A DNA stretch of 64,000 nucleotides from Pleomorphomonas sp. PLEO (GTDB lineage: Bacteria; Pseudomonadota; Alphaproteobacteria; Rhizobiales; Pleomorphomonadaceae): the NCBI RefSeq assembly GCF_041320595.1, contig NZ_CP166625.1:784501-848500 (forward strand), written 5' to 3'. The position numbers were made by a program, and so were the translations under genes. Shown in pieces: positions 1 to 64,000 of this stretch. The notes below the pieces were generated by a model that ran no database searches, was not told where the DNA came from, and saw nothing but the letters and a program-made list of their open reading frames with translations. Each line of letters opens with the position of its first letter. The stretch's first letter is position 1.

Positions 1-1408
1 CGACATGCGGGAAGGCGGAACGGATGCGGGCCATCAGCGCATGCGTAGCGCGGGTCTGGGCGGTGGTCACGGCCCGACCATCGGCGCCACCGACATGCGT
101 CAGGTCGCGGTTCATGTCCCATTTGATGTAGGAGATGGCGAGCGAGGACAGCACCGCCGACATCTTCTCGAACAGGTAGTCGGTGACCTCGCGCCGCGTG
201 AGATCGAGCACCTGCTGATTGCGCGAGCGCAGGAAGGGGCGCCCTTCCACCTTCAGGGCCCAGTCGGGATGGGCGCGGTAGAGGTCGGACTCCTCGTTGA
301 CCATCTCCGGCTCGAACCAGATGCCGAACTGCATGCCGAGACCGGTCACATGGTCGACCAGAGGCTTCAGGCCATCGGGATACTTGCGCGGATCGACCGT
401 CCAGTCGCCCAGCGACGTGGTGTCGTCGTCGCGGCGACCGAACCAGCCGTCGTCGAGGACAAAGCGCTCGATGCCCAAGGCAGCGGCGGCGTCGGCCTGG
501 GCCTTGAGGGAGTCGAGGCGGTGGTCGAAGTAGTTGCCTTCCCAGGTGTTGAGCGTGACCGGGCGCGGGCTCATGCCGCCGCCCGGCCAGGACAGGATTT
601 CCGACCGCGCGAAGGCGTGCAGCGCAGCGGCGTCCTCGGCGGCGTAGACGACGGGGCTTTGATAGCTCTCTCCACGGGACAGGCGAATTTCGCCCGGCTC
701 GAACAGCGCGCCGAGATGGACGAGGCGACGACCATCATCGAGCGTATCGACGGCAACGAGATGGTTGCCGCTCCAGCCGAGGTGGAAGGCGAAGCGCGCC
801 GCGCCAACCGAAAGGCCGAGGTAGGGCTGGCGGTCGTGACTGGTGCGTCCGCGCCGGCTCTCCTGCAGGGTGATGCCGGGCGCGAGGTGGTGGCGGCGAA
901 TTTGGAATTCCCGCCCCCACATGCCGGTGAATTGGGTGGCGGTGGCGGTGCCCGCCGGCACCAGGAAGCTGCCGGCCATGCAGCGATCGAGCGTGTAGAG
1001 GCCGTCTTTGGTCGAGGTGAGCCGGGTCGACAGGCCGAACACACCGGTCTCGCTCGCTTGGATGGAGATCTCGATATCGATGCCGGCGATGGCGTCGCTT
1101 GCCGCGAGAATGGTCTTCGCGCCGTCGTGGCGGACCGTCCATCCGGAAAAATCGAGGATAAAGTCACGTCCGTCGCGATGGCCGGAGATGGCCGGCCAGC
1201 CGAACGCGCCAAGACCGGTCACCGGCAGCAGCACCGCCGAGGGAACGTCGATGTCCATGCCGTTGATACGGCTCGAACGCGGCACGTCAGGCCAGAAGCC
1301 GGGCGCCGCCGCATCGCGGCCAAAGGCCAGGATTTCGGGCATGCCGCGATCGGGCAGCCCGAGGGCGAGCGAAAGCGGACCGGCGGAGAGGGTGGCGATG
1401 GACGGCAT
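1..1408 (-). CDS. Alpha-galactosidase, GH36 family (3' end beyond window)
   Basis: Hydrolyses terminal alpha-1,6-galactose from oligosaccharides such as raffinose or galactomannan fragments. Translating the minus strand from the ATG at 1408 gives about 469 codons open to the left edge; GH36 enzymes are usually near 700 residues, so roughly the C-terminal third is missing. The N-terminal half is a beta-sandwich-like domain; the TIM barrel shows the family motifs NTWEGNYFD, LDDGWFG, GIWFEPEMVN and KWDMNRDLT. The Asp of KWD is the catalytic nucleophile in this family. The acid/base region lies past the edge. No signal peptide is seen, so it is probably cytoplasmic. It follows znuA on the same strand after about 200 bases and is probably a separate unit. 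The family is clear; the exact substrate is inference. Confidence 0.93.
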   Translation of the reverse strand, partial: MPSIATLSAGPLSLALGLPDRGMPEILAFGRDAAAPGFWPDVPRSSRINGMDIDVPSAVLLPVTGLGAFGWPAISGHRDGRDFILDFSGWTVRHDGAKTILAASDAIAGIDIEISIQASETGVFGLSTRLTSTKDGLYTLDRCMAGSFLVPAGTATATQFTGMWGREFQIRRHHLAPGITLQESRRGRTSHDRQPYLGLSVGAARFAFHLGWSGNHLVAVDTLDDGRRLVHLGALFEPGEIRLSRGESYQSPVVYAAEDAAALHAFARSEILSWPGGGMSPRPVTLNTWEGNYFDHRLDSLKAQADAAAALGIERFVLDDGWFGRRDDDTTSLGDWTVDPRKYPDGLKPLVDHVTGLGMQFGIWFEPEMVNEESDLYRAHPDWALKVEGRPFLRSRNQQVLDLTRREVTDYLFEKMSAVLSSLAISYIKWDMNRDLTHVGGADGRAVTTAQTRATHALMARIRSAFPHV

Positions 1409-1611
1409 GGACAGATCCCGGTTCGTTGGTCGGGCGAGGGTGGGCACAGGATTCCCCCATGCTTTCCCATCGCGATCATTGAGCCGGTATAGTTCGTCCT
1501 TAGTCCGCCGTTCCAGTGGCATTTCTGGTGAATCGAGATTTTGAGCCGAGATTCCCTGCTATCAGCACGAAATTACTTGTTGGATCGCAATCCGCGTCAC
1601 CGCCAGCAGTG

Positions 1612-2532
1612 TTACTGCTTCGGCGCGAGCGCCTCGGTGAGTGTGCCGATGTTGTGCCTGATCATGTCGACGTAGGTCGGCGCGGGGCCATCCTTTGCCG
1701 AGAGTGCGTCGGTGTAGAGTTCGCCGCCGACCACCGCCTTGGTCTCGGCGGCTATCTGATCGATGAGCCGGCGATCCTTGATGTTCTCGACGAAGATCGC
1801 GGGGATGGCGTCTTGGCGGATTTGCCGGATGAGGCGCGCGACGTCGGAAGCCGAGGCTTCGGATTCGGTGCTGACCCCCTCGGGGGCGAGAAGTTCGAGG
1901 CCATAGGCGGCGCCGAAATAGCCGAAGGCATCATGGCTGGTGATGATCTTGCGTCGATCGGCTGGCAGCGTCGACATGGCGGTGCGCGCCTCGGTGTCGA
2001 GCGCCTCCAGCTCGGCAATGTAGGCGGCGGCGTTGGCGTCGTAGATCGCCTTGCCCTCGGGGTCGGCGGCGTCGAGACCGGCGGCGACGTTCCTCACGTA
2101 GGTGACGGCGTTGGCAACGTCCTGCCAGGCGTGCGGGTCGACGCCTTGATGGTCGTGGCTGCTCGCCTCGGCGTCGCTATGGCCTTCTTCTTCGGCCATT
2201 TTTCGCGGGACGACGCCATCTGAAGCCACCGTGACCGGTCCTTTATAGCCCGAGGCTTCGGCAAGTCTGTCCATCCAGCCTTCAAAGCCGAGGCCGTTGA
2301 CGACGAGAAGCTTGGCCGCCGCGACCGCTTTGACGTTGTCGGGGGTCGGCTCGTAGACGTGGGCGTCTCCATCGGGGCCGACCAGCGTGGTGACGGCGAC
2401 CCGGTCACCGCCGACGCGGCCGACCATGTCGCCGAGGATGGAGAAGGAGGCGATCACCGGCAGCCGATCAGCGGCGCTGGCGGGGCCAGCCGCCAAGACG
2501 GCGAGAAGGCAAGCAAGAAGGAGGCGGCTCAT
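1612..2532 (-). CDS. znuA: Zinc ABC transporter periplasmic binding protein ZnuA
   Basis: Captures Zn2+ in the periplasm for a ZnuBC-type importer. The 306-residue product starts with a clear signal peptide (cleavage after ASA, about residue 20) and has the cluster-9 solute-binding fold: DAHVYEPTPDN, the VDPHAW motif and ITSHDAFGYF carry the expected His ligands. A His/acid-rich loop (EEEGHSDAEASSHDHQG) between the first two ligands is typical of zinc-specific members rather than Mn-binding ones. A perfect 18-bp Zur-type palindrome ends 12 bases before the start codon, which supports zinc specificity and Zur repression. The znuB and znuC partners are not adjacent and are not in this window. 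Confidence 0.92.
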   Translation of the reverse strand: MSRLLLACLLAVLAAGPASAADRLPVIASFSILGDMVGRVGGDRVAVTTLVGPDGDAHVYEPTPDNVKAVAAAKLLVVNGLGFEGWMDRLAEASGYKGPVTVASDGVVPRKMAEEEGHSDAEASSHDHQGVDPHAWQDVANAVTYVRNVAAGLDAADPEGKAIYDANAAAYIAELEALDTEARTAMSTLPADRRKIITSHDAFGYFGAAYGLELLAPEGVSTESEASASDVARLIRQIRQDAIPAIFVENIKDRRLIDQIAAETKAVVGGELYTDALSAKDGPAPTYVDMIRHNIGTLTEALAPKQ

Positions 2533-2544
2533 CGGACTCTCTAG

Positions 2545-2562
2545 GTTATGTTATAACATAAC
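2545..2562. promoter_or_regulatory. Zur operator in front of znuA
   Basis: GTTATGTTATAACATAAC is an exact 18-bp palindrome. It matches the published Zur signal pattern of alphaproteobacteria (GnnATGTTATAACATnnC type). It sits 12 bases upstream of the znuA start, so a bound repressor would cover the core promoter or the transcript start. The short distance also implies a very short 5' leader; a GAGAG ribosome-binding site fits between the box and ATG. Confidence 0.85.
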
Positions 2563-2691
2563 TATGGTTGGGCCGGACCGACGGCCCTGTCAAGGGGCGA
2601 CACAACCTATCCTATGTCCGTCTGGGAGAGGGTGGCAGTCGAAGCGCCAGTGCCGGAGATCGCTTGGATCTGGAGCTCCGATGGAAAACCT

Positions 2692-2925
2692 TTATCCCCT
2701 GGCGATCGTGAACCGCAGGATGGGGCCGTCCTTTTCCGTGGCCACCAGCTGGTGTCCCTGCTCGCGGCAGACATGGGGAATATCGATGGCCGCCATCGGA
2801 TCGGTGGCCTCGACGATCACGAGGCTGCCAGACGCGAGCGCTCGTAGCGCCTTGGCTGTCCTCAGCGCCGGCAAAGGGCAGTTGAGCCCCTTGAGGTCGA
2901 GGTACAAAGGGGCGTCCATAATCAC
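2692..2925 (-). CDS. TusA/SirA-family sulfurtransferase
   Basis: A 75-77 residue sulfur-carrier protein of the TusA family. It shows the signature LKGLNCPLPALRT, where the Cys of CPxP carries a persulfide. The family moves sulfur for tRNA thiolation, molybdenum cofactor or other targets; which one applies here is unknown. It is the last gene of a three-gene run after SCO1 and a 54-residue membrane protein. The GTG at 2925 overlaps the upstream stop as GTGA, suggesting translational coupling; an ATG six bases further in (2919) is an alternative start. Neither has a clear ribosome-binding site, which also points to coupling. Confidence 0.85.
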   Translation of the reverse strand: MIMDAPLYLDLKGLNCPLPALRTAKALRALASGSLVIVEATDPMAAIDIPHVCREQGHQLVATEKDGPILRFTIARG

Positions 2926-3086
2926 GGCAGGGCCGAACGGCAGAGATCGACGAAGGCGCGGAGGTTGTCCGATCCCGCCGACAGCGCCACACCGAATGCG
3001 ATGACGGCCAATGGCAGGGCGACCGAAGCGAAATAATCGGACATCCGCGCGCCCTTGCTCTTTTGGCTCTCGCGTTGCTCTGGCAT
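2922..3086 (-). CDS. Small single-pass membrane protein, function unknown
   Basis: An ATG at 3086 opens a 54-residue frame ending in TGA at 2922-2924. It starts four bases after the SCO1 stop and overlaps the next gene, so it fills the gap exactly, as a real operon gene would. The N terminus is basic and hydrophilic (MPEQRESQKSKGAR), followed by one hydrophobic stretch (about residues 18-37, ASVALPLAVIAFGVALSAG) and a short tail containing one Cys. It could tether or assist a copper or sulfur-transfer step, but no family is recognised. An internal ATG at codon 15 is an alternative start. Confidence 0.6.
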   Translation of the reverse strand: MPEQRESQKSKGARMSDYFASVALPLAVIAFGVALSAGSDNLRAFVDLCRSALP

Positions 3087-3090
3087 CGGC

Positions 3091-3702
3091 TCAGCTCCCG
3101 GCGATCAGCGTCTTCAGCTTCTGAAGCGCGCTGTCCTGATCTTCCATGTAGGCAATGGTGCCGTGGAAGCGACCATCGGCGCCGAACATGAAGCTCGATG
3201 CCGTATGATCCATGCCGTAGTCGCCATCGGTGCCGGGCACCTTGCGCGCGTAGACGCGGAAGGCCTTGATGGCGGCGTCGATCTGCTCGCGGCTGCCGGA
3301 GAGGCCGACGACGATATCGCCGAAGGACGACAGATAATCCTTCAGCACGGCGGGTGTGTCGCGCTCGGGATCAACGGTGACGAACAGCAAGTCGACCTTG
3401 GCGGCGTCCGTACCGAGCCGCTCCTTCAGGGCCGCGTATTCGCCGAGCGTGGTGGGGCAGACGTCGGGGCAGTGCGTATAGCCGAAGAAGATGACATGTG
3501 GCCGTCCGGCAAAGGTCTTGTCGGTCACGGCGTTGCCGTTCATGTCGACAAGGCTGAACGGGCCGCCGATGTCGGCCGCGGCGATACTGGTATTTTCCAT
3601 GAAGGGAAGCCGGCCGCCGAATACCAGCCAGCCTGTGGCGCCGAACAGCACCGCCACCAGCACCCATACGATGATGCGCAGAGCTTTCACTTCTTCCCCC
3701 AA
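3091..3702 (-). CDS. SCO1/SenC/PrrC-family copper/redox protein
   Basis: Membrane-anchored thioredoxin-fold protein that normally delivers copper to the CuA centre of cytochrome c oxidase. The 203-residue product has an N-terminal transmembrane anchor (about residues 8-28) and the motif THCPDVCP with C78 and C82. The third copper ligand is a distal His (H165 in GMDHTAS). All three ligands are present, so it should be functional. It heads a three-gene operon with a small membrane protein and a TusA-like protein. No oxidase gene is close by. Confidence 0.92.
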   Translation of the reverse strand: MGEEVKALRIIVWVLVAVLFGATGWLVFGGRLPFMENTSIAAADIGGPFSLVDMNGNAVTDKTFAGRPHVIFFGYTHCPDVCPTTLGEYAALKERLGTDAAKVDLLFVTVDPERDTPAVLKDYLSSFGDIVVGLSGSREQIDAAIKAFRVYARKVPGTDGDYGMDHTASSFMFGADGRFHGTIAYMEDQDSALQKLKTLIAGS

Positions 3703-3716
3703 CGTCGATAACCGAC

Positions 3717-3821
3717 CCTAGATCAACATGCGTTCTGACGAACGCAAATCGTTGCTCTAGGTCTTTGTTGTCGCATTGTTTTGCGGAAAACCGGCTTCCA
3801 CTTTTCCGCACAATGCCCTAG
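3717..3821. repeat. Dispersed hairpin repeat, copy 1
   Basis: About 105 bases made of two nested hairpins. The first is GCGTTC-tgac-GAACGC inside arms related to TAGAGCAAC/GTTGCTCTA; the second pairs GCGGAAAA with CTTTTCCGC. A nearly identical copy in inverted orientation lies at 28619-28718. The right-hand hairpin sits between SCO1 and dsbB. Such intergenic elements are common in Hyphomicrobiales genomes. Confidence 0.85.
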
Positions 3822-3872
3822 CGAAGAACGCCCATCGGTGAAATGCCATTCTTGCCGACGCCGAGCTGTCCG

Positions 3873-4373
3873 TCAGATCAGTGCGTTGCGACGAGCGAAG
3901 ATGCCGCGCCAGCTCATGATGCCGACGAATATCATCGACAGCGTGTCCCAGCCGGCAAACGACAGGCCGAACAGGCTGATCGTGGCTTCCGAACAAGAAA
4001 CCAGCCGGGTGCCTTTCACCGCTGCCATCAGATCGGCGGCGCTGTTGACCACGGTCGGCGTGCCGCCGCAGTCGGACGGGCCTTCCCATAGCTTCCACTC
4101 GGCGCCGGTATGATAGCCGGCGAGCACCGAACCGCACAAGAAAATGGCGCCGCCAACGAAATAGAGAAGGCGAGCAAGGCGTGGCATGCGTTTGGACAGG
4201 AGAAGGCCGACGAACAGGATCGGCAGGCCGGCATAATAGAAAAGGCGCTCTTCAAGGCAAAGCTTGCACGGCAGGTAGCCGCCGATGATTTGGAAGCCCC
4301 AGGCAGCGATAATGGCCAGAAGGCCAGCCAGAAACGCAAGGCCGGGAGCACGAATTGCGGCGGGAGCGGACAT
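3873..4373 (-). CDS. dsbB: Disulfide bond formation protein DsbB
   Basis: Inner-membrane quinone reductase that reoxidises DsbA. From the ATG at 4373 the protein has 166 residues and four hydrophobic segments. Both redox pairs are visible: C36/C39 in PCKLC after the first membrane segment, and C102/C127 (SDCGG and VSCSEA) in the second periplasmic loop. The reading frame stays open 40 codons further upstream, but that extension is basic, lacks family similarity, and would bury the first membrane helix. Typical DsbB length and topology support the start chosen. Confidence 0.9.
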   Translation of the reverse strand: MSAPAAIRAPGLAFLAGLLAIIAAWGFQIIGGYLPCKLCLEERLFYYAGLPILFVGLLLSKRMPRLARLLYFVGGAIFLCGSVLAGYHTGAEWKLWEGPSDCGGTPTVVNSAADLMAAVKGTRLVSCSEATISLFGLSFAGWDTLSMIFVGIMSWRGIFARRNALI

Positions 4374-4722
4374 GGAAACACCTGATCGTCGAGTGAGGCG
4401 AGTCCGGCCTAACAGCTTGGGGCGAGCCACGCAATCGGCGATTGGACATCTCTGATACACGGCAAATGGCAGCCGATTGCTCGTTTGCCACACGTATAAA
4501 GCAAGCCAGTGGGGGAGCGCCCCCGGCCGCGCCTAAAAGGCGCAACACATGCAAAACGAATTCCGGGGGGCTGGGGGGCTGGATTGAGCCGGAACCCGTC
4601 CGCAGCGTCATTGCCGGGGGACGAAGACATCCTGCTGGCCTCCCTTGGCGGCTCCAAGGCGGGATTGGGGCCAAACTGTGAAGATGATCAGAGCTTCGTG
4701 ATATTCGAGTGATGGTCGCGTC
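4374..4722. other. Intergenic region with two GC-rich hairpins
   Basis: About 350 bases with no convincing gene; the short open frames here have no family signature. Two adjacent perfect hairpins stand out: GGGGG-agcg-CCCCC at 4511-4524 and GCGCCT-aaa-AGGCGC at 4529-4543. On the minus strand these would lie in the dsbB upstream region; on neither strand is there a T-tract directly after them. Confidence 0.5.
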
Positions 4723-4920
4723 TCAGAAGTCGGCGGCGATGCCCTTTACCTCCCAATCGCCGTAGCGGCTCGGTTCGGGGCCGTTTCGGCCGCCGATCTC
4801 CTTCGGCCGGCTTTCGATGGCGGCGCGGCGGCGCTCCTCCGCCTCGGCCAGTGCGCGCCGAGCGGCGGGCGAAAGCACCTTTTCAGGCTGAGGGCTGGGT
4901 TTATCGGCGGTGTCGGTCAT
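4723..4920 (-). CDS. DUF1674 / SDHAF4-like succinate dehydrogenase assembly factor
   Basis: A 65-residue protein from the ATG at 4920. The C-terminal block GRNGPEPSRYGDWEVKGIAADF region matches the DUF1674 (SDHAF4) signature, whose eukaryotic members bind flavinylated SdhA during complex II assembly. The N-terminal part is a charged Ala/Glu/Arg helix. An upstream in-frame start exists 12 codons earlier but the extension adds nothing family-like. It faces htpX divergently across about 90 bases, as in many Hyphomicrobiales. The function is by family only. Confidence 0.88.
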   Translation of the reverse strand: MTDTADKPSPQPEKVLSPAARRALAEAEERRRAAIESRPKEIGGRNGPEPSRYGDWEVKGIAADF

Positions 4921-5009
4921 GCCAGCATCCTTGATGGCAGAGGGGAGACATACCATCTTGTTGTACTGAAAATCTGGCTCAGTTTAACAGCCGGAGACCG
5001 GAAGGACAG

Positions 5010-5990
5010 ATGAATTTCTTCAAGACCTCCCTCCTCCTCGCCGCCATGACGGCGATCTTCATGACCGCCGGCTATCTGATCGGCGGCCAGGGCGGCATGC
5101 TGATTGCGCTGGTGGTCGCCGCCGGCATGAATCTCTTCTCCTACTGGAACGCCGACAAGATGGTGCTGGCCATGCACCATGCTCGTCGCGTCGATCGGGC
5201 GGGTGCCCCGGAGTATTACGGGATCGTCGAGCGTCTTGCCGCCAACGCCGGCCTGCCGATGCCGGCCGTCTACGTCGTCGATAATCCGCAGCCGAACGCC
5301 TTTGCCACTGGCCGCGATCCGGAGCACGCCGCCGTCGCCGCCACGACCGGCCTCTTGCAGATGCTCGACCGTGACGAGATCGCCGGTGTGATGGCGCATG
5401 AACTTTCCCATGTCCAGAATCGCGACACGCTGATCATGACGGTGACGGCGACGATCGCCGGCGCCATTTCCATGCTGGCCAATTTCGGCTTGTTCTTCGG
5501 CTCGATGGGCCGCAACAGCGACAACCGGAGCCCACTCGGCGGCATCGGCGTGTTGCTCGCTGCCATTGTCGCGCCGCTCGCCGCCATGCTGGTACAGATG
5601 GCGATTTCGCGGACTCGCGAATATGCCGCCGACCGGCGTGGCGCCGAAATCTCCGGCAATCCGCTGGCGCTCGCGTCGGCTCTCGACAAGATTGCCGGCG
5701 CTGCCCATCGCGTGCCGAACATGACAGCGGAGCAAAATCCTGCTACGGCGCATCTGTTCATCATCAATCCGCTGTCTGGCACCAGGATGGACAACCTGTT
5801 TTCGACCCACCCGGACACCGACAACCGCATCCGCGCCCTGATGGCGATGGCGGATGACGGCGGTTTCCGGCGACCTGTTTCCGAGCCCGTGGCAGATGGT
5901 CCCTGGACCGCGCCGCGTCGTTCTCGGAGCGGCCCGTGGGGTGGGAGTGGTTCCGCCGGACGGCCTTCGAACCGTGGACCGTGGGGATGA
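5010..5990 (+). CDS. htpX: Membrane zinc metalloprotease HtpX
   Basis: Heat-shock-type M48 protease that degrades damaged membrane proteins. The 326 residues include two N-terminal membrane helices (about 8-26 and 27-45), the zinc motif HELSH at 130-134, a second pair of helices near 145-165 and 175-195, and the distal Glu ligand in [18 protein letters not shown] ribosome-binding site precedes the ATG. The last four bases (ATGA) overlap the start of rsmB, so the two are co-transcribed. The C-terminal tail is Arg/Gly/Pro-rich and probably unstructured. Confidence 0.96.
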
Positions 5991-7426
5991 CCGCAGACAA
6001 CAATGGCCGCAAGGGCGGCGGAAAAGCCGGCAATGGATTCAGGCCGGCACGTCCCCAGGATGGCCAGAAGGGCGCGTTCAAAGGCGCGCGTCCGCCGCAG
6101 GCTGGCCGTCGTCCGCCGAGGCCGCAAGGCATTGAAGCGCGTGCCGTCGCCGTGGAACTGGTGGCCGGCGTCCAGAAAGGCAAACTTCTCGACGCTTTGC
6201 TCGATCAGGGCGCCGCGGCAGAGCGCTATCAGCGCCTTGATCCGCGCGACCGGGGCCTTGCTCGTGCCATCGTCGGCTACGCGCTGCGCCGCAACGGCCA
6301 GATCAACGATGCGGTCGGCCGCTTTCTGACGCGGCCGCTACCCGACGATGCCGGTACGCTCAAGGCGGTGATCGCCGTGTCGGCCGCTCAAATCATGTTC
6401 ATGGATGCCGCCGACCATGCCGCCGTTGCGCTTGGTGTCGAGCTTGCCGGCATCGACAAGGCGGCCGCGCCCTTCAAGGGTGTGGTCAATGCCGTGCTGC
6501 GTCGCGTCTCCGAGAACAAGGCGGCCATCCTCGCCGAGCAGGATGCCGTCGCTCTCAACACGCCCGAGTGGCTGATGGAGCGTTGGAGCGCCAATTATGG
6601 GGCCGACGTCGCTCGCGATATCGCCGCCATGAACGCTTTCGAGCCGACCCTCGACCTCACCGTGAAGTCGGATCCCGACGGTTGGGCTGCCCGCCTTGGT
6701 GGCGTCAAGCTGCCCAACGGCTCGGTGCGCCTTCCCGTCACCGGCGCCGTCGAGAAGATCGACGGCTATGAAGAGGGTGGTTGGTGGGTGCAGGACGCCG
6801 CGGCTACGCTGCCGGTCCACTTGCTTGGCGATGTCAAAGGCAAGAAGGTTGTCGATCTCTGCGCGGCTCCCGGCGGCAAGACCGCCCAGCTCGCCGCGCT
6901 CGGTGCCAACGTCACCGCTCTCGACGTGTCCTATCACCGCCTGCAGCGTCTCGAGCGCAATCTCCGCCGGCTGGGTCTCAAGGCGGACCTCATCAAGGCC
7001 GACGCCACCGAATGGCTTGGCGGCACCTTCGACATGGTGTTGCTCGACGCGCCGTGCACGGCAACCGGCACGCTACGCCGCCACCCCGACGGCGCGGTGA
7101 GCAAGAAGCTGGCCGACGTCGCCTCGCTGGCCGCGATACAACGCCGGTTGATTGATCAGGCGATCCGCTTGCTGAGGCCGGGCGGGCTGATCGTCTTTTC
7201 CACCTGCTCGCTGGAGCCGGAGGAGGGCCCCGATCAGATCCGCCGCCTCAGGCTGATCGAAGCGCCGCTCGACGTGGTGCCGGTGACGGCGGACGAGGTG
7301 TTCGGTTTGGAGGAAATCGTCACGCCGGACGGCTTTATCCGCACGCTGCCGTCACACCTCAAGCTGGAAGATCCCAGGATGTCCGGCCTCGACGGTTTCT
7401 TCGCCGCGCGGTTGCGCCGTCAGTGA
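5987..7426 (+). CDS. rsmB: 16S rRNA m5C967 methyltransferase, RsmB/NOP family
   Basis: SAM-dependent enzyme making m5C in 16S rRNA. The 479-residue protein has a low-complexity basic N terminus (about residues 1-45, Gly/Lys/Arg/Pro-rich), a NusB-like RNA-binding domain (about 50-180) and a Rossmann methyltransferase domain. The SAM motif is [18 protein letters not shown]. The two catalytic Cys are in [16 protein letters not shown] and [11 protein letters not shown]. Its start overlaps the htpX stop as ATGA; a longer frame from 5936 would run into htpX and is not needed. Confidence 0.95.
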
Positions 7427-7443
7427 AAGCGGAATGCAAGGCT

Positions 7444-7480
7444 GGGGCGTTTCCGCGTTCATGAACTGCGGAAGCGCCCT
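7444..7480. repeat. Imperfect palindrome / hairpin after rsmB
   Basis: GGGCGTTTCCGC pairs with GCGGAAGCGCCC (one G-U) around the small palindrome GTTCATGAAC. It starts 18 bases after the rsmB stop and has no T-tract, so it may be a dispersed hairpin element that also ends transcription weakly. Confidence 0.5.
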
Positions 7481-7675
7481 ATCTTATTGAAGAAAAGAGA
7501 TTTCTTCGGGCGAGCCGATATCTGCCCCGCTCGGAAATGCCGCATCTGTCGATAAAATTGATCGGCTCCGCATACCAGTTGGTAACCAAGCCGGGCGTCT
7601 CATGCCGTGATGAGCGCCTCCGGTCCCGCCGGAGGGCGAGTGATTCTTGCTCCAGCACCGAAAGGGGGCCTGACG

Positions 7676-9421
7676 ATGCGCGCACAAGTCGCCGGCACGG
7701 CCCGGCTGGTGCTGTTCGCCAGCGAACTGGCCCTGCGCCGGTTCGTTCTGGCGCTTGAGCGTGGCCCCTTCTCGCGCTGGCGTTGGCCTGGATCGACACC
7801 CGAGCGGCTGGTCATCGCGCCGCAGGATATTCGCACGACCGACCCGACGGTCGCCGCCGACATCTACGCCGGTCTCTATGCCTTTGCGGGCAAGATGGTC
7901 GAGACGGGCGGCCGATCCCCCTTCGACATGCCGTCGCCATCGCAGGAATGGACGCGGGCGTTGCACGGCTTTTCCTGGCTGAGGCATCTCAGGGCGGCCG
8001 AGAACGCGCTCGCCCGCCAGAACGCGCGGGCTCTGGTGGCCGACTGGATCGCCCAGGAGACACACGCGCCGCCGGAGGCCTACGAGACCGAGAACATGGC
8101 CCGGCGGGTAATCGCCTGGATCACCCAGTCGCCGCTGATCCTCAAAGATGCCGACCGTGCCTTTTACCGTCGTTTCCTGCGTTCGCTGGTCCGGCAGGTG
8201 CGCCGGCTGCGTGGCCGTCAGAGCGACGCCGTGGACGGCTATCCGCGCCTGCTTGCCGCCGTGGCCGTCGGGGTGTTTGCCCTGTCGGCCGACAACCAGG
8301 GCCGGCTCGCTCGGCAGGCTGGTCTGCGGCTCGAGCAGGAACTCCGGCGCCAGATCCTACCGGACGGCGGTCACATCAGCCGCGACCCATCGGTGATCGC
8401 CGACCTCCTGACCGATCTCCTGCCGCTGCGTCAGGCCTATTCCAACCGTGGCGTCAACCCGCCGCAAGCGTTGATCGTGGCCATCGACCGCATGATGCCG
8501 ATGCTGCGCTTCTTCCGTCATTCGGATGGCAGCCTGCCGCATTTCAACGGCATGAGCGTCAGCCACGCCGGCCAGCTTGCCACTCTCAACGCATACGACG
8601 ACACGCACGGGCGGCCGGTGGAGAACGCCAGCCATTCCGGTTATCAGCGGCTGGAAGCCGGTGGCACGGTGGTCTTGATGGACGCCGGCCCCATTCCCCC
8701 GGTTGGCGTCAGCCAGAAAGCGCATGCCGGCTGCCTTTCCTTCGAGATGTCGAGCGGTTCCAACCGCTTCATCGTCAATTGCGGCGCGGCTGACGATCTG
8801 CGCTGGCATTCGGCTGCCCGCTCGACGCCGGCTCATTCGACGCTGTCGCTCGAAGATATTTCTTCCGGTGTCTTCCTCGATACGCCGCGACTCGTCCGCC
8901 GGCTCGGCCCGGTGATGATCGATGGTCCGCGCAATGTGCCGGTGGCTCGCGAGGACCGAGACGATGTCATCGCGCTGGTGGCCAGCCACGACGGTTATGC
9001 CCACCGTTTCGGTGTCATCCACGAGCGTCGGTTCGTCCTGCGCATCGATGGTGGCGAGATCGTCGGCTCCGACCGGATGACCTTCGTCGGCCGCAAGCCG
9101 CGCCACGATCGCTTCGCCATCCGCTTCCATCTGCATCCGCTGGTCCGGGCCAGCCGCACCGCCGGCGGCGATGTACTGCTCGTTGCGCCGGACGGAGAAG
9201 CGTGGACCTTCACCTGCGGCCTGATCGCTCCCGAACTCGAGGACAGCGTCTTTCTGTCCGATACGCTGGGTCGCCGCAAAAGCCTGCAGATCGTGCTGCC
9301 GGGGCGGGCGCGGGTGACACCGGAGGTCGCCTGGGCGATGACCCGGACGGCCGAAGGGCAGCGTGGCCGGTCGCGTGGTCGTGACGCTCGGCCCGGTCCG
9401 GATCTGTTCGCCAGCACCTGA
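7676..9421 (+). CDS. Heparinase II/III family protein
   Basis: A 581-residue protein with an alpha/alpha-toroid N-terminal half and a beta-rich C-terminal heparinase II/III-like domain ([37 protein letters not shown]). Characterised members are polysaccharide lyases acting on uronic acid polymers, but this branch, found between rsmB and purH in Hyphomicrobiales, has no known substrate. No signal peptide is visible. The start at 7676 follows AAAGGGGG; an in-frame ATG at 7607 lacks such a site. The C-terminal 30 residues are Arg/Gly-rich. Confidence 0.88.
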
Positions 9422-9537
9422 TCGCCAGTTTTCGCCGTAGAAAGCGGCGATTAGCGACCCAAATCGATTGGGCGCGGGTTCCGCGCGGCGACCTTTCGTG
9501 CTATCGCGCGGCCATCCCCATTCCCGGAGACATCCTC

Positions 9538-11127
9538 ATGGCTGGCCATCCCGATCGCGTCGCCCCCAAGCGCGCGCTGCTTTCCGTTTCCGACAAGACG
9601 GGCCTCGTCGAGCTCGCCCGTGCCCTCGCGGACCGTGGCGTCGAGCTCCTGACCACCGGCGGCTCAAAGAGGCTGCTGAGCGAGGCCGGCATTCCCGTCA
9701 CGGAAGTGGCCGATTTCACCGGCTTCCCCGAGATCATGGACGGTCGCGTCAAGACACTGCATCCCAAGGTGCATGGCGGCCTTCTCGCCGTTCGGGACGA
9801 CGCAGGCCACAAGCAGGCGATGGCCGATCACGGCATCCTTCCGATCGACATCCTGGTGGTCAATCTCTACCCGTTCGAGGAGACGATTGCGCGCGGTGCC
9901 GGCTATGACGAGACCATCGAGAACATCGATATCGGTGGCCCGGCGATGATCCGCGCCGCCTCCAAGAACCATGCCTACGTCACGGTTCTGGTCGAGCCGG
10001 CCGACTATGAGGCGGTGATCGTCGAGATGGACCAGGGGGGCGTCACCTTCGAGACCCGCCGCCGTCTCGCCGCCAAGGCCTATGCGCGCACCGGCGCCTA
10101 TGACGCGGCGATTTCCGGTTGGTTCGCCAGCGTGCTCGGCGGCAAGACCGGCGATTTCGTCGCCATCGGCGGCAAGCTTGCCGAGGACATGCGCTACGGC
10201 GAGAATCCGCACCAGTGGGCCTGTTTCTACCGCTCGACGGAAATCCGCCCCGGCGTTTCCACGGCGACGCAGCTGCAGGGCAAGGTGCTGAGCTACAACA
10301 ACATCAACGACACCGACGCCGCTTTCGAGCTGGTGGCCGAGTTCGATCGGGCGGTACCGGCCGTCGCCATCATCAAGCACGCCAATCCCTGTGGCGTTGC
10401 CACTGGTGCGACGCTTCTTGAAGCCTATACCAAGGCGCATCGCTGCGACCCGGTCTCGGCCTATGGCGGCATCGTGGCGCTGAACGGCACGCTCGACGCC
10501 GATACGGCCAAGAAGATCGTTGAGATATTCACCGAGGTGATCATTGCGCCCTCGGCCACCGACGAAGCGATCGCCATCGTCGGTGCCAAGAAGAACCTGC
10601 GTCTCCTGGTCACCGGCGGGTTGCCCGATCCGAAGGCGCCCGGCATCACGGCCAAGACGGTGGCCGGCGGCCTGTTGGTCCAGTCGCGCGACAACGGCGT
10701 GGTTACCGCCGCCGACCTCAAGGTGGTGACCAAGCGGGCGCCGACGGAAACCGAACTTGCCGACCTCCTGCTGGCTTTCAAGGTTTGCAAGCACGTCAAA
10801 TCCAACGCCATTGTCTACGTGAAGGACGGCGCGACCGCCGGCATTGGCGCCGGCCAGATGAACCGCGTCGATTCCTCGCGCATCGCCGCCATTCGTGCTG
10901 GCGAAGCGGCTGAGACGGCTGGGCTTACGGAATCGCTTGCCAAGGGTTCAGTGGTCGCCTCCGATGCCTTCTTCCCCTTCGCCGACGGCCTTGAATCGGC
11001 GATTGCCGCTGGTGCGACCGCCGCCATCCAGCCGGGTGGTTCCATCCACGACGCCGAGGTGATTGCCGCCGCCGACAAGGCCGGCATCGCCATGGTGTTC
11101 ACCGGCATGCGGCACTTCCGGCACTAA
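9538..11127 (+). CDS. purH: Bifunctional AICAR transformylase / IMP cyclohydrolase PurH
   Basis: Catalyses the last two steps of IMP synthesis. The 529-residue protein has the MGS-like cyclohydrolase domain first ([32 protein letters not shown]) and the AICARFT domain after (about residue 200 on). There, [10 protein letters not shown] contains the Lys-His catalytic pair, and [10 protein letters not shown] and [10 protein letters not shown] close the chain. The length is typical. A hairpin with a T-tract follows at 11187-11220. Confidence 0.98.
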
Positions 11128-11186
11128 GGTGAAGGGCAATCCGCTGTTCTGACAGGTGCTCGACAGGTTTCTCGACCCATGGTGAG

Positions 11187-11220
11187 CGGGCCGGCGCGAT
11201 CAACGTGTCGGCCCGTTTTT
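11187..11220 (+). terminator. Intrinsic terminator after purH
   Basis: CGGGCCG and CGGCCCG form a 7-bp stem around a 15-base loop, directly followed by TTTTT. It ends only 13 bases before the next gene's ATG. Confidence 0.8.
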
Positions 11221-11233
11221 CGAGGAACCACGC

Positions 11234-11521
11234 ATGAAGACCGCTTTGATCGCCGCCGCTTTCGCTGTCATGCTCACCCCTATCGCCGCTTTCGCCGATG
11301 ATGAGAACGCCAAGTGCACCGATGCTGCCAAGGACACCTGGCTCACCATCGATGCCATCAAGGCCAAGGCCGAGGCCGCCGGTTACAGCAAGATCAAAAA
11401 GGTGAAGGTGGAAGGTAGCTGCTACGAGGTTTACGCCTTCGACAAGAATGGCAAGAAGGCTGAAGTGCTGTTCAATCCGTCCACCGGCGAGAAGGCCGGC
11501 GACGAGGCGGGCCAGAACTGA
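11234..11521 (+). CDS. Secreted PepSY-domain protein
   Basis: A 95-residue exported protein: the first 21 residues form a signal peptide ending in AFA. The mature part carries a PepSY-type fold (WLTIDAIKAKAEAAGY, then VKVEGSCYEVYAFDKNGKKAEVLFNPSTGE) and two Cys (C30 and C62 region) that could form a disulfide. PepSY proteins of this size commonly sit beside b-type cytochromes and two-component pairs; a role as periplasmic ligand sensor or inhibitor is inference. It leads a tightly packed five-gene cluster on the plus strand. Confidence 0.8.
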   Translation: MKTALIAAAFAVMLTPIAAFADDENAKCTDAAKDTWLTIDAIKAKAEAAGYSKIKKVKVEGSCYEVYAFDKNGKKAEVLFNPSTGEKAGDEAGQN

Positions 11522-11525
11522 CACC

Positions 11526-12074
11526 ATGGCCGATGCGTCCGCTGGCGGCAGTACGCCGCCGCGGACGGTCCGGGTCTGGGATCCGGTCGTCCGCTTGTTT
11601 CACTGGACGGTGGTTGTTGCCGTCTCCCTAAATCTCTTCATTCTCAAGCCAGGCCGGCTTTATCATCGCTACGCCGGTTATGTGGTGATCGCCGCGGTGC
11701 TCATTCGGCTCGTCTGGGGCTTCGTCGGCACCCGCCACGCGCGCTTTGCCGATTTCTTCCCGACACCGTCGCGCCTTGTTCCCTATTTGAAGGCGCTTGT
11801 CCGAGGCGAGGAGCCACGTCATATCGGTCACAACCCGGCCGCCGCGGTCATGATGCTGGCCCTCATGGGCTTGCTTCTGGCAACGGGTATCACCGGTTGG
11901 ATGACCACGCTCGACGCCTTCTGGGGAGAAGACTGGCTTGAGGAGTTGCATGGCGGCTTTGCCAACGCCATCATGGTGCTGGCGCTGGTCCATGCGGCCG
12001 CCGCCATCATTGAAAGCCTCCGCCACCGTGAAAATCTGGTCTGGTCGATGGTGACGGGCAGAAAGCGCTCCTGA
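11526..12074 (+). CDS. Cytochrome b561-type membrane electron carrier
   Basis: A 182-residue integral membrane di-heme cytochrome b of the b561 / hydrogenase-b-subunit superfamily. Four hydrophobic segments are seen, with candidate heme His in LFHWTVV, LYHRYAGYV, ELHGGF and LVHAAAA. The start at 11526, four bases after the PepSY stop, puts WDPVVRLFHW at the usual place near the N terminus; the longer frame from 11448 would overlap the PepSY gene. It probably moves electrons across the membrane for an unknown partner. The stop overlaps the response regulator start (TGATG). Confidence 0.88.
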   Translation: MADASAGGSTPPRTVRVWDPVVRLFHWTVVVAVSLNLFILKPGRLYHRYAGYVVIAAVLIRLVWGFVGTRHARFADFFPTPSRLVPYLKALVRGEEPRHIGHNPAAAVMMLALMGLLLATGITGWMTTLDAFWGEDWLEELHGGFANAIMVLALVHAAAAIIESLRHRENLVWSMVTGRKRS

Positions 12075-12775
12075 TGCGTCTTCTTCTCGTCGAGGATAGT
12101 GCCCGCCTCGCCGCGCTGCTTGCAGAAGCCGTGCGCGAGGCCGGCTGGCGTCTCGACGCTGTCAGTACCTTTGCCGACGCGGAAGCGGCTATCGCAGCGA
12201 CCGAATTCGACCTGATCCTGCTCGATCTGGGGCTGCCGGACGGTGATGGGCTGGATCTGCTGCGGGCCATTCGTCGCGCCGCCGACGTGACGCCGGTGCT
12301 GATTATTACCGCTCGCGGCACTGTCGAGGAACGCATTGCCGGCCTCGATGCCGGCGCCGACGATTATTTGGTCAAGCCTTTTCATCACCGCGAGTTTCTG
12401 GCGCGTTGCCGGGCCATGCTGCGGCGGTCGCCGACGGCGTTGCAGCCGGTGCTGGTCGCCGGTCAGTTGGCCTATGATCCTGCAACCGCCCTGCTGACCG
12501 TCGACGGCGAAATCATTGCGTTGCCGCCGCGCGAGCGGGCGCTTTGCGAAGCGCTGATGCGCGATGTCGGCCGCCTGGTACCACGCCGTCGGCTGGAAAC
12601 CACGCTGTCGGACTATGACAGCGAACTGACCACCAACGCGCTCGATCTTGCGGTCTCTCGGTTGCGCAAGCGGCTTGAAGGCTGCGAAAGCAGGGTCGAG
12701 ATCGCCACGGTGCGCGGCCTCGGCTACCTGATGCGGGAGTGCCTTGACGTCGATTCCGGCGAGGAGACGTCATGA
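12074..12775 (+). CDS. OmpR-family response regulator
   Basis: A 233-residue DNA-binding response regulator with a receiver domain (1-115) and a winged-helix output domain (about 125-225). The phosphoacceptor is D51 in LILLDLGLPDGDG, the acidic pair is E7/D8, T80-type and K102-type residues are in place (IITARG, LVKPF). It resembles the QseB/PmrA/TctD group. The start overlaps the cytochrome stop by one base, and the stop overlaps the kinase start, so the pair is translationally coupled. Targets probably include its own operon. Confidence 0.95.
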   Translation: MRLLLVEDSARLAALLAEAVREAGWRLDAVSTFADAEAAIAATEFDLILLDLGLPDGDGLDLLRAIRRAADVTPVLIITARGTVEERIAGLDAGADDYLVKPFHHREFLARCRAMLRRSPTALQPVLVAGQLAYDPATALLTVDGEIIALPPRERALCEALMRDVGRLVPRRRLETTLSDYDSELTTNALDLAVSRLRKRLEGCESRVEIATVRGLGYLMRECLDVDSGEETS

Positions 12776-14172
12776 GCGGACGTCGCCGCAAGCGGCTTGC
12801 CGGGCTGGTGGCCCGCCGCATTCTGATTTTCGCGCTGCTGGCCATGCTGCTGCAAGTGGCCCAAATCTTCGCCCGCTATTGGTTCGACGACGCAGAACTC
12901 GGCTATATCCTGGTCGAACGCGAGACCGCGGCGATCGCCGCTTCCATCCACCGCGTGGCCGGTGCTCTCAAGATCGATCCGGCAGCGCCGGTTCTTCATC
13001 GCTACAGTGGCATTGCCGACGAGGCCGATGAGGCCGGCTTTGCCCATGACGATGCCAATCTCGCCGACCACCTGCCGCCGGCCACTTTCGTGCGTATCGC
13101 CACCGAGGACGGGCAGTCCGTCTATTCCAACTGTGGCGAAGAGTGCCAAGAGCACTTCCTTCCGGCGTTGGATAACACACCGGATTTCTGGCAGCGAACG
13201 ATCGAGCCGGGCAAACCGCTCAGCGTCGCCGGGGGGCGTGCCTTCGTCATCGATGGCGAGCGGGTGATCGTCGACGTTGCCGTTCTGCACGATCCCGATG
13301 ATTTCCTCGCCTCGATTCTGACGGGCGAGATCATCGATCATATGCTGGTGCCGATGGGATTGATGCTGGCGCTGACGATCGGTGCCACCATCCTGTCGAT
13401 CAGCGCGGCGCTGCGTCCCGTGACGGCGGCGGCCCGAGCGGCCGATGCCATCGATCCTCGTTCTCCGTCCCCCTTGGCAATTGATGACGCCATGCCCGCG
13501 GAGATCGTGGGTCTCGTCGAGGCGATCAACCGGCTGTTCGCTCGGACCGCCGAGATGGTTTCGGCACAGAAGGTGTTCTCGGCCGCCGTTGCCCATGAGA
13601 TCCGAACACCGCTCGCCGTGCTGCGACTTGAACTCGACCGGATCGCCGATCCGCGCGCCCGACGGGCCGAGGCCGATATCGAGCGTCTGTCGCATATCCT
13701 CGAGCAATTGACGGCCCTTGCTCGTCTCGATGTCGTCGATGACGCCGCCTTCGTCTCGACAGACCTCGCCGATCTTGCCGCCGATGTCGTGTCCGACATG
13801 GCGCCTCTGGTCATCGACCGGGGCGCGAGCATCGCCTTCGAAGGCGATGGTCCTGTGAGGGTGAGATTGGTACCTTCGCTGATACAGAACGTCGTGAGAA
13901 ATCTGATAGAGAACTGCCTCAAGCACGCTGGCCGTGGCGTCGATATCGTCGTAGCGGTTGGTGAGGATGGCAGTCTGACTGTCGCCGACAACGGCTCAGG
14001 TTTTGTTCCTTGCGAGGTGCAGGGTGAATTCGGTCGTGTAAAAGCGTCGGGGTCGCTCGGCCTTGGCCTTACCATCGTCGAGCGGATCGCCAAGCTGCAC
14101 GATGCCGCGCTTTCCATCCGCTCTCGTCCGGGTGAAGGGTGCCGGGTCCACTTCGCTTTCGCCCATCTATGA
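12772..14172 (+). CDS. Membrane sensor histidine kinase
   Basis: Partner of the preceding regulator, 466 residues. Membrane helix about 15-35, a periplasmic sensor region to about residue 185, a second helix about 190-215, a linker, then the H-box AVAHEIRTPLAVL with H275, N-box NLIENCLKHA, G1 DNGSGF and G2 SLGLGLTIV. The sensor region contains a C121-GEE-C125 motif next to acidic residues, suitable for a disulfide switch or metal site. The position between b561 and mbfA suggests redox or iron sensing, but the signal is not known. Confidence 0.94.
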   Translation: MSGRRRKRLAGLVARRILIFALLAMLLQVAQIFARYWFDDAELGYILVERETAAIAASIHRVAGALKIDPAAPVLHRYSGIADEADEAGFAHDDANLADHLPPATFVRIATEDGQSVYSNCGEECQEHFLPALDNTPDFWQRTIEPGKPLSVAGGRAFVIDGERVIVDVAVLHDPDDFLASILTGEIIDHMLVPMGLMLALTIGATILSISAALRPVTAAARAADAIDPRSPSPLAIDDAMPAEIVGLVEAINRLFARTAEMVSAQKVFSAAVAHEIRTPLAVLRLELDRIADPRARRAEADIERLSHILEQLTALARLDVVDDAAFVSTDLADLAADVVSDMAPLVIDRGASIAFEGDGPVRVRLVPSLIQNVVRNLIENCLKHAGRGVDIVVAVGEDGSLTVADNGSGFVPCEVQGEFGRVKASGSLGLGLTIVERIAKLHDAALSIRSRPGEGCRVHFAFAHL

Positions 14173-14179
14173 GGAAACG

Positions 14180-15157
14180 ATGTTCAACTCACTTGGCAAC
14201 CGCCGCCGATTTTCCGACCTCAACGAGCAGGAGATCCTGGCGCTGGCCATCTCCAGCGAGGAGGACGACGCCCGCATCTATGCGAGCTATGCCGAAAAGC
14301 TGCGCAAGGACTATCCGGCGACGGCGGCGATGTTCGATGAGATGGTCAAGGACGAAGACGGCCATCGCCGCTTCCTGATCGCCGAGCATGAGCGGCTGTT
14401 CGGACCGGTGATCCCGCTGATCCGTCGCGAGCACGTGGCTGGCTATTACGCCCGCCAGCCGGTGTGGCTGGTCGAAAACCTTGGCGTCGAACGCATCCGC
14501 GAGGAAGCGGCGCGCATGGAGGCGCAGGCTTATAAATTCTATCTGGAGGCGGCCAAGCGCGTCTCGGATACCGGCGCCCGTCGTCTGCTCGGGGATCTCG
14601 CCGAGCAGGAGCGCCACCATATGGAAGGCGCCGAGACTGCCCGCGAGGAAAACGTCGGGCCGTCGGCACAAGAAGAAGAGGCGATGGTCGCCCGTCGCCA
14701 GTTCATCCTTACTTATGTTCAGCCGGGTCTCGCCGGACTGATGGACGGCTCGGTGTCGACGCTGGCGCCGATCTTCGCCACCGCCTTTGCCACGCAGAAT
14801 TCCTGGACGACCTTCCAGGTGGCGCTCGCCGCCTCGGTTGGTGCCGGCATTTCCATGGGCTTTACCGAGGCCGCCCACGATGATGGCGTCATCTCCGGCC
14901 GTGGCTCGCCGATCAAGCGCGGCCTTGCCTCGGGCATCATGACGGCGCTCGGTGGTCTCGGCCACGCGCTGCCCTATCTGGTGCCGAATTTCCATATGGC
15001 GACGGCGATCGCCCTCGTCATCGTGTTTATCGAGCTGTGGGCTATCGCCGGCATCCAGAACCGCTACATGGAGACGCCGTTCTTCCGGGCCGTCATTCAG
15101 GTGGTGATCGGCGGCGCGCTGGTGCTGGCGGCCGGTATTCTGATCGGCGGCGGCTGA
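14180..15157 (+). CDS. mbfA: Membrane-bound ferritin MbfA (erythrin-VIT1 iron exporter)
   Basis: A 325-residue fusion. The N-terminal ferritin-like domain (about 1-150) has the Glu/His pattern of a di-iron site (SSEEDDARIYASYAE, KDEDGHRRFL, AEQERHHMEGAE). The C-terminal VIT1 domain (about 170-325) has several membrane helices, starting with LAGLMDGSVSTLAPIFA. Known MbfA proteins of Bradyrhizobium and Agrobacterium export iron and protect against peroxide. The start follows GAGGAAACG and lies eight bases after the kinase stop, so it is probably co-expressed with the two-component genes. No Irr-type box is evident right before it. The longer frame starting inside the kinase is rejected. Confidence 0.93.
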   Translation: MFNSLGNRRRFSDLNEQEILALAISSEEDDARIYASYAEKLRKDYPATAAMFDEMVKDEDGHRRFLIAEHERLFGPVIPLIRREHVAGYYARQPVWLVENLGVERIREEAARMEAQAYKFYLEAAKRVSDTGARRLLGDLAEQERHHMEGAETAREENVGPSAQEEEAMVARRQFILTYVQPGLAGLMDGSVSTLAPIFATAFATQNSWTTFQVALAASVGAGISMGFTEAAHDDGVISGRGSPIKRGLASGIMTALGGLGHALPYLVPNFHMATAIALVIVFIELWAIAGIQNRYMETPFFRAVIQVVIGGALVLAAGILIGGG

Positions 15158-15197
15158 GGCAGCTGGCAGGAAGTCTGCAGATTTTGCGAAAAGGTTT

Positions 15198-15225
15198 GGG
15201 GCGGCATGGGCCGCCCCTCTGTTTT
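15198..15225. terminator. Terminator between mbfA and acsA
   Basis: GGGGCGGC-atgg-GCCGCCCC followed by TCTGTTTTT; an 8-bp GC stem with a T-tract for the plus strand, placed between convergent genes. On the minus strand the tract is weaker. Confidence 0.85.
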
Positions 15226-17169
<1,944 letters not shown>

Positions 17170-17248
17170 CTAAAACCTCCTCGCGCCAGGGCCCCCCTAG
17201 GCCATGCGCCAATCGATTTCAGTATGGTCCGTCAAAACACTTAAGTCC

Positions 17249-17266
17249 ATTAGCCGCCCGGCTAAT
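17249..17266. terminator. Hairpin after the lysine methyltransferase gene
   Basis: ATTAGCCG-cc-CGGCTAAT is an 8-bp stem 26 bases after the methyltransferase stop. No T-tract follows immediately on the minus strand (a TGTTTT occurs about 12 bases later), so function as a terminator is uncertain. Confidence 0.4.
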
Positions 17267-17291
17267 TGGCATCACTGGGTGCCGGCTTGGG

Positions 17292-17945
17292 TCAGGTAAA
17301 GTGCCAGACGCGGGTGGTCCGGATATCTCGATCCTCGATGGCGCGCGGTACCGGCACGTCATAACTTGCAAGCGGCGCGATGCCGGCGGGCGGCAGATAG
17401 GCGCGGCCAGGGTCGCCGAACAGAACGGCGGCGCCCGCCGCTTGCGCCGCGCGCAGGAAGGGCTCGACGCGGGTGGCCATCGGTCGCTCGTAGAACACGT
17501 CTCCGGCCAGAACGACGTCGAAACCGGCGGGGCCGCAATCGAGGAAATCCGTGTCCGGCGCGGTGAGCGCCACGCCGTTGTCGTCAGCATTGATCAGGAC
17601 GGCGGCGCGGGCGTAGGCATCGATATCGGCCGCGACGACCTCTCGGGCGCCGGCGAGCATGGCGGCGATGGCCACAATGCCGGAGCCGGCGGCGAAATCG
17701 AGCACGCGGGCGCCGCGAACGATCTCCGGATGATCGAGCACATGGCGTGCGAGCGCCTGCCCTCCGGCCCAGGCGAAAGCCCAGAAGGGCGGAGGCAGAC
17801 CAACCCGACCGAGGTCGTCCTCGGTGGCTTGCCAAAGATCCATCGCCTCGTCGGCGAGACGCAGCCGGATCTCCGGCACTAGGGGCGGCGTTTTGGAACG
17901 GGTTTCACGCAGAATGAAGGCGCGCTCGCGGGCAAGGTCGCTCAC
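17292..17945 (-). CDS. Methyltransferase of the ETF-beta lysine methyltransferase type
   Basis: A 217-residue seven-beta-strand SAM methyltransferase of the family-16 group that includes human ETFBKMT and its alphaproteobacterial homologue. Visible motifs: PPPFWAFAWAGGQALARHVLDHP, motif I VLDFAAGSGIVAIAAM, VVAADIDAYA and the post-motif LAGDVFYE. The family substrate is the beta subunit of electron transfer flavoprotein, encoded at 61295-62044 here. The GTG at 17945 overlaps the EVE gene stop as GTGA; the longer frame back to 18110 runs through the EVE gene and is rejected. Substrate assignment is by family. Confidence 0.82.
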   Translation of the reverse strand: MSDLARERAFILRETRSKTPPLVPEIRLRLADEAMDLWQATEDDLGRVGLPPPFWAFAWAGGQALARHVLDHPEIVRGARVLDFAAGSGIVAIAAMLAGAREVVAADIDAYARAAVLINADDNGVALTAPDTDFLDCGPAGFDVVLAGDVFYERPMATRVEPFLRAAQAAGAAVLFGDPGRAYLPPAGIAPLASYDVPVPRAIEDRDIRTTRVWHFT

Positions 17946-18355
17946 CGCTCCGCCATGGCGAGAACGATCGCCCATTCTTCGTCGGTCACCGGCTGAACCG
18001 AAAGACGCATCGAGGTGACCAGACTCATCTTGGAAAGCGAAGGTTCGGCCTTGATTTCGGCAAGCGTGACAGGGCGCTTGAGGTCGCTGACCGCCCGCAG
18101 GTCGACGCAATCCCAGCGCGGATCGGCACTGGTGCTGTCGAGGTGGGATGGAGCGATCACCTCGCAGATGCCGACGACGGCCAGGCCCTCGTTGGAATGA
18201 TAGTAGAAGCCTTGGTCGCCCACCTGCATCGCCCGCATGTTGTTACGGGCGAGGTAGTTGCGCACGCCGTCCCATTCGGTGCCGGCGGCGCCCCTTGCCT
18301 TGAGGTCGGTGAACGAGAACTTGAAGGGCTCGGACTTAAACAGCCAATGGGCCAT
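17942..18355 (-). CDS. EVE domain protein (thymocyte nuclear protein 1 type)
   Basis: A 137-residue single EVE domain (PUA-like fold): WLFKSEPFKFSFTDL, GVRNYLARNNMRAMQVGDQGFYYHS and GICEV are the conserved blocks. EVE domains bind modified nucleobases in DNA or RNA; the physiological ligand of the bacterial stand-alone form is not established. It lies between a YciI-like protein and the methyltransferase, with the latter overlapping its stop codon, so the three are probably one operon. Confidence 0.92.
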   Translation of the reverse strand: MAHWLFKSEPFKFSFTDLKARGAAGTEWDGVRNYLARNNMRAMQVGDQGFYYHSNEGLAVVGICEVIAPSHLDSTSADPRWDCVDLRAVSDLKRPVTLAEIKAEPSLSKMSLVTSMRLSVQPVTDEEWAIVLAMAER

Positions 18356-18385
18356 GGTGCTCCCCGTCGCGGCGTAGCGGCGGCG

Positions 18386-18670
18386 TCAGCCGGGCGCGCC
18401 GATGACCCATTTCCACGGCTTGATGTCGACGCTCTCGAACAGACCGGCCCGGGCATAGGGATCTTCGGCCAGTACCGTCTGCAATGTTTTGAGGTCGACC
18501 GCTTCAGTGATCAGCAGCGAGCCGACCATGCTGCCGGTTTCGTCGAGATAGGGACCGCCGACCAGGATGGTATCGGCGTTGGCCTTGACATATTCGAGAT
18601 GGGCAGCCCGGTTGGCTTGCCTGACGGGCAGAAGCCCCACTTTGTCGATGCAACTGACGACGTAATGCAT
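18386..18670 (-). CDS. YciI-like protein
   Basis: A 94-residue dimeric alpha/beta-barrel-type small protein: MHYVVSCIDK, RAAHLEYVKA, GGPYLDETGSMVGSLLI, and DPYARAGLFESVDIKPW are family blocks, including the conserved His and the Asp-Pro pair. The biochemical role of YciI proteins is mostly unknown. The start at 18670 matches the family; the longer frame from 18847 would cross a hairpin repeat. The EVE gene follows 30 bases downstream. Confidence 0.88.
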   Translation of the reverse strand: MHYVVSCIDKVGLLPVRQANRAAHLEYVKANADTILVGGPYLDETGSMVGSLLITEAVDLKTLQTVLAEDPYARAGLFESVDIKPWKWVIGAPG

Positions 18671-18708
18671 GGTTCGCCTCGAATGCCGACGATGGACTGA
18701 GGTGGACC

Positions 18709-18770
18709 CTAGAGCATTTCCCGGCCGGATGGAACACTCTGATCGAAAAGGAGATGCACCTGATCGGAGG
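18709..18770. repeat. Possible degenerate hairpin repeat
   Basis: Begins with CTAGAGCATTTCC and contains GATCGAAAAGG and CTGATCGG blocks, resembling the TAGAGCA-type elements at 3717, 28619 and 51031, but too diverged to align fully. It lies just upstream of the YciI gene. Confidence 0.35.
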
Positions 18771-18835
18771 CTTCGTCGGGTTGAGCAGATCACGGCATGC
18801 CGGGCGGTCGGTTTGGGCCGGCGGCCGCCAAACGC

Positions 18836-18871
18836 AAGCAGCCCCAACGGGACTGGCCGTTGGGGCTGCTT
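18836..18871. terminator. Strong 15-bp hairpin, probable terminator of the secreted protein gene
   Basis: AAGCAGCCCCAACGG and CCGTTGGGGCTGCTT form a perfect 15-bp stem with a six-base loop. It lies about 65 bases after the stop of the minus-strand gene at 18937. A short TTGCGTTT follows on the minus strand. Confidence 0.7.
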
Positions 18872-18936
18872 GGGGAAGATATCAGGCCTCGATCACCCTG
18901 TCGGCCGTCCGCGTTCCAGCGGCCGAAGCGGGGGAG

Positions 18937-19257
18937 TCAGATGGCAACGACTTCCGGCACGGCCGAGGTGGCCGGCGCGCCGAGGGCGCGTTGATAGGCG
19001 GCGCCGATGCCGCTGATGATGCCGGGGGCGAACACGTTGATCACCTCGGCACGGACGCGGGCGGCATAATCACCAGCCACCGACAGGAAGGTGAGCGGCG
19101 GGAAAACCAAGGTTCGCTCGGCGGAGCTGACGGTCGGTGCCTCTATGGCGGCAACAATTACCGACTTCGGGACGTTCATATTGAAAGCGAAGGCCCCGGT
19201 GGAGGAGGCGGCGACTAGGAAGGAAGCGGCTGCCGCGGTGACGAGAAGGCGTTTCAT
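18937..19257 (-). CDS. Secreted small protein, unknown function
   Basis: A 106-residue protein with a clear Sec signal peptide (MKRLLVTAAAASFLVAAS..., cleavage near AFA at about 24). The mature part has no Cys and no recognised domain; it is rich in Ala, Val and Ile with alternating hydrophobic stretches. It has its own strong hairpin downstream and an isolated upstream region, so it is probably monocistronic. No function can be proposed. Confidence 0.65.
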   Translation of the reverse strand: MKRLLVTAAAASFLVAASSTGAFAFNMNVPKSVIVAAIEAPTVSSAERTLVFPPLTFLSVAGDYAARVRAEVINVFAPGIISGIGAAYQRALGAPATSAVPEVVAI

Positions 19258-19570
19258 CTTGCATGACTCCGGAACGCGATTGCCTGCCTTGTATCAGTGC
19301 CGATTGAAGGCCTCGTTCCGACGTAAACGGCAATTTTTTCCTTTTCGGCAGGCTTTCGTTAACCCGCGTCGCGACCGCCTTGACGGACCATTAACCATGC
19401 CGGCGCCGCATTTACAGTACCTTGGTGGAAATGGCGCGTCTTCGCGGTTTTCGCGGTGAATGACCGTTAGGATTTGTGAATATCCGGGCCGCATTAAATG
19501 TTATTACTTATGAAGTTCCCCCAGAGAGTGGTGGTAAGACTTTGTTGATGCTGTCGAGAGATTTTCGCCC
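19258..19570. other. Divergent intergenic region
   Basis: About 310 bases between the secreted protein and the deformylase-like gene, lower in GC near 19490-19515 (ATTAAATGTTATTACTTATG). It must hold both promoters. I see no strong palindrome or RNA gene in it. Confidence 0.5.
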
Positions 19571-20065
19571 ATGACGTTGACGAGCTTGCTGACATATCCC
19601 GATCCGCGGCTTCGGGCCGTTGCTCAGCCGGTCATTGCTTTCGATGATGAGCTCGCAGGCCTGGCAGACGATCTCGTCGCCGCCGTCGAGGCGGCGCCCG
19701 CTGTTGGCCTCGCCGCTTCGCATCTCGGTATCCTCCGGCGGGTGATCGCGGCGCGGCCACCGGGCGGCATGGCCATCCGCGTCTACGTCAACCCCTTGAT
19801 CGAGTGGGTTTCGGCCGAGACCATGGTCAACGAGGAGGGGTCGGTTTCCATGCCTGGCGTAAGCGCTGAAATCGAGCGGCCACGGGCGGTGCGTGTCGCT
19901 TATTCCTCGCTTGACGGGATCGCGTCCACCGAGGAGGCGGAAGGCTTCCACGCCGCCGTGCTGCAACATGAGATCGACCAACTGGACGGCGTATTCTGGA
20001 TCGATCGGCTGTCGCGTCTCAAAAGGGAGCGGCTGATCAAGCGATATCAGAAGCTTTCCAGCTGA
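19571..20065 (+). CDS. Peptide deformylase-like protein with degenerate active site
   Basis: A 164-residue protein with the overall deformylase pattern (LLTYPDPRLR, AVGLAASHLG, YVNPLIEW, HEIDQLDGVFWIDRLS, KRERLIKRY). Active deformylases use a Cys of EGCLS and both His of HExDH to hold the metal. Here motif II is EGSVS (S91 replaces Cys) and motif III is HEIDQ (Q137 replaces the second His). The Gln of motif I is replaced by H51. Only H133 and E134 remain. A classical deformylase activity is therefore unlikely; a pseudoenzyme or a changed chemistry is inference. The reading frame is intact. Confidence 0.85.
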   Translation: MTLTSLLTYPDPRLRAVAQPVIAFDDELAGLADDLVAAVEAAPAVGLAASHLGILRRVIAARPPGGMAIRVYVNPLIEWVSAETMVNEEGSVSMPGVSAEIERPRAVRVAYSSLDGIASTEEAEGFHAAVLQHEIDQLDGVFWIDRLSRLKRERLIKRYQKLSS

Positions 20066-20150
20066 CCGGCTTCATTCGCCATTCGGCCGCCGCGAGATTT
20101 CCCCATTTGTAGCTACACTGAGCCCGCTAAGCGATTTTCCCTGGAGAGCC

Positions 20151-20942
20151 ATGCTGATCGATCGCCAACACGCCATCCTGGATCTTGCCCGCGAGGTCGG
20201 CCGCGTCCTGGTTGACGATCTTGCCGCGCGCTTCGAGGTGTCGCCGCAGACCATACGCAAGGATCTCAATGAACTCTGCGATCGCCGCCTGCTCGCCCGT
20301 GTGCACGGCGGAGCCGTGTTGGCTTCAACGGTCAAGAATGTCGGCTATGAGGCGCGGCGCCTGATCGCCGCGGCCGAAAAAAGGGCGATCGGCGAAGCCG
20401 CCGCCGCTCTCATTCCCAATGACGCATCGCTGTTCATCAACATCGGTACGACTACCGAGGCGGTGGCTCAAGCGCTGCTGCAGCACTCGGGACTGATGGT
20501 GATCACCAACAACATCAATGTCGCCAACCTGATGCGCGCCTATTCGGGAATCGACGTGGTGATCGCCGGCGGTCAGGTCCGCCATGCCGATGGCGGGATT
20601 ATTGGCGAGGCGGCGGTTGATTTCATTCGCCAGTTCAAGGTGGATTTCGCCATTGTCGGCACCTCGGCGATCGACGAGGACGGCGCGCTCTACGATTACG
20701 ATTTTCGCGAAGTGAAGGTGGCGCAGGCGATCATCGCCAACGCTCGCCGGGTCATCCTGGTGGCCGACGAAACCAAGTTCGAGCGTACGGCGCCGGTAAG
20801 GATCGGCTCGGTCGCCCAGGTGGACGTCTTCGTCACCGATAGCTGTCCGCGCGAGAGCGTGCGCCGGCTATGCGCCGAAGGGGAGGTGGAGCTCGTTGAA
20901 ACCGCTTCCAGTCATGGCGGACATGCGGGCGCGGATGTATAA
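20151..20942 (+). CDS. DeoR/GlpR-family transcriptional regulator
   Basis: A 263-residue repressor: N-terminal helix-turn-helix (residues 1-57, RQHAILDLAREVGRVLVDDLAARFEVSPQTIRKDL region) and a DeoR C-terminal sensor domain related to sugar-phosphate isomerases (FINIGTTTEAVAQAL, VITNNINVANLM, DFAIVGTSAIDEDGALYDYDFREVKVAQ, VADETKFER). It is closest to GlpR-type regulators that respond to glycerol-3-phosphate, but no glp genes are in the window. The next gene, opgG, starts about 220 bases downstream. Confidence 0.9.
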   Translation: MLIDRQHAILDLAREVGRVLVDDLAARFEVSPQTIRKDLNELCDRRLLARVHGGAVLASTVKNVGYEARRLIAAAEKRAIGEAAAALIPNDASLFINIGTTTEAVAQALLQHSGLMVITNNINVANLMRAYSGIDVVIAGGQVRHADGGIIGEAAVDFIRQFKVDFAIVGTSAIDEDGALYDYDFREVKVAQAIIANARRVILVADETKFERTAPVRIGSVAQVDVFVTDSCPRESVRRLCAEGEVELVETASSHGGHAGADV

Positions 20943-21161
20943 TTTCGATAGCTGGCGACGTATGGTTCTATGCACCATCGTGTCGGTCTGGTATCCACAT
21001 GACATGTTGGAATCCAACGGGGTAAGAGGGCATTTTCGGGAAGCCGGACGAGCCGGCGCCGCGCCGTGGTAGTGGAGTGGGAACTTTACCTCCCGCTCGC
21101 TGTTCCCGCGCCCATGTGAATGACGAGTGGAGCCGCTGTGGACCTTTCTGTCGGGAATCCC

Positions 21162-22721
21162 ATGATCGATCGCCGTGACTTTTTGACGCGAGCGCTGACG
21201 GCGGTTGGTGCCGTTGTGGTTGCGACCGGCGTGCCAGCCGTAGCGCTGGCGGCGACTCAGCAGCACCAGTTCGCCGTCACCGGACCATTCACCCGCTCGA
21301 CGGTGGCCGAAATCGCCCGTGCCCTTGCCAAAAAGGCCTACGAGGCGCCGGATACCAGCCTGCCGCCCATTCTCGAAAATCTCACCTACGATCAGTATCG
21401 CGACATTCGTTTCCGTCCCGAGTCGGCCCTTTGGGCGGACAAGGGATTGCCCTATCAGATGCAGCTCTTCCATCGCGGCTCCTACTTCAAGGAACCGGTG
21501 GAGATGGCGCTCGTCGAGAATGGCCAGGCAACGCACGTTGCCTACGACCCCAATCTGTTCAATTACGGGCCGTTGGTGCCGCAGCCGATTCCCGCCGAGG
21601 ATATCGGCTTCTCCGGCTTCCGCTTGCACGCGCCCCTCAATAAGCCCGACGTATTCGACGAAGTTCTGGTTTTCCAGGGAGCGAGTTATTTCCGCTCGCT
21701 GGGCAAGGACCAGACCTATGGTCTGTCGGCGCGTGGCCTTGCCCTCAAGACGGCCGATCCGGAAGGCGAAGAGTTTCCGCTGTTCCGAGCCTTCTGGGTG
21801 GAAACGCCGGCTGCCGGTTCGGATACCTGCGTCGTCAACGCCCTGCTCGATAGCCCTTCGGTGTCGGGCGCTTATCGTTTTACCATTCGGCCCGGGCTGC
21901 CGACCACTATCGACGTCGAGGCGCAATTGTTTCCGCGCGCCGATCTCGAAAAGGTCGGTCTCGCGCCGGGTACGTCGATGTTCTTCTTTTCGGCCAACGG
22001 TCGCACAGAAATCGATGACTTCCGGCCCGAGGTTCACGATTCAGACGGCTTGCTGATGGTCACCGGTCACGGTGATCGCTGGTGGCGTCCGCTGGCCAAT
22101 CCCAAGGAATTGCAGATTTCGGCGTTCCAGGATCGCAGTCCGCGCGGCTTCGGCCTCGTCCAGCGTGACCGCAGTTTCCTGTCCTATCAAGATCTGGAAG
22201 CCTCTTATCAGCGCCGCCCGTCGCTCTGGATCGAGCCGGTGGGCGACTGGGGCGCCGGCGCGGTGACGCTGGTGGAGATTCCCACCAACTCGGAAATTCA
22301 CGACAACATCGTCGCCTACTGGGCACCGCAGGACAAGATTCCAGCCGGTACCGAATATTTCTTCGCCTATCGTCTGTTCTGGGGCGGCGATCCGGCGCTG
22401 GCTGCCGGCGCTGCCTATGTCACCGCGACACGGTCGGGACGGGCGGGGGTCGGCGGGCCGACGCCGGTGCGCCTGTTCGTCATCGATTACGGCTATTTCC
22501 AGGGCGTGGACCCGGCCAAGCTCGGTGCCTCGAAGGTGTCGGTGCAGGCCTCCAAGGGTACGGTGAGGAATGTCGTCGTCGCTGCCAATCCTGAAACTCA
22601 TGGCATGCGCCTCAGCTTCGAGCTGGATCCCCAGAACGAGACGCTCATTGAGCTGACGGCGGCGCTCGCCTTCGAATCGGGGCAGTCGGCCGAGACTTGG
22701 GCCTTCCGATGGACAGCATAG
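21162..22721 (+). CDS. opgG: Periplasmic glucan biosynthesis protein OpgG/OpgD (MdoG family)
   Basis: Needed for backbone branching and release of osmoregulated periplasmic glucans. From the ATG at 21162 the protein has 519 residues and starts with a twin-arginine signal (DRRDFLTRALTAVGAVVVATG, with an Ala-rich cleavage site after residue 30). A Tat signal is more like E. coli OpgD than OpgG. The MdoG domain fills the rest (LTYDQYRDIRF, AYDPNLFNYG, GFRLHAPLN, FFFSANGRTEIDDFRPEVHDSDGL). In-frame starts at 21120 (ATG) and 21138 (GTG) would add 8-14 residues before the RR motif. It overlaps opgH by 13 bases. Confidence 0.92.
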   Translation: MIDRRDFLTRALTAVGAVVVATGVPAVALAATQQHQFAVTGPFTRSTVAEIARALAKKAYEAPDTSLPPILENLTYDQYRDIRFRPESALWADKGLPYQMQLFHRGSYFKEPVEMALVENGQATHVAYDPNLFNYGPLVPQPIPAEDIGFSGFRLHAPLNKPDVFDEVLVFQGASYFRSLGKDQTYGLSARGLALKTADPEGEEFPLFRAFWVETPAAGSDTCVVNALLDSPSVSGAYRFTIRPGLPTTIDVEAQLFPRADLEKVGLAPGTSMFFFSANGRTEIDDFRPEVHDSDGLLMVTGHGDRWWRPLANPKELQISAFQDRSPRGFGLVQRDRSFLSYQDLEASYQRRPSLWIEPVGDWGAGAVTLVEIPTNSEIHDNIVAYWAPQDKIPAGTEYFFAYRLFWGGDPALAAGAAYVTATRSGRAGVGGPTPVRLFVIDYGYFQGVDPAKLGASKVSVQASKGTVRNVVVAANPETHGMRLSFELDPQNETLIELTAALAFESGQSAETWAFRWTA

Positions 22722-24892
22722 TTCGTGATGTCGCCGTTAGTGGGCGATATGCTCCCGGCATGCCGCCGGAACATCCCGCCGACATGCCGGCGCAAAATCT
22801 CAAGCGCTTTCGTCGTAAGGACCGACGGCGTCTGGTCAATCCTCGCAGTCGCTCGTCGTTCCTGAAGCGTTTCGCGGTGATCGGTGGTACGGCGGCGTTG
22901 CTCGCCTATGCCGTCAACGAGATGTACGCGGTGCTGGCGCTCGGCGACCTCACGCCGGTCGAACGCGTCGTGCTCGCCCTGTTCACCGTGACTTTTGCCT
23001 GGATTGCCTTGTCCTCGGTCGCCTCCGTGTTCGGCTTTCTGAAGCTGGTCAGCCGGCACTTCGCTCGGCCGGTGGCTGGATCGGACGAGCCGCTGCGCAA
23101 GCGCACGGCTATGCTGATGCCGACCTACAACGAGGATCCCTCGCGCGTCTTCGCTGCCATCGAAGCCATGGCGCGCGATGTCGAGGCGCTCGGCCAAAGC
23201 CACGCCTTCGACTGGTTCGTGTTGGCCGACACCACCGATCCGGAAGTGGTGCTGCAGGAAGAGGCGGCGTTGTTGGCCGCCCGCGAGCGCATCGGCAGCT
23301 TCACCCGCATCTACTACCGTCGGCGGCGCAACAACACTGCCAAGAAGGCGGGCAACGTCGGCGACTTCTGCAAGCGTTGGGCGAGCGCCTACGATCATCT
23401 CCTGGTGCTCGATGCCGACAGTCTGATGGAAGGGCGAACCATCGTCGAGCTGGCTCGCCGGATGGAAGCCGATCCCGACGCCGGTCTCATCCAGACCATT
23501 CCGATGCTCGTCAATGGCACGACGGTGATGGCGCGGCTGCAGCAGTTTGCCGGCCGGGTCTACGGACCGGTCGTAGGAACAGGTTTGTCCTGGTGGGTCC
23601 AGAAGGAAGGTAACTTCTGGGGTCATAACGCCATCATCCGCACCGAGGCCTTCCTGAGTTCCGCTGGCCTGCCCGAGTTGTCCGGCAAACCGCCGTTCGG
23701 CGGCCACATCATGAGCCACGACTTCGTCGAGGCGGCGCTGATCCGCCGCGCCGGCTGGAATGTCATCATTGCCGATGATCTCTCGGGATCCTACGAGGAA
23801 AGCCCACCGTCGTTGGTTGATCTCGCCGTCCGCGACCGCCGCTGGTGCCAGGGCAACTTGCAGCACCTCAAGGTGATCGGCGGACGGGGCCTGCACTGGG
23901 TATCGCGCTCCCATATCCTCACCGGCATCATGAGCTACCTCGCCTCGCCGTTGTGGCTGCTCCTGATCCTGTCCGGTCTCGCGCTGACGCTGCAGGCCCA
24001 CTATATCCGGCCGGAATATTTCAAGGACGAGTTCCAGCTGTTCCCGTCCTGGCCGCGCATCGACGCCGAGCGAGCCCTCAGCTTGTTTGCGCTGACGATG
24101 GGCGTGCTGTTCCTGCCAAAGGTGCTTGGTCTCCTGGCTTTCTCTCTCAATTCGCGTGACCGCAAGGCATCGGGCGGCTTCCTCGGCCTCTTCCTGTCTT
24201 TCATCTTCGAAATGGTGGTGTCCGCACTGGTGGCGCCGATCATGATGCTGATCCAGACCGGCGCGGTCACTGAGATCGTGCTGCATCGCGACGCCGGCTG
24301 GAAGCCGCAGCGGCGCGACGATGGCGGCTTGCCGCTCCGCGATCTCATCGTGCGCCATCGCTGGCACGTACTGGCTGGCCTCGCGCTGGCCTGGGCGGCG
24401 ATCGCCGATAGCTGGGAGCTGTTCGCCTGGCTGTCGCCAGCCATTGCCGGCATGGTGTTTGCCGTGCCGATCTCCAGTCTTACCGGCTCCAATGCCGTCG
24501 GGCGCTTCATCAAATGGCTCGGTCTTCTTAGGACCCCCGAGGAACATCATAGGCCCAACATCCAGGGACGTTTGGACGAGGCCCGGCCGGCTTATGTCGA
24601 GGCGGTTGCCACTGCGCCGAGCTTGGTCGACATCGTCGCCGATGACGATCTGCTGATGCAGCATCTCGCGCTGATCGACCGTATGGCGCCGCGGCAGCCC
24701 GGCCGCGTGGATCCTGTCTCCGCGTTGGCCCTCGCCAAGGTCGGAGAGGCAGAGACCATCGAAGAAGGGGTTTCCTTCCTCGATGCCAAGGAGCGGGCGA
24801 CGCTGATCGCCACGCCACGCATTCTCGACGCGCTGGCGCAGAAGCCCCTCAACCGCCATGTCCTGGTAGAGGCGGCGGCGCGGTCCGCCTGA
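22709..24892 (+). CDS. opgH: Glucans biosynthesis glucosyltransferase OpgH
   Basis: Inner-membrane GT2 enzyme that makes the beta-1,2-glucan backbone from UDP-glucose. 727 residues. Two N-terminal membrane helices (about 55-75 and 88-115), then the catalytic domain with MLMPTYNEDP, LVLDADSLMEG, SHDFVEAALIRRAGW and RDRRWCQGN (the Q-x-x-R-W-type motif RRWCQGN), then several C-terminal helices. It starts within the end of opgG; a TTG four codons earlier is possible but the ATG is preferred. The gene order opgG-opgH is the usual one. Confidence 0.95.
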   Translation: MDSIVRDVAVSGRYAPGMPPEHPADMPAQNLKRFRRKDRRRLVNPRSRSSFLKRFAVIGGTAALLAYAVNEMYAVLALGDLTPVERVVLALFTVTFAWIALSSVASVFGFLKLVSRHFARPVAGSDEPLRKRTAMLMPTYNEDPSRVFAAIEAMARDVEALGQSHAFDWFVLADTTDPEVVLQEEAALLAARERIGSFTRIYYRRRRNNTAKKAGNVGDFCKRWASAYDHLLVLDADSLMEGRTIVELARRMEADPDAGLIQTIPMLVNGTTVMARLQQFAGRVYGPVVGTGLSWWVQKEGNFWGHNAIIRTEAFLSSAGLPELSGKPPFGGHIMSHDFVEAALIRRAGWNVIIADDLSGSYEESPPSLVDLAVRDRRWCQGNLQHLKVIGGRGLHWVSRSHILTGIMSYLASPLWLLLILSGLALTLQAHYIRPEYFKDEFQLFPSWPRIDAERALSLFALTMGVLFLPKVLGLLAFSLNSRDRKASGGFLGLFLSFIFEMVVSALVAPIMMLIQTGAVTEIVLHRDAGWKPQRRDDGGLPLRDLIVRHRWHVLAGLALAWAAIADSWELFAWLSPAIAGMVFAVPISSLTGSNAVGRFIKWLGLLRTPEEHHRPNIQGRLDEARPAYVEAVATAPSLVDIVADDDLLMQHLALIDRMAPRQPGRVDPVSALALAKVGEAETIEEGVSFLDAKERATLIATPRILDALAQKPLNRHVLVEAAARSA

Positions 24893-25162
24893 GTGGAAGC
24901 GATGGTGGGCTTCCGCCATCGCCATGCACCGTGGATAAGGCCGGCATGCGTGTTTTGCATGGCCTATTCCGCTTTCGACTGGGGCGCCCGATGGCGGCGC
25001 GCCGTAAGTCGCGGCGAAATATAGCAAATCTAAATCGGTTTGATCGTTCCGACGCTCTTCGTCGATTCTCGTCTTCTCCCAAAGGACGAGGGCGAAAAGT
25101 GTCGTCGGGATATGACATTAGCCGTCAAGCCTGCTAGGGAAACCACCAACGTAGTTTCCCGT

Positions 25163-28100
25163 ATGGAGCTTGCCGTGCCCATCACCAAGGTGCTTGTCGC
25201 CAACCGATCCGAAATCGCCATCCGCGTTTTCCGCGCCGCCAACGAGCTCGGCCTCAAGACGGTTGCCGTCTTTGCCGAGGAGGATCGGCTGGCGTTGCAC
25301 CGCTTCAAGGCCGACGAGGCCTATCAGATCGGCGCCGGCCTTGGACCGATCGAGGCTTATCTCAGCATTTCCGAGATCTTGCGCGTCGCCAAGGAGTCCA
25401 AGGCCGATGCGATCCATCCCGGCTATGGCCTTCTGTCGGAGAGTCCGGAGTTCGCCGAGGCCTGTCGCGACGCCGGCATTACGTTTATCGGCCCATCGCC
25501 GGAGACCATGCGCCAGCTTGGCAATAAAGTGGCGGCACGCAACCTGGCCATCGAGGCCGGCGTGCCGGTGATGCCGGCCACCGATCCGCTGCCCGACGAC
25601 ATGGAGGTGGTGAAGGCGGAAGCCAAGCGCATCGGCTACCCGCTGATGTTGAAGGCCTCGTGGGGCGGCGGCGGGCGCGGCATGCGCGTCATCCGCGATG
25701 AGGCGACGCTGCTGCGCGAGGCGGTTACCGCCAAGCGCGAGGCGATGGCCGCCTTCGGCAAGGACGAGATCTATCTCGAGAAGCTGGTGGAGCGGGCTCG
25801 CCATGTCGAGGTGCAGATCCTCGGCGACACCCATGGCAATATCGTTCATCTGTTCGAACGCGACTGTTCGGTACAGCGCCGCCACCAGAAGGTGGTCGAG
25901 CGGGCACCGGCGCCCTATCTGACCGATGCCCAGCGCGCGGAAATCACCGGCTATGGCGTCACCATCGCCAAGGCGGCCAATTATTACTCGGCCGGCACCG
26001 TCGAATTTCTGATGGATTCCGATACCGGCGCCTTTTACTTCATCGAGGTCAATCCGCGTATTCAGGTCGAACACACCGTCACCGAAGAGGTGACGGGTAT
26101 CGACGTGGTGCGTGCTCAGATCCGTATTCTCGAGGGTGCCAAGATCGGCTCCCCCGAGTCCGGCGTGCCGCTGCAGGAAGATATCCGGCTTCACGGCCAT
26201 GCGCTGCAATGCCGCATCACCACCGAGGATCCCGAGCAGAACTTCATTCCCGACTATGGCCGCATCACAGCCTATCGCGGCGCCACCGGCTTCGGTATCC
26301 GCCTCGATGGCGGCACAGCCTATGCCGGCGCGGTGATCACTCGCTTCTACGATCCGCTGCTTGAGAAGGTGACCGCCTGGGCTCCGACGCCCTTGGAAGC
26401 GATCAACCGCATGATGCGGGCGCTGCGCGAATTCCGCATCCGTGGCGTTGCCACCAACCTCACCTTCCTTGAGAGCATCATCTCCCATCCGAAGTTCCAG
26501 CAGAACCGCTACACCACGCGTTTCATCGACGAGACGCCGGAGCTGTTCCAACTGGTCAAGCGCCGGGATCGGGCGACCAAGCTCCTGACCTACATCGCCG
26601 ACGTCACCGTCAACGGCCATCCGGAAACGCGCAGCCGTCCGAGGCCGGGCGAGGGGGCAAAGCCAGTGGTGCCGGTGTTTTCCGGCGGCGTCACGCCGGG
26701 AACCCGCGATCTGCTGACATCGCGGGGGCCAGAGGCGCTTGCCAAATGGATCCGCGAGCAGACCAACGTCCTGATCACCGACACCACCATGCGCGACGGC
26801 CACCAATCGCTTCTGGCGACGCGCATGCGCACCCACGACATGGCGAACATCGCCGAGGCCTATGCACGCGGCCTGCCTGGTCTGTTCAGCCTGGAATGCT
26901 GGGGTGGCGCCACCTTCGACGTGGCGATGCGCTTCCTGACCGAGGATCCGTGGGAGCGGCTCGCCAAGATCCGCGACAAGGCGCCCAACATCCTGATGCA
27001 GATGCTGCTGCGTGGCTCGAACGGCGTCGGCTACAAGAACTACGCCGACAACGTCGTCCGTCATTTCGTGCAGCAGGCCGCGTCCAGTGGCGTCGACGTC
27101 TTCCGGGTGTTCGACTGCCTCAACTGGATCGACAACATGCGCGTCTCCATGGACGCCGTGCTCGATCAGGGCAAGGTGCTGGAAGCGGCCATCTGTTACA
27201 CCGGTGACATCCTTGATCCCGACCGCGCCAAGTATGACCTCAAGTACTATGTCGGCATGACGCGGGAACTGGACCATGCCGGCGCTCACATCATTGCCAT
27301 CAAGGACATGGCCGGCCTGTTGAAGCCGGCGGCGGCGCGCGTGTTGTTCCGGGCGATGCGCGAGGCCACCGACCTGCCGATCCACTTCCATACCCATGAT
27401 ACGTCCGGCATTTCCGCCGCGTCAGTGCTGGCGGCGGTGGAGGAGGGGGTCGACATCGTCGACGCTGCCATGGATGCCTTCTCAGGCAATACTTCGCAGC
27501 CCTGTCTCGGCTCGATCGTGGCGGCGCTGGAAGGCGGGCCGCGGCCGACCGGCCTCGACCAGCAGGCTATTCGCCGCATTTCCTTCTACTGGGAGGCGGT
27601 GCGCCACAAATATGCTGCCTTCGAGAACGACCTGAAGGGGCCGGCTTCGGAGGTCTATCTCCACGAGATGCCCGGTGGCCAGTTCACCAATCTCAAGGAA
27701 CAGGCCCGCTCGCTGGGGCTCGAGACGCGCTGGCACGACGTGGCCAGGACGTATGCCGACGTCAACCGCATGTTCGGCGATATCGTCAAGGTGACGCCGT
27801 CGTCCAAGGTGGTGGGCGACATGGCGCTGCTGATGGTCTCTTCGGCTCTTACTCCCGCCGATGTACTTGATCCGGAGAAGGATGTCGCTTTCCCCGATTC
27901 GGTGGTGGAAATGTTCCACGGCGATCTGGGGCAGCCGCCGGGTGGCTGGCCGAAAGACCTTCAGGCCAAGATCCTGAAGGGCGCCGAGCCGATCACCGTG
28001 CCGCCGGGCTCGCTGATCCCACCGGCCGACCTTGAGGCAATGCGTGCCGAATTGGCCGAGAAGGTGTCCTGGGCGCCGACCGAACAGGACCTGGCCAGCT

Positions 28101-28615
28101 ACCTGATGTATCCCAAGGTGTTCCTCGATTTTGCCAAGTCGCAGGAGACTTACGGACCGACATCGGTGCTGCCGACCCCTGTCTACTTCTACGGCATGCA
28201 AGCTGGTGACGAGCTGACCATCGAACTTGAGCGAGGCAAATCTCTGGTCCTGATCTGCCAGGCTGTTGGCGAGTCCGATAACGAAGGCATGGTCCGGGTG
28301 TTCTTCGAGCTCAACGGCCAGCCGCGCATGGTGCGCGTGCCTGACCGTTCGAACGCCGCTTCGGCCCAGACGCAACGACGCAAGGCCGATGCCGGCGATC
28401 CGAGCCAAGTGGCGGCGCCGATGCCGGGCGTCGTGTCGACATTGGCCGTCAAGCCGGGCCAGACGGTCAAGGCCGGCGACGTGCTGCTTTCCATCGAGGC
28501 GATGAAGATGGAAACGTCGATCCACGCCGAGCGCGACGGTACGATCGCCGAGGTGTTGATCGCCGCCGGCGCTCAGATCGATGCCAAGGACCTGCTGGTG
28601 GTGCTGAAGGAGTAG
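25163..28615 (+). CDS. pyc: Pyruvate carboxylase
   Basis: Makes oxaloacetate from pyruvate and bicarbonate, a biotin enzyme. 1,150 residues, the usual length. Domain order: biotin carboxylase with ATP-grasp (KVLVANRSEIAIRVFRAANE, the glycine-rich SWGGGGRGMRV, EVNPRIQVEHTVTEE), carboxyltransferase (starts near residue 537, DTTMRDGHQSLLATRMRT), allosteric/tetramerisation linker, and biotin carrier domain with EAMKMETS, biotin Lys K1115. The ATG at 25163 is chosen because homologues begin near MxLPITKVLVANRSEIA; an in-frame frame continues 41 codons upstream without similarity. A dispersed repeat follows its stop. Confidence 0.97.
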   Translation: MELAVPITKVLVANRSEIAIRVFRAANELGLKTVAVFAEEDRLALHRFKADEAYQIGAGLGPIEAYLSISEILRVAKESKADAIHPGYGLLSESPEFAEACRDAGITFIGPSPETMRQLGNKVAARNLAIEAGVPVMPATDPLPDDMEVVKAEAKRIGYPLMLKASWGGGGRGMRVIRDEATLLREAVTAKREAMAAFGKDEIYLEKLVERARHVEVQILGDTHGNIVHLFERDCSVQRRHQKVVERAPAPYLTDAQRAEITGYGVTIAKAANYYSAGTVEFLMDSDTGAFYFIEVNPRIQVEHTVTEEVTGIDVVRAQIRILEGAKIGSPESGVPLQEDIRLHGHALQCRITTEDPEQNFIPDYGRITAYRGATGFGIRLDGGTAYAGAVITRFYDPLLEKVTAWAPTPLEAINRMMRALREFRIRGVATNLTFLESIISHPKFQQNRYTTRFIDETPELFQLVKRRDRATKLLTYIADVTVNGHPETRSRPRPGEGAKPVVPVFSGGVTPGTRDLLTSRGPEALAKWIREQTNVLITDTTMRDGHQSLLATRMRTHDMANIAEAYARGLPGLFSLECWGGATFDVAMRFLTEDPWERLAKIRDKAPNILMQMLLRGSNGVGYKNYADNVVRHFVQQAASSGVDVFRVFDCLNWIDNMRVSMDAVLDQGKVLEAAICYTGDILDPDRAKYDLKYYVGMTRELDHAGAHIIAIKDMAGLLKPAAARVLFRAMREATDLPIHFHTHDTSGISAASVLAAVEEGVDIVDAAMDAFSGNTSQPCLGSIVAALEGGPRPTGLDQQAIRRISFYWEAVRHKYAAFENDLKGPASEVYLHEMPGGQFTNLKEQARSLGLETRWHDVARTYADVNRMFGDIVKVTPSSKVVGDMALLMVSSALTPADVLDPEKDVAFPDSVVEMFHGDLGQPPGGWPKDLQAKILKGAEPITVPPGSLIPPADLEAMRAELAEKVSWAPTEQDLASYLMYPKVFLDFAKSQETYGPTSVLPTPVYFYGMQAGDELTIELERGKSLVLICQAVGESDNEGMVRVFFELNGQPRMVRVPDRSNAASAQTQRRKADAGDPSQVAAPMPGVVSTLAVKPGQTVKAGDVLLSIEAMKMETSIHAERDGTIAEVLIAAGAQIDAKDLLVVLKE

Positions 28616-28618
28616 CAA

Positions 28619-28718
28619 GCATTGTGCGGAAAAGTGGAAGCCGGTTTTCCGCGATAACAATGCGACAACAAAGACCTAGAGCAACGATCTGCGTTCGTCA
28701 GAACGCACGTTGCTCTAG
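28619..28718. repeat. Dispersed hairpin repeat, copy 2
   Basis: Inverted copy of the element at 3717-3821, with only a few base changes. Arms TAGAGCAAC / GTTGCTCTA enclose GCGTTC-tgac-GAACGC-type arms; the second hairpin pairs GCATTGT.. with ..ACAATGC around GCGGAAAA / TTTTCCGC. It starts three bases after the pyc stop and could act as its terminator. Confidence 0.85.
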
Positions 28719-28780
28719 CACGGCATGAGAAAAGATGGTCGGCGATAGCCGACCATCACGTATTCCAGATACCGGATTGC

Positions 28781-29608
28781 TTATCCGCGGAGTGCCGTCG
28801 CGAGCTCGTTCCAGCTTGCTTCGTCGGGGGCCATCAGCAGGCCGCCGGCCCTGAGGTCGGGCCGGTAGGGCGAGCCGTCGATCAGCGCCGAGTAGCCGCC
28901 AGCCTCCTGATGGATGAGCCAGCCGGCGGCATGGTCCCAGGGCGACAGCTTGTGGTAGTAGCAGAAGTGGATGTGGCCGGCGACGAGCAGCCGCATCTCC
29001 TGGCCGCCACAACGGTAGTTCATGATGCCCCAAGTACGCGCGAATCCGGACAGTAGCCGTGTGCGCTCCTCGGGCGAGGCGTAGTACCAGCCGGCGCTAC
29101 CCTGCATGTCGGACAACGGAGCGGCGGGCGCCACTCGCAGCGGCTGGTCCGGCTGGCCGTTGCCAGCGAGGAAGGCGCCACCGCCGGTAATGGCGCAGGC
29201 GGCGTCGCCGCGCACCGGATCGTAGATGATGCCGCCTTTGACTTCGCCGCGCTCAATCACCGAGATGATCACCGCGAAGGCGGGAACGCCGTTGGCGTAG
29301 TTGAAGGTCCCGTCGATCGGATCGACGACGACGGCGCGCGGGGCCTGCATCAGCCGGTCGATCAGCGTCGGCTCGCGCTCCATGACCTCCTCGCCGACGA
29401 ACAGGAAGTCGTTGCCCCAGGCGGCACGAAAGCGTTTCTCGATCAGCTCTTCCGACGCGACGTCGGCGATGGTCACGAAATCCGAGGCATGTGCCTTCGT
29501 CTTGATATCGGCGGCGGTTAGCTTGGAGAAGTGCGGCATGATCTCGGTTTCAGCCGCTTCCTTGGCGGTGGCGACGAGAAAATCGATGTCCTGGCGGGTG
29601 ACGGTCAT
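28781..29608 (-). CDS. Inositol monophosphatase family protein
   Basis: A Mg2+-dependent, Li+-sensitive-type phosphatase, 275 residues. The three metal motifs are seen: GEE at 72-74, DPIDGTFNYANG from residue 96, and WDHAAG near residue 223. Members act on inositol-1-phosphate, 3'-phosphoadenosine 5'-phosphate, histidinol phosphate or fructose-1,6-bisphosphate; sequence inspection alone does not decide. No operon partner is adjacent: the repeat lies downstream and the divergent YihY gene upstream. Confidence 0.9.
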   Translation of the reverse strand: MTVTRQDIDFLVATAKEAAETEIMPHFSKLTAADIKTKAHASDFVTIADVASEELIEKRFRAAWGNDFLFVGEEVMEREPTLIDRLMQAPRAVVVDPIDGTFNYANGVPAFAVIISVIERGEVKGGIIYDPVRGDAACAITGGGAFLAGNGQPDQPLRVAPAAPLSDMQGSAGWYYASPEERTRLLSGFARTWGIMNYRCGGQEMRLLVAGHIHFCYYHKLSPWDHAAGWLIHQEAGGYSALIDGSPYRPDLRAGGLLMAPDEASWNELATALRG

Positions 29609-29738
29609 TGCGAACTCCGGATTATCTTAAGGATGGAATGCACCCAAAGGACGACGGGAGCAAGACGGCAGGCGGGAACGCGCCCTTGCATTTTTCTTGG
29701 TTTAGCCCACCTTCTTCAACCGATTAGGGAGAAATGCC

Positions 29739-30620
29739 GTGCGGGCTCTCGGACACTTCATCGGCCCGTTCTGGCGGGCGGCCCTGACTTTCAATGCCGC
29801 CGACGGCTGGGCGATCGCCTCACATGTGGCGCTGTCCGCCCTGATGGCTCTCTTTCCCTTTCTGATTTTCTTGACCGCCATCGCCGCCTTCTTCGACCTC
29901 AGCGCGCTTTCGGCCACGGTGGTGGCTCTGATCTTCGAAAGCGTGCCGGCCAGCATCGCCGGTCCCATCGCCGGCGAGGTGAAGAACGTGCTGCTGGTGC
30001 CGCGTCGCGACGCGCTGACTTTCGGCGTGGCGCTGGCACTCTGGTTTGCCTCGTCCGGCGTCGAGGCGATGCGCGTCGGACTCAATCGCGCCTATGGCGT
30101 GGTCGAGAACCGCAATTTCATCCTGCTCAGGCTTGAGAGCATAGGCTTCGTGCTGCTGGGCACACTGACCTTCCTGACCATTGCCTTCCTGGTGGTGCTG
30201 GCGCCGGTGGCGTGGAACGGACTTGTTCACCTGTTGCCGGCGATCGAGAATTTCGTCTGGTCGCTGACATTGCTGCGTTTTGGCCTGACGTTGCTGATCG
30301 CCGGTGGCGGGCTACTGGCGGCCCATCTCTGGCTGCCGGCCGGTCGCCGCCGCGTCGGCGAGATCCTGCCCGGCATTGGGTTGACGCTGGCCGCCTGGAT
30401 CGCCGGTGCCTACGGCTTCTCGCTCTATCTCTCCGATTTCGCCAACTATGCCTCAACTTACGCGGGCCTCGCCGGTGTCATGACGGCGATCATCTTCCTC
30501 TACCTGATGGCCCTCATCCTACTCTACGGCGCGATGCTCAACGCCGCCCTCGTCGAAAGGCGAAAGCGGAACGTCAAAGCTGCTTCGTCGGACGAACCAT
30601 TGACATCCCCATGGCCATGA
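29739..30620 (+). CDS. YihY/BrkB family inner-membrane protein
   Basis: A 293-residue polytopic protein with about six hydrophobic segments, formerly mis-annotated as ribonuclease BN. Family blocks: HVALSALMALFPFLIFL near the N terminus, the FNAADGWAIASH start, and NYASTYAGLAGVMTAIIFLYLMALILLYGA at the C terminus. A GTG start at 29739 (after AGGGAGAAATGCC) fits best. The function of the family is unknown. It lies divergent from the phosphatase, 130 bases apart. Confidence 0.88.
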   Translation: MRALGHFIGPFWRAALTFNAADGWAIASHVALSALMALFPFLIFLTAIAAFFDLSALSATVVALIFESVPASIAGPIAGEVKNVLLVPRRDALTFGVALALWFASSGVEAMRVGLNRAYGVVENRNFILLRLESIGFVLLGTLTFLTIAFLVVLAPVAWNGLVHLLPAIENFVWSLTLLRFGLTLLIAGGGLLAAHLWLPAGRRRVGEILPGIGLTLAAWIAGAYGFSLYLSDFANYASTYAGLAGVMTAIIFLYLMALILLYGAMLNAALVERRKRNVKAASSDEPLTSPWP

Positions 30621-30729
30621 TGGAAGCCGTAGGCTGCGTTACCGTCGCCGGACCGACTTGGCTGGCGGCCGCCCTGACAACCCTCGAAGCATCCGTCCGG
30701 TCGTCTCGCCCGGACAACAGGAGACAGCC

Positions 30730-31041
30730 ATGTACACGCTCGAAATCGCCGGCATCGCGATTGCCACCACCGACGCCGACGAGGCGGAAGCGCGCGAGAT
30801 CTTCGAGAGCGAGGACTTTCTCGACGACGTTCGCGGCTTCACGAGCGCCGGCGCCCCGATTTGGGACGGCGTTTCTGCCTTCGTCATTCGCTCGGCTACC
30901 GAGGACGAAATCGAAGCCTTCAGCGAGATCGAAGATATCGAGGATGATATTGAAGGCGAGGAAGGGGACGAGTTCGACGAGGAAGGTGCCAACATCATGT
31001 TCCTTGTCGACATCGATCAGTTCGATGACGAAGGGGAATAA
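30730..31041 (+). CDS. Highly acidic small protein, unknown function
   Basis: A 103-residue protein. The N terminus is a beta-rich block (MYTLEIAGIAIATTDADEAEA), then a helix-prone region. From about residue 57 on, Glu and Asp dominate (EDEIEAFSEIEDIEDDIEGEEGDEFDEEG), giving a very low isoelectric point. No Cys, no signal peptide. A GGAGACAGCC ribosome-binding region precedes the ATG at 30730; the longer frame from 30658 is less likely. No known family is recognised. Possible roles include a nucleic-acid mimic or an ion-binding protein; this is speculation. Confidence 0.65.
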   Translation: MYTLEIAGIAIATTDADEAEAREIFESEDFLDDVRGFTSAGAPIWDGVSAFVIRSATEDEIEAFSEIEDIEDDIEGEEGDEFDEEGANIMFLVDIDQFDDEGE

Positions 31042-31135
31042 GACCACTTTTTGTTGAAGCGGTCGGAGCCGTGTCCGCAACAGCGCGAATTGGAATCGGC
31101 GCGCGGACCGGCTTGACTGGATACCTCAAGCATCC

Positions 31136-31158
31136 GGGCGGTGGCTTTGCCGCCGCCC
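31136..31158. terminator. GC-rich hairpin before gdh
   Basis: GGGCGGTGG and CCGCCGCCC pair (one G-U) with a five-base loop. Followed by TTCCGGTTGTGTCTTTC, so a weak terminator for the acidic-protein gene is possible. Confidence 0.45.
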
Positions 31159-31235
31159 TTCCGGTTGTGTCTTTCTGATTGGCCGGGGTGGCGCAGCGGC
31201 CAGTACCGGCCCGTCGGGAGCGGCGGGAGTTGTCG

Positions 31236-34200
31236 ATGAAGCGCGTGATGGAAGTGCTGAAGGAGGCACGCCTCAATGAGGCGGCCGACCTCGTCGCCCG
31301 CGGCAACCGGCCGGAACTCGCCGGCCTATTGAAGTCCCTCTACGGCAAAGGCGCCGCCGAGGATGTCGTCGCCTATTCGGCCAGCGAACTGATCGCCTTT
31401 GCCGAGGGAGCGATGTCGAGCCTGTCGCTCAGGGTGCCGGGCATCCATTCCATCCGCATCTACAATCCGGTCTGGGATGACGACTCCAACCATCGCAAGG
31501 AAGTGACGGTCGTCGACATTCTCAACGACAACATGCCGTTCCTGGTCGACTCCGTGATGCAGGAGCTGACCGACGCCGGGATTGAAGTGCGCCTGATGGT
31601 GCACCCGATTCTTTCGGTGGTGCGCGGCATGAGCGGTCGTCTTCTATCGATCGGCGAAGATCTGGACGCCAGCCGTGAGAGCTTCATCCACATCCATATC
31701 GCTCGGTTGCCTGATGCCATCGCCGCTGCCCAGCTGGAAACGCGGCTTGACGGCCTGCTGACCGAGGTGCGCGCCGCCGTCGACGATTGGCCGCGTATGC
31801 AGGCGCTGGTCAAGTCGGTGATCAACGTTTACCGACATACGCCGCCGCCGCTGCCGCCCGAGGCGGTGGCTGAGGCCGTCGAGTTCCTGAACTGGCTCAA
31901 CGCCGACAATTTCACCTTCCTAGGCCTCAGGGAATATGTCGTCGGCAACGACCAAAGCGGCGACGAATCGTCATCGCTTCTCACCGCCGGCGGCGGCTAC
32001 GGCCTGTTGCGCGATCCGGCGGTAAAGGTGCTGCGGCGTGGCCGCGAGATGGTTCAGGTGACGCCGGAAATCACCGAATTTCTGCGCCAGACCGAGCCGC
32101 TGATCGTCGCCAAGGCCAATGTCAAGGCGCGCGTCCATCGCCACGCCTACCTCGATTATATCGGCATCAAGCGCTACGACGCCGGCGGTTGTCTCATCAG
32201 CGAGATCCGGCTGCTCGGCCTGTTCACGTCGTCGGCCTACACCCGGTCCACCCATTCGATTCCCTATCTGCGCCGCAAGGTGGGAACGATCATGGCCCGT
32301 GCCGGCTTCGACCTGGAGAGCCATTCCGGGCGGGCGCTGCGCAACATTCTCGAAAGCTATCCGCGCGACGAGCTGTTTCAGGCCGATCTCGACACACTGC
32401 TGGAATTCTCGCTGGCCGTCCTCGAACTCGGTGAACGGCCGCGTATCCGTGTGCTGGCCCGCCGCGACAAGTTCGACCGCTTTGTCTCCCTCCTGGTCTA
32501 CGTGCCGCGAGACCGCTACACCACAGACACCCGGATCGCCATCGGCAGCTATCTCGCCGAAGCCTTTGCCGGGCGCGTTTCTTCGGTTTACCCAGCCTTT
32601 CCCGAAGGGCCTCTTGCTCGCGTCCACTACATCATCGGCCGCGATGAGGGGCCGACGCCAGCTGTCGCCCAGGCCGAGCTGGAGGCGGCGGTTGCTCGCA
32701 TTACCCGCAATTGGGGCGATGGTTTTGCCGACTCCTGCCGGGCAAAATTCGGCCCGGCGCGCGGTCGCAAGTTGATCGAGCTCTACGGCCGTGCTTTTCC
32801 CGAATCCTACCGGGCGAGCTATGACGCCGAGACGGCGGTGGCCGATGTGGCGCTCCTCGAGCTGTTCGTCGGCGATCGCGGGACGGCGGTCGACCTGATC
32901 GGTGGCGGCTTGCCGTCGCCGCGCATCTCCATGCGCCTTATGAGCCGTGGTGGACCGGTGCCGCTGTCGGCGCGGGTGCCGGTGCTAGAAGCGATGGGCT
33001 TTACCGTCCTCGAAGAGAAGACCTTCGAGATCGAGCGCCCGGACGACATCATTGTGCTGCACGATATGGCGCTCCGCCGCGCCGACGGGGCCGAAGTCGA
33101 TCTCGCCCGCGACGGCAACCGGCTGAAGGCGCTGTTCATGGCGGTCTGGCTCGGCAAGGCCGATAGCGACCGGCTGAACGCGCTGACGCTCGTCGCCGGT
33201 CTCGGCTGGCGTGAAATCGCCATGCTCCGGGCGCTCGCTCGTTATCTCGGCCAGATCGGCCTCGCTCACGGCCACGCCTATGTCGCCGAAGCGTTGGTCC
33301 GCAACGCGGGTGTTGCCCACCTGCTCATCGCGCTGTTCACGGCCCGCTTCGATCCGGCGTTCTCCGGCGATCGTTCGAACCGTCTTGCTCAGCTCCGTGG
33401 TGAGCTCGAGACGGCATTCCGAGATGTGCCGATCCTCGATGACGACCGTATTTTGCGCCGGCTTGCCAACCTGATCGAGGCGGCAACACGGACCACCTTC
33501 TTCCAGATCAGTGCCGATGGCGGTCCGCATCCGGTGATGGCGTTCAAGTTCGACGCCACGCGAATCGACAGTTTGCCGGCGCCGCGTCCCTTCGCCGAGA
33601 TCTGGCTGCATGCCCCCGATGTCGAGGGCGTGCATCTTCGCTTCGGCAAGGTGGCGCGCGGCGGTTTGCGCTGGTCGGATCGGCCGGAGGATTTCCGCAC
33701 GGAAATCCTTGGCCTCGTCAAGGCGCAGCAAGTGAAGAACGCGGTGATCGTGCCGGTGGGGGCCAAGGGTGGCTTTGTCGCCCGTCGCCTCGCCGCTGGC
33801 GTCGATCGGGCAGCCGCTGGCGTTGCCGCCTACGAGCGGTATGTGAGCACGCTGATCGATTTGACCGACAATATCGTCGGTGACGGCATCGTGCCGCCGT
33901 CCTCAACCGTCCGCTACGACGGTGATGACCCCTATCTGGTGGTGGCTGCCGACAAGGGCACCGCCAGTTTCTCCGATATTGCCAACCGCATCGCGCTTTC
34001 ACACGGCTTCTGGCTTGCCGATGCTTTTGCCTCCGGCGGTTCGGCCGGCTACGACCACAAGAAGATGGGAATCACGGCGCGCGGCGCCTTCGAGGCGGTG
34101 AAGCGGCATTTCCGCGAACTCGACCTCAACGCCGAGGTCGATCCGTTCACCGCCGTCGGCGTTGGCGACATGTCGGGCGATGTGTTCGGCAACTTCGTGC

Positions 34201-35984
34201 TGCTGTCGGCCTCGATGAAGCTCGTCGCGGCGTTCGATCACCGTCATATCTTCATCGATCCCGCTCCCGACGCCGAAGTGGCGCTCGCCGAGCGACGGCG
34301 GTTGTTTGCCCTGCCGCGTTCGAGCTGGGCCGACTATGACCCGGCGAAACTGTCGCCCGGTGGCGGCGTTTTCTCGCGGACGCTGAAGTCGATTGCCCTT
34401 TCGGCCGAGGCGCGAACGGTGCTCGGCATTCAGGCTGTGGCTCTCAGCCCCGATGAGGTCGTCGCCGCTCTTCTCAGCGCGCCGGTCGACCTGTTGTTCT
34501 TCGGGGGCATCGGCACCTTTGTGCGCGGCGACGGCGAGAGCAATTCCGAGGCCGGCGACCGCGCCAATGACGGCGTCCGCATCCCGGCCGGCAAATTGAG
34601 GGCACGTGTCGTCGGCGAGGGCGCCAACCTCGGCGTGACGACGCGCGCGCGCGTCGACTTCGCCCGGCGTGGTGGCCGCGTCAATTCCGATGCCATCGAC
34701 AATGTCGGCGGCGTTGCCACCTCGGATGCCGAGGTCAACATCAAGATCGCGCTCGGGCGGGCCGTCACCGCCGGTCGGTTGACGCTTTCGGAGCGCGACG
34801 AGCTGCTTGCCAGCATGACCGACGACGTTGCCGCCGGTGTGCTGCGGCTCTGCCGCCGGCAGGTGGTCGCGCTGTCGGCGACGCGGGCGCGTGGTTCCGG
34901 CGAGCTGCCGCGACTGATGCGTCTCTCCGCCGTATTGGCCGAGCGGGGACTGCTCGATCCACATCGCGAGGGCCTTCCCGACGAAGTGGCGGCCGGTCGC
35001 CTCGCCGCTGCCGGTGAAACGCTGTCGCGACCGGAGATCGCCATCCTGATGGCGCATGCCAAGCTGATGCTGGCCGACGAACTCCTCGCCGGTCGGCTGA
35101 TCGCCGATCCGGCGCTCGGAGATTGGCTGACCCATGCCTTCCCGCAGGCCATGCGTGCCCGCTTTGCCGAGGATATCGCCGCTCATCGCCTCGCTCGTGA
35201 CATCCTCGCCACCCGCATCGCGGGCGCGGCTGTGGACGCAGCTGGGCCGACCTTCGTCAGCCGGCTTGGCGATGAAGCCGGTGTTGGTGCCGAGGAGGCG
35301 GTCCGTGCCCTTGTCATCGCCGCCGCCGCCTTCGGTACCGACGCGGTGACAGCGGAGATTGACACCCTCGAAGGGAAGATCACCGGCGCCGTCTGGGTGG
35401 AACTGCGCCGCCGCGTTGCCGATTTCCTGATCGACGCCGCGTTGTGGGTGGCCGACAACGGGGCGCCCCAAGGCACTCTTGCCGCCGCCATTGAGCGGCT
35501 TGCCGCCGGCGTACTCCGCTTCCGCGACAGTGCTCCGGCCGGCGCGCCCGATCCGGAGCTTCTGGCTGCCGGCGTGCCGGAACCGTTGGCGATCCGCCTT
35601 GCCAGACTGCCGGCCGAACTCGGCAGCCTCGATCTTATCGTCATCGGTGAGGAAGTCGGGCGCGCCGTCGATGAGGTGCTGCCGGTGATGGCAGCGATCG
35701 ACGAGGCGCTCGCCGCCGATCTGATCGCTCGTCTGTCGGCAGTGGTGCGGCCAACCGACCTCTACGAGGGACAGGCGGCCGAAATCGCCCGCCGTACCTT
35801 TGCCGCTGCCCGTCGCCGTATCGTTGCCCGAGCGATTGCCGAGGGGGGCGCCGATCTCTGGACGACGGCGCGGGAGGCCCGTATCGGCCGCCTGAGGCAG
35901 CTCGTCAGTGATTTGCTCGCGGGCGCGCCGACGGTCGCCAAGCTGACGGTCGCGGCCGGCCTCGTCGCCGAACTCGCCGAATGA
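31236..35984 (+). CDS. gdhB: NAD-specific glutamate dehydrogenase, large type (GDH-180 class)
   Basis: Deaminates glutamate to 2-oxoglutarate with NAD+. From the ATG at 31236 the protein has 1,582 residues, typical for the ~180-kDa class found in Proteobacteria and Streptomyces. It has long N-terminal ACT-like and alpha/beta regions. The catalytic domain follows from about residue 780 (VHLRFGKVARGGLRWSDR, VKAQQVKNAVIVPVGAKGGF with the catalytic Lys, DNIVGDGIVPP, YDHKKMGITARGAFE, GVGDMSGDVFGN for NAD binding). A GAGCGGCGGGAG stretch precedes the start. The frame continues 19 codons further upstream but that part is low-complexity. It probably catabolises glutamate and arginine. Confidence 0.96.
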   Translation: MKRVMEVLKEARLNEAADLVARGNRPELAGLLKSLYGKGAAEDVVAYSASELIAFAEGAMSSLSLRVPGIHSIRIYNPVWDDDSNHRKEVTVVDILNDNMPFLVDSVMQELTDAGIEVRLMVHPILSVVRGMSGRLLSIGEDLDASRESFIHIHIARLPDAIAAAQLETRLDGLLTEVRAAVDDWPRMQALVKSVINVYRHTPPPLPPEAVAEAVEFLNWLNADNFTFLGLREYVVGNDQSGDESSSLLTAGGGYGLLRDPAVKVLRRGREMVQVTPEITEFLRQTEPLIVAKANVKARVHRHAYLDYIGIKRYDAGGCLISEIRLLGLFTSSAYTRSTHSIPYLRRKVGTIMARAGFDLESHSGRALRNILESYPRDELFQADLDTLLEFSLAVLELGERPRIRVLARRDKFDRFVSLLVYVPRDRYTTDTRIAIGSYLAEAFAGRVSSVYPAFPEGPLARVHYIIGRDEGPTPAVAQAELEAAVARITRNWGDGFADSCRAKFGPARGRKLIELYGRAFPESYRASYDAETAVADVALLELFVGDRGTAVDLIGGGLPSPRISMRLMSRGGPVPLSARVPVLEAMGFTVLEEKTFEIERPDDIIVLHDMALRRADGAEVDLARDGNRLKALFMAVWLGKADSDRLNALTLVAGLGWREIAMLRALARYLGQIGLAHGHAYVAEALVRNAGVAHLLIALFTARFDPAFSGDRSNRLAQLRGELETAFRDVPILDDDRILRRLANLIEAATRTTFFQISADGGPHPVMAFKFDATRIDSLPAPRPFAEIWLHAPDVEGVHLRFGKVARGGLRWSDRPEDFRTEILGLVKAQQVKNAVIVPVGAKGGFVARRLAAGVDRAAAGVAAYERYVSTLIDLTDNIVGDGIVPPSSTVRYDGDDPYLVVAADKGTASFSDIANRIALSHGFWLADAFASGGSAGYDHKKMGITARGAFEAVKRHFRELDLNAEVDPFTAVGVGDMSGDVFGNFVLLSASMKLVAAFDHRHIFIDPAPDAEVALAERRRLFALPRSSWADYDPAKLSPGGGVFSRTLKSIALSAEARTVLGIQAVALSPDEVVAALLSAPVDLLFFGGIGTFVRGDGESNSEAGDRANDGVRIPAGKLRARVVGEGANLGVTTRARVDFARRGGRVNSDAIDNVGGVATSDAEVNIKIALGRAVTAGRLTLSERDELLASMTDDVAAGVLRLCRRQVVALSATRARGSGELPRLMRLSAVLAERGLLDPHREGLPDEVAAGRLAAAGETLSRPEIAILMAHAKLMLADELLAGRLIADPALGDWLTHAFPQAMRARFAEDIAAHRLARDILATRIAGAAVDAAGPTFVSRLGDEAGVGAEEAVRALVIAAAAFGTDAVTAEIDTLEGKITGAVWVELRRRVADFLIDAALWVADNGAPQGTLAAAIERLAAGVLRFRDSAPAGAPDPELLAAGVPEPLAIRLARLPAELGSLDLIVIGEEVGRAVDEVLPVMAAIDEALAADLIARLSAVVRPTDLYEGQAAEIARRTFAAARRRIVARAIAEGGADLWTTAREARIGRLRQLVSDLLAGAPTVAKLTVAAGLVAELAE

Positions 35985-36073
35985 CGGTCGCCGCCGGAGT
36001 GTTTCCTCGTTGCATTCGGCGGCGGCTGGCGCAATCATGACGGTGACGTGACGATCACGGCCCGGAGGTGCGC

Positions 36074-36487
36074 TTGAGCGGCGAGATCGACGAGGGAGCG
36101 GGCGAACCCGCAAATCTGATCGCGCTGGCGCGCGGAGTTCCTCAAACGCCAGCGCCCGGCGATTCTCGACAGATGGTGCGCGAGAAGCCATATGTCGCCT
36201 TCGACCGGCATGAGCTTTCCGAAATCCTGAAGGTCTATGGCCGCATGGTGGCGGCGGGTGAATGGCGCGACTACGCCATCGACCACCTTGCCGATCGCGC
36301 CGTTTTCTCGATCTTCCGCCGATCGTCCGAGGTGCCGCTCTACCGGGTGGAAAAAAATCCGAAACTGGCCCGCAAGCAGGGCGCCTATTCGGTGATCGCC
36401 CAGACCGGCATGATTCTGAAGCGCGGCGGCGAGCTCGCTCGCGTGCTGCGCGTCATCGACAAATCGTGGCTTTCCATCGCCGAATGA
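36074..36487 (+). CDS. DUF2794 domain protein
   Basis: A 137-residue protein typical of Hyphomicrobiales. The conserved core is VAFDRHELSEILKVYGRMVAAGEWRDYAIDHL, AVFSIFRRSSEVPLYRVEKNPKLARKQGAYSVIAQTGMILKRG and a C-terminal SWLSIAE. Its role is unknown. The start choice is a TTG at 36074: GGAGG at 36064-36068 lies five bases before it, whereas the GTG at 36068 overlaps that ribosome-binding site. It follows gdh by about 90 bases and could be in the same transcript. Confidence 0.82.
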   Translation: MSGEIDEGAGEPANLIALARGVPQTPAPGDSRQMVREKPYVAFDRHELSEILKVYGRMVAAGEWRDYAIDHLADRAVFSIFRRSSEVPLYRVEKNPKLARKQGAYSVIAQTGMILKRGGELARVLRVIDKSWLSIAE

Positions 36488-36493
36488 CCTCGC

Positions 36494-37546
36494 TCAGGGG
36501 CAGGGGTTGCCGAAGTGCTGGTGCAGGTCGTCGACAGCTGCCTGCATGTCGGCTGTCCATGGGAATTGCGCGGCGGCGAGGTTGCTGTCCAACTGCCCGT
36601 CAGCGCTCGGTCCGATGATCACCGAAGCAACCGTCGGCTGGTTGATGGCAAAGGCGAGTGCGAAAGTGACCGGATCGGCGCCGAAGCGGTGGGCAAGGTC
36701 GACATAAGCGGCGATCGCGGCGTCGGCATGCGGCTTCTCGTAGCGCTGCAAGCGGTTGAAGAGCGCCTTGCGGCTTTTCGCCGGCAGCGCGTGATTGCGG
36801 TACTTGCCGGTGAGATAGCCCTGTGCCAGCGGCGAGTAGGGCAGGAGGCCGATATTTTCTCGAAGCGCGATTTCGGCAAGGCCACCTTCCCAGGTGCGGT
36901 TAACAAGGCTGTAGGCGTTCTGCACCGACACCGGGCGTGGCCCGATGCCAGCTTCGGCGGCGGCGATGAAACGCATCAGGCCATAAGGGCTCTCATTGGA
37001 AAGGCCGAAATGGCGGATCTTGCCGGCGGCGATCAGCTCGGCAAAGGCGGCGGCCGTCTCCTCGATCGCCGTTTCGTCGGCGGCGGGTGCGAAAGGCTTG
37101 AAGCGCGTGGGCATCGTGCCCCAGTCGGAGACGACGCGGTCGGGCCAATGGATCTGGTAGAGATCGATGTGGTCGGTCCTGAGCCGACGCAGCGATTTCT
37201 CCACTGCCTCGAAGATCTGTGCTCGCGTCAGCCGGGTCGGCGCACCATCGTCGCGGAACCAGTCGTTGGCACTACGGCCACAGACCTTTGTTGCCAGGGT
37301 AATGTCATTGCGTCGGCCGCGCGCCGCGAACCAGTCGCCGAGAATCGTCTCGGTTGCGCCTTGCGTTTCACGCTTCGGGGGCACCGGGTACATCTCGGCC
37401 GTGTCGATGAAGTCGATGCCAAAGCCGATGGCGCGATCGAGGATGGCGAAGGCTTCTTCTTGGCCGGTCTGCTCGCCGTAGGTCATGGTGCCGAGGCACA
37501 GGGGCGTGACAAGAAGGTCGGAGCGGCCGAGGCGACGTTTCTGCAT
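36494..37546 (-). CDS. Aldo/keto reductase
   Basis: NADPH-dependent oxidoreductase of the AKR superfamily (Tas/YajO-like group), 350 residues. Typical features: RRLGRSDLLVTPLCLGTMTYG start, DTAEMYPVPP with the catalytic Asp and Tyr, ATKVCG with the catalytic Lys, IDLYQIHWPD with the catalytic His, and the C-terminal NADPH-binding stretch AINQPTVASVIIGPSA. The ATG at 37546 is preferred over the open frame 21 codons upstream, which enters the DinB gene. It follows the DinB-family gene by 19 bases, so both are probably one operon. Substrate unknown. Confidence 0.92.
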   Translation of the reverse strand: MQKRRLGRSDLLVTPLCLGTMTYGEQTGQEEAFAILDRAIGFGIDFIDTAEMYPVPPKRETQGATETILGDWFAARGRRNDITLATKVCGRSANDWFRDDGAPTRLTRAQIFEAVEKSLRRLRTDHIDLYQIHWPDRVVSDWGTMPTRFKPFAPAADETAIEETAAAFAELIAAGKIRHFGLSNESPYGLMRFIAAAEAGIGPRPVSVQNAYSLVNRTWEGGLAEIALRENIGLLPYSPLAQGYLTGKYRNHALPAKSRKALFNRLQRYEKPHADAAIAAYVDLAHRFGADPVTFALAFAINQPTVASVIIGPSADGQLDSNLAAAQFPWTADMQAAVDDLHQHFGNPCP

Positions 37547-37565
37547 GGAACAGCCTTTTCGGAAT

Positions 37566-38099
37566 TCAGTCGATGTCCGGGACGAGTGCCAGGAGGTCGG
37601 TAACGCCAACGTCGATGCCGGCCTGGGTGAGCAGCGTGGTGACCTGGCCGCGATGATGGGTCTGGTGGTTGAAGATATGCGACAACACAGACGACAGCAC
37701 TTTGCGATGCGGCGTGCCGTCGGCGCGGCGATAGCTGAGGATGCCGCCGATATCGGCTTCCGTCAGGCCGTCGATGAACCCCACCATCAGCCGATCGATG
37801 CGCTCGCGGATCGGTCGCAACTGTGACAGGTCGTCGGACACGATGAAGCGGTTGCCCGTCGGTTGCGGCAGACCTGCAAGATCGAGTCGACCGGCAAAAG
37901 GTGGATGAGCGGCGAGCCGGCCAAACCAGGTGAGGTCGGAGGCGGCGAGGTGATTGAGCGTGCCGAGGATCGAGCCGAAGAAGGCGCCGCGGTCGCGGCA
38001 GAGGTCGTCGGTCGTCAGCCGTCCGGCGGCGTCGTAAACCTTGGCGTTCATCCAGGCGTTGTAAGGCGCCATCAGGCGAAAATGGTCGAGGCTGCTCAC
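37566..38099 (-). CDS. DinB family four-helix protein
   Basis: A 177-residue member of the DinB/YfiT fold (putative metal-dependent thiol-transferase or hydrolase). The metal-binding His are in LGTLNHLAASD and in HIFNHQTHHRGQ. MAPYNAWMN is the usual first helix. Despite its name, most members are not DNA-damage proteins; detoxification with a thiol cofactor is proposed for some. It follows tesA by 56 bases on the same strand. Confidence 0.9.
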   Translation of the reverse strand: MSSLDHFRLMAPYNAWMNAKVYDAAGRLTTDDLCRDRGAFFGSILGTLNHLAASDLTWFGRLAAHPPFAGRLDLAGLPQPTGNRFIVSDDLSQLRPIRERIDRLMVGFIDGLTEADIGGILSYRRADGTPHRKVLSSVLSHIFNHQTHHRGQVTTLLTQAGIDVGVTDLLALVPDID

Positions 38100-38155
38100 G
38101 ATGGATATCCCCCAAACCGCTGTTTACTCAAAATGCTTCGCCAACCTCTGAGCAG

Positions 38156-38785
38156 CTAGCTCTTGCTCTTGATCCGTTCGATCAGCGCCTCGACCGATGG
38201 CAGGATGCGCCCGACGATGATTTCCACGCCGGCGGCGTTGGGATGTATGCCATCGGCCTGGTTGAGGCCGGCGTTGCTGGCGACGCCGTCGAGGAAGAAG
38301 GGGTAGAGCAGCGCGCCGTGCTTGTTGGCGAGGTCCGGAAAGATCGGGTCGAAACGGGTGGCGTAGTCGGCGCCGAGATTGGGTGCCGCCCGCATGCCGG
38401 CAAGCAGGACCGGCACGCCCGTCTCGCCGAGGCGCGACATCAGCTCATCAAGGCTTTCGCGGATAAGCGCCGGGTCGTGACCGCGCAGCATGTCATTGGC
38501 CCCGAGCTCGACGATGACGCCATCGGCGCCGTCGGCCAGCGCCCAGTCCAGACGTGCGAGACCGTCGGCCACAGTGTCGCCGGAGACGCCGGCGTTGACG
38601 ATCTCGACATCAAGGCCCTTCTTGACGAGTGCCGCCTCCAGCCGATCCGGGAAGGCCTCCTGGCTGAGGACTCCATAACCGGCGGTGAGACTGTCGCCGA
38701 AAGCGACGATACGCATGGGCTTGGCCTCCGCGCTGACAATGCCGGCGACGAGGGCGAGAACGAACGCAAATATCCGATGTCTCAC
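38156..38785 (-). CDS. tesA: Arylesterase / lysophospholipase TesA, SGNH hydrolase
   Basis: Exported esterase-thioesterase, 209 residues with a signal peptide at the start ([21 protein letters not shown], cleavage about residue 21). The four SGNH blocks are present: [10 protein letters not shown] with the catalytic Ser, [18 protein letters not shown] and DGIHPNAAG with the Asp-x-x-His pair. The GTG at 38785 is chosen because it places the signal peptide at the N terminus; the frame itself is open to 38932 but that part lacks similarity and overlaps the divergent gene. The divergent partner is the ybbA-ybbP ABC pair, a classical arrangement. Confidence 0.93.
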
Positions 38786-38826
38786 GGCCTTTTGACCCGG
38801 CTTGCAATGGTTTCTGAGCCGCCCAT

Positions 38827-39600
38827 ATGACAGGCTTGGGCTTTCTTCGGCAAGCCCTGCCGACTTCACGTGTGCCTGAAGCGCCAGAACTCGAAAGCCC
38901 GTCCTTGCCAGATCCTGCCATTGCTCTTTCACAGGTCGACCTCAGCCTCGGCAGCGGTGCCGCCCGCGTCCATATTCTGAAAAGCCTTTCTTTCTCCATT
39001 GAGGCTGGCTCGAGCGTCGGCATCGTCGGCCCTTCCGGGTCGGGCAAGTCGACGCTCCTGATGGTGCTCGCCGGCCTTGAGCGGGTCGATGGCGGTGCTG
39101 TCACGGTCGGTGGTGAACGGCTCGATCGTATGGGCGAAGATGCTTTGGCGCGCTTTCGCGGCCGTTCCGTCGGCATCGTCTTCCAGTCCTTCCACCTGAT
39201 GCCGACCATGACGGCGCTCGAGAACGTCGCGGTGCCGCTCGAACTCAGCGGCCGGCGTGATGCCTTCGAGCGGGCGCGAGCCGAACTCGAAGCGGTTGGC
39301 CTTGCTGGTCGGCTTGATCATCATCCGGCGGAGCTGTCCGGTGGCGAGCAGCAGCGTGTTGCCATCGCCCGGGCGCTCGCTCCGGAGCCGTCGATCCTGA
39401 TCGCCGACGAGCCGACGGGCAACCTCGACGCCGATACCGGCCGCGATATCATTCGCCTGATGTTCGAAGCTCGGGCGCGGCGCGATGCGACGCTGGTGCT
39501 TGTCACGCACGACCGAGCGCTGGCCGACGCCTGCGATCGGCGTATCGTCATGCGCTCGGGCGAAATCGTCGAGGACGTCCGCGCGGGAGTAGCTCGGTGA
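38827..39600 (+). CDS. ybbA: ABC transporter ATP-binding protein, YbbA/LolD type
   Basis: ATPase of a MacB/LolCDE-class ABC complex, 257 residues. Walker [11 protein letters not shown]-loop VFQSFHLMP, signature [15 protein letters not shown], Walker [11 protein letters not shown] and H-loop VTHD are intact. The N-terminal ~30 residues are an unconserved extension. The gene overlaps the next gene by four bases (GTGA) and lies divergent from tesA. The complex probably moves lipophilic molecules or acts as a mechanotransmitter; the substrate is unknown. Confidence 0.93.
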
Positions 39601-42155
39601 ACGGCCGCGTGCCGGGCTGGCCAGTCGCCTTCCGTCTCGCTGCCCGCGAAGCGCGTGGCGGTCTTTCGGGTTTCCGCATCTTCATCGCCGCCATCGCGCT
39701 TGGCGTTGCCGCCATCGCCGCCGTCGGCTCGACCAGCCGGGCAATCACCGAGGGCATCGCCTTGCAGGGGCGAGACATTCTCGGCGGCGACATCGCCGTT
39801 CGCTTTGGTGGCGAAGTTCCGCCGGCCGATGTGGTCGCCGCCCTTGGGGCGCGCGGTCGATTATCGACGGTGACGCTGGTCAATTCCATGGCACGCCGCG
39901 TCGATGGCAGCGCCCAGGCGCTCGTCCGCATCAAAGCGGTGGACGACGCCTATCCACTCACCGGCGATCTGCGCCTCGATGGCGGCGGCCGGCTTGCCGA
40001 GGCTCTGGCACCGACGGCGGACGGGGCGATTGGCGTCGTCGTCGAGCCGATCCTCGCCGACCGTCTCGACGTGAAAGTCGGCGATCGTATCGCCATAGGT
40101 CGGGCGACCGCCGAGGTACGCGGGCTGATCGCAAGCGAGCCCGACCAGGTTGGTACCGGCGTTGCCTACGGGCCGCGCGTGATGATGAGCCGGGCGGCGC
40201 TCACGGCGACCGACATCGTCCAGCCGGGGAGCCTTGTCGAAACCACCGTCCGCCTCGCCTTGCCCGACGGCGTCACCGATGCCGCCGTCGCCGCGACGGC
40301 GACCGAAATCAAGGCCGCGCAGTCCGACAGTGGCCGGCGCGTTTCCACCCGCCTCGACGCGGCACCCGGTCTTGAACGCAATGTCGAGCGGTTCTCGGAA
40401 TTTCTGACGCTGGTCGGGCTTACGGCGCTGATCGTCGGTGGCGTTGGCGTCACCAACGCGGTCAAGGGCTTCATCGATCGCAAGCGCGACACCATCGCCA
40501 CGCTGAAGGCGGTGGGCGCGCCGGGTGGCTTCGTTGTGGCCGTCTACCTGATCGAGATCGGCGTCATCGGCCTTGTTGGCGTGGCGCTTGGTCTCGCCCT
40601 GGGGCTGATACCGCCATTCTTTGCCGGCGGTTTGATCGCCTCGGCGCTCGATCTCCCCATCGAAATCGCTGTCTATCCGGGCGAACTGTTGCTTGCCGCC
40701 GCTTATGGTCTCCTCACGGCCTTCGCTTTCGCCATCTGGTCGCTCGGCCGGGCGCATGATGTGCCGGTGAGCGCGCTATTTCGCGAGAAGGTGGCGCCGG
40801 AGCGGCGGCTGCCGCGCCGCGTCTATATGGTCGCAACAGCGGTTGCCGTTTTGCTGCTCGCAGTGCTGGCCATTGTCGCTGCCTCCGATCGCTTCGTCGC
40901 GGTGGTCTTTGTCCTGTCGATGGCGGCCATCTTTACCGTGCTGACGGGCGTTGCCGGCCTGATCCGGCGCCTTGCCGGCCGCGTCCCGGCGGTTGGCTCC
41001 GCCGAGTTCCGGCTGGCGCTGCGCAACATTCATCGGCGCGGCGGGCTGACGCTTTCCGTGGTGCTGTCGCTCGGCCTTGGACTGACGTTGATGGTGGCGC
41101 TGGCGCTGATCGATACCGGCCTCAGGCGTCAGCTCACCTCGACCTTGCCGGAGAAGGCGCCGACCTTCTTCATCCTCGACATCCGTTCAAATGAACTGGA
41201 CGCTTTCTCCCGTTTGGTGGAAGCGACCGTCCCAGGCACGGCGCTTGCGACCGTGCCGATGCTGCGCGGCCGCATCACCGCTTTGAAAGGAATCCCGGTC
41301 GACAAGATCGAGGCGCCCGAGAGTGCTCGCTGGGCGCTTTCGGGCGATCGCGGCATCACGCTGTCGGCCGAACCACCGGCGAATTCGACGCTCGCCTCAG
41401 GCGCCTGGTGGCCGAAAGATTACGCCGGCGAACCGCTGGTTTCCTTTGAAGACCAGCTGGCGCGCGAATTCGGTCTCACGATCGGCGACACGGTGACCGT
41501 CAGCGTGCTGGGTCGCGAGATCACGGCCAAGGTCGCCAGCACGCGCAAAGTCGAGTGGCAATCGCTTTCCATCAACTTCGTGATGGTGTTCTCGCCCAAT
41601 ACCTTCGCCGGAGCCCCCTATTCGGTGTTGTCGACGGCGGCGCTGCCCGGCGGCGGCGACCGGCAGACCGAGGGGCGGCTGATCAAGGCCATGGTCGCCG
41701 CCTTCCCAACGGCGACCATAGTGCGCATCAAGGACGTGCTCGCCACCGTCAACGATCTCGTCGGCTCGCTGACGCTGGCGATCCGCGCAGCCGCTTCGAT
41801 CGCGCTCGCCGCCTCGGTGCTGGTGCTGGCTGGCGCGCTCGCCTCCGGCCACCGCCAACGCGTCTATGACGCCGTCCTTCTCAAAACCTTCGGGGCGACG
41901 CGAGCCCGCGTTCTTCTCGCGTTTGCCCTGGAATACGCGGCGCTCGGCCTTCTCACCGCTATTTTTGCGTTGATTGCCGGCGCAGCGGCCGCCTGGGGTG
42001 TTCTCACCGGGATCATGGACGTGCCGTTTGACCTCAATCCCTGGGTGGCGCTCGGCGCCGTGGCGGTGGCGCTTGTCTTGACCATTGGCCTCGGACTGCT
42101 CGGCACCTTCCGGGCGCTGTCGGCCAAGGCGGCGCCGGTACTCAGGAATCTTTAA
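39597..42155 (+). CDS. ybbP: FtsX-like ABC permease, YbbP type
   Basis: An 852-residue membrane protein with a transmembrane helix near the N terminus, a large periplasmic domain (about 45-250), three helices around residues 260-370 ([20 protein letters not shown], the FtsX fold), two further helices near 415-450, a second periplasmic domain, and three C-terminal helices ([37 protein letters not shown]). This is the long two-FtsX-domain YbbP layout. A GTG start overlaps ybbA. Works with YbbA. Confidence 0.93.
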
Positions 42156-42289
42156 ATCTTCGTCATGTTGGATGGTGCCGCCGCGAGTACCCTTGAGCTT
42201 TCATCATCGCGCGCCCATATTGTTTTTTCGAGCGAGGGGAGCTCGCCTCCCGCGCGACGTCTTATTTACAAAGAAGGATCGAGGCCCCA

Positions 42290-43042
42290 ATGGCATTCCC
42301 TGAACGCAATATCCCCTCGGGCTACGGTTCCCGGGCCTATTCCGCGGAGATCGATCAGGGTCTCCGCAGCTACATGCTGTCGGTCTATAACTACATGGCG
42401 ATCGGCCTTGCCGTGACCGGCGGCGTTGCCGCTCTTGCCGCCAACGCGGCGGTGGCGAGCTGGGACAAGCCGATCACCCTCACCTCCTTTGGCGCGGCGC
42501 TCTACACGAGCCCGTTGCAATGGCTGGTGATGCTGGCTCCCATTGGCTTGGTGCTGGTATTCTCGTTTGGCATCCAGCGCCTTTCCATGCCGGTGGCGCA
42601 GGGCCTGTTCTGGGCCTTCGCGGCACTGATGGGTCTGTCGCTTTCGTCGATCTTCCTGGTCTACACCCAGCAGTCGATCACGCAGGTGTTCTTCATCTCC
42701 GCCGCCACCTTCGCCGGGCTTAGCCTTTATGGTTACACGACCAAGCGCAGTCTCAGCGCCATGGGGTCGTTCCTGATCATGGGGCTGTTCGGCCTGATCA
42801 TCGCCTCGTTGGTCAACATCTTCATGCAGTCGTCGGCGATGGAATTTGCCATCTCGATCATCGGCGTGGGCATCTTTGCCGGCTTGACCGCCTACGACAC
42901 GCAGACGATCAAGGAGATGTATTTCGAGGGTGATGACAGGACGACCATGGGCCGCAAGGCCATCATGGGCGCCCTCAACCTCTACATGGACTTCATCAAC
43001 CTGTTCATCATGCTGCTGCGCCTGATGGGCGACCGTCGCTGA
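42290..43042 (+). CDS. Bax inhibitor-1 / YccA family protein
   Basis: A 250-residue seven-helix membrane protein. Visible marks: a 40-residue soluble N terminus, MAIGLAVTGGVAAL, SLSSIFLVYTQQSITQVFFISAATFAGLSLYGYTTKRSLSAMG, and the C-terminal block GLTAYDTQTIKEMY with the paired Asp region, then a last helix NLYMDFINLFIMLLRL. Bacterial members may be pH-dependent Ca2+ leaks or FtsH-modulating proteins. It has its own terminator at 43071. Confidence 0.93.
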   Translation: MAFPERNIPSGYGSRAYSAEIDQGLRSYMLSVYNYMAIGLAVTGGVAALAANAAVASWDKPITLTSFGAALYTSPLQWLVMLAPIGLVLVFSFGIQRLSMPVAQGLFWAFAALMGLSLSSIFLVYTQQSITQVFFISAATFAGLSLYGYTTKRSLSAMGSFLIMGLFGLIIASLVNIFMQSSAMEFAISIIGVGIFAGLTAYDTQTIKEMYFEGDDRTTMGRKAIMGALNLYMDFINLFIMLLRLMGDRR

Positions 43043-43070
43043 CAGTCGATAACGTCCTGAATTAAAGACA

Positions 43071-43100
43071 CGGCGTCGGGTTCCTCCCGGCGCCGTTTTT
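43071..43100 (+). terminator. Intrinsic terminator after the BI-1 gene
   Basis: CGGCGTCGGG pairs with CCCGGCGCCG (one G-U) and is followed by TTTTTAT; it lies 28 bases after the stop codon. Confidence 0.88.
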
Positions 43101-43177
43101 ATTTGAGGCGGACCGTTGAGCGTGCGATCTAGGGCGCGGGCGCACTGCCGCGTCCTTCGTCGTTCCGGATCCTATCC

Positions 43178-43714
43178 ATGCTGACCATTCGTCCCGCTCG
43201 CCCCGGCGATATCCCCGCGATCGCCGCCATCTATCAGGAGGCCGTTCGCACCGGCACCGCCTCCTGGGAGCTCGAACCGCCAACCGACGCGGACATGCTG
43301 AAGCGCTTCGAGACCATCACCGGCGGCGGCTATCCCTATCTCATTGCCGAAATGGCTGGCACTCTTGCCGGCTATGCCTACGCCAGCGCGTATCGGCCGC
43401 GCCTTGCCTATCGCTACACGGTGGAGAATTCGATCTACATCGATCCGGCTCGCCAGGGGCAGGGCATCGGCAAGCGCCTTCTGCAGGCGCTGATCGACGA
43501 CTGCGCGCGGCGCGGTTTCCGGCAGATGGTGGCGGTGATCGGCGACAGCGGCAATCTCGGTTCGCGCAAGCTGCACGCTGCCCTCGGCTTCACCTTGATC
43601 GGCGTTGCGCCAGCGCTGGGCTATAAATTCGATCGCTGGCTCGACCAGGTGCTGATGCAGCGGCCGATCGGCGACGGCGAGCATTCGGCGCCAAGCGAAC
43701 TGTCACGGAGCTGA
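43178..43714 (+). CDS. GNAT N-acetyltransferase, phosphinothricin-acetyltransferase-like
   Basis: Acetyl-CoA-dependent N-acetyltransferase of 178 residues. Family blocks: IRPARPGDIPAIAAIYQEAV, TASWELEPPT, YRPRLAYRYTVENSIYIDP, the acetyl-CoA loop RQGQGIGKRLL and GDSGNLGSRKLHAALGF. Members act on phosphinothricin, methionine sulfone/sulfoximine and similar amino acid analogues; a housekeeping detoxification role is likely. It converges with asd; a shared hairpin lies between. Confidence 0.9.
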   Translation: MLTIRPARPGDIPAIAAIYQEAVRTGTASWELEPPTDADMLKRFETITGGGYPYLIAEMAGTLAGYAYASAYRPRLAYRYTVENSIYIDPARQGQGIGKRLLQALIDDCARRGFRQMVAVIGDSGNLGSRKLHAALGFTLIGVAPALGYKFDRWLDQVLMQRPIGDGEHSAPSELSRS

Positions 43715-43727
43715 GGTCATAAAATAA

Positions 43728-43754
43728 GGCCGCCGCGAGGGGATCGCGGCGGCC
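43728..43754. terminator. Bidirectional terminator between GNAT gene and asd
   Basis: GGCCGCCGCGA and TCGCGGCGGCC form a perfect 11-bp stem with a five-base loop. On the minus strand it is followed by TTATTTTATG, right for asd; on the plus strand by AAAATG only. Confidence 0.88.
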
Positions 43755-43778
43755 AAAATGCTGTGCAATCGGTTTGGC

Positions 43779-44810
43779 TCAGGCGGCCTTCTTGGGCTTC
43801 AAGAGGCCACGATTGATCAGCACCTCGGCGATCTGCACGGCGTTGAGCGCGGCGCCCTTGCGGAGATTGTCGGAGACCACCCACATGGTCAGGCCGTTCT
43901 CCACCGTGATGTCCTCGCGGATGCGGGAGATGTAGGTGGCGTCTTCGCCAGCCGCCTCGTAGGGGGTGATGTAGCCGCCGGGCTCGTGCTTATCGATGAC
44001 CAGGCAGCCGGGGGCCTCGCGCAGGATCGAGCGGGCCTCGTCGGCGCTGATCGGCTGGTCGAACTCGATGTTGACCACTTCCGAATGGGAGACGAACACC
44101 GGCACGCGCACGCAGGTGGCGGTCAGCTTGATCTTCGGATCGAGGATCTTCTTGGTCTCGGCGACCATCTTCCACTCTTCCTTGGTGTAGCCGTCCTCCA
44201 TGAAGACGTCGATGTGCGGAATGAGGTTGAAGGCGATGCGCTTGGGGAACTTCTTGGCTTCGACGGGGTCGGACACGAAGATGGCACGGGTCTGGGTGAA
44301 CAGCTCGTCCATCGCTTCCTTGCCGGCGCCCGACACCGACTGGTAGGTCGAAACGACCACGCGCTTGATGTGGGCCTTGTCGTGCAGCGGCTTCAGCGCG
44401 ACGACCAGCTGGGCGGTGGAACAGTTGGGATTGGCGATGATGTATTTCTTGGTGAAGCCGGCGACGGCATCGGCATTCACTTCGGGGACGACCAGCGGCA
44501 CGTCCTCGTCATAGCGCCAGGCAGAGGAATTATCGATGACGACGCACTTCTGAGCGCCGATCTTCGGCGACCATTCCTTGGAGATCGATCCACCGGCCGA
44601 CATGACGCAGATGTCGATGTCCGAGAAGTCGACGTGCTCGAGCGCCTTCACCTTCAGCGTCTTATCGCCGAACGATACTTCGGTGCCCTGGCTCCTGCGT
44701 GAGGCGATAGCCACCACCTCATCGGCGGGAAAGCCGCGTTCGGCGAGGATCGAAAGCATTTCGCGGCCCACGTTTCCGGTGGCACCGACCACAGCGACCT
44801 TGTAACCCAT
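43779..44810 (-). CDS. asd: Aspartate-semialdehyde dehydrogenase
   Basis: Reduces aspartyl phosphate to aspartate semialdehyde, the branch point to lysine/diaminopimelate, threonine, methionine and isoleucine. 343 residues; the NADP motif VVGATGNVGREML is at the N terminus, the catalytic Cys is C130 in NPNCSTAQL, and the distal block with IEFDQPISADEARSIL and the C-terminal GLTMWVVSDNLRKGAALNAVQIAE are typical. The C-terminal tail is Lys/Ala-rich. Its upstream region contains a Thr-rich leader peptide and alternative hairpins (see entries at 44847-45132), suggesting control by threonyl-tRNA supply. Confidence 0.97.
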   Translation of the reverse strand: MGYKVAVVGATGNVGREMLSILAERGFPADEVVAIASRRSQGTEVSFGDKTLKVKALEHVDFSDIDICVMSAGGSISKEWSPKIGAQKCVVIDNSSAWRYDEDVPLVVPEVNADAVAGFTKKYIIANPNCSTAQLVVALKPLHDKAHIKRVVVSTYQSVSGAGKEAMDELFTQTRAIFVSDPVEAKKFPKRIAFNLIPHIDVFMEDGYTKEEWKMVAETKKILDPKIKLTATCVRVPVFVSHSEVVNIEFDQPISADEARSILREAPGCLVIDKHEPGGYITPYEAAGEDATYISRIREDITVENGLTMWVVSDNLRKGAALNAVQIAEVLINRGLLKPKKAA

Positions 44811-44846
44811 GTTGGACTGACCTTCTGAAAGTATGGCTTTGCGCCG

Positions 44847-44905
44847 AAAAAGTCGTCCCCCGCCTTGTCTGGCGGCCGGTCGCTCTTCAGTCTGTCAGGG
44901 AGACG
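44847..44905 (-). terminator. Attenuator terminator hairpin upstream of asd
   Basis: On the minus strand CGTCTCCC (44905-44898) can pair with GGGGGACG (44861-44854, one G-U), enclosing a small inner hairpin CCGCC-agacaa-GGCGG. Two bases later comes TTTTT (44851-44847). The U-tract lies 37 bases before the asd start codon, so this is a terminator inside the leader, not at a gene end. The inner and outer stems partly compete for the same G-run. Confidence 0.6.
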
Positions 44906-44908
44906 TTC

Positions 44909-44946
44909 GAGGAGGCCACCATCCGCCTCCTCTGACCCCGAGGAGG
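44909..44946 (-). promoter_or_regulatory. Mutually exclusive hairpin arms in the asd leader
   Basis: Three arms read 5' to 3' on the minus strand: CCTCCTC (44946-44940), GAGGAGGC (44932-44925) and GCCTCCTC (44916-44909). The middle arm can pair perfectly with either the first (7 bp) or the third (8 bp), but not both. This is the switching geometry of ribosome-mediated attenuators. The first arm starts about 26 bases after the leader peptide stop codon. Confidence 0.6.
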
Positions 44947-44971
44947 ACGGTGCGGGGCGAGGAAGCGTCGA

Positions 44972-45076
44972 TCACGTCGTGGTCGTTTTCGTCGTCGCCG
45001 TTTTCGTCATGGCAAGCCCGGCCGGGACAACACCCAGCTGGCAAGCGGCATGACGGGAACCATTCGCGAACGACAT
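44972..45076 (-). CDS. Putative threonine-rich leader peptide of asd
   Basis: A 34-codon frame from the ATG at 45076 to TGA at 44972-44974. The last twelve residues are MTKTATTKTTTT: eight Thr codons (seven ACG, one ACC), two Lys and one Ala in eleven positions. A good ribosome-binding site (GAGAGAGGA) lies seven bases before the ATG. An internal ATG at codon 23 could start a 12-residue version, but lacks such a site. The Thr/Lys bias matches the end products of the aspartate pathway, which asd feeds. The role, by analogy with enteric thrL, is to stall ribosomes when charged Thr-tRNA is low. Novel or known status cannot be judged here. Confidence 0.68.
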   Translation of the reverse strand: MSFANGSRHAACQLGVVPAGLAMTKTATTKTTTT

Positions 45077-45103
45077 GGACCATTCCTCTCTCGAATGTCG
45101 GGC

Positions 45104-45132
45104 TTTATGGCGGAAAGGGCAGGGCGGGTCAA
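45104..45132 (-). promoter_or_regulatory. Sigma70-like promoter of the asd leader transcript
   Basis: On the minus strand TTGACC (45132-45127), a 17-base spacer and CATAAA (45109-45104). The predicted transcript start near 45097 gives a leader of about 20 bases before the peptide ATG and about 285 bases before asd. Confidence 0.6.
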
Positions 45133-45315
45133 GACGAATTGGGCGGATACTCCGGAGTTGCCCGATTTCCTCATCGGTAGCAGTCGATCGATCGCCTCGC
45201 CTGTATTTACGAGATTTGCCAAGTTTATCTGCAATATTACTTATGTGTGTCATGCCCCAAATGACTAGCAAAACAAGCAATCCTTTACCGGTGAGGTTGT
45301 AGAGTTCTTGATGGC

Positions 45316-45329
45316 TCCCGCTAGCGGGA
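45316..45329. promoter_or_regulatory. 14-bp perfect palindrome upstream of the PAS chemoreceptor
   Basis: TCCCGCTAGCGGGA, an exact palindrome ending 26 bases before the chemoreceptor ATG. It could be an operator or a short RNA hairpin in the leader of that gene. No known regulator motif is recognised. Confidence 0.4.
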
Positions 45330-45355
45330 AAGTGTGAAATCAAGATGAGGCGAGC

Positions 45356-46636
45356 ATGTCGCTGTTCGGACGCAGAACTTTTTCCGAAAAGATCAAGGTC
45401 AACTTCTTCGACGCCACACCCGATGCCGTCATGGTCATCGCCGATGGCAAGTTCATCGAATGCAATGCCGCGGCGGTTAAAATGTTCGGCTCTTCCTCGA
45501 AGAGTGCCTTGACCGCCAGTACGCCGGCCGCGCTATCGCCGCCCACACAGCCGGATGGCCAGTCGTCGGGCGCCAAATCCGAGGCGTTGATCGGCGAGGC
45601 GATGGCAACGGGATACAAGCGTTTCGAGTGGGTTCATCGTCGGACCGACGGCGTAGACTTTCCCGTTTTGGTCACCCTTATCCTTTCCAAGGTCGATGGT
45701 CGACCGGTGGTCCTGACCAATCTCGCCGACTTCTCGGGGGCCTTGCGCGAGCGTGAGGCGCGGCGCGAAGAAGAGGCGCGGAGCGCCAAGGCTTCGACAT
45801 TGCAGCAACTTACCTCCGAGTTCGACCGCAACGTTTCGTCGGCGCTCGGAACGGTGGGGCAGGTTGCCGGCCAGCTTGAATCATCGTCGCAGGCCATGTC
45901 GGGCTCGGCCGACCAGACCAATCACCAGCTCACCGAGCTGGCGGCGGCATCCGAACAGGTATCGGCGGCCGTTGGTATCGTCTCCGAATCGGCGGGGGAA
46001 CTGTCGGCATCGATCGCCGAAATCGGCCATCAGGTCCGTCAATCGAGCAGCATCTCGAGCGCCGCCAACGAAGAGGCGCGACACACCAACGAGATCGTCA
46101 AGGGACTGGCAGAGAGCTCCGCCAAGATTGGCGAGGTGATCAGCCTGATCAATGGCATCGCCAGCCAGACCAACCTCCTGGCCCTCAACGCGACCATCGA
46201 GGCGGCCCGGGCCGGTGAGGCGGGACGCGGCTTCGCTGTGGTTGCCTCGGAAGTGAAGGCTCTCGCCAACCAGACGACACGGGCCACCGACGAAATCGGC
46301 GCGCAGATCGGCGCCGTGCAGTCGGCGACCACCCAGGCAGTGGGCGCTATCGGCGGCATCGCGACGCGTATCAGCGAGATCAACGAGATCGCTGGTGCGA
46401 TCGCGGCCGCGGTGGAACAGCAGTCCCGCGCGACCGCCGCCATTGCCAGCAATATCCAGCAGGCTTCGGCTGCGAGCCAAAAGGTGTCGATCAACACCGG
46501 TGGTGTCGCTCATGCCTCGGTGGAGACGCGCAAAGCGGCCGAAGCGGTGTTGAGTTCGGCCAAGGCCCTGTCCGGCGAGGCCGGTGGACTGCGCTCCACC
46601 GTCGATCGCTTCCTGCAGGGTGTGAAGCGGGCGTAA
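45356..46636 (+). CDS. Soluble PAS-domain methyl-accepting chemotaxis protein
   Basis: A 426-residue chemoreceptor with no membrane helix. The N-terminal ~125 residues form a PAS domain ([51 protein letters not shown]), followed by a charged linker and an MCP signalling domain. Its hairpin tip is [47 protein letters not shown] in the region of residues 255-300. It probably senses an intracellular cue such as redox state or a bound ligand. No heme or flavin ligand can be named. It has its own terminator and lies divergent from asd. Confidence 0.92.
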
Positions 46637-46657
46637 CGCATACGCAGGCATCAAAGG

Positions 46658-46688
46658 AAAAGGCCCGCCTGGGAAAGGTGGGCCTTTT
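46658..46688. terminator. Bidirectional terminator between chemoreceptor and acnA
   Basis: AAAAGGCCCGCC and GGTGGGCCTTTT pair as a 12-bp stem (one G-U) with a seven-base loop; A and T runs lie on either side, suiting both convergent genes. Confidence 0.88.
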
Positions 46689-46719
46689 GTGTTGGGTGCG
46701 GATTTGCTGACCTGTCGGG

Positions 46720-49416
46720 TCAGGCGGCGAGCTGCCTCAGCACATAGTGCAGGATGCCGCCGTTGCGATAGTAGTCGAGTTCGTCGAGCGTATCGATGCG
46801 GCAGAGGAGCGGTACGTCGATCTCGGCGCCGTCGGTTCGGGTGATCTTGGCGGTCAACGTCTGGCGCGGCTTGACGTCGGCGATGCCCTCGATGGTCACC
46901 GTCTCCTGCCCGGTCAGGCCGAGGCTTTGCCAGTTCGTGCCTTCCTCGAAGGTCAGCGGGACGATGCCCATGCCGACCAAGTTGGACCGGTGGATGCGCT
47001 CGAAGCTCTCGGCGATCACCGCCTTGACGCCGAGGAGGTTGGTACCCTTGGCCGCCCAGTCGCGCGACGAGCCGTTGCCATATTCGACACCGGCGAAGAT
47101 GACCAGCGGAACGCCTTCCTCCTTGTAACGCATGGCGGCGTCGTAGATGTACATCCGGTCGCCCGAGGGATGGTGAATGGTCCAGCCGCCCTCGACCACG
47201 TTGCCTGCGTCGTCTTTGACCATGTTGTTCTTGATGCGAATGTTGGCAAAGGTGCCGCGCATCATCACTTCATGGTTGCCGCGCCGCGTGCCGTACTGGT
47301 TGAAATCGGCCGGCCGCACCTGATGACCGGTGAGATACTGGCCGGCCGGGCTCGCCACCTTGATCGAACCGGCCGGAGAAATGTGGTCGGTGGTGATCTT
47401 GTCGCCGAACAGGCCGAGGATGCGAGCGCCGACAATGTCGGTGACCGGCGGCGGCGTCATGGTGATGCCGGCGAAATAGGGCGGGTTCTGAACGTAGGTC
47501 GAACCGATATTCCAGCTGTAAGTCTGGCCGATGCCGGCTTCGACGGCACGCCAGCGGGCATCGCCCTTGAAGACGTCGGCGTATTTTTCCTTGAACATGC
47601 CGGCGGTGATGTAGGTGGCGATGGTCTCGTTGATTTCCTTGCTCGACGGCCAGACGTCCCGAAGATAGACCGGCGCGCCATCGGCGCCGGAGCCGAGCGG
47701 CTCGGTCGACAGGTCCTTCTGCACGCTGCCGGCCAAAGCATAGGCCACCACCAGCGGCGGCGATGCCAGATAGTTGGCCTGCACGTCGGGGCTGACACGG
47801 CCTTCGAAATTGCGATTGCCGGACAGCACGGCGGCGGCGACGATGCCGTTTTCGTTGATCGACTTGGAGATCGGCCCAGGCAGCGGGCCGGAGTTGCCGA
47901 TGCAGGTGGTACAGCCGAAGCCGACCAGATTGAAGCCGAGGGCGTCGAGATCGGTCTGCAGGCCGGACTGGCTGAGATATTCGGCAACGACCTGCGAGCC
48001 GGGCGCCAGCGACGTCTTCACCCAGGGCTTGACGGCGAGGCCCTTCTGCCGTGCCTTGCGGGCGAGCAGACCGGCGGCGACCAGCACGCTGGGGTTGGAG
48101 GTGTTGGTGCAGGAGGTGATGGCGGCGATCACCACGTCACCGTGGCCGAGGTCGAAGTTACCCTCCTCGACCGGATAGCGCGTGGCGATGTCGGTGACCT
48201 TCTTGTACTCGGTCTCCATGGCGGTCGTGAACCCAGCCTTGGCTCCGCTGAGCGACACGCGGCCCTCCGGCCGCTTGGGGCCGGCCAGCGACGGCACGAC
48301 GGTGGAAAGGTCCAGTTCCAGGATGTCGGTGAACACCGGGTCGGGCGTGTCGGCGGTGCGATAGAGGCCCTGGGCGCGCGCGTAGGCATCGACGAGGGCG
48401 ACGCGATCGTCGGCGCGGCCGGAGAACTTCAGATAGCGGATGGTCTCGGCGTCAACCGGGAAGAAGCCGCAGGTGGCGCCGTATTCCGGGCCCATGTTGG
48501 CGATGGTCGCACGGTCGGCCAGCGTCAGGCTGTCAAGGCCGGGGCCGAAATACTCGACGAACTTGCCGACCACACCCTTCTTGCGCAGCATCTGGGTGAC
48601 GGTCAGCACCACGTCGGTGGCGGTCACGCCCTCGGTCACCTTGCCGGTCAGCTTGAAGCCGACCACCTCGGGGATCAGCATGGAAACCGGCTGGCCGAGC
48701 ATGGCGGCCTCAGCCTCGATGCCGCCGACGCCCCAGCCGAGCACGGAGAGGCCATTGACCATGGTGGTGTGGCTATCGGTGCCGACACAGGTGTCGGGAT
48801 AGGCGTAGGTGACCTTGTCCTCTTCGTTGGTCCAGACCGTCTGGGCGAGGTATTCCAGGTTGACCTGATGACAGATGCCGGTACCCGGCGGCACAACGCG
48901 GAAGTTGTGGAAGGCGTTCTGGCCCCACTTCAGGAAGTTGTAGCGCTCGATGTTCTGCTCGTATTCACGGGCAACGTTCTGGGCCAGTGATGAGGCGCTG
49001 CCGTAATAATCGACCACCACCGAGTGATCGATGACGAGGTCGACGGGAACGAGCGGGTTGATCTTGCGGGGGTCGCCACCGAGGGCGACCATGGCGTCGC
49101 GCATCGCCGCGAGGTCGACGACGGCCGGCACGCCGGTAAAGTCCTGCATCAGCACACGCGCGGGTCGGTAGGCGATTTCCTTGTCGACCTTGCCCTTGTT
49201 ATCCAGCCAGGCGGCCATGGCGCGAATGTCGGCCTCGGTCACCGAGCGGCCGTCCTCAAAGCGCAGCAGGTTTTCAAGGATAACCTTCAGCGACACCGGC
49301 AGGCGGGAGACGCCGGCAAGGCCATTCTCCTCCGCCACCTTCAGGTCGTAGTAGACATAGGTCTTAGAGCCGACCTGAAGTTCTCTCTTGGACTTGAAGC
49401 TGTCGAGCGACGGCAT
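46720..49416 (-). CDS. acnA: Aconitate hydratase A
   Basis: TCA-cycle enzyme interconverting citrate and isocitrate, 898 residues. Marks: the substrate block [31 protein letters not shown], the [4Fe-4S] Cys in [10 protein letters not shown] and [14 protein letters not shown], and the swivelling C-terminal domain [38 protein letters not shown]. The ATG at 49416 gives the usual [16 protein letters not shown] start; the open frame runs on upstream without similarity. It lies divergent from ccmA, as in many Hyphomicrobiales. Confidence 0.98.
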
Positions 49417-49723
49417 GCGCGGGCCCCTTTCGTGCCGGGGGCGCCTTGCCAGCGGGCGACGGCGGTGCCGGCATCCGATCGGGCAGGACCTCGCCACCGG
49501 CGAGCAGTTTGACGTTTACGTAATGGTCAGATTACGACCGGAGACTTCCTTGCGCCTTATAGAGAATAAGGTGGCCGCTCACCAGACCTTGCGTACGAAA
49601 TTCTACCATATGGAGCTCATTCCATGGTTGGCCTCTCCAAGGCCAAGCCGGGAGCGAAAGCAGCTTACGCCCCCAGCCGCGATGCTCTATTGGGAAAAGA
49701 CGCCGTCCGCGCCGGAGAGAGCC
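49417..49723. other. Divergent acnA/ccmA promoter region
   Basis: About 300 bases without a gene. Contains an inverted repeat GTAAT-ggtcag-ATTAC at 49520-49535 just after a TTGACG hexamer (49509-49514). These could be control elements for either gene, but the match is too short to name a regulator. Confidence 0.45.
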
Positions 49724-50365
49724 TTGAGCCAGCCCTATCAGCCCTTTCGTCTCGTTGTTGAGGCACTCGGCGTCGACCGTGGCGGCCGGCGGGTGATCGA
49801 GGGCGTTGATTTCCAGATTATCGGAGGCGAGGCCATCCTGGTCACCGGTCCCAACGGTGTCGGCAAGTCGACTCTACTCCGGGCGCTCGCCGGGCTCGGC
49901 CGGCCGGCGGAGGGATCCGTGCGCTTTCTGGCTGACGGCGTCGCCGATCCTGACGAGGTTGGCCGTCACATTCATTATCTCGGCCACCGCGACGCCGTGA
50001 AACCGGCCCTGACGGTCGGCGAGAACCTCGCCTTTTGGCGGGATTTCCTGGGGAGCGACGGCGGCGCGCCGGTGGATGTGGCTCTCGATAGCGTAGGGCT
50101 CGTCGATCTTGCCGCCCTGCCGGCGGCTTATCTATCGGCTGGACAGCGGCGGCGCCTTGCCATCGCCCGCCTCATCGCCGTGCGCCGGCCGCTGTGGCTG
50201 CTCGATGAGCCGACCGCCGCCCTTGATGCCGCCTCGGAGGCGAGTCTGGTCAATCTCATGGCCGCTCATCTGCATGCTGGCGGCGCTATCATCGCAGCGA
50301 CCCACCTCACCATTGGTCTTGCCGGCGCCCGCTCGCTTCGTCTTGTCGTTGGGGAGATGGTCTGA
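49724..50365 (+). CDS. ccmA: Heme exporter ATP-binding protein CcmA
   Basis: ATPase of the CcmABCD complex that releases holo-CcmE during cytochrome c maturation. About 213 residues. Walker A GPNGVGKSTLLRALAG, the CcmA-type HYLGHRDAVKPALTVGENLAFW block, signature LSAGQRRRLAIARL and Walker B LWLLDEPTAALD. The start is uncertain: TTG at 49724 has GGAGAG five bases upstream and gives the usual length; ATG at 49682 is in frame but has no ribosome-binding site. Overlaps ccmB by one base. Confidence 0.93.
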   Translation: MSQPYQPFRLVVEALGVDRGGRRVIEGVDFQIIGGEAILVTGPNGVGKSTLLRALAGLGRPAEGSVRFLADGVADPDEVGRHIHYLGHRDAVKPALTVGENLAFWRDFLGSDGGAPVDVALDSVGLVDLAALPAAYLSAGQRRRLAIARLIAVRRPLWLLDEPTAALDAASEASLVNLMAAHLHAGGAIIAATHLTIGLAGARSLRLVVGEMV

Positions 50366-51033
50366 TGCCGCCGCTGGCCGCTCTCTATGTCCGCGAATTG
50401 CGCCTTGCCGTCCGCATTGGCGGCGGCGCCATGATGGGCGTGCTGTTCTACCTGATCGTGGTGACGACCTTTCCTTTCGCCATCGGGCCGGATCTCAACC
50501 TGCTGTCGCGTCTCGGACCGGCCATCCTGTGGATCGGCGCGCTACTCGCGACGTTGCTTGGTCTCGACCGGCTGTTCGAGGCCGATCGCGACGACGGTGC
50601 GCTCGACCTGATGGTGGCGTCCGGCCGGTCGCTGGAACTGCTGGTGATTGTCAAGGTCGCGGCTCACTGGACCGCGACGGGCTTGCCCCTTGTCATCGCG
50701 GCTCCCTTTCTGTCGCTGCTTTTGGCCATGCCTGTCGATGTGACGCTCGCCACCGTGGCGACGCTCCTGGTCGGTACGCCGGCACTGACCCTGCTCGGAG
50801 CCATTGGTGCCGGTCTGACAGTGTCGCTGCGACGCGGTGGCCTGTTGTTGCCGATCCTGGTGCTGCCGTTCGCCGTGCCGATACTGATCTTCGGCGTCGC
50901 CGCCTCGACCGCCGTCGCCTATGATCCGGCGGCTTTCCGTACGCCCTTCCTGCTCATCGTCGCCGTAACGCTGACGGCGGCGGCGATCTCACCGATCGCC
51001 ACCGCCGCCGCGCTTAGAAACGGGCTCGACTAG
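50365..51033 (+). CDS. ccmB: Heme exporter membrane protein CcmB
   Basis: Membrane partner of CcmA, 222 residues with six hydrophobic segments. Family blocks: LYVRELRLAVRIGGGAMMGVLFYLIVVTTFPFAIGP, the WIGALLATLLGLDRLFEADRDDGALDLM cytoplasmic loop, and LLLPILVLPFAVPILIFGV. In related genomes ccmC, ccmD and ccmG usually follow; here a repeat and an oppositely oriented chemoreceptor gene follow instead, so ccmC must lie elsewhere. Confidence 0.95.
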   Translation: MPPLAALYVRELRLAVRIGGGAMMGVLFYLIVVTTFPFAIGPDLNLLSRLGPAILWIGALLATLLGLDRLFEADRDDGALDLMVASGRSLELLVIVKVAAHWTATGLPLVIAAPFLSLLLAMPVDVTLATVATLLVGTPALTLLGAIGAGLTVSLRRGGLLLPILVLPFAVPILIFGVAASTAVAYDPAAFRTPFLLIVAVTLTAAAISPIATAAALRNGLD

Positions 51034-51136
51034 AGCAATTCCAGCAAAAGTGGACACCGGTTTTGCGTCCGGAATTGCGTCTTAACAAGGAGATAGAGGC
51101 TACCCGGCGAACCTGAGTTCGTCGGATAGGCTCTAG
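51031..51136. repeat. Dispersed hairpin repeat, diverged third member
   Basis: Starts with TAGAGCAATTCC at the ccmB stop and ends with GGCTCTAG. Same plan as copies at 3717 and 28619: outer TAGAGC / GCTCTA arms, a hairpin with GCAATTCC..GGAATTGC arms around AAAAGTGGACACCGGTTTT, and CGAAC..GTTCG arms, but with different sequence in most positions. Confidence 0.7.
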
Positions 51137-51146
51137 CACAGACGCG

Positions 51147-53165
51147 TCAGGCCGCCCGGATGGTGGCGAGGAAGAGCTGGAGTTCGCTCTGCAGACGCTC
51201 GGCCTGAGCCGAGAGGGCGTCCGAGGCGTGCAACACTTCCTGCGCGGCAACGGCCGATTCGTTTGCCGCATCGCCGACCTTGACGATATTGTAAGCCACG
51301 GTGCTGGTACCCTCCGCTGCCTTCTGCACGGAGTCAGCGATTTCTTGCGTCGCGGTTCCCTGGTCGCGGACCGAGCCGGCCACCGTGTTGGACACTTTCG
51401 AGATATGGCCGATGGTCTCGGTGATGCGCATGATGGCGTCGCTGGAATCGGCCGTCGATGCCTGGATCGAGGCCACCTGGGCGCCGATCTCGCTCGTGGC
51501 CTTGGCGGTCTGGTCGGCGAGCTGCTTGACCTCGGCGGCGACGACGGCGAAGCCCTTGCCGGCCTCGCCCGCCCGTGCCGCCTCAATGGTGGCATTCAGT
51601 GCCAGAAGATTGGTCTGGCCGGCAATGGTGTTGATGAGATCGACCACCGCGCCAATTTTCCGCGCCGCTTCCGACAGCTCGCGCACCTTGGCCGCCGTAT
51701 CGGAGGCGTCCTGCACGGCTTTCGAGGCCACTTCGGTTGATTCATTCACCTGTCGGCCGATCTCGGCGATCGAAGATGCCAGTTCCTCGGCGGCGGCGGC
51801 TACGGTGCCGACGCCGGCAGAGGCCGCTTCGGAGGCCGTGGTTACGGTGGATGCCTTCTGTGTCAGGTCGGCGGAGGACTGGGAGAGGGTCTGGGCCGAG
51901 CCGTTGAGCTGGCCAGCGGCGGCGGCCAGCGAGGAGGCAATGCCGCCGACGGTCTGCTCGAACATGTCGGCAAGCTGTTGGACTTCGCTGCGCCTCGACT
52001 CGGCCTGCGCCGCCGCATCGGCTTCGCGGGTGGCACGGGCGTCGGCCGCCTGGACAAGGCTCGTTTTGAACACTTCGAGCGCCTCGGCCATGGTGCCGAC
52101 CTCGTCCTTGCGGCCAAGACCGGGCACCACCGTCCGCAGATCGCCGTCAGAGACCTTTCCCATGGCGTGAGAGATGGCCACGACTGGCCGTGAGATCGAG
52201 CGGCCGATCACGAAGGCCAGCGCCACGGCGCCGACCACCGACAGGCCGGCCACGATCAGCAGCGTGCGGCGAATGGTGTCGAGAAGGCTGGTGGTTGCGA
52301 CGCCGATCGATGTCGATTCGATGGAGGCGGCGGAGCGGACGCTGGCCACCTTGTTGGCGATTGCCGTCGAGGCGTTGAGCAGATCCTTGGAGGTCAGGGT
52401 ACGGAGATCGGAGGCAATCTGATTGGCCTGACGATAGGCGTCCTGATAGGCGGTCGCGGACTTCAACACCTTGCCGAGCTGAGCTGCCTCCTGCCCTTCG
52501 CCGACAGCCTTGATGACCAGATTGAGGCGCTGGACGAGGCCGTTGAAACCGGCATCCGCCGCTTTGAGATCGTCGGCCGTGCCGTTGTTCAGCAATTTGT
52601 AAACCGCAAGACGCCCGGCGTTGTACTGCTCGGTTGCCTTGGTGGCGATCGGAATGAGTTCCGGTTTACCCAGCTTATCGACCTTGGAGGAGAAGAACAG
52701 CATGTCGTTCTTCAGTTTTTCTCCAAGCGGATCGACGCTGTCATGCACGATCTTCTGTTGGCCGGTCTTGAGCTCGACAAGCTTGGTAAACACGGCGCTG
52801 TAGTTGTCGAATAACGACGCGATGGCCGTCATATTGTCCTTGCGAGCGCCTTGGTCGATCTTGCTGATGGCATTGGCGATCGAGGCGCGCGCGGTTTCGG
52901 CGGCCGATTTGGCGCCTGACAGTGCCGTTTCGCCGCCGGTTACCAAGTAGGCGTCAACCTTCGCGGTGAGGTCGAGGAAAGCGTAGTCGATGTCGCGCGT
53001 CAGCTCCACTTCGTCGACGCGGCTCCGGTGCTGAGCGAAGGAACGCTCGAACGAGCTGATCGAGAAGAGCGATAGGCCGGCGCACGTAATGAGTAACGCA
53101 ATGACCAGCGCGAAGGCCACGAATACTTTGGAGCCGATGGACAAATTATTGAACAGACGCGCCAT
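51147..53165 (-). CDS. Transmembrane methyl-accepting chemotaxis protein
   Basis: A 672-residue chemoreceptor. Membrane helix 1 at about 13-35, a periplasmic helical-bundle sensor domain (about 40-300), helix 2 near 305-330 ([21 protein letters not shown]), a HAMP domain ([41 protein letters not shown]), then the MCP signalling domain with the tip [39 protein letters not shown]. There is no C-terminal CheB/R pentapeptide. The start [15 protein letters not shown] at 53165 is supported by AGAAGAAG upstream; the open frame extends far upstream but is AT-richer and not coding. No che genes are close. Confidence 0.93.
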
Positions 53166-53385
53166 CGCTTCTTCTCCCGAGTGCTCGGAAACTTCATTTG
53201 TAAGCCTGCGCTTTCCGAGATGCTTACAACTGAACTCAGATCCGCACACAGCCTTGCGTATCAGCTGAGGATAGCAATCGGCTATTAAAGTTTTCCAAAC
53301 AATAGAGTAGACGACTTCACTTTCTTTATGGTGAAAAATATCAGGTGTTAAATATCTCAATGAGTAAAAGCGCGTGCGTATCGGT

Positions 53386-54345
53386 TCATCTATGGCGCTG
53401 AAGAATGGCGCTCGGCAATGCCTCGCCAGAAAAATGCGCCGCGAGGTTGGAGCGGACCAGCGCGCCCATGGCTTTTCGCGTCGCGATGGTCGCGCTGCCT
53501 TGGTGCGGTGACAGCACCACATTGCCAAGGCGGAAAAAGCGCGGGTCTATGGTGGGTTCGCCCAGGAATACATCAAGGCCGGCCCCAGCGATGCTGCCGC
53601 TCTCCAGCGCGGTGATCAGCGCCGCCTCATCGATGGTTGTGCCGCGCGAGATGTTGATCAGCAGTCCCTCTCGGCCAAGGGCGGCGATGGTGGGGGCGTC
53701 GACGAGGCCTAAGGTGTCGCTCCCACCGGCCACCGCCACCACCAGAATGTCGGCCCAGGCGGCAAGGCTCGCCAGCGTTGGAAACGCCCGCCAGGATGAA
53801 GAGGGCTTTGGCGAGCGGTTCCAGTAGCCGATTTCCGTTTCGAAGCTGGCGAAACGTCGTCCAATAGCTTCGCCAATGCGACCGAGCCCGACGATACCCA
53901 CCTTGCTGCCCGAGACGCTGCCGGTGAGCGGCATGGCCTTTCCCGGCCAGGCTCCGGACCGCACGAAGGCATCGCCATCGACGATGCGACGGGTGAGTGA
54001 CAGCGTCAGTGCCAACGCCATCTCGGCAACATCGGCGGTGAGAACATCCGGCGTGTTGGTCACGGCGACGTTGCGTCTTGAGGCCGCTTGGAGATCGACC
54101 TTATCGTAGCCGACGCCGTAGACGGCGATGAGCTCCAGCGCAGGCAACGCGTCAATCAACGCTGCGTTGGCGCCTCGGCCACCGGAGGTGACCAGGGCGG
54201 TGATATCGGTCGCGGTGGCGAGAGTGCCGGGGCCACCGGCTGGCAGCTCGACAAGGTCGTAGGCCGCACGCATCGGCGCGAGATCCCATTCAGGCATCGA
54301 GGACACCATCAGAACCTTCGGGCGAGGCGGTAGGGCGACAGACAT
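53386..54345 (-). CDS. 2-hydroxyacid dehydrogenase (glyoxylate/hydroxypyruvate reductase type)
   Basis: NAD(P)-dependent D-2-hydroxyacid dehydrogenase, 319 residues. Cofactor motif [16 protein letters not shown] with a following Arg/Ser-type loop (NRSPKP) suggests NADPH. The catalytic Arg is in [11 protein letters not shown], Glu in FLGEPTID and His in [10 protein letters not shown]. It fits hydroxypyruvate or glyoxylate reduction, or sugar-acid metabolism. It lies divergent from an SMP-30-like lactonase across about 150 bases, which suggests a shared sugar-acid pathway. The upstream open frame beyond 54345 is a shadow. Confidence 0.92.
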
Positions 54346-54492
54346 GGGGCGGACTCCGTTTCGAGGCAAAAGAAACAACCGCCGGGACACGGCTGCGGAT
54401 CCTTGACGCTTTTCAATAGTATGACGATAGTGCCGTCCCGCAAGCCGGGAGATGGCGGACGCCGCTGGGTGGCGATGCTCTGGGGGGACAGA

Positions 54493-55404
54493 ATGGGCAG
54501 CTACGACACGTTCGATAGCCGGTTCGGGTCGCTGGTCATTGGCGCTGCCGCCATCGAAAAACTGTGGACTGGTGGCCGCTGGACCGAAGGCCCCGTCTAC
54601 GTGCCCGCCGCCAAGGCCGTCGTCTGGTCGGATATCCCCGAGGACCGTATCCTGCGCTACGATGAGACGAGCGGGGCCGTCTCGGTGTTCGAGCATCCTT
54701 GCGGCTATCACAATGGCCACACGCTCGACGCATTCGGTCGCATCGTCGCCTGCGAACATGCTGGTCGTCGTATCTCCCGCCTCGGCTTCGATGGCCGCTG
54801 GGAAACGATCGTCGACCGGTTCGAGGGCAAGCGCCTCAATTCTCCCAACGACGTCGTGGTCAAGTCGGATGGCAGTATCTGGTTTTCCGATCCGAGTTAC
54901 GGCATCGATACCGACTACGAGGGCCACGCAGCAGAAAGCGAGATCGGCAGCTGTAACGTCTATCGCCACGACCCGCGAACCGGCGGGACGACGGCGGTGG
55001 TGACGGGTATCGATCGTCCGAACGGCCTCGCTTTCTCACCGGATGAGCGCATCCTCTACGTTTCCGACACGTCGCTATCCGACACACCGGCAATCCATGC
55101 TTTCTCCGTTGCCGATGACGGACGCACAGTGGGCGAGGATCGGGTATTTGCGGTTTCGGATGCCGGATTCTTCGATGGCTTCCGCCTTGATCGCGCCGGC
55201 AACCTCTGGACCTCCAGCGGCGATGGGGTGCGGGTCTACGCGGCCGACGGCACCCTGCTCGGCCGGATCAATGTTCCCGAGACGGTGTCCAACCTTTGTT
55301 TTGGCGGCCCCAAACGCAACCGGCTTTACATCACTGCGACCTCGTCGCTTTATGCGGTCTACGTCTACGCAGCGCCCGCTGGCCGGCCGCTGCCTCCGGC
55401 ATGA
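54493..55404 (+). CDS. SMP-30/gluconolactonase/LRE family protein
   Basis: A 303-residue six-bladed beta-propeller lactonase. Metal ligands typical of the family are visible: E in WTEGPVYVP, N in LNSPNDVVV, N in GIDRPNGLAFS and D in LYVSDTS. It should open a sugar-acid lactone such as gluconolactone. The start at 54493 follows TGGGGGGACAGA; longer frames from 54403 or 54475 would add an unconserved N terminus. Divergent from the 2-hydroxyacid dehydrogenase; the LacI regulator gene follows on the same strand after about 190 bases. Confidence 0.9.
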   Translation: MGSYDTFDSRFGSLVIGAAAIEKLWTGGRWTEGPVYVPAAKAVVWSDIPEDRILRYDETSGAVSVFEHPCGYHNGHTLDAFGRIVACEHAGRRISRLGFDGRWETIVDRFEGKRLNSPNDVVVKSDGSIWFSDPSYGIDTDYEGHAAESEIGSCNVYRHDPRTGGTTAVVTGIDRPNGLAFSPDERILYVSDTSLSDTPAIHAFSVADDGRTVGEDRVFAVSDAGFFDGFRLDRAGNLWTSSGDGVRVYAADGTLLGRINVPETVSNLCFGGPKRNRLYITATSSLYAVYVYAAPAGRPLPPA

Positions 55405-55538
55405 GGGTGATATATTCGGGCCAAAAAGCCGTGCGTCAGTAAGAACTATCACCTAAGCCGCGAAGTCGAAACGCGATTTTCTAGTCGATGAGAAGCAGGC
55501 TAGCGGTATTCTGAACCAACAAAACTGTCGACAGGCCC

Positions 55539-55556
55539 ATCAAAATCGATATTGAT
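55539..55556. promoter_or_regulatory. Candidate LacI-family operator
   Basis: ATCAAAATCGATATTGAT is an 18-bp palindrome with one mismatched pair and a central CG, the usual shape of LacI-type sites. It lies 36 bases before the LacI gene start. A second small palindrome CTGTCGACAG is at 55525-55534. Autoregulation is an inference. Confidence 0.45.
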
Positions 55557-55591
55557 CGGAAGCAATTGACAGTCTCCGGAGTTGACCCAAC

Positions 55592-56614
55592 GTGGGCGAT
55601 GATCGTGCTCGGCTCAATCTGAAAAGTCTGGCCCGCCACCTCGACCTGTCGATCACTACCGTCAGTCGAGCGTTGCGCAACGGGCCCGAGGTCCGCAAGG
55701 AGACCATCGAACGCGTTCAAAAGGCGGCGGCCGAGCTTGGCTATGTCCGAGACGTCGGTGGGTTGACGCTGAGGACCGGCCTTTCCTACTCGATCTGTGT
55801 GCTGATGTCGGCGGTGCCGCCGGACGATATCGCCGACACCGGTTCGGTTGGTCTCCTGCAGGGCGTGCATGAAGTGGCACAGGCGGCCGGCTATGCCGTC
55901 AGCGCCGTACCGCTCGCCCCGGGTGCCGACCCGATCGAGGCGCTGAAGACCATTATCGACGGTCGGCGCGCCGACGGGCTGATCTTCGACCATACCCTGC
56001 CGATGGACCCGCGCGTCCGCTTCCTCCTCGAACGCGACTTTCCCTTCGTTACCTTCGGGCGCACCGAGCTGTTTACGCCGCATGCCTGGTTCGACATCGA
56101 CGACGAGGATGCGACCTATCGCGCGGTGCGGCATCTCCTGGCAAGTGGCTGCCGACGGATCTGTCTGATCAATCCGCCAACCGAATACATGTTCTCACAA
56201 TACCGGCTGCGCGGTTATCGCAAGGCACTGGCCGAAGCCGGCATTGACATCGATCCCAGGCTGATCCTCGACCTCGACCTCACGGCCCGGCGTACGCGGG
56301 CCTCGGTGAAGGATCTGATGCTGCAGGAAAGCCCGCCCGACGCCTTCATCTGCGTCAACGATATCACCTCGCTCGGCATGATGACCGGCCTTCGCGACAT
56401 TGGTCTCGACCCGGCCGACTTCGGCTTCTGCGCTTCGACGACCACGCGGCTGATCGAATATGTCGAACCGACGCCGGTGAGCTTCTATTTCCCGCTGCAG
56501 GAAGCTGGCCGCCGGTTGACCCGCCTCATGTTGCGCCGCCTCGAGGGCGAAACGGATATCTCCCAGTTGCAGGAATTGGCCGTGGCCGAGATGCACGTGC
56601 CGACACGGCGGTGA
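55592..56614 (+). CDS. LacI-family transcriptional regulator
   Basis: A 340-residue repressor with an N-terminal LacI helix-turn-helix (LNLKSLARHLDLSITTVSRAL, then hinge NGPEVRKETIERVQKAAAELGY) and a periplasmic-binding-like sensor domain (SYSICVLMSAV, DGLIFDHTLPMDPRVRFLLERDFPFVTFGR, HLLASGCRRICLINP, PDAFICVNDITSLGMM). A GTG start at 55592 is used. It is directly followed, after about 185 bases, by a beta-mannosidase on the same strand, the obvious target; the inducer could be a mannobiose-type sugar. Confidence 0.93.
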   Translation: MGDDRARLNLKSLARHLDLSITTVSRALRNGPEVRKETIERVQKAAAELGYVRDVGGLTLRTGLSYSICVLMSAVPPDDIADTGSVGLLQGVHEVAQAAGYAVSAVPLAPGADPIEALKTIIDGRRADGLIFDHTLPMDPRVRFLLERDFPFVTFGRTELFTPHAWFDIDDEDATYRAVRHLLASGCRRICLINPPTEYMFSQYRLRGYRKALAEAGIDIDPRLILDLDLTARRTRASVKDLMLQESPPDAFICVNDITSLGMMTGLRDIGLDPADFGFCASTTTRLIEYVEPTPVSFYFPLQEAGRRLTRLMLRRLEGETDISQLQELAVAEMHVPTRR

Positions 56615-56798
56615 CCTTCGGCCGAACGGCGAGGCATGTCAGCTACCAGATCGGGTGGTTTCTCGTTCCCGCAATCGTTTCGTTTGCCCGACTAGATCGG
56701 CCGGGTTATGGTATTGCGATTCCCCAGCGTGTGTCGCTCCGCGGGGGAAGGGGCGCCCGTGCCTGAGGAGCAGCGGCTACCGAATCTCGAGACAATCA

Positions 56799-59282
56799 AT
56801 GGCTGACCTCGTCAATCGCGCTTCCGCGAAAGACCTCGCAGGAAACTGGACGCTTCACGCGGCGGATGAATCGATTTCCGTACCGTTTCCCTTGCCGGGC
56901 GATGCGCTCTCGGCGCTGATCGCCGCTGAAATCCTGCCTGACCCTTACGTCGGCGAGAATGAGCTGTTGGTGCGCTGGCCGGCCGAGCGCGATTGGATCG
57001 CCCGCCGCACCTTCTCAATGGACGCCGAAGCGCTCGCCCACCCCTGGGCGATCTATGTCGACGGTCTCGATACCGTTGCCGAGGTGCGGATCAACGGCCA
57101 GCTGGTCCTCGCGGCGGCCAACATGTTCCGCCCGCATCGGGCCGATGTCGGCGACGCGTTTCGAAACGGCGACAACCAGATTGAGATTCTCTTCCGCTCC
57201 AACGTTGTCGCCGCGGCCGAGGCGGCGGCCAAGCAGCCCTACGAGCAACCCTATAGCGCGCAGATGCAGGCAACGCCGCACATCAATCTTCTGAGGAAGG
57301 TGCAATGTCACGCGGGTTGGGACTGGAATATCGCCATGATGCCCTTCGGCCTCTATGGCGACATTCGTCTGGAACGCGCCGACCTGCCGACTATTGACTA
57401 CGTTCAGCACCGCCAGCGCCATGACGTGGATACCGGGGCGGTCGACGTCGATGTCGAAGTTCGGATCGAAGCGAAGACGACTGGTGAGGAACTGCTCACC
57501 GTGGAGCTGGGCGGCGAAAAGGTCACCCTGCAGGTCAGCTGCGCGGCCGGTACCACCGTTGCTTGCGCGACGTTGCGCCTTGAAAATCCTCGCCTCTGGT
57601 GGCCCGTGGGCTCGGGTGGGCAGCCGCTTTATGATTTGACCGTTACCCTCGGCGGCGCGGCGCATCGGCAGAGGATCGGTCTCCGCCGCCTTGAGATGAT
57701 AACCAAGCGCGATGAGATCGGCATACCGCTGACGGTCCGCGTCAACGGCCTCGATCTGTTCTGCCGCGGTGCCAACTGGATTCCCGGTGACGCATTGCCC
57801 TCGCGCATCACGCCGGAAACGGTGCGGCCGCTGCTCGAGGACGCCGTCGCTGTCGGCATGAATATGCTGCGTATCTGGGGCGGCGGCCAATACGAGCCCG
57901 ACTGGTTCTATGACCTCTGCGACGAACTGGGCATTCTGATCTGGCAGGACATGATGTTTGCCTGCGCCCTCTATCCGGCCGACAGCATTTTCCTCGCCGA
58001 GGTCGATCGTGAGATCGAGCATCAGGTGCGGCGGCTGTCGCATCACGCTTCGATCGCCCTCTATTGCGGCGATAACGAAGTGATCGGTGCCCTCACCTGG
58101 TTCGAGGTGGCGCGCGCCAATCGCGACCGCTATCTGGTCGCCTACGATCGGCTGAGCCGGACAATCGAATTGGCCGCCAACCGCGCCGACCCTGACCGCC
58201 TGTTCTGGCCGTCGTCGCCGTCGAAGGGACCGATGGACTTTGGCGATGCCTGGAAGGCGGAAGGCTCCGGCGACCAGCACATGTGGGACGTCTGGCACGC
58301 CGGCAAATCCTTCTCAGCCTATCGTGGTGTGCGGCCGCGTTTCGCCTCGGAATTCGGTTTCCAATCCTTCGTGTCGCTGCCGACGCTGCGCCGGTACATC
58401 GACGAGGAGGATCTCGACATCGCCTCGCCGGCCATGGAGCTGCACCAGAAGAACGCTGGCGGCAACGCCCGCATCGTCGAGACCATTTCGCGCTACTTCC
58501 GCTTCCCGAAGAACTTCGAGAACGTCGTCTACCTCAGCCAGGTCCAACAGGGCCTTGCCATGAAGACCGCCATCGACTTCTGGCGGTCGATCAAGCCGGA
58601 GTGCATGGGCGCTCTCTACTGGCAGCTCAACGATACCTACCCGGTGGCCTCCTGGTCATCGATCGAATATGGCGGTCGCTGGAAACTGCTGCATTCGATG
58701 GCAAAGCACTTCTTCGCCCCGGTCAACGTGATAGCGATCTCGTCGGAGGACGCCGCCACGGTGGGGCTGTTCGCGGTCAACGACACGCCCTCGGAAGTGG
58801 TGGTGGCCGGTAATGCCTTCTGGCTTTCGGTCGACGGATCTCGCCGGCCGGCCGGCGAGTTCATGAAAACGGTGTCGATCGACCGGGCGATTTCGCTGTT
58901 GACCGTTCCGGCCAACGGCACGCCCGATGAAGTGCTTGTTTTCAACTGGAGCGATCCGACCGGCGAGCATGCCGATCATCATGCGGTTTCACCCTATAAG
59001 GCATTGCGCCTTCGCGACCCGGGCCTCGTCGTCGAGGCGGCAAAGCGCGGCGTGGGCGAGTGGTGCTTCACCATCACCGTCACCGCGCCCGCCTTCTACG
59101 TGACGCTGGAGACCGATCCCTATGGAGTCTTTTCCGACAACGCGGTTCTCGTGACGCCGGAGAAGCCGGCGCAGATCATCTGGACATCGCGTTCGGGCGA
59201 CGTCGATCCGGTCGACACTCTCGTGGTGCACGATCTGCGTTCGAGCTACCGGCCGACCGAGATCGTCATTCGCAGGGCGTGA
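56799..59282 (+). CDS. Beta-mannosidase, GH2 family
   Basis: Releases mannose from the non-reducing end of beta-mannosides, 827 residues. Layout: N-terminal sugar-binding jelly roll (GNWTLHAADESISVPFPLPGD, FRPHRADVGDAFRNGDNQIEILF, VQCHAGWDWNIAMMPFGLYGDI), Ig-like domain, then the TIM barrel with RGANWIPGDALPSRI, MLRIWGGGQYEPDWFYDLCDELGILIWQDMMFACALYP, the acid/base in CGDNEV and the nucleophile in FASEFGFQS. No signal peptide, so it is cytoplasmic and works on imported oligosaccharides. The start at 56799 is preferred; 48 codons upstream in frame are Arg/Cys-rich and unlike the family. Regulated probably by the adjacent LacI protein. Confidence 0.94.
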   Translation: MADLVNRASAKDLAGNWTLHAADESISVPFPLPGDALSALIAAEILPDPYVGENELLVRWPAERDWIARRTFSMDAEALAHPWAIYVDGLDTVAEVRINGQLVLAAANMFRPHRADVGDAFRNGDNQIEILFRSNVVAAAEAAAKQPYEQPYSAQMQATPHINLLRKVQCHAGWDWNIAMMPFGLYGDIRLERADLPTIDYVQHRQRHDVDTGAVDVDVEVRIEAKTTGEELLTVELGGEKVTLQVSCAAGTTVACATLRLENPRLWWPVGSGGQPLYDLTVTLGGAAHRQRIGLRRLEMITKRDEIGIPLTVRVNGLDLFCRGANWIPGDALPSRITPETVRPLLEDAVAVGMNMLRIWGGGQYEPDWFYDLCDELGILIWQDMMFACALYPADSIFLAEVDREIEHQVRRLSHHASIALYCGDNEVIGALTWFEVARANRDRYLVAYDRLSRTIELAANRADPDRLFWPSSPSKGPMDFGDAWKAEGSGDQHMWDVWHAGKSFSAYRGVRPRFASEFGFQSFVSLPTLRRYIDEEDLDIASPAMELHQKNAGGNARIVETISRYFRFPKNFENVVYLSQVQQGLAMKTAIDFWRSIKPECMGALYWQLNDTYPVASWSSIEYGGRWKLLHSMAKHFFAPVNVIAISSEDAATVGLFAVNDTPSEVVVAGNAFWLSVDGSRRPAGEFMKTVSIDRAISLLTVPANGTPDEVLVFNWSDPTGEHADHHAVSPYKALRLRDPGLVVEAAKRGVGEWCFTITVTAPAFYVTLETDPYGVFSDNAVLVTPEKPAQIIWTSRSGDVDPVDTLVVHDLRSSYRPTEIVIRRA

Positions 59283-59304
59283 TCGGAAAATTATCGGCAA
59301 AAAA

Positions 59305-59347
59305 TAGCCCCCTGTTCCTCTCGTTGGAAACGAGGAACAGGGGGCTA
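59305..59347 (-). terminator. Strong terminator after hydroxybutyryl-CoA dehydrogenase
   Basis: TAGCCCCCTGTTCCTC and GAGGAACAGGGGGCTA form a 16-bp stem. On the minus strand it is followed by TTTTTT (the stem end TA plus T-tract, rc of AAAAAATAGCC). It also separates the convergent beta-mannosidase. Confidence 0.9.
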
Positions 59348-59385
59348 TGCTTTGAAAAGCTCTGTGTCGGCTCGTTGGGTCGAGT

Positions 59386-60264
59386 TCAGCGCGTCGGCAC
59401 CGGCGTTGCGCCGCGGTAGTCGTAGAAACCGCGCTGCGTCTTGCGGCCGAGCCAGCCGGCCTCGACATACTTCACCAGCAGCGGGCAGGGGCGATACTTG
59501 CTGTCGGCAAGGCCGTCGTGCAGCACCTGCATGATGGAGAGGCAGGTATCGAGGCCGATGAAGTCGGCGAGCTGCAGCGGTCCCATCGGGTGGTTGGCGC
59601 CGAGACGCATGGCGGTGTCGATGGAATCCACCGTGCCGACGCCCTCATAGAGCACGTAGATCGCCTCGTTGATCATCGGCAACAGGATGCGGTTGACCAT
59701 GAAAGCGGGGAAATCTTCGGAGACGGCGACCGTCTTGCCGAGCTTCGAGACGAAATTGCGCGCTGCCTCGAAGGTCTCGTCCTCGGTGGCGATGCCGCGC
59801 ACCAGTTCGACGAGCTGCATCACCGGCACCGGGTTCATGAAATGGATGCCGATGAAGCGTTCGGGCCGGTCGGTCGAGGCGGCGAGGCGGGTGATGGACA
59901 CCGACGACGTGTTGGTGCCGATCATCGCTTCCGGCTTAAGCTCCGGACAGAGCTGGGAGAGCGCCTTGCGCTTGATGGTTTCGTTCTCGGTTACCGCCTC
60001 AATGACAAGGTCGGTGTCGGAAAACCCCTCGAGGTCGGTCAGCAGCTTGATGTGGGAAAGAGCTTCCCGGCGCTGTTCCTCGGTGATCTTCTTGGAGGCG
60101 ACCTGACGGCCGAGGTTGGCCGAAACGACGTTGAGGCAAGCCTCCAGCCGATCGCGCGCGATGTCGTAGAGCCCGACGTCGAGACCTGCGAGAGCACAGA
60201 CATGCGCAATGCCGGAGCCCATCTGACCCGCGCCCATGACGCCGATCGACCTGATTTCAACCAT
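59386..60264 (-). CDS. 3-hydroxybutyryl-CoA dehydrogenase
   Basis: NAD(P)-dependent oxidation of 3-hydroxyacyl-CoA, 292 residues, single-domain HbdA/PaaH type. Cofactor site IGVMGAGQMGSGIAHVCA, catalytic block SSVSITRLAASTDRPERFIGIHFMNPVP with the conserved Ser and His, EDFPAFMVNRILLPMINEA and the C-terminal YRPCPLLVKYVEAGWLGRKTQRGFYDY. It is the last gene of a run with etfA and etfB, 73 bases after etfA, in the common alphaproteobacterial order. It takes part in polyhydroxybutyrate or fatty acid oxidation. Confidence 0.95.
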   Translation of the reverse strand: MVEIRSIGVMGAGQMGSGIAHVCALAGLDVGLYDIARDRLEACLNVVSANLGRQVASKKITEEQRREALSHIKLLTDLEGFSDTDLVIEAVTENETIKRKALSQLCPELKPEAMIGTNTSSVSITRLAASTDRPERFIGIHFMNPVPVMQLVELVRGIATEDETFEAARNFVSKLGKTVAVSEDFPAFMVNRILLPMINEAIYVLYEGVGTVDSIDTAMRLGANHPMGPLQLADFIGLDTCLSIMQVLHDGLADSKYRPCPLLVKYVEAGWLGRKTQRGFYDYRGATPVPTR

Positions 60265-60337
60265 TGAAGTCCTCGAGCCTCTCGGTGCGCTACCGGTCCG
60301 CGGCGCGCTCCTGTGACAAGTATCAGGGCATTCTAGC

Positions 60338-61276
60338 TCAACCGAGAGCTTTCGTCAGCTCCGGCACGAGCTCGAACAGATCGCCGACGAGGCCGTAGTC
60401 GGCAACCTGGAAGATCGGCGCCTCCGCGTCCTTGTTGATGGCAACGATGATCTTTGCGTCCTTCATGCCAGCGAGGTGCTGGATGGCACCGGAAATGCCG
60501 ATGGCGACGTAAAGGTCTGGCGATACCGCCTTGCCGGTCTGGCCAACCTGCCAGTCGTTGGGAGCGTAGCCGGCGTCGACGGCGGCGCGGCTGGCACCCA
60601 CCGCCGCGCCAAGGCGATCGGCCAGCGGCAGCAAGACGGCCTTGAACTGCTCTTCCGAGCCGAGCGCTCGCCCACCCGATACCACCACCCGCGCTGAGGT
60701 CAGCTCAGGGCGGTCGGCCGTGGAGAAGGCGTCGCGGACAAAAGTCGAAAGGCCGGGATCGGCCGGCACGGCAACCGCCTCGACCGGGGCCGGCGTCCTG
60801 TCTTCCACCGGTGTTGCCCGGAACGAGGCGGTACGAACGGTGATGAGGCGGATCGGATCGGCGGAGCGCACGGTGAGCAAAGCATTGCCGGCATAGGTCG
60901 GCCGCTCGAAGGTGTCGGGCGCCAGCACGGCGGTGATGTCGGAGATCTGCATCACGTCGAGCAGGGCGGCGGCGCGCGGCAGAGCGTTTTTGAAGGTCGA
61001 CGTCGACGGGGCCACGACGGCGGAGTAGGCCGGAGCGAGCGACACGATGAGAGCCGCAAGCGGCTCGGCGAGGCCGTGGCCGAGCGCCGGTGCTTCGGCG
61101 ATCAGCACGCGGCTGACGCCCTTGAGCTTGCTTGCCTCGGCTGCGGCGCCGGCGAGGTCATCGCCGGCCACCAGCACGTGGATATCGTCACCGATGGCCA
61201 GCGCCGCGGTCAGTGCCTTCAGCGTGGCGTCCTTGATGGAAGCGCCGTCGTGGGCAGCGAGGAGAAGAGTGGTCAT
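60338..61276 (-). CDS. etfA: Electron transfer flavoprotein alpha subunit
   Basis: FAD-bearing subunit of ETF, 312 residues. FAD-binding C-terminal block: [88 protein letters not shown]. The heterodimer accepts electrons from acyl-CoA dehydrogenases and dimethylglycine-type dehydrogenases and passes them to ETF:quinone oxidoreductase (not in the window). It follows etfB by 18 bases. Confidence 0.97.
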
Positions 61277-61294
61277 TCTGTTCGCTTGCCTTTC

Positions 61295-62044
61295 TCAGAG
61301 AACGCCGGCTTCGGTCTTCAGATGCTCGACCAGTTCGGCAACCGAGGCGAGGCGGCGGCCGGCCGGCCGGCTTGGCGGCTCGGCAGTCTTCAGCACCGTC
61401 AAACGGGGCGTAAGATCAATACCATATTGAAGGGCCGGCCTGAGATCGATCGGCTTCTTCTTGGCTTTCATGATGTTTGGCAGCGAGGCATAGCGCGGCT
61501 CGTTGAGGCGGAGATCGGCGGTGACGACCGCCGGAAGCGCAAGGCGCACCGTCTGCAGGCCGCCGTCGACTTCACGCGTCACTTCGATACCGCCATCGCC
61601 GAGAACCAGTTTGGAGGCGAATGTGCCCTGTGGCCAACCCAGAAGAGCGGCCAGCATCTGACCGGTCTGGTTGCTATCGTCGTCGATGGCCTGCTTGCCG
61701 AGGATGACGAGGCCGGGCGCTTCCTCGGCGACGATCGCCTTCAGAAGCTTGGCGACGGCGAGTGGCTCGACGATGCCCTCCGCCTCGAGAACGATGCCGC
61801 GGTCGGCGCCCATGGCGAGCGCGGTGCGCACCGTTTCCTGTGCCTCCTTCGGGCCGATCGATACGGCGACCACCTCGCTAGCGACGCCGGCCTCGCGCAG
61901 GCGCAATGCTTCCTCGACGGCGATCTCGTCGAAGGGATTCATCGACATCTTGACGTTGGCTAGATCGACGCCGGAACCGTCGGCCTTGACTCGGATGTTG
62001 ACGTTGTAGTCGACCACCCGCTTCACGGGCACGAGAATCTTCAT
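61295..62044 (-). CDS. etfB: Electron transfer flavoprotein beta subunit
   Basis: AMP-bearing subunit of ETF, 249 residues from the ATG at 62044. Typical N terminus [20 protein letters not shown] and the recognition loop [16 protein letters not shown] followed by [11 protein letters not shown]. In mammals two Lys of this loop are trimethylated by ETFBKMT; the matching positions here would be K193 and K196. GGAGAG immediately precedes an ATG at 62053, which is too close, but sits nine bases before 62044, so the latter is the start. First gene of the etfB-etfA-dehydrogenase run. Confidence 0.97.
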
Positions 62045-62299
62045 CGGGACCATCTCTCCGGACCAATGGGACGACGGCCGAAACGGCCTGTAGCGGGCAA
62101 ATTTCGAGCGCGAGGCGTGACCGTAGCGGCCGTCCGGGCCGTCGTCAACGGCAGGTCTTGGCTGTCTTTTTCCCGCTTCGATCCCAGGCGGCAGCTCCGC
62201 CGTCTTGGCTTTCGCGCTTCGCGCGGGCGCCGCTTGGCGCCTGAAGCCGCTGGTCGCGGCTTCGGTGATCGTTCTGCTATGTCTGTCCCTAGAGATCGG

Positions 62300-64000
62300 T
62301 CAGAAGGGAGCGATCAGCCGGCGGAGATAGTCGAGTTCAAGCGCTGGCCGGCTGGGATCGGCGTAGCGGCGGCGCAACTCCTCGAGAAGCCGGCGCGCGC
62401 GCTGTACCTCGATCTCTCCGGGTACCTTGGTATCGTCGCCGAAGTCGGGGCCGCGCCGGCCCGTCGGTCGGCCGAGCGGATCAGTTCCACCCTCGCGGAC
62501 GCCGGCGGTACCTTGCCCCTGGCTGCGCATCATTTCGCGGGCACCGCGCCTCAGGGCATCGAGGGCGGTGCCCTGATTGCCGACGGCGGATTCGGTATTT
62601 CCGGCGCCAAGGTCGCGGCCGGCGTCCTGCATGGCGCGGCCAGCCCCCTCAAGCCCGCTTTTCCCGTCTTTTTCGCCACCTTGTTTGGAAAGGCCGGACA
62701 TAATGTCCTCAAGGCGGCGGGACAGTTCGGATTGTTGGCGCTCGAGCTCGTTAAGCGCCTTCTGGTCATCACCTTGGTCGCCGAACTCCTCGCCGGTGTA
62801 CCCATCCGGCGTCAGCTTATGAGTCCGGTTCTGCAATTCCTGCTGCCGGCGGATGATATCGGCGAGGGCGTCCAGCGTCGGGTCGCTGGCGCCGCCGGCC
62901 TTGGGCTGGGCGAACTGCAGGCCGGACAGGATGTCGTCGAGCTGTGACAACAGCTCGGAGGCCGCGTCGCGCTCGCCGAGTTCACCGAGCTGCCGCATGC
63001 GGTCGATAAGCTTCTTGAGATCGTCGCCGGTGACGCGCTGGCCGCCTTGTTGGGCGAGATCGCCCAGGCGGGAAGGATCAGTAGCCGCCGCTTCGGCCAT
63101 CGATTTCAGATAATCGTCGAGAGCGGCCTTTAGGTCTTCGCTGAGGCGGGCGATCTCCTGCGGTGAGGCTCCGTCCGCCAGCGCCTTCTTCAAGGCTTCG
63201 CGCGCGGCGGCCAGCCGTTCGGCGGCTGGTGCAAGGTCCCCGGCCTCGATGGCAAGGGCCATCTGCCAGAGATAGTCGAGCACCGGCTTGAGCTCGGCGT
63301 CGTTTCGCGCGGCAAGGATGCTATTGCGGGCGACGCGCAGGCCGATGATCTCGCCGGGCTTGTCGATGAAGGCGGCGCCGAGATCGCCCAGTGTTTCGAA
63401 GGTGGCCGCCACTGTTCTTGCCCGACTGGCGTCGGAAGCCAGCAACCGTCGTTGTTCGACGATGGCAGCCGCCAGTGGGTTACGGAATGGGCGAGCCGGC
63501 AGGTCGATGAGGAGCGGCGGCGTTTCGGTGGCGTGGCCGGCGTCGTCGCGCGCTTCAAGGACAAGGCGAACGCGGCTGCCAGCCAGCGGATGGGTGGTGA
63601 GATCAGAAGTCGTTGTGGCGCGGTCTTCGCCCCGGCGAGGCATGGACAACGTCACGTCGGGCAGGGCGACGAGCGGCCTGGCGCCCTCGGTCCCGTCGAT
63701 CGACAGGATGGCGCGCGCGGCGGCGACCCGATAGTCATCGGAGACGGTATAGACTAGGCGAAGCGCGCCGCGCTCCGTGGCGGCCGGTTGTTCGACGAGG
63801 TGAATTTCCGGCGGTGCATCGGCACGGACGGTGATCGGCACGCTCACGGCTGACAGGCCGTCACCGGTCAGCGTCAGTTGGCCGGAGGTCGTCAGGCGAT
63901 GCTCGTAGGCGGCTTGGCCTGGGGCGGGTGCTCGTGCGTCGAGTACGACTGGCGGCTTGCCGTCGACGGCGAATGCGACTGTCGGGGAACCGACGCCGGC
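62300..64000 (-). CDS. TIGR02302 family protein (DUF4175), C-terminal part
   Basis: The frame is open to the right edge, so the N-terminal membrane part is missing; 566 codons are seen. It has an Ig-like segment, helical repeats, then a low-complexity Gln/Gly/Asp/Glu-rich stretch (LNELERQQSELSRRLEDIM, GLSKQGGEKDGKSGLEGAG, NTESAVGNQGTALDALRRGAREMMRSQGQG) and a conserved end RRLLEELRRRYADPSRPALELDYLRRL. This matches the long alphaproteobacterial TIGR02302 proteins, whose function is unknown; the low-complexity region is part of the family description. An internal GTG at 63847 is not the true start. The ~255 bases between it and etfB hold the etfB promoter and nothing else evident. Confidence 0.88.
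   Translation of the reverse strand, partial: AGVGSPTVAFAVDGKPPVVLDARAPAPGQAAYEHRLTTSGQLTLTGDGLSAVSVPITVRADAPPEIHLVEQPAATERGALRLVYTVSDDYRVAAARAILSIDGTEGARPLVALPDVTLSMPRRGEDRATTTSDLTTHPLAGSRVRLVLEARDDAGHATETPPLLIDLPARPFRNPLAAAIVEQRRLLASDASRARTVAATFETLGDLGAAFIDKPGEIIGLRVARNSILAARNDAELKPVLDYLWQMALAIEAGDLAPAAERLAAAREALKKALADGASPQEIARLSEDLKAALDDYLKSMAEAAATDPSRLGDLAQQGGQRVTGDDLKKLIDRMRQLGELGERDAASELLSQLDDILSGLQFAQPKAGGASDPTLDALADIIRRQQELQNRTHKLTPDGYTGEEFGDQGDDQKALNELERQQSELSRRLEDIMSGLSKQGGEKDGKSGLEGAGRAMQDAGRDLGAGNTESAVGNQGTALDALRRGAREMMRSQGQGTAGVREGGTDPLGRPTGRRGPDFGDDTKVPGEIEVQRARRLLEELRRRYADPSRPALELDYLRRLIAPF

Follow-up and report, generated by a model that had tools for sequence, protein, structure and literature searches.

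A threonine- and lysine-rich leader ORF with co-varying alternative RNA arms upstream of asd in Pleomorphomonas and other Hyphomicrobiales

The asd gene in the window (the whole 64,000-nucleotide stretch of Pleomorphomonas DNA that was analysed) is preceded by a leader open reading frame (ORF) rich in Thr and Lys codons and by alternative RNA arms, and both are genuinely present. We propose that they form a cis-acting leader-peptide switch through which asd expression follows the charging of tRNA-Thr and probably of tRNA-Lys, a reading to which we give a probability of roughly 0.55. Its output is more likely to be on asd translation than on termination. The sensing part appears well supported by conservation and an output at the ribosome-binding site (RBS) is likely; the direction of the switch is inferred.

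The name asd, given to the gene in the initial annotation, holds, as TIGR01296 matches it with 477 bits at a cut-off of 324. The source genome consists of one contig of 5.48 Mb, and the closest named relative among the matches listed is Pleomorphomonas oryzae (Asd 98%). Upstream of hom and thrC of the same genome Thr-rich leaders were looked for and none was found. Opposite asd, the plus strand carries an open frame of 314 codons (43758-44702), which is probably a GC-rich mirror frame.

All leader elements lie on the minus strand (see the table). The promoter-like hexamers were found where they had been placed before, TTGACC at 45132-45127 and, after a 17-nt spacer, CATAAA at 45109-45104, and the genus alignment retains TTGAC in 14/14 and CATAAA in 13/14 members. 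An automatic promoter scan returned no promoter at its threshold, and this site scores below it. The claimed RBS of the leader is present as well; GAGAGGAATGGTCC is kept in 13/14 genus members and has diverged in L113. The frame itself (MSFANGSRHAACQLGVVPAGLAMTKTATTKTTTT) starts with the ATG at 45076 and ends with the TGA at 44974-44972, and the earlier description of 34 codons with eight Thr and two Lys in the last eleven is correct. Likewise, the middle one of the three arms described downstream can pair with either neighbour (A:B 7 pairs, B:C 8 pairs). The first arm follows the leader stop after 23 nt and not after 26 as originally given. The Shine-Dalgarno (SD) sequence of asd is AGAAGG in 12/14 genus members; the other two have AAGAGG and AAAAGG.

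Table. Elements of the asd locus in the window.
Feature	Position	Strand	Basis or remark
Promoter-like TTGACC-17-CATAAA	45104..45132	-	sequence
Leader ribosome-binding site GAGAGAGGA	45084..45092	-	sequence; 7 nt 5′ of leader ATG
34-codon leader ORF, tail MTKTATTKTTTT	44972..45076	-	tail conserved in genus; Thr-rich tail before asd in many families
Arm A GTCCTCCTC	44940..44948	-	pairs with B or D; swap tests
Arm B GAGGAGGC	44925..44932	-	pairs with A or C; genus alignment and swap tests
Arm C GGCCTCCTC	44909..44917	-	pairs with B; B x C swap tests
Arm D GGGGGACG	44854..44861	-	pairs with A; 44-51 nt before asd ATG; genus alignment and swap tests
T5 run	44847..44851	-	terminator tail of the initial annotation; pairs with asd SD in predicted fold
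asd Shine-Dalgarno AGAAGG	44821..44826	-	sequence
asd, aspartate-semialdehyde dehydrogenase, 343 aa	43779..44810	-	TIGR01296 asd_B

The ACG/ACC repeats of the tail are low in complexity, as would be expected if the frame were a chance product of such sequence. Against this, the Thr codon pattern has a single match in the 64 kb and none in 100 shuffles, and in many families asd is again preceded by such a tail, written in mixed Thr codons; a chance ORF is thus already contradicted and virtually excluded. No other frame end in the window reaches even 5 Thr in the last 11 codons.

Conservation of the frame was examined in relatives, a check that the initial annotation had suggested. The gene was found in 287 of 297 genomes, and the sample comprises 281 asd upstream regions, 269 of them distinct. 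Loci were drawn from the best matches listed (30 and 90 further stretches), and poorer-matching families are therefore under-sampled; for the Rhizobiaceae-type relatives (61 genomes) 20 loci were added to 30 in hand. A frame was counted as a leader if its last 14 codons included at least 5 Thr and it ended 55-200 nt before asd. This is the case in 131/269 distinct regions, so a Thr-rich tail precedes asd in many families, and with at least 4 Thr the number rises to 153/269. The antisense strand of the same regions yielded 0/269 and 2/269, respectively, and order-1 Markov sequences yielded 14/5380 and 84/5380. A further set of 4054 control windows (28 with at least 5 Thr) was dropped as a control, because asd had been mis-placed in reversed and short loci and true leaders were thereby admitted.

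At the threshold of at least 4 Thr, the leader is found in all 19 distinct regions of the window's own family (f1), in 45/54 of the Rhizobiaceae-type family f23, in 10/10 of f41, 5/5 of f44 and 8/9 of f28. It is present in 7/10 regions of f15 and 4/10 of f42, in 3/3 each of f13, f19, f40, f43 and f45, in 2/2 of f21 and in 1/1 each of f24 and f27. At the same threshold it is absent from f17 (0/7), f50 (0/4), f34 and f35 (0/3 each), f20 (0/2) and f2 and f7 (0/1 each). Altogether, 25 of 80 named loci reach 4 Thr and 21 reach 5; those with a leader include Brucella/Ochrobactrum, Phyllobacterium, Mesorhizobium, Stappia, Siculibacillus, Chthonobacter and Chelatococcus. Among 32 Bradyrhizobium loci a single one reaches 4 Thr (L074, judged from its sequence to be a chance match) and none reaches 5. 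A class search added 28 loci from other orders, five of which were left unscanned with an unrecognised asd start (L264, L271, L272, L274, L280). Of the 23 distinct regions scanned, two reach 4 Thr and one reaches 5 (L265). L276, which passes 4 Thr and was judged to be chance, was dropped, leaving 152 regions and 117 representatives.

The pattern of change within the leader points to selection on its tail. Pairwise comparison of the 12 gap-free genus members gave 455 nonsynonymous and 163 synonymous codon differences in the N-terminal part, which we read as a lack of constraint on this part of the peptide in the genus; the tail of the same members has 2 variable sites in 36. The peptide might instead work in trans as a small protein, for which there is a precedent in what the available text of PMC7298713 proposes for peTrpL of S. 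meliloti. But in the genus the Thr/Lys tail alone is conserved while the N-terminus changes freely, and the length of the peptide varies between families. We consider a function in trans very improbable.

The last 12 codons of the 117 representatives encode 651 Thr and 261 Lys among 1404 residues. The initial annotation had noted that the leader codons fit the pathway in which asd acts, and the recurrence of the Thr/Lys tail before asd in relatives supports this. Both lysine and threonine are made from the product of Asd, and therefore the Lys codons of the leader may take part in sensing, too. Their usage is strongly shifted: AAA accounts for 230 of 278 Lys codons in the last 14 leader codons of the relatives (44972-45007 in the window), as compared to 23 of 469 in 19 asd genes of named genomes, which prefer AAG. 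For Thr, ACG makes up 345/709 codons in the leaders and 116/333 in the same 19 asd genes. Alternatively, AAA might merely keep the RNA unstructured.

Downstream of the leader, the comparison points to two mutually exclusive partners of arm A, B and D, both of which lie upstream of the asd RBS. Swap tests were done with 113 representatives, after removal of L074 (the Bradyrhizobium chance match), L208 (mis-set asd start) and L115 and L118 (much longer spacers). Cognate arms paired better than swapped ones for A x B (z -7.5) and A x D (z -6.7). At least 7 contiguous pairs were found for A:B in 93/113 cognate combinations (65.1 expected from between-family swaps) and for A:D in 90/113 (61.6 expected). 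B x C co-varies as well (z -3.8), as does arm 1, the segment after the stop, with B (z -5.4, mainly in f23). C x D (z +3.0), arm 1 x D, arm 1 x SD and A x SD showed no covariation in these tests. The swap statistics ignore phylogeny within families; a version with one sequence per family (21 families) and the null pairs served as safeguards. In this version A x B (mean p 0.008) and A x D (mean p 0.002) persist, B x C is borderline (mean p 0.07) and the same four pairs are null. A:D, which had been overlooked in the initial annotation, is thus among the two helices best supported between families as judged by these comparisons. Within f1 alone (8 sequences) neither A x D (z 0.0) nor A x B (z -0.7) gave a signal.

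Pairings of arm 1 were rejected as a general element. Arm 1 x B co-varies in f23 (z -4.9) but no longer does so between families (mean p 0.22). Arm 1 paired with D or the SD is common in predicted folds, without overall covariation; hints of covariation come only from the 7 sequences of f41 for arm 1 x SD and from the 8 of f1 for arm 1 x D.

In a blind window-pair map of 35 Rhizobiaceae-type sequences, covariation was strongest for a hairpin termed P3 (z -8.2), followed by a weak pairing of the loop side of A:B with the segment preceding A (z -5.2), by the local hairpin A:B itself (z -4.9) and by the long-range helix A:D (z -4.4). In the alignment of this set, from which L304, L306 and L239 were left out, A:D has 14 double-change cells compared to 6.5 in shuffles (0/500 shuffles reach 14), and A:B and P3 have 11 pairs with a double change compared to 5.4. 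The covariation of A:D within the Rhizobiaceae-type set rests on 3 pairs, a number reached by 199/500 shuffles. Closer to the window, the genus member L104 keeps both helices through compensatory changes: U44941-A44931 of A:B is replaced by C-G and C44946-G44857 of A:D by U-A. In L101, a single change of C44945 to G breaks one pair of both helices. Conservation of the arm pairing, the second check proposed at the outset, is therefore borne out by the covariation of A:B and A:D across families and by the changes in L104. Outside f1, the best long-range helix begins in A in 66/105 representatives, 12-28 nt (median 20) after the stop, and its D arm stops short of the asd ATG by 6-36 nt (median 21); D of the window lies farther away. 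In the remaining 39/105 the best long-range helix is not one of A with the region before the ATG.

A covariance model of A:B and P3 only, based on the 35 Rhizobiaceae-type sequences, gave 28 matches with E up to 1 in a search of 72 sources. Of these, 22 are immediately 5′ of asd in the right orientation and six are on the wrong strand. The best 15 matches are all correct, and ten of them are apparently outside the Rhizobiaceae-type family (L196, L084, L159, L164, L174, L131, L143, L156, L216, L136), where scores are modest (E 0.0001 to 0.16). The model matched neither the window itself nor any of eleven leaderless loci (e.g., L033, L038, L041).

The initial annotation interpreted the locus as classical attenuation of the thrL type, in which a stalled ribosome favours an antiterminator and a terminator forms before asd otherwise. 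In E. coli, the thrL leader of thrABC contains Thr and Ile codons and is followed by a strong intrinsic terminator before thrA. The asd leader is like thrL in its Thr-rich frame, its exclusive RNA helices and its place in the aspartate-family pathway, and it differs in having Thr and Lys codons close to the stop, in its target asd and in having no conserved terminator. The leader and the exclusive arms are what such attenuation would predict. In the window, the T5 run follows the A:D helix after two bases; of 14 genus members, three have T5 and nine have four or more T in a row. Five Rhizobiaceae-type relatives (L235, L237, L246, L029, L035) have CCCGC..GCGGG followed by T-rich sequence. The proposed terminator, a GC-rich hairpin with TTTTT, does not stand: its stem of CCGCC (44875-44871) and GGCGG (44864-44860) ends 8 nt before the T run and is altered in L104, L109 and L113. 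Two terminator scans found nothing on the minus strand of the window, and the run after D is missing in L114, L116 and L117, which belong to other genera of the window's family. Among 114 representatives (L208, L074 and L200 dropped), terminator-like sites were found in five, none of them the window, with 3.0 expected; allowing 4 T gave 17/114 with 9.9 expected, and 11 of the 17 belong to f23. In addition, the usual 3:4 pair of arms, which would be C x D, lacks covariation. An intrinsic terminator was thus rejected as the general mechanism. What remains of the thrL interpretation is the conserved, pathway-matched Thr leader, with A:B and A:D as exclusive, compensated helices. Classical attenuation by termination is in our view rather unlikely, and the locus would work like an amino-acid attenuator, yet without the terminator that defines the thrL type.

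Effects of the leader on Rho or on coupling would do without an intrinsic terminator, and none stands out here. Leader translation or its failure would then expose C-rich RNA to Rho or alter coupling, with the arms only tuning the response; the segment after the stop looks C-rich and U-poor in the relatives inspected. Alone, this would not predict that A co-varies with two partners, and we regard it as improbable, less so than an action of the peptide in trans.

The switch that we favour, acting in cis on asd, could work as follows. A shortage of Thr or Lys would hold a ribosome on the tail, its leading edge covering the segment that directly follows the stop. As the tail is close to the stop, a ribosome waiting on the last Thr/Lys codons covers roughly the first 6-10 nt beyond it. 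Arm A begins farther downstream and is therefore not covered directly. The waiting ribosome would favour the local A:B hairpin, leaving D open, so that ribosomes could load on asd. With plentiful amino acids, the ribosome would terminate and leave, and D would be closed by A or by the post-stop segment itself; when A closes D, B would be held by C or by the post-stop segment. The most economical reading is that the ribosome blocks the post-stop segment, which would otherwise compete for B or D, and thereby leaves A with B and D open. The output would most likely be the initiation of asd translation and not an intrinsic terminator, and Rho-dependent polarity may add to it. Counting against this mechanism, starvation halts a ribosome at the first hungry codon that it meets, so its edge may fall before the stop. 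Furthermore, D of the window, 44-51 nt before the ATG, is outside the usual 30S footprint.

For folding tests L115, L118, L208, L074 and L200 (contig end) were left out, giving 112 representatives. Masking the RNA to the ribosome edge reduced the predicted energy needed to open the asd RBS by no more than it did when the arms were shuffled: 57/112 were above the shuffle mean when masked to stop+24 and 55/112 at stop+9, with hardly any change within f1. Predicted ensembles have at least four expected pairs for A:B in 80/112 and for A:D in 41/112, which changes little on masking. In the window, the A:B state is predicted to be about 9 kcal/mol better than A:D plus B:C. These fold energies neither prove nor exclude the switch, and they do not establish its direction. 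The T5 run and GGAC..GUCC make up an anti-SD hairpin in the predicted fold of the window; this was rejected as it is not kept in L104 or L109.

Translational attenuators are known from ermC and cat, which respond to drugs, and from B. subtilis rtpLP-rtpA, which responds to Trp. The proposed likeness to them is that the position of the leader ribosome sets access to the downstream RBS, with sequestration of the RBS being what we infer for asd. Amino-acid attenuation classically acts on dedicated end-product operons with a terminator as readout. The leader described here belongs to asd, a shared branch-point gene, and has codons for two different end products, and over the many families no terminator is conserved. 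A more far-reaching version, to which we would give somewhat less than even odds, is a terminator-free attenuator throughout the Hyphomicrobiales. Its leader would sense Thr through ACG/ACC as well as Lys through AAA, a codon rare in asd genes, and one anti-purine arm would pair either in a local hairpin or with the stretch immediately 5′ of the asd RBS. If true, translational attenuation would serve to sense two amino acids for the enzyme at the shared branch point of the aspartate family.

A leader of this type has been described in S. meliloti. According to the available text of Hadjeras et al. (2023; PMC10117765), the small ORF SEP5 has six Thr and three Lys codons clustered near its 3′ end and sits in the 5′ UTR of a gene that is called aspartate dehydrogenase there. 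This gene is most likely asd. SEP5 is translated as judged by Ribo-seq and Western blot, was proposed as a possible leader peptide and is described as conserved only in Sinorhizobium (available text of PMC10117765). The same clustering of Thr and Lys codons before asd is seen in the window (8 Thr and 2 Lys in 11 codons), and the Rhizobiaceae-type leaders L295 and L296 end in SKTTAKTTTKTV, a composition as in SEP5. In contrast to the description of SEP5, which includes no RNA switch in the available text of PMC10117765, the leader studied here spans many Hyphomicrobiales families and is accompanied by co-varying arms. In our literature search, PMC10117765 was the only source whose available text describes such a leader, and neither its extension to many families nor the co-varying switch was found. 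The single-organism observation of SEP5 is thus extended to a broad family, and a co-varying switch is added. A comparable element is the serC RNA element of alphaproteobacteria (RF00517, PMC1273637), which likewise lies close to the RBS of an amino-acid gene in the same class; unlike the asd leader, it has no leader peptide described in the available text of that paper. A search of the window against Rfam gave no match at gathering score and four at a permissive threshold, all far below their gathering scores. The order concerned is large and includes rhizobia and relatives of Brucella, and the comparative data set is ready for studying how starvation-sensing uORFs act without intrinsic terminators.

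Some upstream regions of the relatives have other features. Eight Bradyrhizobium-like loci without a leader (L038, L041, L048, L060, L069, L072, L082, L091) have in common a TTTCTCGCATAGAAGC-like motif near the asd start, which is perhaps a promoter. In L088, also leaderless, a tandem unit of ~25 bp (GTTGGATCGGCTTTCGGAGATTGGA-like) lies just 5′ of asd at about 2740-2843 and repeats an SD-like stretch. Very short leaders, e.g., MSTRSPIKTTII or MTTIKTKTTI, were seen in Aurantimonas and some other relatives (L049, L138, L231, L297, L305), and several of them combine Thr and Ile. The start codon of L049 and L138 is located about 8-12 nt after a -10-like box, which suggests near-leaderless translation.
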